A stretch of DNA of 46,413 nucleotides, taken from Pseudomonadota bacterium. GTDB lineage: Bacteria > Pseudomonadota > Gammaproteobacteria > Steroidobacterales > SZUA-146. The position numbers were made by a program, and so were the translations under genes. The notes below the pieces were generated by a model. The model was not told the DNA's origin and searched no databases. It worked only from the letters and a program-made list of their open reading frames with translations. The DNA is taken from positions 1 to 46,413 of the forward strand of contig JBCCHD010000031.1 of assembly GCA_039028935.1 (NCBI GenBank), in the 5' to 3' direction. Below are positions 1-46,413 of this stretch, piece by piece (the first letter of the stretch is position 1; each line of letters opens with the position of its first letter).

Positions 1-78
1 GAGGAATGCTACGTAAAACCGAGACGCCGGCAAGAAATAGAGCAAACAACAACGTCCTCGGATCTACTGACTAGAGGG

Positions 79-99
79 GGGCCGCATGGCCCTTTTTTT
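79..99 (+). terminator. Rho-independent terminator upstream of rimP
   Basis: A GGGCC stem, a GCAT loop and a GGCCC arm are followed directly by seven T residues. It probably ends the transcript of a gene lying left of the window. The first 78 bases hold no gene or tRNA end that I can recognise. An in-frame ATG at 86 lies inside this hairpin, which argues against it as the rimP start. Confidence 0.7.
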
Positions 100-118
100 G
101 TCTCTGGAGGCAGAACGA

Positions 119-580
119 ATGAGCCGAAGGGCGCGACAACTGATTGATTTGCTTGAGCCTACGGTAGAAGCCTTAGGGTATGAGCTTGTTGATCTAGAGT
201 TTAATAGCAGCGCGCGCCACGGATTGTTGCGGTTGTATATCGATGGCCCGGAGGGCATCACGCTCGACGATTGTCAGGCGGTGAGCCACCAGGTCAGCGG
301 TGTGTTGGATGTGGAAGATCCGATCAAAACTGAGTATGACCTGGAAGTGTCGTCGCCGGGCCTTGATCGCATCTTGCGCACGCTGGCGCACTACGAACAG
401 TTTTTGGGCTTTGCCGTCAATGTGCGGCTGAAGCGGCCCGAGCAGAATCGGCGCAAAGTCAGTGGCGTGTTGCATGCCACCGATGAATCATCGATCACGC
501 TCGAGGTGGATGGCGAGACAATGGTGTTTCGTCGCGACAATATTGAGAAAACCCGGCTGGTGCCGGTGTATGACGCATAA
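119..580 (+). CDS. rimP: Ribosome maturation factor RimP
   Basis: RimP binds the free 30S subunit and helps its late maturation in the cytoplasm. From the ATG at 119 the protein is 153 residues, against about 150 in E. coli. I chose this start because GGAGG at 106-110 lies eight bases upstream, while the longer frame from 86 starts inside a terminator hairpin. The N-terminal alpha/beta domain has the family pattern EALGYELVDLEF followed by LRLYID. The middle has SSPGLDR, a conserved RimP motif. The C-terminal part is the SH3-like domain. It is the first gene of the rimP-nusA-infB operon, with only 15 bases to nusA. Confidence 0.96.
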   Translation: MSRRARQLIDLLEPTVEALGYELVDLEFNSSARHGLLRLYIDGPEGITLDDCQAVSHQVSGVLDVEDPIKTEYDLEVSSPGLDRILRTLAHYEQFLGFAVNVRLKRPEQNRRKVSGVLHATDESSITLEVDGETMVFRRDNIEKTRLVPVYDA

Positions 581-595
581 CGCAATGGTGTTGGC

Positions 596-2092
596 ATGAA
601 CAAAGAAATCCTGTTAGTCGCAGACGCAGTATCGAATGAGAAAGGCGTCGACAAGGAGATCATTTTCGAGGCAATCGAAATGGCGTTGGCTTCGGCTACG
701 CGCAAACGGCACGGCGAGGACATCGACGTGCGTGTGGCGATCGATCGCGAAACAGGCGGCTACGAAACTTTCCGCCGCTGGCTGGTGTTTGCCGATGACT
801 CCACCGAGCTCGAAACGCCCGACCGTGAGCTACGGCTTGAGGACGCGGTGGAGTACAACGCCGACACGGCGCCTGGCGAATATGTCGAAGAACCCATGGA
901 ATCGGTGGAGTTTGGTCGCATCGCGGCGCAAACCGCCAAACAGGTCATCGTTCAGAAAGTGCGCGAGGCAGAACGTGCGCAAGTCGTTGAGTTATTCAAA
1001 GACCGCGAAGGCGAGCTGTTGAGTGGTATTGTCAAACGCGTCGATCGCAACGGTGCCTACATTGATCTTGGCGGAAACGCCGAGGGATTTATTCCGCGCG
1101 AAAATCTGATTCCGCGTGAAGCCATTCGCACCAACGATCGTGTTAAAGGTCTGCTGCGTGAGGTGCGATCGGAGATTCGCGGTCCGCAGCTGTTCATGAC
1201 GCGCACATCGCCGGAGTTCTTGGTTGAGCTCTTTAAGATCGAAGTGCCCGAAGTGGGGCAAGGCTTAATCGATATTTTGGGCGCGGCACGTGATCCTGGC
1301 AATCGTGCCAAGATTGCCGTGCGCACCAATGATAATCGTATCGATCCGGTGGGCGCGTGCGTGGGTATGCGAGGTTCTCGAGTTCAGGCGGTATCTAATG
1401 AGTTGGCCGGCGAGCGAGTAGACATCATCCTCTGGGACGAAAACCCCGCTCAGTTTGTGATTAATGCCATGTCTCCGGCCGAAGTGTTATCGATCGTTAT
1501 GGACGAAGAAAAACACTCGATGGACATTGCGGTGGAAGAAGATCGCCTCTCGCTTGCGATCGGCAAGGGCGGCCAGAATATCCGTTTGGCCAGTGATCTC
1601 ACGCAATGGGACCTTAAAGTCATGACTGAGGCCGACGCGGAAGAAAAATCCGAATCGGAGATGCAAGCGCTGGTTGAACTGTTCACAAAGCGTTTGGATG
1701 TGGACGAAGAGGTTGCCGCTATTCTTGTTCAAGAAGGCTTTTCGAGCATTGAGGAAGTGGCCTATGTGCCGACGGCCGAGCTGGTTTCGATTGAGGAATT
1801 TGACGAAGACATTGTCAATGAGCTTCGAAGTCGCGCTCGTGATGTGTTGCTGACTCAAGCGATTGTGAGTGAAGAGCAGATCGGCGATGCGCAGCCTGCG
1901 AGCGATTTGCTAGAGCTCGAAGGCATGGACGACGCGTTGGCTTACGTATTGGCAAGTAAAGGGGTGGTGACGCGCGAAGATCTCGCCGAACAAGCTGTGG
2001 ACGATCTTGAAGACGTGGAATCGCTAACCCCCGAACGCGCAGCTGAACTAATTATGGCTGCACGCGCACACTGGTTTGAGGACGTCGAATAG
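596..2092 (+). CDS. nusA: Transcription termination/antitermination protein NusA
   Basis: NusA binds RNA polymerase and nascent RNA and controls pausing, termination and antitermination. The 498-residue length matches E. coli (495). Domains in order: an N-terminal RNA-polymerase-binding domain (about 1-125), an S1 domain (about 137-200, with GIVKRVDRNGAYIDLGG), two KH domains (about 230-345, with VGMRGSRVQAV and IGKGGQNIRLA), and two C-terminal acidic helix-hairpin-helix repeats (about 365-430 and 440-498). The two C-terminal repeats are typical of gammaproteobacterial NusA. It lies between rimP and infB, the usual order. Confidence 0.97.
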   Translation: MNKEILLVADAVSNEKGVDKEIIFEAIEMALASATRKRHGEDIDVRVAIDRETGGYETFRRWLVFADDSTELETPDRELRLEDAVEYNADTAPGEYVEEPMESVEFGRIAAQTAKQVIVQKVREAERAQVVELFKDREGELLSGIVKRVDRNGAYIDLGGNAEGFIPRENLIPREAIRTNDRVKGLLREVRSEIRGPQLFMTRTSPEFLVELFKIEVPEVGQGLIDILGAARDPGNRAKIAVRTNDNRIDPVGACVGMRGSRVQAVSNELAGERVDIILWDENPAQFVINAMSPAEVLSIVMDEEKHSMDIAVEEDRLSLAIGKGGQNIRLASDLTQWDLKVMTEADAEEKSESEMQALVELFTKRLDVDEEVAAILVQEGFSSIEEVAYVPTAELVSIEEFDEDIVNELRSRARDVLLTQAIVSEEQIGDAQPASDLLELEGMDDALAYVLASKGVVTREDLAEQAVDDLEDVESLTPERAAELIMAARAHWFEDVE

Positions 2093-2109
2093 TCGACGTG
2101 GAGTAGATT

Positions 2110-4593
2110 ATGGCTGATGTAACGGTCACACAATTTGCGGATGTACTGAAGGTGTCGGTCGACAAGCTGCTCGAGCAGATGGCCGAAGCGGGGATCTCCG
2201 TGGACGGCGCCCAAGACACCATCAGCGAAGACGACAAAATGCAGCTTCTGACGCATTTGCGTAAGTCCCATGGTCGCAAGGGAGAGAGCGCTGCGCCGAA
2301 GAAAATCACGCTCAAGCGCAAGCAGCAAAGCGAACTCAAATTGTCGGGTGGGCAGGGGCGCGCCCGAACGGTCAATGTAGAGGTTCGCCGTAAGCGCACG
2401 TACATCAACCGTGGTGTGCTGGAAGAAGAAGCGAAGGCCAAGCAAGAAGAGCTCGACGCAGAGAGACAGAAGCAAAGCGACGCGGCCAATGCCGAAAAAG
2501 AAGCGAAAGAGCAGCGCCACCGCGAGGCCGAAGAGCGACGCCTAGCCGAAGAGCAGCGTTTGGAGCGTGAGCGTACTGAGCGCGCGGAACGCGCGGAACG
2601 CGAAGCGCGTAGCAAAGCTGAGGCCGAAGAGCGGCGTCGTGTTGAAGAAGAACGACGCAAGCAGCAAGACGCACAACGCAAGGCGCGTAAAACCGAAGAC
2701 CGCAATACCAAGTACGGCCGCAAGGAATTGCATGTTGCGCGGGACAAGAGCGGTCGTCGCCGGCCGAAGAAGCCGGTGCGTCGTCGTCCGATTGCCGTTA
2801 GCGCCGAATCACAAAGTTTCGAACGACCCACGGCGCCCGTTGTGCGTGAGGTGCAGTTGGGCGAGACCATTACGGTCGCCGAACTCGCTCAAAAAATGGC
2901 AGTAAAAGCGAACGAAGTGATTAAAACCATGATGGGCATGGGCGCGATGGTTACCATTAACCAGGTGATCGATCAGGATACCGCACAGCTTGTCGTTGAG
3001 GAGATGGGCCACACGGTGTCGATCGTGAGCGACAACGTGCTGGAAGACCAGGTTGTTGAAGCCAGCCAGGCGGTGGGCGATGAAGTTGAGCGCGCGCCGG
3101 TGGTGACGGTGATGGGTCACGTAGACCACGGTAAGACATCGCTGCTTGACTATATTCGACGCGCCAAAGTGGCCGACGGCGAAGCGGGGGGTATCACGCA
3201 GCATATTGGTGCCTACCGCGTAAAAACCAGCAAGGGCGATATTGCCTTTTTGGATACGCCCGGACACGAAGCGTTTACGGCCATGCGCGCGCGCGGCGCC
3301 CAGGTAACGGACTTGGTTATCTTGGTTGTGGCAGGCGATGACGGAGTAAAACCGCAGACTATTGAGGCGATCAAACACTCCAAAGCGGCCGGCGTGCCGG
3401 TGATTGTCGCCGTCAACAAAATGGATCGCGAAGAATCTGACATGGAGCGAGTTAAAAACGAGATGTCGCAACATGAGGTGATCCCGGAAGATTGGGGTGG
3501 CGACACCATGTTTGTGCCCGTCTCGGCTAAAACGGGTCAGGGCATTGATGATTTGTTAGAGAACATTTCATTGCAGGCGGAACTATTGGAACTAACGGCC
3601 ACTGCCGACGGTCCGGCGGCGGGTGTTGTGCTCGAATCGTCACTTGAAAAAGGGCGCGGGGCCGTAGCCACCGTACTCGTCAGCCGCGGCATGCTCAAAG
3701 TGGGCGACACGCTACTTGCCGGAACCGAATTTGGTCGTGTGCGTGCGATGTTTGATGAGTTGGGTAAGCCGATCAAAGAGGCCGGCCCGTCCACGCCGGC
3801 GGTTGTGCTTGGGTTATCGGGCACACCCAATGCGGGTGATGACATCTTGACGCTGGCCGACGACCGCAAGGCACGCGAAGTGGCACAACATCGTCAAGAT
3901 AAAATGCGTGACCAGAAACTGGCCAAGCAAAGCGCATCGCGCCTTGAAGATGTGTTCTCGCAGATGACACAGGGCGAACGTGAGAGCGTCAACCTGGTCA
4001 TTAAGGCGGACGTACAGGGCAGTGCGGAGGCCTTGCGCGATGCACTGATGCGGCTCTCGCAGGAAGATGTTGAAGTGAAGGTGGTACTCAGCGCTGTCGG
4101 TGGGATCACGGAGTCTGATGTCAATCTCGCGGCTGCGTCGAATGCGATCATTATTGGTTTCAATACGCGTGCCGATACTGCTGCGCGCACAGTGATCAAA
4201 GAATCGGGTGTTGATCTTCATTACTACAGCATCATTTATGAAGCGATCGATGAAGTGAAACGAGCCATCAGCGGTAAGATGGCGCCCGAGATCAAGGAAC
4301 AAATTGTCGGTTTGGCCGAGGTTAAAGAGGTGTTTTCATCGCCGAAACTTGGACAGGTGGCGGGATGTATCGTGTCTGAAGGCTATGTGCGCCGCAGCTT
4401 TCCGATTCGAGTGTTGCGCGACAACGTGGTGATTTATGAAGGCGAACTGGAGTCGCTGCGCCGCTTTAAAGATAACGTCAACGAAGTACGTTCGGGCACC
4501 GAATGCGGTATCGGCGTGAAGAACTACAACGATGTGCGCGTGAACGATCAAATCGAGTGTTTCGAACGCATCGAGGTCGCGCGCGAAATTTAG
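2110..4593 (+). CDS. infB: Translation initiation factor IF-2
   Basis: IF-2 is the GTPase that brings initiator fMet-tRNA to the 30S subunit and promotes subunit joining. The protein is 827 residues. It begins with an IF2-N domain (1-50), followed by a long charged coiled-coil region rich in Glu, Arg and Ala (about 100-220), then a second IF2-N-type domain (about 245-300). The G domain starts near 330 and shows G1 GHVDHGKT (from about 336), G3 DTPGHEA, G4 NKMD and G5 SAK. Domains II to IV follow and end in a normal C-terminal fMet-tRNA-binding domain. ATG at 2110, 17 bases after the nusA stop. Internal starts producing shorter isoforms, as in E. coli, cannot be judged here. Confidence 0.97.
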
Positions 4594-4607
4594 ACGCGGC
4601 GTTTGGC

Positions 4608-5003
4608 ATGCCCAAAGAGTTTCATCGCAGCGAACGTGTTTCCGAGCTTCTCCATCGCATGGTGAGCGAGGTCGTGCGCGATGAGGTTCACGACCCGCGC
4701 GTCAAGCTGGTTACGATCACTGATCTTCAGCTCAGTCGCGACCTAACCGTGGCAAAAATCTACTTTACGTCGCTTGACGATACGGCGGATCTGGATGAGT
4801 TGGCCGATGTGCTGCAAAAGGCCGCTGGTTTTATCCGCAGTCGGGTTGGGCGAGAGATACGGTTGCGCACCACTCCCGAGCTACGCTTTTTCAAGGACGA
4901 TATCGAACTGCGCGGCCGCGCGATGAGCGCAATGATCGACCGGGCGGTATCTCAGGACGATGCGCGTCGGCCTTCTGGCTCAGACGACGAGTCGATCGAC
5001 TAA
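4608..5003 (+). CDS. rbfA: 30S ribosome-binding factor RbfA
   Basis: RbfA assists maturation of the 16S rRNA 5' end in the 30S subunit. From the ATG at 4608 it is 131 residues (E. coli 133). A longer frame opens upstream inside infB but carries no family similarity, so I set the start 14 bases after the infB stop. The KH-like fold is recognisable by the motifs RVSELLHRMVSEVV, VHDPRV and KIYFTSLDD. It sits between infB and truB, its usual place. Confidence 0.95.
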   Translation: MPKEFHRSERVSELLHRMVSEVVRDEVHDPRVKLVTITDLQLSRDLTVAKIYFTSLDDTADLDELADVLQKAAGFIRSRVGREIRLRTTPELRFFKDDIELRGRAMSAMIDRAVSQDDARRPSGSDDESID

Positions 5004-5018
5004 GTACAGGACCGTCTC

Positions 5019-5924
5019 ATGGGGCGTCGCAAAGGGCGTAGTGTCAACGGTATTTTGCTACTCGACAAGCCGAGTGGTCTGACCTCGAACCGGGCGCTTC
5101 AACGAGCCAAAAGCCTTCTTTTCGCCAGTAAAGCCGGCCACACAGGTAGTTTGGATCCGTTGGCGAGTGGCTTATTGCCCCTGTGCTTTGGCCACGCCAC
5201 AAAAGTCTCCGGTTACCTACTCAACGCTCACAAAACCTATGAAGTAAAGGCTGCGTTTGGCACGCGAACCGATACCGCCGACGCCGAGGGTGAGGCGGTA
5301 GAGACCAGTGATGCACGACCAACGATGGATCAGATCGATGCCGTCTTGCCACAGTTCTTAGGCCCTCAACAACAGATCCCACCCATGTATTCGGCGCTCA
5401 AACATGAGGGTCGGCGTCTGTATAAGCTCGCTCGCGAGGGCAAAGTGGTCGAGCGACCTCCTCGAGCGATCACCGTGCTCTCGCTAGAGCGATTATCGTC
5501 GACCGAGGGCCAGATGGCGCTTCGCGTGCAGTGCTCCAAGGGCACGTATATTCGCACGCTGGTTGAGGATATTGCCGAGGCGCTGGGCGCGCTGGCCCAT
5601 GTCATCGTCCTGCGCCGTACGGCCGCTGGCCCGTTCTCGGCCGCGGAACTGGTGACGCTCGAGCAAATCGAGACGGTGGTAGATGAACACGGGCCTGAGA
5701 GCGCGGACCAGTGGCTTTTGCCCATTGATCGGGCACTGCAGGATTGGCCGCGCGTTCAGCTGGATTCGGATACCGGGTTTTATTTGTTAAACGGGCAGTC
5801 GGTGCAGGCCCCCGATGCGCCGTCACGCGGGGATGTCCGCGTTTACGTTGAGGGTAAGGGCTTTGTTGGCCTTGGGAAAATGCTGCCGGATGGGCGGGTG
5901 GCACCACGGAAGCTTTTCCACTAA
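5019..5924 (+). CDS. truB: tRNA pseudouridine(55) synthase TruB
   Basis: TruB converts U55 in the T-loop of tRNAs to pseudouridine. The protein is 301 residues. The N-terminal motif NGILLLDKPSGLTSN is typical, and the catalytic Asp is in GSLDPLASG, at residue 46 (Asp48 in E. coli). SKGTYIRTLVEDIA is the conserved second motif. The C-terminal portion (about 245-301) is the short RNA-binding extension. It begins 15 bases after rbfA and is the last gene before the rpsO promoter. Confidence 0.96.
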   Translation: MGRRKGRSVNGILLLDKPSGLTSNRALQRAKSLLFASKAGHTGSLDPLASGLLPLCFGHATKVSGYLLNAHKTYEVKAAFGTRTDTADAEGEAVETSDARPTMDQIDAVLPQFLGPQQQIPPMYSALKHEGRRLYKLAREGKVVERPPRAITVLSLERLSSTEGQMALRVQCSKGTYIRTLVEDIAEALGALAHVIVLRRTAAGPFSAAELVTLEQIETVVDEHGPESADQWLLPIDRALQDWPRVQLDSDTGFYLLNGQSVQAPDAPSRGDVRVYVEGKGFVGLGKMLPDGRVAPRKLFH

Positions 5925-5974
5925 ATACGCCCTCAAAAAGGCCAAATATTTGCTCGAATTTTGCCCAAAATGGC

Positions 5975-6004
5975 TTGTTACCACAGGGTGGCTGCGGGTA
6001 CAAT
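5975..6004 (+). promoter_or_regulatory. Predicted sigma70 promoter for rpsO
   Basis: TTGTTA at 5975-5980 and TACAAT at 5999-6004 are separated by 18 bases. Transcription would start near 6011, giving a leader of about 45 bases before rpsO. An internal rpsO promoter is normal in this operon in other gammaproteobacteria. Confidence 0.6.
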
Positions 6005-6054
6005 GCGCGCTGCCAAAAAGGGTTTAAATAGAGAGATTTAGAGGAAAGACCGAC

Positions 6055-6324
6055 ATGCCGCTTTCAACCGAGCAAAAAGTAGGAATCATCGAAAAGCATT
6101 CACGTGGCACCGCCGATACCGGCAGTCCCGAAGTGCAAGTGGCGCTGCTGTCAGCCCGTATCAACGGACTGACCTCGCACTTTGCCCACAATAAAAAAGA
6201 CCACCATTCTCGACGTGGCCTTCTTAAAATGGTTAACCAGCGCCGCAAGTTGCTGGACTACCTCAAAAAGAAAGATCTTAAACGCTACCAGGACCTCATT
6301 AAGGAACTGGGCTTGCGCCGATAA
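6055..6324 (+). CDS. rpsO: 30S ribosomal protein S15
   Basis: S15 is a primary binder of the central domain of 16S rRNA and is needed early in 30S assembly. It is 89 residues, the usual length. Family motifs include [14 protein letters not shown] and [20 protein letters not shown] Shine-Dalgarno region lies just upstream. S15 represses its own translation in E. coli by a leader pseudoknot; whether the leader here can form one is not clear from inspection. Confidence 0.97.
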
Positions 6325-6335
6325 TTCTCCTCGAC

Positions 6336-6474
6336 AGCAGCGTGTTGAAAAACGTTCAGGGGAGAATCGCGCATGACGCTAAGCGTTGTGTCGATTCTAA
6401 ACCAAGTTATTAGCCAATAGCGTCATCGCGGTCGGTAGAGACGGTGATGACTGAGCTTTATTCAACATGCTGCT
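6336..6474 (+). promoter_or_regulatory. Multibranched pnp leader enclosed by a 14-bp stem
   Basis: Bases 6336-6349 pair with 6461-6474 over 14 positions, with one G-U pair. Inside lie two further hairpins: GAATCG (6364-6369) with CGATTC (6392-6397), which itself encloses an ACG/CGT hairpin, and GTCATC (6422-6427) with GATGAC (6446-6451). In E. coli the rpsO-pnp interval folds into a long stem cut by RNase III, and PNPase then represses its own translation. The position and shape here fit the same role. The pairing is seen directly; the regulation is inferred. Confidence 0.65.
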
Positions 6475-6529
6475 CGTCCGGGTACTTTAATCCATCGTTA
6501 CAAACCAAGGGGTTTAGGGGCGGTTAGTT

Positions 6530-8620
6530 GTGACTATTCATAAGCAAGAATTCATGTACGGTGACCAGAAGGTCACGATCGAAACGGGCGAGATTGCCCG
6601 TCAAGCTAGTGGTGCGGTGGTGGTGTCGGTTGGCGACACGGCGCTGCTCGTTACCGCAGTCGGTAGACGCGAAGCTGATCCAGGTCGATCGTTCTTCCCG
6701 CTGACCGTGAACTATCAAGAGAAAACGTATGCCGCCGGTAAAATACCAGGTGGCTTTTTTAAACGCGAAGGACGGCCATCGGAAAAGGAGACGCTGATCT
6801 CGCGCCTCATCGACCGACCCATACGACCGTTGTTTCCAAAAGGGTTTAAAAACGAAGTACAAGTGATTGCGACCGTCATGTCGCTCGATCCCGAAGTGGA
6901 CGCTGATATTCCGGCGATGATTGGGTGCTCGGCGGCACTGGCTATTTCTGGTATGCCGTTTGCAGGTCCAATTTCTGCTGCTCGAGTGGGCTATAAAGAC
7001 GGTGACTATGCACTCAACCCAACGCGCACGTGGCTGGCAGATTCCGATCTTGATTTGGTGGTTGCCGGCACCGAAGGCGCTGTGCTGATGGTCGAGTCCG
7101 AGGCAAACATTTTGTCTGAAGACGTTATGCTGGGTGCCGTGGTTTACGGTCACGAGCAGATGCAGGTAGCGATTGCGAACATTAACGAATTGGTGGCTAA
7201 AGTCGGTACGGAGTCTTGGGGCTGGGAAGCACCAGAAGAAAATACGGCGCTCAAGGAATTAGTGGCAGCCAAGGCCACCGAAGGCCTGTCCGCCGCCTAC
7301 GACATCTCTGAAAAGATGGCGCGTCAGGACAAAGTCCATGAAACCAAGGCGGCCGTGATGGACGCGTTGGCCGGTGGCGATGAGCCAGAGTACAGCGCCG
7401 ACGAAGTAGGCGGCATGCTCAAGTCGTTGGAAAGCGACATTGTTCGAAACCGCGTGTTGGACGGACAGCCTCGGATTGATGGTCGCGACACGACCACCGT
7501 TCGGCCGATTAATGTTCGTGTTGGCGTACTGCCGCGAACACATGGCTCGGCACTATTTACCCGCGGCGAGACGCAGGCGATTGTTGCCACCACGCTCGGT
7601 ACCGGTCGAGATGCGCAGATTATTGATGCATTGGAAGGCGAGTACAAAGAGCCCTTTATGCTTCATTATAACTTTCCGCCGTTTTGTGTCGGGGAGACCG
7701 GTTTTATGTCTGGGCCGAAGCGTCGCGAAATTGGCCACGGCAAACTAGCCAAGCGCGGCATTGCTGCGGTCATGCCGGATATGGAAGCGTTTCCCTATGT
7801 GATTCGGGTGGTGTCTGAAATCACTGAATCGAACGGTTCAAGTTCTATGGCGTCGGTTTGTGGTACAAGTTTGGCGCTAATGGATGCGGGTGTGCCGACC
7901 AAAGCGCCGGTGGCCGGCGTGGCAATGGGCTTGGTGAAAGATGGCGATCGGCATCAAGTGCTGACAGACATCTTGGGCGATGAAGACCACCTGGGCGACA
8001 TGGACTTTAAAGTAGCCGGTACGGACGACGGTATTACCGCACTTCAGATGGACATTAAGATTCAAGGTATCACCCAGGACATCATGTCTACCGCATTGGC
8101 CCAGTCACGGGACGCTCGTCTGCATATTCTTGACAATATGAAGCAGGTTATCGCTGAGCCTCGCGCTGAAATGTCAGATTGGGCACCCACCATTATCTCG
8201 ATGAAGATCGATCCTGAGAAGATTCGGGATGTGATCGGTAAAGGGGGTGCGGTGATTCGCGCCATCACCGAAGAGACGGGTGCAACGATCGACATTGATA
8301 ACGACGGTACGGTTCGAATAGCGTCTGTTGAGGGCGCGTCAGGTCGAGAGGCGGAACGCCGCATTAAGCTCATCACAGCGGAAGTCGAAGTGGGTAAGAT
8401 CTACGATGGCAAAGTCGCTCGTCTAATGGACTTTGGTGCGTTCGTGACGATCTTACCGGGCAAAGACGGTTTGGTGCACATTTCGCAGATTTCCGAAGAG
8501 CGCGTCGAGAAGGTCAGCGACAAACTCGCTGAAGGCGACGAGATTAAAGTGAAAGTGCTTGAGGTGGATCGTCAAGGTCGAATTCGGTTGAGTATGAGAA
8601 ACCTCGACGCCGAGGAATGA
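6530..8620 (+). CDS. pnp: Polyribonucleotide nucleotidyltransferase (PNPase)
   Basis: PNPase degrades RNA from the 3' end by phosphorolysis and is part of the RNA degradosome in many gammaproteobacteria. The protein is 696 residues (E. coli 711). It starts at a GTG, with AGGGG at 6516-6520 upstream. Domain order: RNase PH-like domain 1, a helical linker, RNase PH-like domain 2 (LFTRGETQA), a KH domain (about 555-615, with [12 protein letters not shown]) and an S1 domain (about 622-690, with [19 protein letters not shown]). The structured leader upstream suggests RNase III-dependent autoregulation. A bidirectional terminator follows. Confidence 0.97.
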
Positions 8621-8697
8621 TCAGCATCGCGCTGACTGTTTGCCACGAGCGTTGATCGTTGTGGTGATGCTCAAGCAGGCGATGCCGTCTGTCTTGG

Positions 8698-8728
8698 AAA
8701 AAAAAACCGGGCTTCGCCCGGTTTTTTT
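8698..8728. terminator. Bidirectional terminator between pnp and phaR
   Basis: ACCGGGC (8706-8712), loop TTC and GCCCGGT (8716-8722) form a seven-pair stem. It is flanked by an A run on the left and a T run on the right, so it can stop transcription on both strands. The convergent genes pnp and phaR end on either side. Confidence 0.85.
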
Positions 8729-8748
8729 ATGGTTGGTCAACGGAAGAA

Positions 8749-9231
8749 TCAGTCGCGTTCGTCCCGCTTGCGCTCGGATTCTTGCGGACCGGTGAAGGTC
8801 TTGAGGAGTTCTTCTTGAGCCGATTTCCAAAACGACAAATTTTTCTTGGCGATATCGGTCACAACACTGATCGGGTCGACGCCAACGACGTTTTTGAGTC
8901 GGGAGCGTATCTGTTGCTGCTGTCCCATGAAGAGTTTGAGGCTCTGTTCCATATAGCTGCTGACCATGCCTTGCATGTTGCCACCATAGGAGCGAATAAT
9001 TTGGGACAGAAAATCGCGGCTGAATATGGGCTCCCCGCTGGCTTCTTGTTCGCTGATCACCTGCAGCAAAATGCTGTGCGTGATGTCTGCCTGGGACTTT
9101 TTGTCTATGACGACAAAATCGACCTTTTCGAGCACGAGGTTTCGAATGTCGGCAAGTGTGATGTAACGGCTTTCTTCGGTGTCGTACAAGCGTCGGTTTG
9201 GATATTTTTTAATAATTCGTGATTCGCTCAT
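8749..9231 (-). CDS. phaR: Polyhydroxyalkanoate synthesis repressor PhaR
   Basis: PhaR-type regulators bind DNA and polyhydroxyalkanoate and repress phasin and related genes until polymer is present. The 160-residue form starts at the ATG whose complement is 9229-9231. The frame is open upstream to 9351, but family similarity begins at MSESRIIKKYPNRRLYD. The N-terminal DNA-binding domain (about 4-65) has the hallmark RIIKKYPNRRLYDT. The C-terminal half (GGNMQGMVSSYMEQS and onwards) is the PHB accumulation domain. No PHA synthase or phasin gene lies in the window. The charged tail ESERKRDERD is ordinary low complexity. Confidence 0.88.
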   Translation of the reverse strand: MSESRIIKKYPNRRLYDTEESRYITLADIRNLVLEKVDFVVIDKKSQADITHSILLQVISEQEASGEPIFSRDFLSQIIRSYGGNMQGMVSSYMEQSLKLFMGQQQQIRSRLKNVVGVDPISVVTDIAKKNLSFWKSAQEELLKTFTGPQESERKRDERD

Positions 9232-9368
9232 AAACTTTGAACCCTGTGAATAGAGGCGATGAGAATGCTGCACTCTGCGGTGTTGGTCAGACCGCACTGC
9301 GACAATTTGTGTAATGGAGGTAGTGTAACTGGCGGCGATGTTGCTTTGCAATTTGTACCGCTATTGAC

Positions 9369-10289
9369 TCATTCTAATGTGACTTTTTCTTTTCCAGACA
9401 ATTGATTAGGTTCCCAGTGCTCAATTGCATAAGACCAGATATCACGCACTGCAGCGCGCCGCAGCGCGGAGGGAATGCCGAGCCCTAGAAGTGCCAATGC
9501 GTCGCACAAATGCTGCGCTGCTCGACGCGTTTGAAGTGACGGCGCCGCCGTTTGTTTGGAGAGCTTTTCGCCTGACGAATTCACGATGACAGGGATATGC
9601 ATCCAGTCGGGTTGCGTCTCACTGAGGTGTCGACGCAGTACGATTTGTCCGGCGGTTTCGTGCAACAAATCGATCCCTCTCACCACTTCGGTAATGCCCT
9701 GATCGAGGTCGTCAACCGTGACCGCAAGCTGATAGCTGGGTAAATCGTCTTTTCGCCAAATTACAAAATCGCCTTGGTCGCGACCAAACGTAATGCATTG
9801 TTCACCTTGTAGCGCATCCGAGAAAAACAGCGTATCGGTGCCGGCGTTAAGCCGATGATTGCACGATTCATCGGGGTTCGGTGGTTGGCCAAGGCAGGTG
9901 CCCGGATACACCGACTCGGGGCCATTTTGAGCGGCGATCGCTTGTTGAATGTCGCGTCGACTGCAGCGGCAGCGATAGGCGGTTTGTTGTTGGTTTAGTG
10001 CATCGACCACACTGCGATAGCGTTCGATCCTGTCACGTTGGTAGACAACCGAGCCGTGCCATTCGAACCCGACGGCCTCTAATGTGTGTAGAAAGGAATC
10101 GGATGCACCCGGCATCTCGCGGGGTGGGTCGATATTCTCAATGCGGAGTAGCCACTCACCTTGGGCTTGGCGCGCGCGAAGATAGCTGGCGCAGGCGGCC
10201 AGCAGTGAACCCATGTGCAAAGGCCCGGTGGGTGAAGGGGCAAACCGGCCCCGGTACGGCGTTGTTGGAGCAACAGTTGCGGCGGACAC
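9369..10289 (-). CDS. gluQ: Glutamyl-Q tRNA(Asp) synthetase
   Basis: GluQ-RS activates glutamate and attaches it to the queuosine base at position 34 of tRNA(Asp). It resembles the catalytic half of glutamyl-tRNA synthetase without the anticodon domain. The protein is 306 residues (E. coli 308). The first motif is FAPSPTGPLHMGSLLAA, a HIGH variant, and the second is GEKLSKQ in the KMSKS position. A zinc-site pattern (CRC, then YPGTC) lies near the middle. The start is a GTG at 10289, 21 bases after the dksA stop; dksA-gluQ pairing is common in gammaproteobacteria. The queuosine precursor gene queF is nearby. Confidence 0.93.
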   Translation of the reverse strand: MSAATVAPTTPYRGRFAPSPTGPLHMGSLLAACASYLRARQAQGEWLLRIENIDPPREMPGASDSFLHTLEAVGFEWHGSVVYQRDRIERYRSVVDALNQQQTAYRCRCSRRDIQQAIAAQNGPESVYPGTCLGQPPNPDESCNHRLNAGTDTLFFSDALQGEQCITFGRDQGDFVIWRKDDLPSYQLAVTVDDLDQGITEVVRGIDLLHETAGQIVLRRHLSETQPDWMHIPVIVNSSGEKLSKQTAAPSLQTRRAAQHLCDALALLGLGIPSALRRAAVRDIWSYAIEHWEPNQLSGKEKVTLE

Positions 10290-10310
10290 CAGCGGCGGGT
10301 GAGTGCGTGC

Positions 10311-11063
10311 TTAGCCGCCGAGTTGGCGCTCGCGAATCTCGTCGAGGGTTTTGCAATCGATGCACAACGTGGCAGTCGGTCGCGCCTCGAGCCGTCGAAT
10401 GCTAATTTCGATACCGCATGCTTCGCAGTAACCGTAGTCGCCGGTGCCGACCATTGCGAGGGCCTCATCAATTTTCTTGATTAGTTTGCGTTCGCGATCG
10501 CGTGTACGAAGTTCGAGACTGAACTCACTTTCTTGTGTCGCACGATCGTTAGGGTCGGGGAAATTGGCGGCCTCATCTTTCATGTGGTGCACGGTACGAT
10601 CGACTTCTTCCATCAGCTCGGTCTTCCACGCACGCAGAATCGTGCGGAAATGATCACGCTGTTTGTTGTTCATGAAGTCTTCGTTACGCGCTGCCTGGTA
10701 AGGCTTCACTTTGGCAGGCGCGAGCAATGCGGCACCGGTAGTGCGACGAGCCGCTGGCTTTTTGGCGGCTGGTTTCTTTGCTACGGTTTTCTTTGCCACG
10801 GTTTTCTTTGCCACCGCTTTCTTGGTAGCGGCCTTCTTCGCCGTGGTCTTTTTAGTCGCTGTTTTCTTGGCAGTCGCTTTTTTGGCCGTGGCCTTTTTTT
10901 CAACGACCTTTTTCTTTGTCACTTTTTTCTTAGCAGTTTTCTTTGCTACTTTCTTGGTCGTTTTTTTCGCGGTGGCTTTCTTGGCGGTGGTCTTTTTCGC
11001 CGCGACTTTTTTGGTCGTTTTCTTCTTGGTCGTCTTCTTGGCTACTTTCTTTTTCGTCGCCAT
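10311..11063 (-). CDS. dksA: RNA polymerase-binding factor DksA with histone H1-like N-terminal tail
   Basis: DksA enters the RNA polymerase secondary channel and, with ppGpp, changes promoter activity. The C-terminal part (about 125-250) is a full DksA: a coiled coil with tip sequence [10 protein letters not shown] (the essential D-x-x-D-x-A pattern) and a four-cysteine zinc finger CEAC...CIDC. About 110 residues precede it, made almost only of Lys, Ala, Thr and Val in KKTTAKKA-type repeats, like bacterial histone H1-like or AlgP tails. The whole protein is 250 residues against 151 in E. coli. The tail is in frame and starts at an ATG with a purine-rich upstream region, so it is probably translated. 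Long basic N-terminal extensions occur in some other gammaproteobacterial DksA proteins; whether they bind DNA is an inference. Confidence 0.92.
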
Positions 11064-11106
11064 TTTCCACCCCTTCCTAAGGTCTGCCGTGCCGGAAAAA
11101 CGCTCA

Positions 11107-11137
11107 ATTATATAGCGATATTTCCAAATGTATACAA
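11107..11137 (-). promoter_or_regulatory. Predicted sigma70 promoter for dksA
   Basis: On the minus strand TTGTAT (complement 11132-11137) and TATATA (complement 11109-11114) are 17 bases apart. A perfect TATAAT overlaps at 11107-11112. The dksA ATG follows about 45 bases downstream. Confidence 0.5.
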
Positions 11138-11189
11138 CAATTTTCGGTCAAAAATGAGGGGCAAAAGAATGCGAAAAAAGCTAATAAAA

Positions 11190-11642
11190 TCAGCGAAGTT
11201 GGACTGGGTCTGGCGGTGTCCAGTCGGGGTGCTGCTGGCTGGCCACCACGGTGGTGTAGATGCCGCCCCGAACATAGAACTCAGCGGTCAGTCGCATGAA
11301 CTTCGGTGCGCACGCGGCGGCCAAGTCGTTGAGGATCTGGTTGGTCACTGCCTCGTGAAACGCGCCCTCGTCTCGGTAGCTCCACAGATAAAGCTTTAGG
11401 GATTTCAGCTCGATACAAAGTTTATCGGGAACATACTCTAAGTGGAGCGTGGCGAAGTCGGGTTGCCCTGTTTTCGGACACACGCAAGTGAACTCCGGAA
11501 TTCGCATTCGGATGGTATAATCACGCTCGTCTGAAGGGTTCGGAAACGTCTCGAGTTCCCGAGAGGGTGGTGCTGTTCCGCCGGCACCTAACGCTTCACC
11601 TGGAAAGATAGTCACGACTGTTTTGCCTCCGCGCGTCGACAC
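11190..11642 (-). CDS. queF: NADPH-dependent 7-cyano-7-deazaguanine reductase QueF, short type
   Basis: QueF reduces preQ0 to preQ1 in queuosine synthesis. This is the short, unimodular Bacillus-like type of 150 residues, not the long E. coli type. The active-site pattern [10 protein letters not shown] is present, with the nucleophile Cys at residue 55 and Asp at 62, the same numbers as in B. subtilis Que[14 protein letters not shown] is the QueF substrate and NADPH motif. The start is a GTG at 11642. It is divergent from smc. With gluQ two genes away, this is a small queuosine-related cluster around dksA. Confidence 0.93.
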
Positions 11643-11728
11643 AATTCGACGCGAATTTCTGATGACAGGAATAAGGCGATTACTTTACACTACAGCGATT
11701 GTTTCGACCACGATCTGGAACCTGTTTA

Positions 11729-14700
11729 ATGCGATTGAGCAAGATAAAGCTCGCCGGCTTCAAGACGTTCGTTGATCCCACCACTGTCACTCTACCCAGC
11801 AATCTGGTCGGCGTTGTCGGCCCAAACGGGTGTGGCAAATCAAACGTTATCGATGCGGTGCGTTGGGTGATGGGTGAGAGCTCGGCGAAAAACCTCCGAG
11901 GCGACGCGATTACCGACGTCATATTCAATGGCTCGAGTTCTCGTAAGCCTGTCGGGTCCGCAACGATTGAATTGGTGTTTGATAACGCCGACGGCAAAAT
12001 TGGTGGGCAGTACGCAGGTTATGCGGAAGTGTCGATCAAGCGCACCATGAGCCGTGACGGTACGTCGACGTATTTTCTGAACAATACGCGCTGCCGCCGC
12101 AAGGACATTACGCACGTGTTCCTGGGAACGGGGTTAGGTCCGCGCAGCTATTCGATTATCGAACAGGGCATGATCTCTCGCTTTGTCGAGGCGAAGCCCG
12201 ACGATATGCGTGTGTATTTAGAAGAAGCGGCGGGCATTTCCAAATATAAAGATCGCCGTCGTGAAACCAACAATCGCATCCGTCATACGCGCGACAACCT
12301 CGATCGATTAAATGATCTTCGAGAGGAAGTCGATAAGCAGCTTAAACACCTTCAGCGCCAAGCCAATGTCGCTGAAAAGTATAAAACCTTCCAAGAGGAG
12401 GCGCGCTTACTCGAGGCGGAACTTCTGGCCCTGCGTTATGCGGAAATGGAAGATCGCCGTACGGCTGAAGCGAAGCTGACTCATGAAAAAGAAATGGCGC
12501 TGGAAGCGGCCGTGGCCGAACTGCGGTCGGTCGAAGCGGAAATCGAAAAGCTGCGAAGCGAAAGCGGTGAACAAGGCGATGCATTCAATGCCGTGCAGGA
12601 ACGCTATTATAAAGTAGGCTCAGAAATAGCTCGACTCGAGCAAGACATCCAGCACGCGAAGGATCTCAAGCATCGCCAGCAACAGGATGTGGACAAGTCT
12701 GAGCAGGGCATCAAAGAATTTGAGGTCGAGATTCAGAGCGACGAAGAACAGCTCAAAGAGCTGGCCACCGATCTGGCTGCGATGGAGCCTGAGTGGGAAC
12801 GTCTAACTCAGCTTAGCCAAACATCGGAAGCGAGCTGGCGCGATGCCGAATCGCGTATGAACACCTGGCAAGCACAATGGCAATCTGTCAGCGCAGAAAA
12901 CAGCGAGGCGGTGCAACGCACGCGTGTGGAAAGCACGCGTATCGAACAGATGGATCAGCAGCTTAAAGGACTGGTCTCGCGGCAGGAGCGGGTGTCGATC
13001 GAACGCGCCGCGTTGTCGGTGGCCGACATTGTTGCCGAACTGAGTTCGTTGGATGGCAACGAAAGTGGTCTCAAAGTCAGCCTCACGCAGGCGCAAGAAG
13101 CATTGCACGTCAGCAGCGAACACATACAAAAGACACGCGAACGCGATGTAGCGCTCACCCGAGAGCTTGACGAGACGCGTGCCACACTTCAGCAGCACAA
13201 AGGTCGTCTAGCATCACTCGAGGCACTGCAGCAGGCTGCACTCGGTGGTGGTGAAGGCAAGGTTAGTCGCTGGCTCGAGAGCCAGCGACTCGACGCGCAG
13301 CCGCGTGTGGCACAAGAATTGAGCGTCGAGCCCGGATGGGAGTTGGCGGTTGAGACGGTTCTGGGTGATTACCTCGAGGCGGTTTGTGTCGATGGCATGG
13401 ACAGCGTGGCAGCGGTGATCGGCAACGTTGAAGACCTAAACGTGCAGTTTGTTGATCGACATCAAGCCGTCGAGACAAAGCCCGATAGCCTCGCGCAGAA
13501 AGTCCGCGTGGGTACCGGTGTCGAGGCGCTGTTGTCGTCGGTCCGAGTCGCTCGTGATTTAAGCGACGCCTTGTCGCTCCGCGACCGTCTGACGACCGGT
13601 GAGTCGGTGGTGACACCCGACGGTATTTGGCTGACTCGACATTGGTTGCGTGTGAACCGTCAGAAGGACGCCGGGGCCGGTGTGCTGGCTCGAGAAACAG
13701 AGCTGCGGGAGGTACGCGCTACGCTTGAGGAGCTTCAACGTAAAGCGCAGCAGCTTGAAGAACAACATGAGCACGCGCGGAGTGAGCTTAAGCGGTTGGA
13801 CAGCGAGCGTGACGAGCGCCAGCACGCCGTGAATAGCATTCACCGCGAACATGTCGACCTTGTCGCGCAAATCGACGCCCGCCGCTCACGGCTTGATGAC
13901 ATGAATGCGCGCATTGAAGCGTTGGATGTTGACGCGACGGATCTGGCGGAGTCGATCACCACGATTGATGGGCGCATTATCGAATCACGAGCGGCATTGG
14001 ATACCGCCGACGCCGCGTTAAGTGAGTCAGAGGATCGTTTGCAGCGGTTAAAAGCACAGGAAAGTGGTGTTCGAGAGGAGCTGGATAGCACCCGCTCAAG
14101 TTACGAGCGCGATCGGACGGCGGCGCACAACATCGAGGTTAAAGTTGAGTCACGTCGCAGTACCCGCGATTCAGCGCAAGAGAACCTGCGGCGACTGCGT
14201 GAGCAGTTGGCGCGTTTGACCGAGCGACGCACGGAACTCATGCAGCAGCTTGCAGAGGGTGAGGCTCCCATGGCGACGCAACAAGAATCGCTCAATGGGC
14301 TACTTGAAAAGCGGTTAGAAGTTGAAAGCGAGTTGGGCGAGGTACGCAAAACACTTGAAGCGACGAACCAATCACTGCGCGAAACCGAGCAAAAACGACA
14401 GCATCGCGAACAAGACGTGACCGAGCGTCGTGAAGCGGTACAGCAAGTGCGCATTTCTGCTCAGGAGATCAAAGTTCGGCGCGACACAATCGCCGAGCGG
14501 TTTGCTGAAACAGGGCGTGATATGGCCGAGGTACGGTCTGGACTGCCCGAAGAGGCCGAACCGGAAGTATGGCAAGAAAAGACTGAAAAGATGGCCAAAA
14601 AAATTGCGCGTCTCGGTGCCATAAACCTGGCGGCCATCGATGAATTCAAAGAGCAGTCGGAGCGCAAAGAATACTTGGACGCGCAGCACGCCGATCTAGT

Positions 14701-15229
14701 TGAGGCTCTCGACATTCTTGAAGCGGCGATTCGCAAGATCGATGTTGAGACCCGCACACGTTTCAAAGAAACCTTCGATAAGGTGAATGATGGCTTCAAG
14801 AAGCTGTTTCCAAAATTGTTCGGTGGCGGACACGCCTATCTAGAATTGAATGACTCGGATTTGCTGACGGCGGGCGTGACGGTCATGGCGCAACCCCCGG
14901 GGAAACGCAACGCCAGTATCCATTTGCTGTCGGGTGGTGAGAAAGCGCTCACCGCGGTGTCGTTGGTTTTCTCGATTTTCGAGCTGAACCCCGCACCGTT
15001 TTGCATGCTCGATGAGGTGGACGCGCCACTTGATGATGCCAATGTTGCACGGTTTTGTAACATTCTGCGCGAGATGCAGGACAAAGTGCAGTTCATTTTC
15101 ATCACACACAACAAGACCACGATTGCATTGGCCGAACAGCTTATCGGTGTAACGATGCAAGAAGCGGGCGTATCTCGCCCGGTCGCGGTGGATGTGGCGG
15201 AAGCCGTGGAGATGGCTCAGGCGGTGTAA
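11729..15229 (+). CDS. smc: Chromosome segregation protein SMC
   Basis: SMC is the ATPase that, with ScpA and ScpB, loops and organises chromosomal DNA. The protein is 1166 residues from the ATG at 11729; a TTG frame opens ten codons earlier but MRLSKIKLAGFKTF is the true family start. Walker A GPNGCGKSN is at 31-39. Two long coiled coils flank a hinge near 520-650. The ABC signature LLSGGEKA is near 1065 and Walker B CMLDEVDAPLDD near 1090. The scpA and scpB partners are at 24.5-26.5 kb in this window, so the organism uses SMC-ScpAB rather than MukBEF. Confidence 0.97.
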   Translation: MRLSKIKLAGFKTFVDPTTVTLPSNLVGVVGPNGCGKSNVIDAVRWVMGESSAKNLRGDAITDVIFNGSSSRKPVGSATIELVFDNADGKIGGQYAGYAEVSIKRTMSRDGTSTYFLNNTRCRRKDITHVFLGTGLGPRSYSIIEQGMISRFVEAKPDDMRVYLEEAAGISKYKDRRRETNNRIRHTRDNLDRLNDLREEVDKQLKHLQRQANVAEKYKTFQEEARLLEAELLALRYAEMEDRRTAEAKLTHEKEMALEAAVAELRSVEAEIEKLRSESGEQGDAFNAVQERYYKVGSEIARLEQDIQHAKDLKHRQQQDVDKSEQGIKEFEVEIQSDEEQLKELATDLAAMEPEWERLTQLSQTSEASWRDAESRMNTWQAQWQSVSAENSEAVQRTRVESTRIEQMDQQLKGLVSRQERVSIERAALSVADIVAELSSLDGNESGLKVSLTQAQEALHVSSEHIQKTRERDVALTRELDETRATLQQHKGRLASLEALQQAALGGGEGKVSRWLESQRLDAQPRVAQELSVEPGWELAVETVLGDYLEAVCVDGMDSVAAVIGNVEDLNVQFVDRHQAVETKPDSLAQKVRVGTGVEALLSSVRVARDLSDALSLRDRLTTGESVVTPDGIWLTRHWLRVNRQKDAGAGVLARETELREVRATLEELQRKAQQLEEQHEHARSELKRLDSERDERQHAVNSIHREHVDLVAQIDARRSRLDDMNARIEALDVDATDLAESITTIDGRIIESRAALDTADAALSESEDRLQRLKAQESGVREELDSTRSSYERDRTAAHNIEVKVESRRSTRDSAQENLRRLREQLARLTERRTELMQQLAEGEAPMATQQESLNGLLEKRLEVESELGEVRKTLEATNQSLRETEQKRQHREQDVTERREAVQQVRISAQEIKVRRDTIAERFAETGRDMAEVRSGLPEEAEPEVWQEKTEKMAKKIARLGAINLAAIDEFKEQSERKEYLDAQHADLVEALDILEAAIRKIDVETRTRFKETFDKVNDGFKKLFPKLFGGGHAYLELNDSDLLTAGVTVMAQPPGKRNASIHLLSGGEKALTAVSLVFSIFELNPAPFCMLDEVDAPLDDANVARFCNILREMQDKVQFIFITHNKTTIALAEQLIGVTMQEAGVSRPVAVDVAEAVEMAQAV

Positions 15230-15461
15230 CGCAGTCCGACATGTGATGTCGTTGCGTTACACAAACAATGAGTTGTCAGTCTTTTAACGACGCGCGGTCG
15301 GCGGCGTTACGGTAGCCGGACATCAACTGTTCGGTCTAACGATTCGAGAGCGGGTTAGTGGCGTCGAGTATGGATGTGTTAGCGGTGATTAACCAAAGTC
15401 ATGATACGACTTCTGTGCAACACGCGTCATATTCACTTCCAATGTAAGGCAATGGTCTGAT

Positions 15462-16262
15462 ATGAACGAGCTTCGCTGGATTCTTCTTGGCATAGGATTA
15501 GTGATCCTGGCGTTGATCTATCTATTTGGCCGAAAAAATCAGGATGAGGAGCCGTTCGAGAACGATTTGGTGCGGCATGAGCCTACGCTTGATCAGTCGT
15601 CGGGCGATGAGATTAAACCGTCAGTCCCTGTATATTCTGAACCCGATCCGGTGCCAGAGCAGGATGAGGGCGTTTACGACACGCCATCATTAGATGAGGT
15701 ACTAGATGAAGCCTCGCGTCCATCGCCCACTCTGGTTGATGACGGTGTGATCACGCCGTCCGCGTCGGAAGAAATGCCATCCGAGGACGCACTGCCAGAA
15801 CCCGAACGCGAGCCGGAGCCGCTGCCCGACAAAGTTATTGCGTTACACCTTATTCCAAAGACCGAGGCGATGTTTGATGGCGTTGAGTTTGTTGGGGCGC
15901 TTCAGGCAGAGGGCCTGGAATATGGCCAGTTTGATATCTTTCACCGCTATGCAGAGGACGAGGGTGGACGTCCACAGTCTCAGTTTAGTTTGGCCAACAT
16001 GATCAAACCGGGCACCTTCAGTCTTGAAAATCTCGACACGCAACATTTTAAAGGTGCCAGTCTTTTCTTGGTGTTGCCGGGGCCTGAGGACGCGGTAGCG
16101 GCATTCGCGGATATGGTGGCGACGGGTCGCCGATTGGCGGCGACGCTTGGCGGGCAACTGCTCGATTCTCAAGGCACTGTTCTCAGCCGGCAAAGTGCGA
16201 GTCACCTTCGCGAAGACATCATTAATTACCAGCACGGCCTCTCCGCCGAACCCGTCGAGTAA
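15462..16262 (+). CDS. zipA: Cell division protein ZipA
   Basis: ZipA anchors FtsZ to the inner membrane at mid-cell. It has 266 residues (E. coli 328). An N-terminal membrane segment (about 5-24) is followed by a basic patch, then an acidic and proline-rich linker (about 28-125). The C-terminal FtsZ-binding domain (about 126-260) has KVIALHLIPK and FDIFHRY motifs. It sits between smc and ligA, its usual place in many gammaproteobacteria. The 230 bases between smc and zipA hold no gene. Confidence 0.9.
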   Translation: MNELRWILLGIGLVILALIYLFGRKNQDEEPFENDLVRHEPTLDQSSGDEIKPSVPVYSEPDPVPEQDEGVYDTPSLDEVLDEASRPSPTLVDDGVITPSASEEMPSEDALPEPEREPEPLPDKVIALHLIPKTEAMFDGVEFVGALQAEGLEYGQFDIFHRYAEDEGGRPQSQFSLANMIKPGTFSLENLDTQHFKGASLFLVLPGPEDAVAAFADMVATGRRLAATLGGQLLDSQGTVLSRQSASHLREDIINYQHGLSAEPVE

Positions 16263-18344
<2,082 letters not shown>

Positions 18345-18392
18345 TCTCAAACAAAACTAAATTTTCGTTTAATTTCTTAATGGGGCAAGTAA

Positions 18393-19205
18393 ATGGGCTT
18401 GAAGCGTGAAATAGTCTCGGTAAAGGCTTGCTATATGATGATTCAACCAGTGATAAAGATTCTATTGAAACTTGGAGTATCCTTCAAAACATTTACTTCA
18501 ATCGCGCAAAAAGTATATATCGACTGTGTGCTTGATGATGAAAACAATAAAGTTAGTGTTTCTGCAATTGCTGCAATGACGGGAATATCAAGAAAGAAGG
18601 TCGGAGACTTTATCGATATAGAAACGAGCGATCTATCAGAGCCGACGGACAAACTAGCAGTAGCGGTTGTAATTGACAACTGGTGGGAGCATCTCGATGA
18701 AAAAGGCGAGCCGTTACATTTGCCGATTGTTTCTGAGAGTGGTCTTGATGTAAAGACACTAATAGCAGGTGCAAAAGTTGATCTTCCATTCTCTACGGTT
18801 GTTAAATTAATAAAAAAATCGGAGCAGATTGAGATCGATGATAAAGGGTTCTTCTACCCTATCTCTCGAGAGAATGTCGATGCGCAGAAAACGACTAGTG
18901 GATCAATATTAGACTGCGCTGCTAGCGTTCATGGATATGCCGATACAATTTACAAAAATTTGTTTCCAGAGTGTTCGGAAAGAAAAGACAAGCTTTTTGA
19001 AAGAAGGGCGCGTGTTCCTCATATGTCTAAAGAAGAGTTCGCAAAATTCCAGTCTTTCTGCACCTTAAAACTTCCAGAGCTTGTTATTCAGTTTAACGAG
19101 TGGCTAGACGAAAACGTTGGGGACTGTAAGATCTCTGCCTCGCCCAATCAGGGATTCACCGGCGTGGGGATTTATGCATTCGACTATACTGAAATTAGAA
19201 TCTAA
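18393..19205 (+). CDS. DUF6502-family protein, first copy
   Basis: This 270-residue protein has no known function. It matches the layout I recall for the DUF6502 family: an N-terminal helix with PVIKILLKLGVSFKTF, then VYIDCV, a short helix-turn-helix-like stretch (SVSAIAAMTGISRKKV, about 53-69), a middle part that sets up a WWEH segment, and an end like GVGIYAFD. The fold suggests DNA binding, which is an inference. The start ATG has GGGG about eight bases upstream. The gene is visibly A+T-richer than ligA: one 60-base line (18481-18540) has 22 G+C. It is convergent to a second DUF6502 gene and a repeat protein, sharing a terminator with them. Confidence 0.7.
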   Translation: MGLKREIVSVKACYMMIQPVIKILLKLGVSFKTFTSIAQKVYIDCVLDDENNKVSVSAIAAMTGISRKKVGDFIDIETSDLSEPTDKLAVAVVIDNWWEHLDEKGEPLHLPIVSESGLDVKTLIAGAKVDLPFSTVVKLIKKSEQIEIDDKGFFYPISRENVDAQKTTSGSILDCAASVHGYADTIYKNLFPECSERKDKLFERRARVPHMSKEEFAKFQSFCTLKLPELVIQFNEWLDENVGDCKISASPNQGFTGVGIYAFDYTEIRI

Positions 19206-19230
19206 ACCTTCTACGACCTGTAGTAGAAAG

Positions 19231-19262
19231 AAAATGGCCGATCACTTATGATCGGCCATTTT
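19231..19262. terminator. Bidirectional terminator of the DUF6502 islet
   Basis: A perfect 14-base stem (19231-19244 with 19249-19262) closes on a four-base CTTA loop. The stem starts with AAAA and ends with TTTT, so it works in both directions. It ends the plus-strand DUF6502 gene and the minus-strand repeat-protein operon. Confidence 0.88.
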
Positions 19263-19295
19263 CGCATAGCTTGAGAGTTGAAGAGCGCGAGAACG

Positions 19296-19853
19296 CTATC
19301 TATCAACCAGCCCGCTTCCTCCGCTCAAGCTGCGGATGCCAGAGCCGCCGCTCATGCTTTGCGTTCCGCTTCCGCCGCTCATACTGGCTATGCCAGAGCC
19401 GCCGCTTAGGCTATTAATCCCGGAACCACCACTTATTCGATCAACGCCAGACCCACCTGACAAGCTCAAGACTCCAGAACCACCGCTCAAGCTTTCGATT
19501 CCGCTGCCACCACTCAGGCTTGTAACCCCTGAGCCACCGCTGAGGCTCTTGACTCCAGAACCTGAACTTAGTGCTTTTACGCCAGATCCTCCGCTCAGGC
19601 TTTTGGTGCCTGAACCTGCGCTCAAGGCTTTTACGCCTGAACCTCCACTGAGACTTCTTACACCAGATCCAGAACTTAGAGCCAATACGCCGGTGTCACC
19701 TGAAATAGCTTTCAGCTGATGTCCAGATACTGCCGCTCCGGAAACTCGATTTTGTACAGCACCAACCTGGCTAGAAGTTGGGTCAGCTGCGTTAGTAGTG
19801 ACTATCAGCCCTACAGAAAGAACACTTAATAGATACTTCGCTTTTAAATACAT
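19296..19853 (-). CDS. Secreted nonapeptide-repeat protein, RTX-like without calcium Asp
   Basis: The function is unknown. Residues 1 to about 23 form a Sec-type signal peptide (basic start, hydrophobic core, TTNA-ADP cleavage-like site). From residue 43 to the end the protein is almost wholly a nine-residue repeat of consensus G-G-S-G-V-x-S-L-S, with about 14 full units, one more degenerate unit at the front and a partial last unit. The spacing and the glycine and large-hydrophobic positions match the RTX nonapeptide (GGxGxDxUx), but position 6 is Lys, Arg, Thr, Leu, Glu or other, and is Asp in only one unit. Calcium binding in the classic way is therefore unlikely. The repeats reach the last residues, leaving no C-terminal type I secretion signal. 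It begins 33 bases after the minus-strand DUF6502 gene with a GGGGG ribosome-binding site, so the two look like an operon. Confidence 0.75.
   Translation of the reverse strand: MYLKAKYLLSVLSVGLIVTTNAADPTSSQVGAVQNRVSGAAVSGHQLKAISGDTGVLALSSGSGVRSLSGGSGVKALSAGSGTKSLSGGSGVKALSSGSGVKSLSGGSGVTSLSGGSGIESLSGGSGVLSLSGGSGVDRISGGSGINSLSGGSGIASMSGGSGTQSMSGGSGIRSLSGGSGLVDR
19299..19700 (-). repeat. 27-base coding tandem repeat
   Basis: This DNA encodes residues 52-185 of the repeat protein. Units of 27 bases vary at third positions and at the residue 4 and 6 codons, so the amino acid pattern is kept better than the bases. This points to selection on protein rather than to recent slippage alone. Confidence 0.85.
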
Positions 19854-19886
19854 GGATATCCCCCAAAAAAAGCTCCCTCTGAATTT

Positions 19887-20804
19887 CTATTCCTTTTCGA
19901 TGTACATGTAGACTTCGACGCCAACCTTAATTTCGGCTTTGTTTTGTTCGTCTAGGTCAACACCCTCATTTGCGGTTAAAAACTGTTCAATCGTTTCAAT
20001 AAAGCGCTGACCCTTGTCTCTCATCAGCAAATTGAAATCGTCTAGAACTTTTGTATTAACCCCGATTTCTGTAAATACGTTTCTTTCGAACCTTTTAGGT
20101 TCATTGGTTGTTTCACTCATAAGGTTGTGATCCAGAGTCTCGGCAAGGCTTCCAATAATGGTTGCCAAGCGAGCCACAAATTGCGGATCTAGCCTCGATG
20201 TAACGTGCGTCCTTGTAAGTGCTCTTAAAGTCTTGTCTGGCAGTTCTTCAACAGCCTCAGACCTTAAAAGCTCGTCCAGCATCGCTCGCGGGGACATGTC
20301 CCCGCTGTAGCGCCTTACCAATTCCGAAAAGCTCGGCGTTTTTCCCTGCGGACTATCGAAATAGAGCTCGTGGGGCAGTCCATAAGGTCCCGTGAACTCC
20401 GGATCAACATGCCAACCGTTTAGAACCCGCATAACGCGGTTGGGGTCTCCGCTTGAATTTTGTTCGCCTGATTCGAGCCTCTCTAACTGCCGCTTAACTT
20501 CCTTCCGCGTCAGTCCTGTCAAAATCGCAATCCGCGTACCCGATGGATTGCGTCCGTCGATGGGGAAATCGTCATGAGCGATTTCCACAAAAACGCCCTT
20601 TAATTCATCTGCGAACTCGTCAAATGAAATTCCGTTTCTGATAAGGATCCGAACTAGCGGTCCCATGAAGCGACGATATGCCGCTAGCAGTCCCTGTTTT
20701 ACGTCCGCATCGTTTGATTCTGTCTGGCTGTTCGTGGCCAATTTTCTTGTTTTTTCCGAATGCGTCGTTGAATTCACATAATAGTAATGGGAAATATATC
20801 CCAT
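19887..20804 (-). CDS. DUF6502-family protein, second copy
   Basis: A protein of 305 residues from the ATG at 20804. It has the fuller DUF6502 pattern: FMGPLVRILIRNGISFDEF, VFVEIA, a helix-turn-helix-like SGTRIAILTGLTRKEVKRQ segment, GWHVDPEF, SFSELVRRYSGDM, MLDELLRSEAVEEL and a C-terminal VGVEVYMYIE. A DNA-binding regulator is a reasonable guess but is not established. The start is uncertain. A predicted promoter has its -10 box at 20793-20798, downstream of this ATG, which would make an in-frame GTG at 20777 the start (296 residues). No good Shine-Dalgarno supports either. The repeat-protein gene follows 33 bases downstream on the same strand. Confidence 0.75.
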   Translation of the reverse strand: MGYISHYYYVNSTTHSEKTRKLATNSQTESNDADVKQGLLAAYRRFMGPLVRILIRNGISFDEFADELKGVFVEIAHDDFPIDGRNPSGTRIAILTGLTRKEVKRQLERLESGEQNSSGDPNRVMRVLNGWHVDPEFTGPYGLPHELYFDSPQGKTPSFSELVRRYSGDMSPRAMLDELLRSEAVEELPDKTLRALTRTHVTSRLDPQFVARLATIIGSLAETLDHNLMSETTNEPKRFERNVFTEIGVNTKVLDDFNLLMRDKGQRFIETIEQFLTANEGVDLDEQNKAEIKVGVEVYMYIEKE

Positions 20805-20834
20805 TGATAAATAACGTCAAGGGATAAATTTCCC
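20789..20834 (-). promoter_or_regulatory. Promoter with two 14-bp inverted-repeat operators
   Basis: GGGAAATATATCCC (20789-20802) and GGGATAAATTTCCC (20821-20834) are near-perfect palindromes and are near reverse complements of each other. Their starts are 32 bases apart, close to three helical turns. On the minus strand TTGACG (complement 20815-20820) lies between them and TATATT (complement 20793-20798) lies inside the nearer one, with a 16-base spacer. This is the arrangement of an autoregulated promoter. That the DUF6502 product binds here is an inference. Confidence 0.6.
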
Positions 20835-21161
20835 TACCCGATATTTAAGCTAACGAGTTATTCGTAAATGGCCGTGAAATATGGGGAATCCGGATGCGAA
20901 CTGTCCCCAAAAATGGGCCGGAGATTTCAGCATTATGGGGTAACTATGTCAAATTTAAATTAGTAACAATCGTTAGTGCGTTGATTGGAAACGTAATTAA
21001 AATTCGTTTAACACTGCGTTGGATTATGTTACGCGGTGTGGAACCGAAAGAGGATTAGGACTAACCCTTATTTGGTTAATCGTTTCTGAAGAATTGCAAC
21101 GATCGCAAGATAAGAATGGTTCGCACCCGAATTTAGGGTATTTACACGCAATGTGCGCAAA

Positions 21162-21189
21162 TAAAAAAAGCCGGCATCCTTGCCGGCTT
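21162..21189 (-). terminator. Rho-independent terminator, minus strand
   Basis: AAGCCGGC (21168-21175) pairs with GCCGGCTT (21182-21189) around a six-base loop. On the minus strand it is followed by a run of seven T residues. It ends leftward transcripts from the parvulin gene or from the small RNA candidate. Confidence 0.85.
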
Positions 21190-21310
21190 GAGTTCGCCTC
21201 ATCGTTTGGGGGATTCTGAGGTTTATGAGCCTGTCTGGGTACAAAGAGCAGGCTCAGGTGTATTTATACGCAACCTTGCCTTAACCCTCTGTGAACCAGT
21301 TCACGAATCC
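21162..21310 (-). ncRNA. Candidate structured small RNA or 3' UTR
   Basis: Read on the minus strand, this stretch carries the palindrome GTGAAC-TG-GTTCAC (21291-21304), a hairpin with perfect 8-base arms (TGAGCCTG 21226-21233 with CAGGCTCA 21249-21256, loop 15) and a terminator. It could be a small RNA of about 150 bases started near 21310, or the 3' end of the parvulin transcript. A possible -35 (TTGATA, complement 21336-21341) exists but the spacing to a -10 box is poor. I do not recognise a known RNA family. Confidence 0.35.
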
Positions 21311-21391
21311 TCAAATGATATAATTACTCTTTAAGTATCAATTACTTATGGGCAGTAAAAATTTCACTATCCCAGGGTTTATACGGGCTTT

Positions 21392-22189
21392 TTACGTCCG
21401 TTTATCGACAATTTGCGCTTTTGCTTTGACTGATTCGAGGAAGTCATTGACCTGATCTGTCGCTAATTGCTCGCGTAATTTATCGCTGACCGACTCAAAG
21501 GGTACTGCCCGTGTGTCTTCGACCAAGATGACGTGCCAACCAAACTGCGTTTGAACGGGAGTTTTACCGTAGTTACCGGGTTCGATACCAGGAAGAGCGT
21601 CACCAAATGGCTTGACCATTTGAGCGGCGGGAAACCAGCCTAGGTCGCCACCGCGTGAGGCGGAGGGGCCGGTAGAAAATTCTTCGGCTAGTGTGGCGAA
21701 ATCAGCGCCGGCGTCGAGCTGATTAATGAGATCCACAGCCTCTGACTCTTCTTTAACTAGTATGTGTCGTGCTTTGAATTCATTATCATTTTCACTTGTT
21801 TCAAACGCTGCCTGAACCTGTTCATCGGTAATCGGGTTATCTTCGCGAAATTGCTGCATGACGCGTTGGGCCATAAGGCTCATGCCCTGCATTTTTATGC
21901 GCATGCTGATGTCGGGATCTTGGTCGATTCCTTGCCGCTTCGCTTCCTCAACCATGGCGTAGAGCTGAGTGAGGTCATTGAGAATGAGTTCGTTTTCATC
22001 GTCGGTCGTTTCTCGATCGCCGAAACGCGCCTTGCGGTAGAAATCCATCATCTCGTCATAGATGGGCTGTCCGTCAACGGTCGCAATCACGGTGCCGGTA
22101 GGGGCGGGTACGTTGTCGTCGCTCTTATCGCCGGTCGGCGCACAAGCGATCGCCATGAGGCCGAGCAGCAGGATAGAAATGTGTTTCAT
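21392..22189 (-). CDS. Parvulin-type peptidylprolyl isomerase, lipoprotein
   Basis: A 265-residue protein from the ATG at 22189. The first 19 residues form a lipoprotein signal (KHISILLLGLMAIAC) with Cys at the lipobox, so it is probably anchored to a membrane in the periplasm. A SurA/PrsA-like N-terminal helical domain follows, then a parvulin rotamase domain (about 150-250) with RHILVKEESEA, FSTGPSASRGGDLGWF and FGWHVILVED. It likely assists folding of exported proteins. The frame stays open upstream to 22273, but that part overlaps bolA and has no signal. It is in a minus-strand run with bolA and yciB. Confidence 0.85.
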   Translation of the reverse strand: MKHISILLLGLMAIACAPTGDKSDDNVPAPTGTVIATVDGQPIYDEMMDFYRKARFGDRETTDDENELILNDLTQLYAMVEEAKRQGIDQDPDISMRIKMQGMSLMAQRVMQQFREDNPITDEQVQAAFETSENDNEFKARHILVKEESEAVDLINQLDAGADFATLAEEFSTGPSASRGGDLGWFPAAQMVKPFGDALPGIEPGNYGKTPVQTQFGWHVILVEDTRAVPFESVSDKLREQLATDQVNDFLESVKAKAQIVDKRT

Positions 22190-22235
22190 GAGTGGTCTCT
22201 CTTTGAGTGTGTAATAAAAAGATGGAAATACGGAG

Positions 22236-22505
22236 TCAGTCGGCCGGTGGAGTGGCCAAGATTCGCAGCGCATGGATATCGGTTTTCATCATGTCGCCCA
22301 GAACCTCGTAGATCAGTCGGTGGCGCTTAATGGTCGTTAGGCCATCAAACTCTGTGGCCGTAATTTTGAGCGTGAAATGCCCGTGGCCGTCCTTCGCGCC
22401 AGCGTGGCCGGCATGTTTGTGCGAATCGTCGATAATCTCGAGCGAATCAACGGTGAGCGCCTCCTGGAGGAGCGCTTTCATTCGTTCAATGCGTTCGGCG
22501 TTCAT
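22236..22505 (-). CDS. bolA: BolA-family protein
   Basis: BolA proteins work with monothiol glutaredoxins in iron-sulfur cluster handling and can act as regulators. The protein is 89 residues, the normal size. The typical elements are LEIIDDSHKHAGHAG, the FTLKI strand, RHRLIYEVLGDMM and a C-terminal HALRILA. The His in HRLIYEVL is the conserved ligand position. It sits 25 bases after yciB. It could be a paralogue of the main BolA rather than the morphogene, since several families look alike. Confidence 0.88.
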   Translation of the reverse strand: MNAERIERMKALLQEALTVDSLEIIDDSHKHAGHAGAKDGHGHFTLKITATEFDGLTTIKRHRLIYEVLGDMMKTDIHALRILATPPAD

Positions 22506-22530
22506 GGGCTCGCTGCGTATCTCGTTGGTG

Positions 22531-23118
22531 TTATTCGGAGGAAGAGGAAGAGTTGGAAAACTCGCCCTTAAATAGGTAAACCATCAGACTGATCATGAAA
22601 ACAAAGTTCAAAATGACGATGCCGAAGACTTTCCAGTTCACCCACGCCGCTTCGCTCATGCGAAACGCCACATAGAGGTTAATAAACCCCACAGATGCGA
22701 AATAGGCGATGCTCGCCATGTTGCTCACGCGGTATTTGTGCTCGGGCAGCTTGCCAAGATCGACACCGTCGTCGTCCCCCGCGGATAACGAGCCGATGGT
22801 TTCAAAGAAACTTTGTACCCCAGTTTTCTTACGAAAAAGCTGTGTCCAAAGAAGCACGGCGGCTACGATCCAATGGTAGACGCTGAATTTCCACTGCAAA
22901 AACTCTGGGTCCCGCAGAACCAAGGTGACGGTGCCCAGCACCACAAGCAGCACAGTGCTCACCAGATGCAGTTTGTTGGCTTCTCGTGTGCGCACCCATT
23001 CAATGATGGTCAGTAGGGTGACCGTGGCCATGAGCACTGCCGTGGCCACGTAGAAGTCGTAAAGTTTGTACGCACCAAAAAAAAGCGCGGCGGGAATCAA
23101 CACAAACGCCATCTGCAT
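22531..23118 (-). CDS. yciB: Inner membrane protein YciB (septation protein family)
   Basis: A 195-residue membrane protein (E. coli 179) with about five membrane helices. Family marks include the opening PAALFFGAYKLYDFYVAT, FSVYHWIVAAVLLWTQLF and the late WVNWKVFGIVILN. YciB affects envelope and division in enterobacteria; its molecular role is not settled. A Ser/Glu-rich tail ends the protein. It heads the minus-strand yciB-bolA-parvulin group and is divergent from yciO. Confidence 0.88.
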   Translation of the reverse strand: MQMAFVLIPAALFFGAYKLYDFYVATAVLMATVTLLTIIEWVRTREANKLHLVSTVLLVVLGTVTLVLRDPEFLQWKFSVYHWIVAAVLLWTQLFRKKTGVQSFFETIGSLSAGDDDGVDLGKLPEHKYRVSNMASIAYFASVGFINLYVAFRMSEAAWVNWKVFGIVILNFVFMISLMVYLFKGEFSNSSSSSE

Positions 23119-23225
23119 TGTCAGGTACCAGTAGCAAAATCGTCACGCATCATACCGCAGCCGACGCAGTGGGGCTAAGAACTCGATAGGGCCGCTTTTT
23201 TGCGTGTTTGCGCTTACAATACGGC

Positions 23226-23852
23226 ATGGCCAGGCTACTTGAAGTGCACCCCGACAACCCCCAGCCCCACCGTCTGAGGCAGGCGGCGGAAATGATTCAG
23301 GGGGGCGGCATTGTCGTGTTCCCGACCGACTCGTGCTATGCGCTCGCGTGTCGGCCCGGCAATACCCAGAGCGTCGAGCGCATGCGCCGCCTCAAGCAGC
23401 TTGAAAAGCGGCATTTGTACACGCTTATTTGTAAAGATCTCAAGGATCTTGCCAAGTTTGCTCAGGTGGATAATACGGCGTTTCGATTGCTCAAGTCCCA
23501 CACCCCCGGGCCGTACACGTTTATTCTCAAGGCGAGCCGCGAGGTGCCCAATCGCCTGCAAACCAAGAAACGCAAAACCATCGGTATCCGGGTACCCGAC
23601 CACCCGGTAGCCCAGGCGCTGCTGGCGGCGGTAGAGGGGCCATTGCTCAGCACCACCGTCGAACTGCCGGGTGCCGATATGCCGCTCAACGATGCCTTTG
23701 AGATCGATGAAGCGTGGGGCCACTCGGTGGACGTAATCCTCGACGCCGGCGCGTGTGGTATCGCCCATACCACCATCCTCGACCTCAGCGGCCGCGATGT
23801 TGAAGTCGTGCGCGAGGGCAAGGGGCCCATCGACGGCTTGTTCGACGGCTAA
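23226..23852 (+). CDS. yciO: YciO-family threonylcarbamoyl-AMP synthase-like protein
   Basis: A 208-residue protein (E. coli YciO 206) related to TsaC/Sua5, which make threonylcarbamoyl-AMP for tRNA t6A. YciO proteins are a side branch whose role is less sure. The sequence shows GGIVVFPTDSCYALAC, KRHLYTLICKD, FILKASREVP, RKTIGIRVPDH and a C-terminal EVVREGKGPID. I use the ATG at 23226; a TTG six codons earlier is also open. TACAAT at 23215-23220 lies only five bases before this ATG. Confidence 0.88.
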   Translation: MARLLEVHPDNPQPHRLRQAAEMIQGGGIVVFPTDSCYALACRPGNTQSVERMRRLKQLEKRHLYTLICKDLKDLAKFAQVDNTAFRLLKSHTPGPYTFILKASREVPNRLQTKKRKTIGIRVPDHPVAQALLAAVEGPLLSTTVELPGADMPLNDAFEIDEAWGHSVDVILDAGACGIAHTTILDLSGRDVEVVREGKGPIDGLFDG

Positions 23853-24544
23853 CCGCATGGCCGACTGCGGCGGCGCACAGAGCGTAGCGAGCATCTGCCG
23901 CGCGTTTCCGTTCTTCTAAACCGTCCCATGGCGTCCCTCGTCGGTCGTCGATGCGTAGCAGTCCCGGTCAGTGCGGATCACAAAAATGCGCAAATGATTC
24001 GAATGAACGAGCATGGGTGCCGCGATCCGATGTGCCGCCTCGGCCACAGCGCTGTGGCGACGTTCGGTGGATCACGCGGCCCGTTTGCTCGACGTCAGGG
24101 AGGACGATGACGGCTCAGTTCATTCTGCGCGATTGGTGTCCCGATGAATACTATGAACATTTATTGAATCTTCAACGCGCTAAAGACAAAACTGAAGCCA
24201 AAAGATTAGCTACATCAGCGACCGATCTTCGGCAGAGGGGGGTGGCCAACCTGTCCGCGATGCGTTGGCACACCCTGGGTCAAACGCCGGTTCTGTGCCG
24301 AAGTAAAAACCGACGGCAATCCACTACTGCATCCCCGCGCCGACCTCGGTAAACTTACCCCGATTGGGGCGGTGTGTGGTCAGTCTCGTTGTCATGAGTT
24401 TGGGCGACACGCGAGGCGTTGGTCGGCGACACAGTGTCATTTCCTGTTCTGAACTTTGATCGGGTGCGGTCTACGCGTTCCCGTTGCTGTGTTGATTCCA
24501 GTGACCGAGTCAAGCCAAGCGTCGATAGGTAAGAGTTTGCATAC
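23853..24544 (+). other. Region of about 690 bases with at most one small gene
   Basis: No family-level match is visible here. Open frames at 23928-24110 and 23951-24352 are the only sizeable ones, and only the second half of the latter (from 24107) looks possible. In pseudomonads trpS and other genes often lie between yciO and scpA; none is present here. Confidence 0.6.
24107..24352 (+). CDS. Possible small hypothetical protein, 81 residues
   Basis: I do not recognise this product. The ATG is preceded by GGGAGG (24098-24103), which is a good ribosome-binding sequence but only three bases away. The first half looks protein-like (FILRDWCPDEYYEHLLNLQ), while the end is rich in Arg, Thr and Pro and looks random. 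It may be a small gene, the relic of a longer one, or chance. Confidence 0.3.
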   Translation: MTAQFILRDWCPDEYYEHLLNLQRAKDKTEAKRLATSATDLRQRGVANLSAMRWHTLGQTPVLCRSKNRRQSTTASPRRPR

Positions 24545-25597
24545 GTGAGTAATAGCCAAAACAGCAACGAATCCAGCGCAGACGAACCGGCCAGCAGCAA
24601 CGGGCCGTCCACCGCCCCGACTGACGCCATCGAAAAGGCGAAGGGTGACGAGCAGCCGGAACACGCCGATCCGCAGGCCAATACGTCTGACGATTCGACT
24701 GGTAGCCAACGCACTACGGAAACCGCGGAGTTAGGGCCTCAGCTTGAGGTCATTGATGGTGCGGGTGAAGGCGGAGAAGGGCGTCGACCTGTTCAAGGCG
24801 AAATGCCTTTCGCGGTTGTTGAGGGCGAACCGTATACACAGCTGCCGCAGGATCTGTACATCCCACCGCACGCGCTCAAGATCTTTTTGGAGGCGTTCGA
24901 GGGCCCGCTGGATCTGCTTCTTTACCTTATCAAGCGCCAGAACCTCGATATTCTCGATGTGCCGATTGCTGAGATTACCCGGCAGTACACCGAATACATC
25001 GATCTGATGCACGAGCTTCAGCTTGAATTGGCGGGTGAATACCTGGTGATGGCGGCGATGCTCGCGGAAATCATATCGCGCATGTTGCTCCCCCGAGCGA
25101 ATGAAGAGGAGGGCGACGAAGAAGATCCGCGCGCTGAGCTGGTTCGCCGTCTTCAGGAGTACGAGCGGTACAAAAAGGCCGCGGAAGATATCGATAAGCT
25201 GCCGCGCATGGAGCGCGATAATTTCGCGGCTACAGCGGACGTGGTGCATGAGGAGCCGGCAGAAGAGCTCGTGCCGGATGTGGACCTGCGGGAGGTGCTC
25301 ATCGCCCTGCAGGAGGTCATTCAGCGCGCCGAGATGTATAAACACCATCAGGTAGACGCCGAACCGTTGTCGGTACGCGAGAAAATGAGTGACGTGTTGA
25401 GTCGCCTGAGCAACAACGAATTTCATGACTTCAGAGATTTCTTCGACGTGACCGAGGGCCGTATGGGTGTGGTGGTGACGTTTTTAGCGATTCTCGAGTT
25501 GGTCAAAGAATCGTTGGTCGAACTCGTTCAGAGCGAACCGTTTGCCCCGATTCATCTACGAAGCAGCACTGAAAGTACCGCTGAAAGCGGCGGCTAG
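24545..25597 (+). CDS. scpA: Segregation and condensation protein A
   Basis: ScpA is the kleisin that bridges the SMC heads and binds ScpB. The protein is 350 residues from a GTG at 24545. The kleisin core (from about residue 113) has LEAFEGPLDLLLYLIKRQ, PIAEITRQYTEYI and GEYLVMAAMLAEI, followed by RAELVRRLQEYERYK and a C-terminal winged helix. About 85 residues before the core are rich in Ser, Asp, Glu and Thr and look disordered; an internal ATG at 24803 would give a form without them. The sequence PYTQLPQDLYIPPHAL just before the core is also seen in related ScpA proteins as I recall them, so the upstream region is at least partly real. scpB follows 21 bases later. Confidence 0.94.
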   Translation: MSNSQNSNESSADEPASSNGPSTAPTDAIEKAKGDEQPEHADPQANTSDDSTGSQRTTETAELGPQLEVIDGAGEGGEGRRPVQGEMPFAVVEGEPYTQLPQDLYIPPHALKIFLEAFEGPLDLLLYLIKRQNLDILDVPIAEITRQYTEYIDLMHELQLELAGEYLVMAAMLAEIISRMLLPRANEEEGDEEDPRAELVRRLQEYERYKKAAEDIDKLPRMERDNFAATADVVHEEPAEELVPDVDLREVLIALQEVIQRAEMYKHHQVDAEPLSVREKMSDVLSRLSNNEFHDFRDFFDVTEGRMGVVVTFLAILELVKESLVELVQSEPFAPIHLRSSTESTAESGG

Positions 25598-25618
25598 ATT
25601 GAGACAAAGAGAACCACG

Positions 25619-26452
25619 ATGGACCAAAAAATCATAAGAAACGTTGTTGAAGCTTCACTGTTCGCGGCTGGGCGGCCGATGTCGATGAATGAACTGCTTA
25701 GGCTGTTCAGCGAAGATGAGCGTCCCGAGCGAAAAGTGATGAAGGAAATCATCGCGTCGCTTTCGAGCGACTACGAGGAACGAGGTATTGAGCTCATTGA
25801 AGTGGCGAGTGGGTATCGTATTCAGGTACGCCACCAGATGGGTGAGTGGTTGGGTCGACTCAATGACCGCAAGCCGCCTCGCTACTCGCGCGCACTGATG
25901 GAAACGCTCGCACTGATCGCATATCGACAGCCCATTACGCGTGGAGACATTGAAGACGTACGTGGCGTGAGCGTGAGCACCAACATCATACGAACTTTGC
26001 TTGAGCGTGGCTGGGTGCGCATCGTGGGTCATCGCGATGTGCCAGGGCGACCGGCGATGTTTGGCACGTCAAAAGAATTTCTGGATTACTTCAACTTGAA
26101 GTCGTTGGATGAGCTGCCCAGTCTGGCGGAGCTTAAAGATATCGACAACATGAACGCCGAACTCGACTTTGGCACACCACCTTATGAAGACGGCGACGAG
26201 GTCGATGACATGCACACGGCCGATGGTGGTGATGCGGGCGCCGAGCTCGAAGAGGGTGCTGACGAAGAATTTGTCGCCGAAGTGGACGACGAAACGACCC
26301 CGTCGAACCTGTCCAGTGCGGAGGCTCCCCAGCTTGACGACGACTTTGAGGATGACGAACTCGAGGAACTCGATGAACTGGATCAACAGGATGAGTTGGA
26401 CGAGGGTGGCGAAGACGACGCGGTAGAGACGCCGCAGACCGTCACTGTCTAA
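25619..26452 (+). CDS. scpB: Segregation and condensation protein B
   Basis: ScpB forms a dimer that binds ScpA in the SMC complex. The protein is 277 residues. Two winged-helix domains lie in about 1-165, with IRNVVEASLFAAGRPMSM, ALMETLALIAYRQPITRGDIE and GRPAMFGTSKEFLDYF. From about 185 the protein is a very acidic tail, mostly Asp and Glu, with no fold. Such tails occur in other proteobacterial ScpB proteins. It follows scpA, and rluB starts eight bases after its stop. Confidence 0.95.
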   Translation: MDQKIIRNVVEASLFAAGRPMSMNELLRLFSEDERPERKVMKEIIASLSSDYEERGIELIEVASGYRIQVRHQMGEWLGRLNDRKPPRYSRALMETLALIAYRQPITRGDIEDVRGVSVSTNIIRTLLERGWVRIVGHRDVPGRPAMFGTSKEFLDYFNLKSLDELPSLAELKDIDNMNAELDFGTPPYEDGDEVDDMHTADGGDAGAELEEGADEEFVAEVDDETTPSNLSSAEAPQLDDDFEDDELEELDELDQQDELDEGGEDDAVETPQTVTV

Positions 26453-26460
26453 CAATTACC

Positions 26461-27270
26461 GTGTCGGGCGAGCGCATCCAAAAAACGCTTGCGAATGCTG
26501 GAGTCGGTTCGCGTCGTCAAGTTGAGCGGATGATTCAAGAAGGACGGATTGTCGTCAATGGCCAACCTGGTCATCTTGGGCAAAAAGTGTCGGCAACCGA
26601 TCGGATTATGGTTGACGGCCAACGCGTGGACGTCAAAGTCGAATCGAACAACAAGCAGGTACTTGTCTACCACAAACCCGTTGGCGAGATTACCGGCCAA
26701 CGCGATCCACACGGTCGACCTTCGGTGTTTGATAATTTGCCCGCGCCGGCGCAAGGGCGTTGGATTGTGGTCGGGCGACTCGATATCAATACGTGTGGAT
26801 TGTTGCTGTTTACAACCGATGGCGAACTGGCCAATCGCCTCATGCATCCTTCTAGTGGCTTGCAGCGCGAGTATGCGGTACGGGTCTTAGGCAATGTCAC
26901 CGCCGATGTTTTAAAGCGTCTTACTCAAGGTGTGAAACTCGAGGACGGCATGGCGCGGTTTAAGCGCATCAAAGAGGGCGGTGGAGAGGGCGCCAATCGC
27001 TGGTTCCGGGTGGTGCTGACCGAAGGACGCCAACGCGAAGTGCGACGCCTGTGGGAAGCGGTCGACTGCAAAGTGAATCGACTGATTCGAGTGCGGTTTG
27101 GTAACGTCAATTTGGATCGTACCTTGCGCACCGGCCAAACCCGTTTGCTCAGCGACGCCGAAGTCGCTCGACTCTATGAGCTGGCCGGGCTGTCCAGTAA
27201 GCCTTCCGGCGCGACTCACACTAAAAAACGCGGGGGTAAGAAACGTTCACGCCGCATGTTTCGTCGTTAG
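26461..27270 (+). CDS. rluB: 23S rRNA pseudouridine(2605) synthase RluB
   Basis: RluB makes pseudouridine 2605 in 23S rRNA. The protein is 269 residues from a GTG. An S4 RNA-binding domain (about 3-50, with ERIQKTLANAGVGSRRQVE) precedes the catalytic domain. The catalytic Asp108 is in VGRLDINTCGLLLFTTDG. EGRQREVRRLWEAVDCKV is the conserved late motif. A basic Lys/Arg/Gly tail ends the protein. scpA-scpB-rluB is a common gammaproteobacterial order. Confidence 0.94.
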   Translation: MSGERIQKTLANAGVGSRRQVERMIQEGRIVVNGQPGHLGQKVSATDRIMVDGQRVDVKVESNNKQVLVYHKPVGEITGQRDPHGRPSVFDNLPAPAQGRWIVVGRLDINTCGLLLFTTDGELANRLMHPSSGLQREYAVRVLGNVTADVLKRLTQGVKLEDGMARFKRIKEGGGEGANRWFRVVLTEGRQREVRRLWEAVDCKVNRLIRVRFGNVNLDRTLRTGQTRLLSDAEVARLYELAGLSSKPSGATHTKKRGGKKRSRRMFRR

Positions 27271-27379
27271 CGACGGGTTCATACCTACTCGAAGGCAAGT
27301 TCGTCGCTGGCGAACCTGAGCAAGTTCTCGGGCGATCACGATTTCCGATTAGCGGATGGCCGCGCCATAAAAAACGGCG

Positions 27380-28141
27380 TTATTTGGGCTGCGCGTCAAA
27401 CGTCTTGCCGGTAGTCCCCTGGCTGTCGGGTCCAAGGCAATAGATAAACGGTGCGAGTACTTCGTCGGGGGTCAGCAACCGCGATTTGTCTTCAGCTGGA
27501 TAAGCGGCCGCGCGCATGCCGGTGCGCGTGGCGCCGGGGTTGACGCTATTGGAGCGAATGCCGTCCGGACGATCGTGTTCATCCGCCACGATTTGCATCA
27601 GGCCTTCTACGCCGAACTTTGATACCGCGTAGGCGCCCCAATGGGCCCGGCCTTTGCGTCCAACTGAGCTCGACGCAAACACAATGGCGGCATCCGCGGA
27701 TTTTTCCAAAAGTGGTATGCAGGCCCGTGTTAGTAGAAATACTGCGTTGAGGTTGATGTGAATGACGTCATGCCAGGTCATCGGAGTGTAGTGCGCGATC
27801 GGAGAGTTATTACCCAAAATGCCAGCGATGTGAGCCAATCCATCGAGTCGACCAAACTCGCCTTCGATGACGTTGGCCAGTTCTTCGTAGTGATCGAGCT
27901 TGGCGCGTTTGAAGTCGAGCGGCAACAGCGCCGGCGTTGCGCCGCCATCCGCGACAATTGCATCGTACACGTCATTAAGCTTGTTCTTGTCGCGACCATT
28001 TAGAATGACCGTCGCACCGAGCTGTGCGCAACGTCGCGCAAGCGCCGCGCCGATGCCGTCGCTGGCGCCGGTGATGAGCAGCACGCGGTCTGCAAGACAG
28101 TCGTTTTGTGGCACATAGTCAGGCAATGAATGGATCGTCAT
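27380..28141 (-). CDS. yciK: YciK-family short-chain dehydrogenase/reductase
   Basis: A 253-residue classical SDR (E. coli YciK 252). The NAD(P) motif TGASDGIG is near residue 25, the catalytic pattern YAVSKFG near 170 is preceded by a Ser-rich SSSVGRKGRAHWG, and NPGATRTGMRAAAYP is the YciK-type late loop. The substrate is unknown. It is the last gene of a minus-strand run with a synthase-like gene, rmuC, a HAD phosphatase and ubiG; yciK next to mupP and ubiG is known in pseudomonads. Confidence 0.87.
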   Translation of the reverse strand: MTIHSLPDYVPQNDCLADRVLLITGASDGIGAALARRCAQLGATVILNGRDKNKLNDVYDAIVADGGATPALLPLDFKRAKLDHYEELANVIEGEFGRLDGLAHIAGILGNNSPIAHYTPMTWHDVIHINLNAVFLLTRACIPLLEKSADAAIVFASSSVGRKGRAHWGAYAVSKFGVEGLMQIVADEHDRPDGIRSNSVNPGATRTGMRAAAYPAEDKSRLLTPDEVLAPFIYCLGPDSQGTTGKTFDAQPK

Positions 28142-28156
28142 AGTGGGCGCTCCGAA

Positions 28157-28936
28157 TCAGACACTGCGCGAAGCTTGACGTGCAAAACGCCAGCTTGCAA
28201 GCATGCTGCGCAATCCAAGCGGCGCGCCACTATGAGAAGGTGGGGCCTCGGTCAGTCCGGTCTGCCACCAGCGGCGATCGTGTTCGATCAAAATTCGATT
28301 GGCGGCCGGCATAGGTGGCATTGCACTCAAGCACTGTTTCAAAGCGTGGTTTGAATCGTTGGTGCGCGCCAGCGCGTTGGACGGGGTGAGCACACGACTG
28401 TCGTCAAAGAATTGGGGATGATTTGAAACCAACAGCGCGTAGAACAACGCCGTCCAGTCAGCGACCTGATTCGCCTCGCTGACGGAGGCGCCACTGACGA
28501 GCGACAGTAAGGCGTGAAACGTGCCAAAGCGCAATTCGGCGTACTGGTGCCAAATCTCGGTGCTGCTCATCGCGGTTCGCTGTTGGGTCATCAGCGCGCC
28601 GTGCAGATGTTCGTGCATAGTCTGTGCAATGGCTTGTCCACAGTCGGGCGTCGCGGTCGCCGATACCGACCCCATCAACGCCTTGGTTATCGGATGTCGG
28701 GCGGGCAGGGTGCCGTTGAGTTCTTCATGCCACCACACGCTTTTTTCGGCGATGACTTCGGCGCCGACGGTGGTCAACAAGTCCATGGCGTGTGCAAAAC
28801 ACAAGGCGGCTTTAACGCCGGGGCGGAATCGAGCGGCGCTAAAGTGTGCCGCCCAAAATTTGGCGGACCCATTGACAACCGATTGTTCAAACAGCTGATC
28901 GATCGGTGTGTCTGCTTCTTCGAGTGGTCTACTCAC
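28157..28936 (-). CDS. Squalene/phytoene synthase-like protein, probably non-catalytic
   Basis: A 259-residue protein of uncertain function. Its first third resembles squalene and phytoene synthases: RFRPGVKAALCFAHAMD, then KSVWWHEELNGTL and ARHPITKAL, matching the WWREEL and HPV motifs of that family. The two Asp-rich motifs needed to bind the diphosphate (DxxxD type) are not present: the first would fall at about AMDLLTTVG. So it may be a non-catalytic relative, as with the NDUFAF6-like group, but this is inference from memory of the families. It sits between yciK and rmuC, six and fifteen bases from its neighbours, so it is part of the operon. Confidence 0.55.
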   Translation of the reverse strand: MSRPLEEADTPIDQLFEQSVVNGSAKFWAAHFSAARFRPGVKAALCFAHAMDLLTTVGAEVIAEKSVWWHEELNGTLPARHPITKALMGSVSATATPDCGQAIAQTMHEHLHGALMTQQRTAMSSTEIWHQYAELRFGTFHALLSLVSGASVSEANQVADWTALFYALLVSNHPQFFDDSRVLTPSNALARTNDSNHALKQCLSAMPPMPAANRILIEHDRRWWQTGLTEAPPSHSGAPLGLRSMLASWRFARQASRSV

Positions 28937-28942
28937 GATGGG

Positions 28943-30370
28943 CTAACGGTCGGAGCGGCGTGTGGTGTCCGATGATTGATGCGGCGGTGTGAGTGTTCGC
29001 GCGGCGCGTCGAGTGGACGGGGCAGAGCCCGCCTCGTCGGCTTGGTCGACGGTGTCATCGCGGGTTGCCAAATCGCGACGTGCATCGATCTGCTCTATAT
29101 CTTTTTGTGTCAGGCTCAGCGCCCGCGTGGTTTTCTCAATCGGATCCAGTTCCGCAATCGGTCGCGCGTGGCGAATACCGAGCTCGGTAAACTTGCGCGC
29201 GCCCGGCAGCACGTTTTTTTCGAGGGAGCCGACGGCTTTGTTGTAGGCCTCAACGCTTTGGCCCAACGTCTTGCCCATTTTGTTCATGTGGTCGGTAAAC
29301 ACCCCAACACGCTGGTGCAGCGTCTCGGCAAGCTGGCTGATCGTCTCCGCATTTTTGGCCAGCTGCACCTGTCGCCAGCCGTAAGACACCGTTTTCAGTA
29401 GCGCCATTAAGTTAGACGGTGTGGCGAGGATCACCTTTTGCGCAAGCGCGTCATCGAGGATCGCGTTATCGACATTGAGTGCGGCGGATAGGAACTGATC
29501 ACCGGGCAAAAACAGGATGATAAAATCGGGGCTCGTCGAAAATTGTTTCCAATAGGCTTTCGACGACAGCTCGCGTATGCGCTCTTTGACCTGGCGGGCA
29601 TGTCGAGTCAGGGACTGCTGTTTGGTCTCGTCGTCGGTCGCTTCAACGGCAGCCAGATAGGCGTCAAGCGGAGTCTTTACATCCACCACCAGCAGCCGAT
29701 TTTCCGGGAGACGCACGAGCATGTCGGGGCGGACGGCGCCGTCGGGCGTAGTGGTGTGCGCCTGCTCAGTGAAATCGCAATGTTCGACCATGCCAGCGAG
29801 TTCAACGAGTCGTTTGAGTGTGATCTCGCCCCAGCGACCGCGTACTTCAGGCCGCTTAAGTGCGTTGACCAAATTGGCGGTTTCGCTGCGCAGGGTGCGT
29901 TGTTCGTTATTCATCAACTCGAGCTGCTGATTGATGCCGCCAAACGCGCGGGCCCGCTCGTGCTCGACTTTGGCGATTTGTTCGCGCGTGTCGCTCAACG
30001 CCTTGGCCACTGGCGCAATCAGGTTCTCAACGGCCTTTTGACGCGCGCCGAGTTCGGACTCCGCTTTGGTTTGAAATTTGCCTAGGTTTTCTTGGGCGAG
30101 TCGCAAAAACGACTCGCTATTGTCTTTAAGAGAGCGATTGGCGAGCTGATCGAACGTCGCTTTGAGTTGCTCAGTGGAGGCTAAGAAAGCGGCCTCTCGT
30201 TCATCCGACAAAGCCTGCTCACTTTTGAGTTCGCTTTCGAGCACCGCCGACTCGAGGCGGGCATGCCCGAGCCTACGCATCGCGACCAAGGCCGCGACCA
30301 GCACGCCCAGCACGAAACCCGCGGCGATGCCGGCACCGATTAGAAACAGTTGTTCTTGCGTTAACGTCAT
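28943..30370 (-). CDS. rmuC: DNA recombination protein RmuC
   Basis: RmuC limits inversions at short inverted repeats; its nuclease-like domain belongs to the PD-(D/E)XK superfamily. The protein is 475 residues. A membrane segment (about 8-30) is followed by a coiled coil (about 40-165), then the RmuC core with RGRWGEITLKRLVELAG, DMLVRLPENRLLVVDVKTPLDAY and SPDFIILFLPGDQF. The C-terminal 60 residues are low complexity. Around 290 bases with no gene separate its start from the phosphatase gene upstream. Confidence 0.92.
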   Translation of the reverse strand: MTLTQEQLFLIGAGIAAGFVLGVLVAALVAMRRLGHARLESAVLESELKSEQALSDEREAAFLASTEQLKATFDQLANRSLKDNSESFLRLAQENLGKFQTKAESELGARQKAVENLIAPVAKALSDTREQIAKVEHERARAFGGINQQLELMNNEQRTLRSETANLVNALKRPEVRGRWGEITLKRLVELAGMVEHCDFTEQAHTTTPDGAVRPDMLVRLPENRLLVVDVKTPLDAYLAAVEATDDETKQQSLTRHARQVKERIRELSSKAYWKQFSTSPDFIILFLPGDQFLSAALNVDNAILDDALAQKVILATPSNLMALLKTVSYGWRQVQLAKNAETISQLAETLHQRVGVFTDHMNKMGKTLGQSVEAYNKAVGSLEKNVLPGARKFTELGIRHARPIAELDPIEKTTRALSLTQKDIEQIDARRDLATRDDTVDQADEAGSAPSTRRAARTLTPPHQSSDTTRRSDR

Positions 30371-30660
30371 GCGCGAATTGTTTGGTTGTACATAGTCAAT
30401 GTGGCGATGTGCTTGTCGGCCGTCGAGGCGTGGGTCCGCACCGTTGCGATGCGGTGGTGTGACAACGATACCGCATGTGTTGGCGCTGTGTCGCGCGAAA
30501 CGAAAGGCGACGGCGTCGTGGCCTGGGGTGTGCGCTCGGCTGGTTGCAAGTCAGTGGCGTTTTGTCCGTTGAATGACCGTACACTCAGAGGTGGGGCGTG
30601 CCCACGCAGAAGGTGATGAGCGAACGGGCGTCAGCGCTCCACACGATGCAAGGTGCGCGC

Positions 30661-31347
30661 TCAGAGAGTTGAGGTCAGGCCCAGTAGTGGCTCGGTGTAC
30701 GCCGCCAGTGCCGCAACAGAGTCGACCACGGCGTCAGCATGCCAATCGACCGGATTGTCAAACGGTCGCACATAGCCATAACCGGCGACCACAGTGTGCA
30801 TGCCCGCGGACTGGCCGGCCAGTACATCCGCCGGCGCATCGCCCACGAAGAGGCACTGGTGGGCCGGGACACGGAGTAAAGCAGCCGCGTGCAGTGCTGG
30901 CATTGGATGCGGCTTGCGTTTGATCAAGGTATCGCCGGCCACTACGCAGTGAGGTGGATGCACTGGCGCGAGTGTGGCGAACACATTGTGAGTGAGACCT
31001 TCGGGTTTGTTGGTCACGATACCCCATCGAACACCCGCCTTCTCAAGCGCCGCGATCCACTGCGCCATGCCGTCGTATAGTGTGGTGTGCTCAGCGACGT
31101 TGCGCGCGTAGGCGGCCAAAAACGCCGTAATGTGTCGGGCCTTTTCAGCGGGGGTACTGCCGGGGAATCCCAGATTCACCAACGCGGTGGCGCCGTGACT
31201 CACGAACGGGCGCGCTGTGTCGATCGGCACCGGTGTTTGCGCATGCTCGGCGCGAACGGCGTTGAGCGCCGCGATCATGTCCAGCGCGGTATCGGCATAG
31301 GTGCCATCAAAATCGAGCAGCACGGCTCGGTAGCGGCCCTCAGGCAT
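30661..31347 (-). CDS. mupP: HAD-family phosphatase, MupP-like
   Basis: A 228-residue HAD phosphatase. Motif I is DFDGTYADT, motif II VTNK, the Lys motif is IKRKPHP, and motif IV GDAPADVLAG. Family neighbours are phosphoglycolate phosphatase (Gph) and MupP, which dephosphorylates MurNAc-6-phosphate in the cell-wall recycling route of pseudomonads. I prefer MupP because it lies directly after ubiG and near yciK, as in Pseudomonas. The partner genes amgK and murU are not in the window, and sequence alone does not exclude Gph. Five bases separate it from ubiG. Confidence 0.7.
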   Translation of the reverse strand: MPEGRYRAVLLDFDGTYADTALDMIAALNAVRAEHAQTPVPIDTARPFVSHGATALVNLGFPGSTPAEKARHITAFLAAYARNVAEHTTLYDGMAQWIAALEKAGVRWGIVTNKPEGLTHNVFATLAPVHPPHCVVAGDTLIKRKPHPMPALHAAALLRVPAHQCLFVGDAPADVLAGQSAGMHTVVAGYGYVRPFDNPVDWHADAVVDSVAALAAYTEPLLGLTSTL

Positions 31348-31352
31348 GGTGT

Positions 31353-32066
31353 TTAGGGGCTGGTCGGCGCATCGAGCGTACAGTGCATGAGGTAGTTGAC
31401 GTCCACACCCGGCCCGAGCCGATACACTCGAGTTAATGGGTTGTAGTGCAGTCCGGTGAGGTGTTTCAACGTCAAGCCTGCCTGTCGCGCCGCATCCTCA
31501 AGCTCCGAGGGGCGAATAAACTTGGCGTAGTCGTGGGTACCACGCGGTAGAAGATTCAGCACATATTCGGCGCCAATTACGGCCAGCAAATACCCTTTGG
31601 CGGTTCGATTAATAGTGCTGAAGTAGGCGGCGCCGCCTGGTTTGAGCAAACGAGCGCACGCGGCGACCACCGCCGCTGGATCCGGTACGTGCTCGAGCAT
31701 TTCAAGACAGGTGACCACATCGTATTGACCGGCTTCGGTTTCCGCGATGGCTTCTGCGGGCGTTTGCAGGTAGCGCACGGAGACGTCGCTCGACTCCGCG
31801 TGCCGTTTGGCCACCTCAAGTGGCGTCGCGCCCATGTCGATACCGGTGACATCGGCGCCTTGGTGCGCCATTGCTTCGCTCAATAGGCCGCCGCCACAGC
31901 CAATATCGATAACACGTAAGCCATCCAGCGGCGTGCGCGCTTGGATATAGCCCAAGCGCAGCGGATTGATGGCGTGTAAAGGCTTGAATTCCGATTCTGG
32001 GTCCCACCATCGCTCGGCGAGCTCTTCGAACTTGCGAATTTCATCCGCGTCGACATTGGTGTTCAT
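31353..32066 (-). CDS. ubiG: Ubiquinone biosynthesis O-methyltransferase UbiG
   Basis: UbiG performs both O-methylations in ubiquinone synthesis, using S-adenosylmethionine. It has 237 residues (E. coli 240). The SAM-binding motif I is [16 protein letters not shown], followed by [13 protein letters not shown] and [12 protein letters not shown]. The N-terminal [25 protein letters not shown] is a clear UbiG mark. It heads the minus-strand group. Confidence 0.95.
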
Positions 32067-32646
32067 TCAGGCGATCTCGGTGTGGCGGCTGGGATCCACA
32101 TTATCCATGAATGAGCCGGGCTAATCACCTGTCTTGACCGGCCAGAATGTACGTTGTCGCCGTGTGATGCTTGGCACACTTGGTCGTTCCGAACGGCCTG
32201 GGTTGGTGGGTCGGGAAAGCGACGGCTTTTGCCGTGCTCGTCCGCGCTATTTTCGTGCCCATTATCGGCCCCAAATAGACCGTCTGGGACGGCGATTAGG
32301 GGGCGATGCCAGCGCGGTAAAAATGCACCGATTAGAAGCCCTTCTTTTTTGCTTGTTTTGTTAGCAAATACGGCAGGTTATGTGCTAAAATCCGAGCTTA
32401 ATTTTTAGGGGGTAAAACCGCTGATTTGAGGTGGTTTTTTGAGGTTGAATTGTCCGCGCAGTCAGGTCTTGCGCCGCGCTGATTCGTCGCGTAAATCGCA
32501 GGCGCTTCAGGTGGCCACGAGCGCGACGTTGCGGGGCCCTTCTGCCGGGTATTTTCACCGGATTGTTAACTCATGAAACCGCGTTTGAGAAGCGGCGAAC
32601 ACGCGTCGTACATCGTGACCCAACACACCCGGGATAAGCAGCGTCT
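32067..32646. other. Divergent intergenic region between ubiG and gyrA
   Basis: About 580 bases without a recognisable gene. Short open frames at 32134-32364 and 32154-32408 have no family pattern and end around the gyrA promoter. It holds the predicted gyrA promoter and a leader of about 250 bases. Confidence 0.7.
32361..32391 (+). promoter_or_regulatory. Predicted gyrA promoter with extended -10
   Basis: TG at 32383-32384, one base, then TAAAAT at 32386-32391 forms an extended -10 element. TTAGCA at 32361-32366 is the best -35 but is 19 bases away. TTAGCA and TGCTAA (32383-32388) are also inverted copies, so a dimeric regulator might bind. Transcription would start near 32398, leaving a leader of about 250 bases. 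Confidence 0.45.
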
Positions 32647-35232
32647 ATGACTGATCAGGGCCAGGAAATTATTCAGGTCAATCTCGAAGATGAGATGAAA
32701 AAATCGTACCTCGATTACGCCATGAGCGTGATTGTTGGTAGAGCCTTGCCGGATGTGCGTGACGGGTTGAAGCCCGTTCATCGTCGCGTGCTGTATGCCA
32801 TGCGAGAGCTGGGCAACGACTACAACAAAGCGTACAAAAAATCCGCGCGCGTGGTCGGTGACGTGATCGGTAAATATCACCCTCATGGTGACACGTCGGT
32901 TTACGACACCATCGTGCGCATGGCTCAGCCTTTCTCGATGCGCTACATGATGGTCGACGGGCAGGGTAACTTTGGGTCGGTGGATGGTGATTCGCCGGCC
33001 GCCATGCGATACACCGAAGTGCGTATGGCGCGCATTGCGCACCAGCTGCTGGCCGACATCGAGAAATCCACCGTCGATTTCATCCCGAACTATGACGAAT
33101 CGGAGACCGAGCCTGCGGTACTGCCATCGCGCATCCCTAATTTGCTTGTGAATGGTTCCGCGGGAATCGCGGTGGGGATGGCCACCAATATTCCTCCCCA
33201 CAACATCGGCGAGGTGATCGATGCGTGTGTGGCGCTGTTGGAGAACGGCGACCTCACCGTGCAGGAGCTGATGGAGCATCTGCCGGGGCCGGATTTTCCG
33301 ACGGCCGCGATCATAAACGGGGCGTCGGGTATTCGAAGCGCGTATCTGACCGGGCGCGGGCGTATCTATCTGCGAGCCCGCACGCACATCGAAGATCTTG
33401 CCAAAAAAGACAAGCAGGCGATCATTGTGACCGAGTTGCCGTATCAGGTGAACAAGGCTCGGTTGCTCGAAAAGATTGCCGAATTAGTGCGTGACAAGAA
33501 AATCGACGGCATCACCGAGTTGCGTGACGAGTCCGATAAGGACGGAATGCGCATGGTGATCGAGCTGCGCCGCAACGAAAACCCCGATGTCGTCCTCAAT
33601 AACCTGTACAAGCAAACGATGCTGCAGTCGGTGTTTGGCATCAACATGGTCGCACTCAACGACGGTCAGCCTCGTTTGATGAACCTCAAAGAGGTGCTCG
33701 ATGCGTTTTTGCGCCATCGCCGTGAGGTCGTCACCCGACGCACGATTCATGATTTGGGTAAGGCGCGCGATCGGGCGCATGTGCTCGAAGGGCTTGCTGT
33801 TGCCCTGGCGAACATCGACGAGATCATCGCGTTGATCAAGCAGTCCTCGTCTCCGGCGGAGGCGCGCGAGGCCCTCGCGGCGCGTCGCTGGGAGCCGGGT
33901 GTGGTCACCGGCATGCTTGAGCGTGCCGGCGCAGACGCCACCCGACCGGACGGTGTGGCCGGAGAATGGGGCCTAATCGACGGTCGCTACCAGCTGTCGG
34001 CGGTGCAGGCCAAGGCGATTCTTGATCTGCAGCTCCATCGTTTGACGGGGCTTGAGCAAGAGAAAATAGTTAAAGAATACAAAGAAATACTCGATAAAAT
34101 TGAAGATTTACTTGACATCTTGTCTGACCCCGATCGCTTGACGAACGTGATCCGTGAAGAGTTGCTGGAGAGCCGAGAGCAATTTGTCGACGAGCGGCGT
34201 ACGGAGATCGTGCACAACTACGAAGATTTGACGGACGAAGATCTGATCGTTGAAGAGGACGTGGTCGTGACGTTCTCGCACGCGGGATACGCCAAAGCAC
34301 AACCGCTGACCAGTTATCGGGCGCAGCGTCGCGGCGGGCGAGGCAAAAGTGCCACGGCCGTAAAAGACGAGGACTTTATCGACAAGCTGTTTATCGCCAA
34401 CACCCACAATACGTTGCTGTGTTTTACGTCGCGCGGTAAGGCCTTTTGGCTCAAGGTCTATCAGTTACCGCAGGCCAGTCGCGGTTCACGCGGCAAGCCG
34501 CTGGTGAATTTGTTGCCGCTGGAAACCGATGAGCGCGTAACCGCCGTGCTGCCGATTCGCGAGTATGAAGACGATAAGTTCATCTTTATGGGTACCGCGC
34601 ATGGCACTGTGAAGAAGACCCCGCTTTCAGCATTTTCGCGACCACGCGCCAATGGCATTATCGCGCTGGGTCTCAAAGACGGTGATCACCTGGTTGATGC
34701 AATGGTAACCGACGGTGATCAGGATGTGTTTTTGTTCGCCACTACAGGTAAGGCCATTCGCTTTAATGAGCGTGACGTGCGGCCAATGGGGCGCACCGCG
34801 GCTGGTGTGCGTGGCATCAAGCTACCAGATGGTGCGTCGGTCGTTGCGATGATCAGCGAAGGGCCGAAACTCCAGAGTGCTGACGATGCGCCGGTCGATC
34901 GGCCGCTGATTTTGACGGCGACCGAAAACGGCTACGGCAAGCGCACCGAAATCGATGAGTATTCGACGCAGGGTCGTGGTGGTCAAGGCGTGATCGCCAT
35001 TCAAACCAGTGCGCGCAATGGTGAAGTCGTCGGTGCGCTGATGGTGCACAACGACGATCAAGCAATGCTCATCAGTGCCAACGGCACGTTGGTGCGCACA
35101 CCGGTAGAGGGAATTTCGGTGATTGGACGTAATACGCAGGGCGTGCGCCTCATTCGCATTGGCAGCGACGACAAATTGGTGGGTGTGGCCGCCGTCGAGG
35201 ATGACGACAGCGACGACGATGATGCAGAGTAG
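32647..35232 (+). CDS. gyrA: DNA gyrase subunit A
   Basis: GyrA cuts and rejoins DNA in gyrase, which adds negative supercoils. It has 861 residues (E. coli 875). The catalytic Tyr122 is in [10 protein letters not shown]. The quinolone-resistance region reads [12 protein letters not shown], with Thr83 and Asp87, as in wild-type P. aeruginosa, so there is no sign of acquired resistance. The C-terminal beta-pinwheel starts with the GyrA box QRRGGRG near residue 560, needed for DNA wrapping. The last residues are a highly acidic tail ([10 protein letters not shown]). pheA starts five bases after its stop, which implies co-transcription. Confidence 0.97.
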
Positions 35233-35237
35233 GGGCT

Positions 35238-36329
35238 ATGGCTAACAAACCACTGCCCGATCTATCGACCATACGCGAGACCATTGATCGCCTCGATGAG
35301 CAAATTCAAGCGCTCATCAGCGAGCGTGCTCAAATTGCTCAGCAGGTGGGTGCCACCAAAGCGGCGGGCCGATCCACGGCCGAATACTACCGACCCGAAC
35401 GCGAGGCGCAGGTGCTGCGTCAGGTGATTGATCGCAATGATGGGCCCTTGGCTGACGAAGAAATTGTGCGTCTTTTTCGCGAAATTATGTCGGCCTGTTT
35501 GGCGCAGCAAGAGCCGCTCAAAGTGGCGTATTTGGGTCCTGAGGGCACGCTCACGCAGGCGGCCGTCACCAAGCACTTCGGTCATTCGGTGAATGCCATT
35601 TCACTGGCGACCATGGATGAGGTGTTTCGTGAGGTGGAATCGGCGGTGGCCGATTTTGGCATCGTTCCGCTTGAGGACTTTTCCGATGGCGCGATTAGTC
35701 ACACGCTCGATATGTTTATTTCGTCGCCGCTGCTCATTTGCGGGGAGGTCGAGATGTTGCTTGAGCAGCATCTCCTCGCGCGGGGTGCGTCGCTAGAGGG
35801 CATTGAGCGCGTGTATGCCAATCAGCAATCGCTGACCCAATGTCGCGATTGGCTCAAAGAGATGTTACCCAATGCCGAATTGGTATCGATGGCCAGTAAC
35901 ACGAGTGCGGCGCGGCGTGCGCGCGACGATGCCTCGGGCGCTGCGATCGCCGGTTACGCCGCGTCACGCGTGTATCAACTCAATGTACTCGCTCGCAATG
36001 TTGAAGATCGGCCCGACAACCGCACACGCTTTTTGGTGATCGGACGAGATTTGTTTGCGCCGAGCGGCAGCGATAAAACGTCGTTGCTCATGTCGTCGAG
36101 TCACACGCCGGGCGCGTTGCAAGAACTGCTGCAAACCCTGACCGCCCATCAGGTCAACATGAACCGCATCGAATCGCGGCCGAGCAATCGCTCCGATTCC
36201 GACTATGTGTTTTTTGTGGATGTGGATGGCCACGCTCGGGATGAACAGCTTGCGGGTGCGCTGGAACAACTGCAGCAAACCGCGGTGGTGATGCGCGTGA
36301 TCGGTTCCTACCCCAAGGCGATCCTGTAG
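35238..36329 (+). CDS. pheA: Bifunctional chorismate mutase/prephenate dehydratase
   Basis: PheA turns chorismate into prephenate and then phenylpyruvate for phenylalanine synthesis. The 363-residue protein has an AroQ chorismate mutase (about 1-90, with IDRLDEQIQALISER), a dehydratase domain (about 93-275, from VAYLGPEGTLTQAA) and a C-terminal ACT domain (about 285-360) with HTPGALQELL and NRIESRPS. The catalytic Thr motif TRFLVIG is present. One oddity is PLEDFSDGAI where most dehydratases have a P-x-E-N-[ST] pattern, so Asn is replaced by Asp and the next residue by Phe. It may still be active. In pseudomonads serC usually stands between gyrA and pheA; here it does not. Confidence 0.93.
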   Translation: MANKPLPDLSTIRETIDRLDEQIQALISERAQIAQQVGATKAAGRSTAEYYRPEREAQVLRQVIDRNDGPLADEEIVRLFREIMSACLAQQEPLKVAYLGPEGTLTQAAVTKHFGHSVNAISLATMDEVFREVESAVADFGIVPLEDFSDGAISHTLDMFISSPLLICGEVEMLLEQHLLARGASLEGIERVYANQQSLTQCRDWLKEMLPNAELVSMASNTSAARRARDDASGAAIAGYAASRVYQLNVLARNVEDRPDNRTRFLVIGRDLFAPSGSDKTSLLMSSSHTPGALQELLQTLTAHQVNMNRIESRPSNRSDSDYVFFVDVDGHARDEQLAGALEQLQQTAVVMRVIGSYPKAIL

Positions 36330-36330
36330 T

Positions 36331-36419
36331 CCGGGCGCCAGCATGCCCGTGCACGCGGTTTATGGCGATAAACACAGTCGGTGGTGCGTTCGGCGCCAAG
36401 ACGATCGCTGGCGCCCCGG
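36331..36419 (+). repeat. Structured spacer between pheA and aroA
   Basis: CCGGGCGCCAGC (36331-36342) pairs with GCTGGCGCCCCGG (36407-36419) along 12 positions with one bulged C. Inside is a smaller hairpin, GTTTAT (36358-36363) with ATAAAC (36368-36373) and a GGCG loop. There is no T run, so it is not a normal terminator. It may be an RNA element in the aroA leader. pheA stops at 36329 and aroA starts at 36461. Confidence 0.5.
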
Positions 36420-36460
36420 TGTCTGCACTCATTCCTTTTCAAAGAGTTCGTAGGTGACGT

Positions 36461-37801
36461 ATGACCAGTCCTCCCTCTGATCACCTCTCGACGGTGCCGT
36501 GTTATCGAATTACCGGCAGCGCGCCATTGCGTGGAACCGTTAGGGTGCCCGGTGATAAATCGATCTCTCATCGGGCATTAATGTTTGGTGCAATTGCGAG
36601 CGGCGTGACGCGAATTCGCGGTTTGCTCGAAGGCGAAGATTGCCTCAACACGGCGCGCGTCTTGCGCAAGCTAGGTGTGAGGATCGAAACGGAGACGGTG
36701 GACGGGCAGCGGGTGTGGACGGTGCATGGCGTTGGTCAAGGTGGGCTGATCAGCACCACTGAGCCACTGGATGTGGGTAATTCGGGCACGGGGATGCGAT
36801 TGCTGGCCGGACTGCTGGTTGGGCAAGGGGTGAGTGCGTCGTTGGTGGGGGATCGCTCCTTAATGAGCCGGCCAATGGAGCGTATTGCCGCGCCCCTGCG
36901 CATGATGGGTGCGCAAATTGACACGCGCGATGGCAAACCGCCGGTGGTTATCCAGTCGGGTGCCGAAGTGATCGGCATCGACTACCACTTACCGGTTGCG
37001 AGCGCGCAGGTGAAGTCATCGGTGCTGTTGGCCGGGCTCGGTGCGAGTCACCCGACCACGGTGACCGAACCTGAGCGCAGCCGCGACCATACTGAGCGAA
37101 TGTTGCCCGCCTTCGGTTGCCCAGTGGCGGTTAAGGGCAACACGGCGCGCCTCACCGGGCCCGCCCAGTTGCAAGGTATTGAGGTGGATGTGCCGGGCGA
37201 CATTTCGTCGGCGGCGTTTCTGCTGGTTGCGGCGACCCTGATTCCTGGATCGGAATTGCTCATTGAACACGTGGGGGTCAATCCGACCCGTACCGGGATC
37301 ATTCGCATTCTCGAGGCGATGGGCGCATCGATCGAACGCCTAAACGAGCGTGATATTCACGGCGAGCCAGTGTGCGATCTTCGCGTAAAATCGGCGAATT
37401 TAACTGCAATTGACGTACCTTCGGCATGGGTTCCAAGTGCGATCGACGAGTTTCCAGTGATCTTTATTGCCGCCGCATCCGCAGCAGGAACGACGCGGGT
37501 GACCGGTGTGGGTGAATTGAAGGTCAAAGAAAGCGATCGTTTGGGCACGATGGCCCGAGGTCTGGAGGCGCTGGGGGTGCGCCTGATCGAATCGGATGAC
37601 GGGATTGAGATTACCGGCGGTCCGCTGTCGGGCGGAGACATTCACAGTCACGACGATCACCGTATTGCGATGGCGTTTGCGGTGGCGGGGGCGCGGTCAA
37701 CCGAACCCTTAACGGTTTATGATGTCACCAATGTGGGCACATCCTTTCCCGGATTTGCCCAACTCATGCAAGGACTTGGCCTCGCGCTTGAGGAGATTTA
37801 A
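36461..37801 (+). CDS. aroA: 3-phosphoshikimate 1-carboxyvinyltransferase (EPSP synthase)
   Basis: AroA joins phosphoenolpyruvate to shikimate-3-phosphate in the shikimate pathway. It has 446 residues. The first motif is PGDKSISHRALMFGAIASG, followed by VGNSGTGMRLLAGLL, LPVASAQVKSSVLLAGL and ERSRDHTERMLPAFG. The GNSGTGMRLL form is unlike the E. coli NAGTAMRPL pattern and resembles the other bacterial class. The TAA stop overlaps the cmk ATG by one base, which suggests translational coupling. Confidence 0.95.
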   Translation: MTSPPSDHLSTVPCYRITGSAPLRGTVRVPGDKSISHRALMFGAIASGVTRIRGLLEGEDCLNTARVLRKLGVRIETETVDGQRVWTVHGVGQGGLISTTEPLDVGNSGTGMRLLAGLLVGQGVSASLVGDRSLMSRPMERIAAPLRMMGAQIDTRDGKPPVVIQSGAEVIGIDYHLPVASAQVKSSVLLAGLGASHPTTVTEPERSRDHTERMLPAFGCPVAVKGNTARLTGPAQLQGIEVDVPGDISSAAFLLVAATLIPGSELLIEHVGVNPTRTGIIRILEAMGASIERLNERDIHGEPVCDLRVKSANLTAIDVPSAWVPSAIDEFPVIFIAAASAAGTTRVTGVGELKVKESDRLGTMARGLEALGVRLIESDDGIEITGGPLSGGDIHSHDDHRIAMAFAVAGARSTEPLTVYDVTNVGTSFPGFAQLMQGLGLALEEI

Positions 37802-38505
37802 TGAGCCAGACAGCACGTGAATCAGCGGCCCCGGTTTTAGCGATTGATGGCCCTAGCGGGTCAGGGAAGGGCACCGTGAGCCATATGGTGGCGAGTCGAT
37901 TGGGCTGGCACCTGCTGGACAGTGGCGCGCTGTATCGCGTGGTCGGTCTTGCTGCGCTGCAGCGTGGTGTGGCGTTTGACGAGTCTGAGTCGCTGGCTGC
38001 GATGGTGGCTGACCTGGCCATTAATTTTGTCGCATCCCCGGGCGGCGAAGAGAAGATTGAGCTTGATAATCAGGATGTTACATCGAAGATTCGCACTGAG
38101 CATTGCGGCAATCTCGCGTCCAAAGTGGCGGCGGTGCCGGCGGTACGAGAGGCGCTGGTGGCCGCTCAGCGAGGCTTTCGCCAAGCACCGGGTTTAGTGG
38201 CGGATGGCCGGGATATGGGGACGGTCATTTTCCCGGATGCCGAGCTGAAGATATTTCTAACCGCCAGCGCCGCTGAGCGCGCAGAAAGGCGGTATAAGCA
38301 GTTGATAGACAAGGGACTTGATGTTAGCCTACCCGCCCTTTTGGAGGATATCGCCGAGCGCGATCACCGCGATGCGAATCGCGAGGTGGCGCCGCTGCGA
38401 CCGGCCCCCGACGCGATGATGATCGATACGACATCCACACCCGTCGACGAGGTGGTCGCACAGGTGTTGGAGTTGGCGAACCAATGGGTCAACGCCGACG
38501 AGTAG
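37801..38505 (+). CDS. cmk: Cytidylate kinase
   Basis: Cmk phosphorylates CMP and dCMP. It has 234 residues. The P-loop is IDGPSGSGKGTVS, then LLDSGALYRVVGL, a DGRDMGTVIFPDA motif and RRYKQLIDKG near the lid. Its first base is the last base of aroA. It lies before rpsA, its normal place. Confidence 0.96.
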   Translation: MSQTARESAAPVLAIDGPSGSGKGTVSHMVASRLGWHLLDSGALYRVVGLAALQRGVAFDESESLAAMVADLAINFVASPGGEEKIELDNQDVTSKIRTEHCGNLASKVAAVPAVREALVAAQRGFRQAPGLVADGRDMGTVIFPDAELKIFLTASAAERAERRYKQLIDKGLDVSLPALLEDIAERDHRDANREVAPLRPAPDAMMIDTTSTPVDEVVAQVLELANQWVNADE

Positions 38506-38643
38506 TCGACGTGTGGGGGTCGCTTAAACAACGTGTGCGTAAAGGCGCGCACAGGACGTTAAACGATCGGGAGCCTGAGCGCTTTTTCGAATTACAACGG
38601 TTGCTTACGGACGGAGCGACTAGTTTTCATGCCCGTCGGGAAT

Positions 38644-38668
38644 AGGAAATTTCCTGCGGTTTTTTTTT
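38644..38668 (+). promoter_or_regulatory. Palindrome and T run in the rpsA leader
   Basis: AGGAAATTTCCT (38644-38655) is a perfect palindrome, followed by GCGG and nine T residues (38660-38668), 31 bases before the rpsA ATG. As a hairpin it would be weak because there is no spare loop. It could be an attenuator, part of S1 autoregulation or a protein site. The 194-base gap between cmk and rpsA has no other clear signal. Confidence 0.35.
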
Positions 38669-38699
38669 GGTTGGGCCTTGCGCCCTTGGGTTTATTGAA

Positions 38700-40373
38700 A
38701 TGTCAGAGAGTTTTGCTGAGTTATTTGAAGAGAGTATTGCTAGTCACCAGATGAAATCGGGGACTATCCTTAACGCCGACGTAGTGGCGGTGAATTCCGA
38801 CGTTGTAATTGTCAACGCGGGATTGAAATCAGAAGCGGTCATTCCTGTATCGCAGTTTCAAAACGAGTTAGGAGAGCTGGAAGTCAACGTCGGTGACGTT
38901 GTCGAAGTCGCGCTCGACTCGTTTGAAGACGGTTTTGGCGAGACGCGTCTATCGCGCGAAAAAGCCAAGCGCGCCCGTACCTTGACTCGGCTTGAAGCCG
39001 CATTCGAGCAGGGCGAGATTGTCAATGGCGTGATTAACGGTCGCGTCAAAGGCGGATTCACGGTTGAAATCGACAATGTTCGCGCGTTTTTGCCCGGCTC
39101 ATTGGTTGATGTTCGTCCGGTCCGCGATCCAGGTTATCTGGAAGGCAAAGTTCTCGAATTTAAAGTGATCAAGCTCGATCAGCGCCGCAACAATGTGGTG
39201 GTGTCGCGTCGTGCAGTGGTTGAAGACGAGTACAGCGTTGAGCGCGAGCAGCTGCTCGATTCGCTGCAAGAAGGTGCCGTGGCGAAGGGTATCGTTAAGA
39301 ACCTGACCGACTACGGTGCGTTTGTTGACTTGGGCGGCATTGATGGGCTGTTGCACATCACCGACATGGCCTGGAAGCGCGTTAAGCATCCATCGGAAGT
39401 CGTGAATGTGGGCGACGAAGTCGAAGTGAAGGTGCTCAAGTTTGATCGCGAGCGCACGCGCGTGTCGCTCGGTATGAAACAGCTCGGTGCAGACCCTTGG
39501 GAAGCACTGGCGCGTCGCTACCCGCAAAACACTCGTCTGTTCGGTAAAGTGACGAACATTGCCGACTACGGTTGTTTTGTTGAGATCGAAGAAGGCGTTG
39601 AAGGTCTCGTGCATGTCTCTGAAATGGACTGGACCAATAAGAACGTTAACCCGTCTAAAGTTGTACAGATCGGTGACGAAGTGGAAGTGATGGTGCTTGA
39701 GATTGACGAAGAGCGCCGCCGCATTTCGTTGGGCATAAAGCAATGCAAGTCCAACCCATGGGCCGAGTTTGCGGTTGAGTTTAAGAAGGGCGACAAAGTC
39801 ACCGGCAAGATTAAGTCGATCACCGACTTCGGTATCTTTATCGGCCTGGAAGGTGACATCGATGGCCTGGTGCATTTGTCTGACCTTTCGTGGGATCTAC
39901 CTGGCGAAGAAGCCGTGCGGAACTACAGCAAAGGTCAGGATGTGGAAGCCACGGTGCTTGCCATTGACCCTGAGCGCGAGCGTATCTCGCTTGGCATCAA
40001 GCAAATGGACCAGGATCCGTTCTCCATGTACATGGCCGAGAATCCGAAAGGCAGTATGGTGACCGGCACGGTGACCGAGGTTGACGCTCGCGGCGCCTCA
40101 ATCGATCTGGGCAACGGTATTGACGGCTACATGCGTGCGTCGGAGATGTCGCAAGATCGCGTCGAAGATGCTCGTCAAGTGGTGAAAGTCGGTGAAGAGA
40201 TCACATCGCGATTTGTCGGTGTCGATCGCAAGAACCGCCGAATTTCGCTGTCCGTGAAAGCCAAAGAGGCCCACGAAGAAGCTGAAGCGGTGCAGGAGTA
40301 CCAGTCGGCAGCCTCTGGCGGCACGAGTCTGGGCGATCTGCTCAAAGAGCAAATTACCGGAAAAGACGACTAA
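38700..40373 (+). CDS. rpsA: 30S ribosomal protein S1
   Basis: S1 brings mRNA to the 30S subunit. From the ATG at 38700 the protein is 557 residues, exactly the E. coli length. The open frame extends 11 codons upstream, but [13 protein letters not shown] is the family start. Six S1 repeats follow; repeats 3 to 6 are the RNA-binding ones and show patterns like [19 protein letters not shown] and [19 protein letters not shown]1 represses its own translation in E. coli. A 14-base hairpin follows the stop. Confidence 0.97.
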
Positions 40374-40386
40374 GCACTGGAAACGG

Positions 40387-40419
40387 CCGCCAATCTATAG
40401 TAAATCTATAGATTGGCGG
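40387..40419 (+). terminator. 14-base-pair hairpin between rpsA and ihfB
   Basis: A perfect stem (40387-40400 with 40406-40419) encloses the loop TAAAT. Only a weak T-rich stretch follows, so it may be a partial terminator or an mRNA 3'-end stabiliser. Confidence 0.55.
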
Positions 40420-40481
40420 TTATCTTAATGATTCGTGGCGGTTTTTTACCGTCGACTGAGCGTTTTTACACAGGCTGAACA

Positions 40482-40784
40482 ATGACTAAATCGGAACTAA
40501 TTGAAGCCATCGCACGCAAGCAAAAGCATCTCCCTTCAAAGGATGTGGAGCTCGCGGTCAAGCATCTGCTTGAACTCATGAGCGACGCGCTGGCCCAGGG
40601 AAAACGCATCGAAATTCGCGGATTTGGCAGTTTTTCACTGCATTTTCGTCCGCCTCGCCTCGGTCGCAACCCCAAAACGGGCGAGCCGGTGGCGCTGGCG
40701 GGCAAGCATGTGCCCCACTTCAAGCCAGGCAAGGACCTGCGGGAGCGTGTCAACGCCAACCGCCATCTGCCGATCAAAAACTGA
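40482..40784 (+). CDS. ihfB: Integration host factor subunit beta
   Basis: IHF is a heterodimer that bends DNA sharply. This is the beta subunit: 100 residues (E. coli 94). It shows [25 protein letters not shown] and [23 protein letters not shown], the arm with the intercalating Pro. It follows rpsA and precedes lapA, the usual order. Confidence 0.95.
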
Positions 40785-40802
40785 GTTTTCTCCTTTAGAT
40801 AC

Positions 40803-40820
40803 CGCAACATTCCTGTTGCG
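40803..40820 (+). other. Small perfect hairpin upstream of lapA
   Basis: CGCAACA and TGTTGCG form a seven-pair stem around TTCC, 19 bases after the ihfB stop. No T run follows. A role in ihfB mRNA stability is possible but unproven. Confidence 0.4.
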
Positions 40821-40909
40821 CAACGGTCGCTGGGCGCTTGATGAAGGCGCGCGCGGCTACTATCCTTTAGTTCACTTACGGTCTACTGACGCCACATAAA
40901 GGGTACGCC

Positions 40910-41206
40910 ATGTTTCGCGGCATAATTTTTGTTGTTTTGGCTATTGTGGTGGTGCTGGCGTCAGCCATGTTTGCCAACAAAAACCCTGGCAAGATCGAGC
41001 TGGATCTCATTGTTCAGCAATACGAGGTCGTCACCGCGTTGGCCTTTACGGTAACGCTTATTATCGGTTGGATGCTGGGCATTGCGACGGCGAGTCTCTA
41101 TCTCATCAAATCGGCCAACGAAAAACGCAAGCTCAAGAAGAGCATCAAGATGGCCGAAGTGGAGCTCAAGAACCTCCGCAGCCTGCCCATGCAAGATGCC
41201 GGGTGA
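40910..41206 (+). CDS. lapA: Lipopolysaccharide assembly protein A
   Basis: LapA is a small inner membrane protein that works with LapB in control of lipopolysaccharide synthesis. It has 98 residues (E. coli 102). Two membrane segments (about 3-22 and 42-64) are followed by a charged cytoplasmic tail with coiled-coil character (EKRKLKKSIKMAEVELKNL). The middle motif is NKNPGKIELDLI. The last 11 bases overlap lapB, so translation is likely coupled. Confidence 0.92.
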   Translation: MFRGIIFVVLAIVVVLASAMFANKNPGKIELDLIVQQYEVVTALAFTVTLIIGWMLGIATASLYLIKSANEKRKLKKSIKMAEVELKNLRSLPMQDAG

Positions 41207-42395
41207 TAACTTAGTCTTTCTCTTTCTACTCCTCGTGCTTGCCGCAGCCGGCGGCGCTTGGACGGCTCGGCGATTTGCGCGCCCGGTTGAGGTGGTAAAG
41301 AAGAAGGGCCCGACTGTCAGTCCGGACTACTTCAAAGGGGTGACCTACCTCCTCAACGAGCAGCCCGATAAGGCCATCGAAGTGTTCATTCGTATGACCG
41401 AGGTGGACAATGAAACGGTGGAAACACACTTTGCTCTAGGGAGCCTGTTTCGCCGGCGCGGCGAAGTGGATCGGGCGATTCGCATTCATCAGAACATCAT
41501 TGCCCGACCCAACCTAGCGAAAAAGCAGCGCGATCAGGCGCTGTTTGCGTTGGGCAAAGATTTCCAAAAGGCGGGCCTATTTGATCGGGCCGAGAAGCTG
41601 TTCTTGCAGCTGAGCGCGGTACCCGGGCAAAAGAAAGCGGCACTTCAAAGTCTCATCAGCATCTACGAGCAACAAAAAGATTGGACCCAATCGATCGAGA
41701 TTCGAAAAAAACTCGGGGTGCCGGCGCCGGAGGATGATGATGGCGGTGTGGCGCATGCGTATTGCGAACTTGCCCAGCAGGCCATCGATTCCGGTGATTA
41801 CGATTCTGCTCGCGCTTACTTGCGCAAATCACGCAGCAGCGGCACACAGCTAGTGCGCAGCGCGTTCATGCGCGCGCATGTGGCCGAGCATTTAAAAGAC
41901 TATAAGGCCGCGATTAAACTGTGCCGCTGGATTGTCGAACACGACGAGAGTTTTATCATCGAAGTGTTGCCCATGCTGCTGCGCTGTTTGCGAGCGAGCG
42001 GCAGCGACGACAACACCAACAAAGTACTGCAATCGCTCTTAAACAAAAACACGAAACTGCGCGAAGCTATGGCCTTGGCCGCGCTTGCCCACAACGAGTG
42101 GGATAACCCTGTGCTGCAGCGCGCGGTGCGTGATCTCCTTCGCAACGACTCCTTTGCTAGTAAATTGCGCGATGTGGTGATGAGCGAAGCGGCCGATGAA
42201 TCACTGACTCGCCAGCAGCTCGATACACTTGCCGAAGTGCTGTCAGAATTGATTCGCAGTCGCGCCAAGTACGAGTGTATGGCGTGTGGCTATGCAGGCA
42301 ACATGCTGTATTGGCAATGTCCAGGGTGCAAAGACTGGGATAGCACCCGACCGATTATGCGATTGGTCGACTTTCATGCGCGGCGGGTTGTTTGA
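41196..42395 (+). CDS. lapB: Lipopolysaccharide assembly protein B
   Basis: LapB guides FtsH to degrade LpxC and links lipopolysaccharide assembly proteins. From the ATG at 41196 it has 399 residues (E. coli 389); the longer open frame starting at 41082 lies within lapA. An N-terminal membrane segment (about 5-24) is followed by TPR repeats (about 45-345) and a C-terminal rubredoxin-like metal site, CMACG...CPGC. DYFKGVTYLLNEQPDKAI is typical. It is the last gene of the gyrA-to-lapB group. Confidence 0.95.
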   Translation: MPGDNLVFLFLLLVLAAAGGAWTARRFARPVEVVKKKGPTVSPDYFKGVTYLLNEQPDKAIEVFIRMTEVDNETVETHFALGSLFRRRGEVDRAIRIHQNIIARPNLAKKQRDQALFALGKDFQKAGLFDRAEKLFLQLSAVPGQKKAALQSLISIYEQQKDWTQSIEIRKKLGVPAPEDDDGGVAHAYCELAQQAIDSGDYDSARAYLRKSRSSGTQLVRSAFMRAHVAEHLKDYKAAIKLCRWIVEHDESFIIEVLPMLLRCLRASGSDDNTNKVLQSLLNKNTKLREAMALAALAHNEWDNPVLQRAVRDLLRNDSFASKLRDVVMSEAADESLTRQQLDTLAEVLSELIRSRAKYECMACGYAGNMLYWQCPGCKDWDSTRPIMRLVDFHARRVV

Positions 42396-42501
42396 CAGTG
42401 AACGAAGGGTTTTTTCTAAGTCGTGCTAGCGTCAATTTCCGTCAATCAGCCGGTTGTCCCGCCGGAAAGACTATAGATAGCGGTTGAAGGAGATTTTAAC
42501 G

Positions 42502-42558
42502 GTGACGATATTACAAATCGTGCAAGGACTCGGTGGCCGTTTAACCCAGCCCGGGTAA
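42502..42558 (+). pseudogene. Possible truncated 5' end of a gene after lapB
   Basis: AAGGAG at about 42487-42492 precedes a GTG and 18 codons (TILQIVQGLGGRLTQPG) before a TAA. The start looks like the N-terminus of a glycosyltransferase or similar alpha/beta protein, but it is far too short to identify. It may be a gene cut off when the neighbouring element arrived. Confidence 0.25.
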
Positions 42559-42630
42559 CCGCTCGTCGGCTTGCCCAGTCGACGGCAAATCATTCGTAAA
42601 TGTTAGCTCTAGCTGCGGCGTCCGGTCATC

Positions 42631-42906
42631 TCAAACTTCATTCCTAACTTTTACAAAGTACGATGCCGAATCGTATAAAGCGACAGTCCGCCCTTTTTAT
42701 TTAGTGGCGGCCAGTTCTCGTTTCAGTGCGGTAATATCCTAGTCACGCGACTTGCTAGTGTCTGGCAAGGCCTTGGAACTTGATTCTGCCAGTGCATTCT
42801 TACTGTATCCAATTATATTGGAGTTTATACCAATTTCTCTGGCGGTCTGAGTCACGGTTATGCCGGGCTGTTTTTCTTTTTCAATGGCTTCAAACCTGAT
42901 TTCCAT
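42631..42906 (-). pseudogene. Degenerate IS3-family transposase orfA
   Basis: On the minus strand from 42906 the translation reads MEIRFEAIEKEKQ, then VTQTAREIGIN, a stop, and DITALKRELAATK. These are IS3 OrfA helix-turn-helix and leucine-zipper elements. A TAG at 42739-42741 and a TAA at 42697-42699 break the frame; the frame then continues to a TGA at 42631-42633. No OrfB and no clear terminal inverted repeats are seen, so this is a dead fragment. Confidence 0.65.
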
Positions 42907-43216
42907 GAAAAGCAATCTTCGTTATTGACGAACACCGTTCCGCGAAAATCATCGCGCTTTTTTGAGTTTCTGCTTACTTGGGGCAAAAGCCAACTCACTC
43001 GACGACAAATAGGCCGTGTTGTTCTTTCAAGAAACACTGACGTATGATCGAAAAGGCTTACTAGATACACACGGCTAGGGCGGCGCTTGAGGTTTGTGCG
43101 GCTGATGTGCACCAATACCCAGGACGACCAAGGATTCGGAGGATATTTCCCTGATTCAGCAGTAATTTTCATCGAGATTCGGTTAGCGATTCTCCTTAGA
43201 AGCGAGGTTAATTAGC

Positions 43217-45385
43217 ATGTCAAGAATGAGCTGGGCAAAAATGATTACTTGCCGGATCCTCTCACTGTCGATGGTGACCTTAACGGTGTGGCCACTTATG
43301 CCGGCTAGCGCTGATACCTCGGGTATCGTGACGTGTGATCGACCAGATGCTGCTCACGGGATTATTGCAGATTACCTACCGTCTATAGGAGGACAGGATA
43401 ATCCCGAGAGGGATCCTCTTAAACTCATGCACTTCGACTCATATGGTGATATCTCCGTTAATCGAGCGACTTTGGTAAATTTCGTGTGGGGTAATGATGG
43501 TCTGCCGGTGTTGAAGCAGCCTGCTAGCGTTGTCAACAATGTTGAGCCATTTAATTCGAACTTGCCCGTTCATTTCCTTAACGAGCTTGATGTTGACGTT
43601 AGAGTTCAGGATTTGGTCATTGACACTGGTGGTGGGTATATCGCGCACGCGTTTTTCTTTAGGCCGAGATCACCCAACCGGCGTTTGATTGTAATCAATA
43701 TGGGCCATGGGACTATTGATGGCGATCCGGGAACTTCTTTGGGTCATCCCGATGCGCTTTTAGGCCAAATGATAAGAAATCTAGGGGGGAGAGGTTATAG
43801 CGTCTTGTTCGTGCCCTCACCATTTATGCCTCCTAATCAAGGTCCTGTTCTGGGTGGATCAGGGCCTCTTCATACAGATCTGCACAATGCGATGTTTGAC
43901 GCCGCTACGAATCCTGGGATCGACGCGATGCGTCACTTCATGGAGCCGATCACTGTGGCCCTAAATTACATTGAACTAGACCCCGACAACTCGCCGGTTG
44001 ATATTACTATGCTTGGCGCCTCGGGCGGAGGTTGGACTTCAACTGCCTACGCAGCCCTGGATCGACGCGTCAGAACAAGCATGCAGGTAGTTGGGACTCT
44101 TCCATTGTATTTGAGGGAACCGCCTTGCAATAATCTTGATCAAGGTGATGGTGAGCAGATGGAAATGGGCACAGTTTTATACAAGGACCTTTCTTATCTT
44201 GACCTCTATGGGTTAGCGGGAGTGGGGCTTAACCGCAGCCACGTTCAGTATTCGAACGTATTCGATACTTGTTGTTTTGACGGGCTTAGATACCGCACCT
44301 ACATTCGGCCTCTAACTGCACGCATCTCGAGTATTGGTGGGAGCTACTATGGTACGCACAATTCGACATTCTGCGGGCATGGATTCCCATCAGCCGACGA
44401 GCGCCTCGAGTGTGGATACGTGGACGATGGTAATTACGTCGATACGGGGGCTCAACACGACACTGACAAATGGCGTGCCCGGAATTTGATTCCTTTACTT
44501 GAGAAGCCAAATGGTGAGCCACGACTGAACATTCAGACCATCGACAATGGATCAACGGGTTTTTCAGCATCCTCGGGCTGGACCGGTTTCGTCCGGCAGG
44601 GATTTGGCGGTGATGTGACGGTTGCCAATACTTCAACTATCGAAACAGCTAACTGGACGTTCGATGTTTCGCCGGATACCTACAAAGTGGCGGTTTCATG
44701 GACCGCATTTTCTAACCGAAATCAAAATGCAACATATACCGTGCGATCTGGCACTCAAACACTAGGTTCGTTTTCTGTTGATCAAACGCAGCTACCCCCT
44801 AAAACGGGATGGTATGTGCATGACACACTCTTTACCGTTCCACCAGGCTCCAACAACCTCACAGTAGAGCTTCTACACGACTCAGATAAGCAGACCATCG
44901 CTGATGCCGTAATGATCTGGTCGCCTACCGAGTACATTATTGATAATGGAGATCCGGGTTATAGTTCTTCACCATCCAGCAGTGACCCGAGCTTGGGTTG
45001 GACGAGATTTACGAATTCAGACTATCTAGTGGAAGGGTTCTTTGATGACGATGTCGAGCAGGCGGGAAGCTTATTGGTTAAGCCTAACGCCACATGGCAG
45101 TTCAGCGTTCCCGCGGGAAACTATGCCGTTTATACAACATGGCCGGCGCACCAAAATCGAACTGACAAAGCGCGATACTCTCTGGTATATCCCGGTACCG
45201 TAGCTGCTCCAATGCCGGTGATCGTTGATCAGCGTGTGGTTCCGGAGGATATCGAAGATGAATCCGGTAAGTGGGAGCTTTTATTCAACAGTGTTCCGCC
45301 GGTAAATGGCAGGATTACTATTGTCATTGAAAATGCAGGTACGGGTAACTTGATTGCAGATGCAATCAAGTTGGTTAAATTGTGA
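43217..45385 (+). CDS. Secreted alpha/beta-hydrolase with two golvesin-like domains
   Basis: A 722-residue protein. Residues 1 to about 32 are a Sec signal (hydrophobic run, then MPASA-D). The middle part (about 140-420) looks like an alpha/beta hydrolase: RRLIVINMGHG, GYSVLFVPSP and the nucleophile elbow GASGGGW with Ser269. A candidate His is His388 in FCGHGFP. From about 440 to the end there are two copies of a golvesin-type beta domain. Each begins with IDNG, shows W-x-x-F near the front and ends with ADAV/IxI (TIADAVMIW and LIADAIKLV). Such domains accompany secreted polysaccharide-acting or esterase enzymes, but the substrate is not known. The G+C is lower than in the neighbouring housekeeping genes, and an IS relic lies upstream, which suggests acquisition. 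Confidence 0.7.
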   Translation: MSRMSWAKMITCRILSLSMVTLTVWPLMPASADTSGIVTCDRPDAAHGIIADYLPSIGGQDNPERDPLKLMHFDSYGDISVNRATLVNFVWGNDGLPVLKQPASVVNNVEPFNSNLPVHFLNELDVDVRVQDLVIDTGGGYIAHAFFFRPRSPNRRLIVINMGHGTIDGDPGTSLGHPDALLGQMIRNLGGRGYSVLFVPSPFMPPNQGPVLGGSGPLHTDLHNAMFDAATNPGIDAMRHFMEPITVALNYIELDPDNSPVDITMLGASGGGWTSTAYAALDRRVRTSMQVVGTLPLYLREPPCNNLDQGDGEQMEMGTVLYKDLSYLDLYGLAGVGLNRSHVQYSNVFDTCCFDGLRYRTYIRPLTARISSIGGSYYGTHNSTFCGHGFPSADERLECGYVDDGNYVDTGAQHDTDKWRARNLIPLLEKPNGEPRLNIQTIDNGSTGFSASSGWTGFVRQGFGGDVTVANTSTIETANWTFDVSPDTYKVAVSWTAFSNRNQNATYTVRSGTQTLGSFSVDQTQLPPKTGWYVHDTLFTVPPGSNNLTVELLHDSDKQTIADAVMIWSPTEYIIDNGDPGYSSSPSSSDPSLGWTRFTNSDYLVEGFFDDDVEQAGSLLVKPNATWQFSVPAGNYAVYTTWPAHQNRTDKARYSLVYPGTVAAPMPVIVDQRVVPEDIEDESGKWELLFNSVPPVNGRITIVIENAGTGNLIADAIKLVKL

Positions 45386-45942
45386 AACCAGATTTTGATG
45401 TTGTGGTTGTTTAATACGGACTGAGTTTCCAAAGATTACTCCCAATCTTAAAGCTATGGGCCGAAAGTAAATGGGTTCCGCTGTGGCCGGTGAGAATTTA
45501 TCTGGGGGTACTAGGAAGTCAGTATGTCGCACAATTGCCATATCATACGCGAAAGTCCGACGAGGAAAGTGTCGGTGAATGGATCGAAATTACGGCAACC
45601 AACTATTGCCGTGGATTTCCATATAGTATTGGTCGCTTTCAAATAATAAATCAATTAGCGACACGAACAGACTGTTGTATGTAACGAAAGGCAACTATTA
45701 CTTTATGATCTTGGGGAGAGCGCTTAATAGCTGGAAACTACTGGTTGATTGCTATAACGAAGTTGAAGCGAATCTTCCCTAACTGGGCGAGATATTTATT
45801 GGTCAAAATCTGCAAGATAGGGAGGCTTGAGTAACAATGTATTAATGCGTTTTGTCATTCAGGCGCGTTTTAGCTCATGGTTAACGAGCACTGATAGAGT
45901 ATGGAGCATCGGTACTTTACGTGATTACCGATATTCAGCCAT
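45386..45942. other. Gene-poor region between the hydrolase and the right-edge fusion
   Basis: No gene family is recognised here. Short frames at 45490-45684 and 45827-46084 lack family patterns and clear ribosome-binding sites. It is A+T-rich. Confidence 0.55.
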
Positions 45943-45943
45943 T

Positions 45944-45974
45944 AAAAATGCCGCCTGTGATGTTCTACAGGCGG
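45944..45974 (-). terminator. Rho-independent terminator of the SDR fragment
   Basis: CCGCCTGT (45951-45958) pairs with ACAGGCGG (45967-45974). Read on the minus strand it is followed by CA and five T residues. It lies about 57 bases after the dehydrogenase stop, so the 3' end of that gene seems native. Confidence 0.75.
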
Positions 45975-46030
45975 AAAAATTAGTGACACTGTACAAGCAA
46001 TGGTTAGACGGTAATCGCTCTGACGTGTAT

Positions 46031-46273
46031 CTAAACCTGAGCAATCCCACCGTCCACCGGCAGATCAACACCTGTAACGTATGAGCTGTCATTGGACGCC
46101 AAAAACACGGCTGCATCGGCTATTTCACTCGCCTGTCCGAATCGCGCCAGCGGTACCTGCGCCACCATTGCGGCACCCATTTCCTGTACCTGTTCTTCTG
46201 GCAATCCAAGTTTTCCGTAAATGGGCGTTTCGATGGGTCCGGGGCTGATGGCGTTTACGCGAATACCGCGTGG
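46031..46273 (-). pseudogene. C-terminal half of a short-chain dehydrogenase
   Basis: The last 80 codons on the minus strand are a clear SDR C-terminus: GIRVNAISPGPIETP, then VPLARFGQASEIADAAVFLAS and a final SSYVTGVDLPVDGG. The N-terminal NAD-binding half and the catalytic Tyr-x-x-x-Lys are missing. In their place the frame continues without a stop into IS66 transposase sequence. It is therefore a broken gene or an artefact. Confidence 0.75.
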
Positions 46274-46413
46274 CATCAGGTTGATGATCGGTTGCACGAG
46301 GTATCCTGCCTTAACCATCCAGCTAGCAAGCGTTGAGCGTGGTAATTCCACACCAATACGCTTCAGACGCTGTTCCTGCCGGTACAGCGGCAAGCCATCG
46401 GCATACTTACTGA
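46274..46413 (-). mobile_element. IS66-family transposase fragment, continuing off the window
   Basis: On the minus strand the translation from the window edge reads SKYADGLPLYRQEQRLKRIG, then VELPRSTLASWMVKAG and VQPIINL, a well-known stretch of IS66 TnpC. It stops matching at about 46274, where dehydrogenase sequence begins in the same frame. The rest lies beyond the window. Confidence 0.75.

Follow-up and report, generated by a model that had tools for sequence, protein, structure and literature searches.

A candidate operator over the promoter of a DUF6502 operon that recurs at DUF5666 promoters

Two inverted repeats of the form GGGA-N6-TCCC frame the promoter of a DUF6502 gene in a Steroidobacterales bacterium, and the one that overlaps the −10 element recurs before DUF6502 genes of other genomes and before genes of one partner family, DUF5666. 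In 143 genomes drawn from the class, the promoter pattern containing this repeat was confined to genomes with a DUF6502 match. We consider it quite likely that positions 20789–20834 are the operator–promoter of the DUF6502 operon, at which the DUF6502 protein would repress itself and its partner. The window referred to below is the whole stretch of DNA analysed, 46,413 nucleotides of contig JBCCHD010000031.1 (assembly GCA_039028935.1).

The DUF6502 gene and its neighbours

The open frame of 305 residues that includes the gene matches the PF20112 (DUF6502) profile with 143.1 bits (cut-off 27) over residues 39–305, and this is the sole Pfam match of the protein, even at E up to 10. The second gene of the probable operon (Table 1) encodes a protein with an N-terminal hydrophobic stretch, judged by eye, and many Gly-Ser-Gly repeats. 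Similar repeat proteins are encoded downstream of DUF6502 at five of the 13 other palindrome-bearing loci (L005, L007, L011, L012, and L035), and several contigs stop within or near the repeat gene. An assignment of the repeat protein as RTX was rejected: its NCBIfam scores reach 41.7 bits at most, where the cut-off is 1000, and are taken as glycine-repeat noise. A Pfam profile search of the same protein gave no DUF5666 match.

The distant second DUF6502 gene of the window directly follows a gene at 16308–18344 that is ligA-like by eye. The neighbourhood of a ligA-like gene and a second DUF6502 gene is the same at locus L034. A third DUF6502 gene of the window genome lies on another contig (G000:C14), and no DUF6502 relatives were confirmed in viral contigs. 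A set of 14 control genomes, which included E. coli, gave no DUF6502 match.

Table 1. Features of the DUF6502 locus, in window coordinates.
Feature	Position	Strand	Details
DUF6502 gene	19887..20741	−	Start TTG 20741 preferred, 284 aa; alternative starts GTG 20777 (296 aa) and ATG 20804 of the open frame (305 aa)
Gly-Ser-Gly repeat gene	19296..19853	−	185 aa; second gene of the probable operon, 33 nt past the DUF6502 stop
Second, distant DUF6502 gene	18393..19205	+	45.4 bits; convergent with the operon
Candidate operator 1	20789..20802		GGGAAATATATCCC, coding strand GGGATATATTTCCC; 6-bp centre is the −10 element
Candidate operator 2	20821..20834		GGGATAAATTTCCC; directly upstream of the −35
−35 hexamer TTGACG	20815..20820	−	Between both palindromes
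−10 hexamer TATATT	20793..20798	−	Centre of operator 1
TTATGT box	20776..20781	−	Second recurring element of DUF6502 upstream regions

Architecture of the promoter region

A sequence-only reading of this DNA had described two 14-base palindromes lying 32 bases apart, with a −35 element between them and a −10 element within one. This arrangement is present as described, with the refinements that 32 nt is the start-to-start distance (about three helical turns, with a gap of 18 nt) and that both palindromes are imperfect, pairing at 6/7 and 5/7 positions around perfect GGGA/TCCC outer arms. The sequence of one 14-mer and the reverse complement of its partner agree at 13 of 14 positions, and the order on the minus strand is GGGAAATTTATCCC, TTGACG, 12 nt, and GGGATATATTTCCC. 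The two promoter hexamers are separated by a spacer of 16 and agree with the consensus at 10 of 12 positions. Across the whole window, GGGA-N6-TCCC is present at these two sites only. Dinucleotide shuffling of the window produced a comparably good pair of palindromes in 1 of 200 cases, and shuffling of the intergenic region 20742–21391 did so in 5 of 5000, under a criterion fixed post hoc, with the pair already seen, as a stricter criterion in an earlier version of the test missed the real pair.

Another element recurs in these upstream regions. The box TTATGT/ACATAA occurs 26 times in the last 150 nt upstream of 49 DUF6502 genes (mean 5.1 and maximum 11 in 300 single-base shuffles), and in several genes it is found just ahead of the −35 or adjoining the start codon. 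Further upstream in the window, a terminator-like hairpin on the minus strand (21168–21189) lies behind a PpiC-type gene.

Conservation among genomes of the order

In 396 genomes of the order there are 12 occurrences of the exact 16-mer TGGGATATATTTCCCA and 0 of its reversed control. Six of the 12 occurrences, in the window and in G009, G017, G022, G030, and G041, are directly before a DUF6502 gene. Another three are at contig ends just past the promoter, where the upstream genes resemble those of the window (PpiC-like in G001; septation-protein- and BolA-like by eye in G032 and G043). The final three, all from a single genus of family f10 (L107, L108, and L109), precede an FlhC-like gene, and these three genomes also carry DUF6502 genes. 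Against PF05280, the FlhC-like protein of G117 reaches 21.2 bits, under the cut-off of 27. FlhC itself was rejected as the binder: of the 12 operator-bearing genomes, 6 have PF05280, and the three f16 genomes all lack it.

The five relatives with the site before DUF6502 carry the identical 14-mer GGGATATATTTCCC in the same orientation as the window. Their DUF6502 proteins are 41–47% identical to that of the window over most of the length in four cases and 57% identical over a 105-residue piece in G017. Among the loci retrieved, only G001 (L089), which belongs to the same genus, also has operator 2, with the 32-nt spacing kept. A suggested search for the pair upstream of other DUF6502 genes thus had a divided outcome, as the −10 palindrome recurs widely and the upstream one only in G001. 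For the promoter-overlapping palindrome, conservation in relatives, the absence of which had been named as a refutation, was observed, and this palindrome travels with DUF6502 genes.

Comparison with G001 shows 82% identity over the 67 nt round the promoter (20769–20835); in the rest, up to 21153, blastn aligned one 50-nt block only. That block is a second conserved intergenic segment at 20905–20953 (TTGACATA ... CATAATGCTGAAAT), 78% identical over 50 nt. G002, also of this genus, lacks both the 16-mer and a close DUF6502 protein (best 31%).

Degenerate patterns extend this picture to different degrees. Across the 12 genomes selected by the 16-mer, GGGA-W6-TCCC has 18 sites and its reversed control 2. 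The looser TTGAC-N12-14-GGGA-N6-TCCC, whose spacing was adopted after 14–18 missed the window's own site, was found at 33 places in 147 genomes, a number that alone says little given 28 for the reversed control. Of these places, 18 are directly before DUF6502 (including G053 and G128:C95, at loci L006/L038 and L133), 4 are cut off by the contig end before any gene, 10 are without DUF6502, and 1 was not fetched. Of 32 tabulated sites, 30 have TTGAC 12–14 nt ahead of GGGA. Most of the sites came from a pattern containing TTGAC, which largely predetermines the GGGA, TCCC, and TTGAC columns of the base table. The window genome has two further TGGGA-N6-TCCCA sites, at G000:C9:93954-93969 and G000:C22:55996-56011 (L056 and L057), which directly precede a PAS-GGDEF-EAL gene and a TPR gene, respectively.

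Enrichment of the palindrome upstream of DUF6502 genes

All 3,328 four-base palindromes (256 arms with 13 spacers) were counted over 150 nt of upstream DNA for DUF6502 genes that had been retrieved by similarity only. These loci, L001–L055, comprise 49 DUF6502 genes from order genomes and two named MAG contigs, with duplicates merged. GGGA-N6-TCCC precedes 14 of the 49 genes (mean of the 256 N6 motifs, 0.21), three of the 14 being near-identical genes of one genus, and TGGG-N8-CCCA, the same palindrome one base wider, precedes 15; these are the two commonest of all motifs tested. The site is found before 12 of 28 genes scoring at least 300 bits versus 2 of 21 with lower scores. The class draw gave 29 genes with enough upstream DNA, the window's own gene left out, and here both forms precede 12 of 29 (mean 0.18), and TGGGA-N6-TCCCA 10. 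An inverted repeat over the gene's own promoter is thus recurrent among DUF6502 genes, and most of the genes examined are without it, since the site is absent within 150 nt in 35 of 49 and 17 of 29, respectively. The similarity-fetched count is used in place of the count over all loci (23/72), which is biased, some loci having been fetched by pattern.

Genes with the palindrome group together in a DUF6502 tree of 66 rows, where 6 changes account for their distribution compared with a shuffled mean of 16.7 and 0 of 500 shuffles as low; 7 of the 19 palindrome-bearing rows entered the tree through pattern matches.

Co-occurrence with DUF6502 and DUF5666 in the class

DUF6502 matches are present in 37 of the 143 genomes of the class draw. 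TTGAC-N12-14-GGGA-N6-TCCCA was found in 13 of these 37 genomes and in 0 of the 106 without a match (hypergeometric P 3.7e-9); the reversed control had 5 matches in 5 genomes, 3 of them with DUF6502. Seven of the 18 sites are before DUF6502 (G000, G415, G437, G455, G461, G474, and G525), and another seven are before DUF5666 genes (G415, G439, G455, G474, G483, G520, and G525), whose products score 92–199 bits to PF18914 (cut-off 27). The remaining four include L179, a GC-rich sequence with no DUF6502 or DUF5666 gene behind it, L188, where a small gene with a signal-like start follows two palindromes, and L187 and L196, which were not assigned to either family.

DUF5666 lipoprotein genes adjoin DUF6502 in several genomes. 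The DUF5666 sites of G415, G439, and G474 are distant from the listed DUF6502 gene, either on a separate contig or some 1 Mb off, which suggests a diffusible factor acting in trans; the G439 case is weaker because its DUF6502 match is split over two frames. Recurrence of the motif before DUF6502 and one partner family suggests that the DUF6502 gene most likely encodes a DNA-binding protein controlling both. The DUF5666 proteins have lipoprotein-like starts and look exported, judged by eye, which makes DUF6502 the natural binder of the two families. These observations point to DUF6502 as a trans-acting DNA-binding repressor of its own operon and of DUF5666 genes; that it binds the site, and in which direction it exerts control, we infer. 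The autoregulated promoter suggested by the sequence-only reading is consistent with the conserved site that travels with DUF6502, but autoregulation by itself is probably too narrow a description, as the DUF5666 genes have the site in common.

Paired sites also occur at G439 and G456 (29 nt) and at G483 (26 nt). In these pairs the second site is downstream of the promoter copy, whereas in the window it is upstream.

Start codon of the DUF6502 gene

The ATG at 20804 had been suspected of lying upstream of the transcription start, with the GTG at 20777 as the real start behind a very short leader. The first suspicion holds: this ATG is within the promoter, and it was rejected as the start, with no conserved start at that position in relatives. 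The second is not favoured. In G017, G030, and G041, which have the identical operator, in-frame stops lie 26–28 nt past the operator and each gene has one candidate start, GTG or TTG, 32–37 nt past it. TTG 20741, 47 nt past the operator, fits these relatives; G009 has a TTG at 36 nt with no intervening stop. We therefore lean towards TTG 20741 as the start codon.

Starts closer to the site also exist. G022, again with the identical operator, has an ATG only 3 nt past it, 12 further genes from the order or from MAGs have an ATG 19–24 nt past the site, and three f9 genes have an ATG at 67 nt with earlier alternatives present. Among the class-draw genes with the site, 9 of 12 have an in-frame ATG 3–5 nt past it. 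Transcription begins 6–8 nt past the −10, so that these mRNAs would be nearly leaderless. Since very short leaders appear real in the family, GTG 20777 is a reasonable but less probable candidate. It lies 11 nt past the palindrome, would give a short leader, and would add 12 residues without counterparts. G001 retains TGTGAATTCA at this position, but its contig ends just past the promoter.

Predicted fold and comparison with known regulators

The most likely reading of DUF6502 is a DNA-binding regulator that would contain two helix-turn-helix units. The AlphaFold2 model, made from five sequences, is weak, with a mean pLDDT of 57 (59–75 for residues 41–90 and 73–85 for 101–170). It has helix-turn-helix-like units at residues 36–93 and 98–180, which align with DeoR-, IclR-, and MarR-type domains at Z 5.5–6.3. 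The structural matches cover many regulators from Z 5.5 up, the best at 7.4 where the tool advises caution below 8, and Foldseek with the model gave no match at E < 0.001. Among 58 DUF6502 members, 12 had weak HTH_29 matches at E up to 10 (best 0.0031). No solved relatives were found by sequence, and a profile of the 58 members against PDB chains gave, at E up to 10, three weak unrelated rows and no HetR.

Autorepressed helix-turn-helix regulators with an operator over the −10 are a general type. The present locus is like them in its inverted repeat over its own promoter, its few sites per genome, and a regulator beside its target. It differs in that the model has two helix-turn-helix-like units and the protein has no assigned function or ligand. 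DUF5666 (PF18914) genes have the operator in common with DUF6502; the window's own partner is instead the Gly-Ser-Gly repeat protein.

Alternative explanations

The strongest alternative, though an unlikely one, is that another co-occurring regulator, for example of the NarL/FixJ type, binds the palindrome, and DUF6502 and DUF5666 are merely its targets. The consensus GGGACTTNNGNCCCT of the NarL/FixJ-type response regulator DosR, as given in an excerpt of PMC6448022, fits the outer arms, and the sites GGGATTAAAGTCCC and GGGACTATAGTCCC of relatives come near it; the occurrence of sites before GGDEF/EAL, TPR, and FlhC-like genes also speaks for it. Against this, the promoter pattern was absent from all genomes of the class draw lacking a DUF6502 match, and 9 of the 12 genomes selected by the 16-mer have the AT-centred form (GGGA-W6-TCCC) at a single site, a distribution unlike that of a global regulon. 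The DosR box, in that excerpt, has the GGGA-N6-TCCC outer layout in common with the window's two sites but other inner bases, since both sites are without CTT/AAG inner arms. Pfam, moreover, detects neither a GerE-type helix-turn-helix nor a receiver domain in the window protein.

It is improbable that DUF6502 binds the site to activate its own operon. G009 and G022 retain the palindrome with no TTGAC at the usual distance, as if the repeat were required for activity. The site, however, covers the −10 itself, and dimers bound over a −10 usually block the polymerase.

Structures of HetR, a protein of DBD-flap-hood fold, bound to palindromic DNA took the highest structural ranks (VIA ranks 1–4, Z 7.2–7.4, below the caution level of 8; Foldseek rank 1, E 0.09). 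The HetR of heterocyst-forming cyanobacteria is similar in length to DUF6502. As a dimer it recognises a palindrome whose arms are GGGG/CCCC, and hetR is suggested to be autoregulated, according to an excerpt of PMC4649674. The arm spacing of that palindrome differs, and homology found no support in sequence: hhalign gave a probability of 0.4% against one HetR sequence, and the DUF6502 profile matched no HetR among PDB chains. With top structural ranks but no sequence-profile relation, HetR is only a lead. PatS carries RGSGR, and the partner of DUF6502 at L035 reads GLKGSGVRGLKGSGVRG. By analogy, a HetR–PatS-like pair, in which a HetR-shaped, self-controlling DUF6502 would be set by Gly-Ser-Gly peptides cut from the operon's exported repeat protein, can be imagined, though we regard it as very unlikely.

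That only a core promoter is conserved, with GGGA/TCCC arms due to chance or structure, is hardly credible: the centre is indeed −10-like, TTGAC is −35-like, and promoter-like matches alone are near chance level (2 found versus 1.5 expected in the examined stretch), but the arms stand out among the palindromes compared, the arm-containing 16-mer recurs in the order where its reversed control does not, and in G001 the arms are unchanged though the DNA between both sites has diverged.

Proposed mechanism and significance

Repression by DUF6502 could operate as follows. A DUF6502 dimer would bind GGGA-N6-TCCC centred on the −10 and block RNA polymerase, thereby limiting its own synthesis and that of the downstream Gly-Ser-Gly repeat protein. 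In the genus of the window, the second site lies three turns upstream on the same helical face and may allow cooperative binding round the −35. In other families GGGA-N6-TCCC is also present at the promoters of DUF5666 lipoprotein genes, which suggests a regulon made up of DUF6502 and a cell-envelope partner.

Searches of a literature library for ‘DUF6502’ and for the string GGGATATATTTCCC found no paper, and PF20112 and PF18914 are both, by name, families of unknown function. The operator that they have in common suggests a likely role for DUF6502, as a transcription factor, and a likely regulator for DUF5666, and it supplies the exact DNA with which DUF6502 can be tested.
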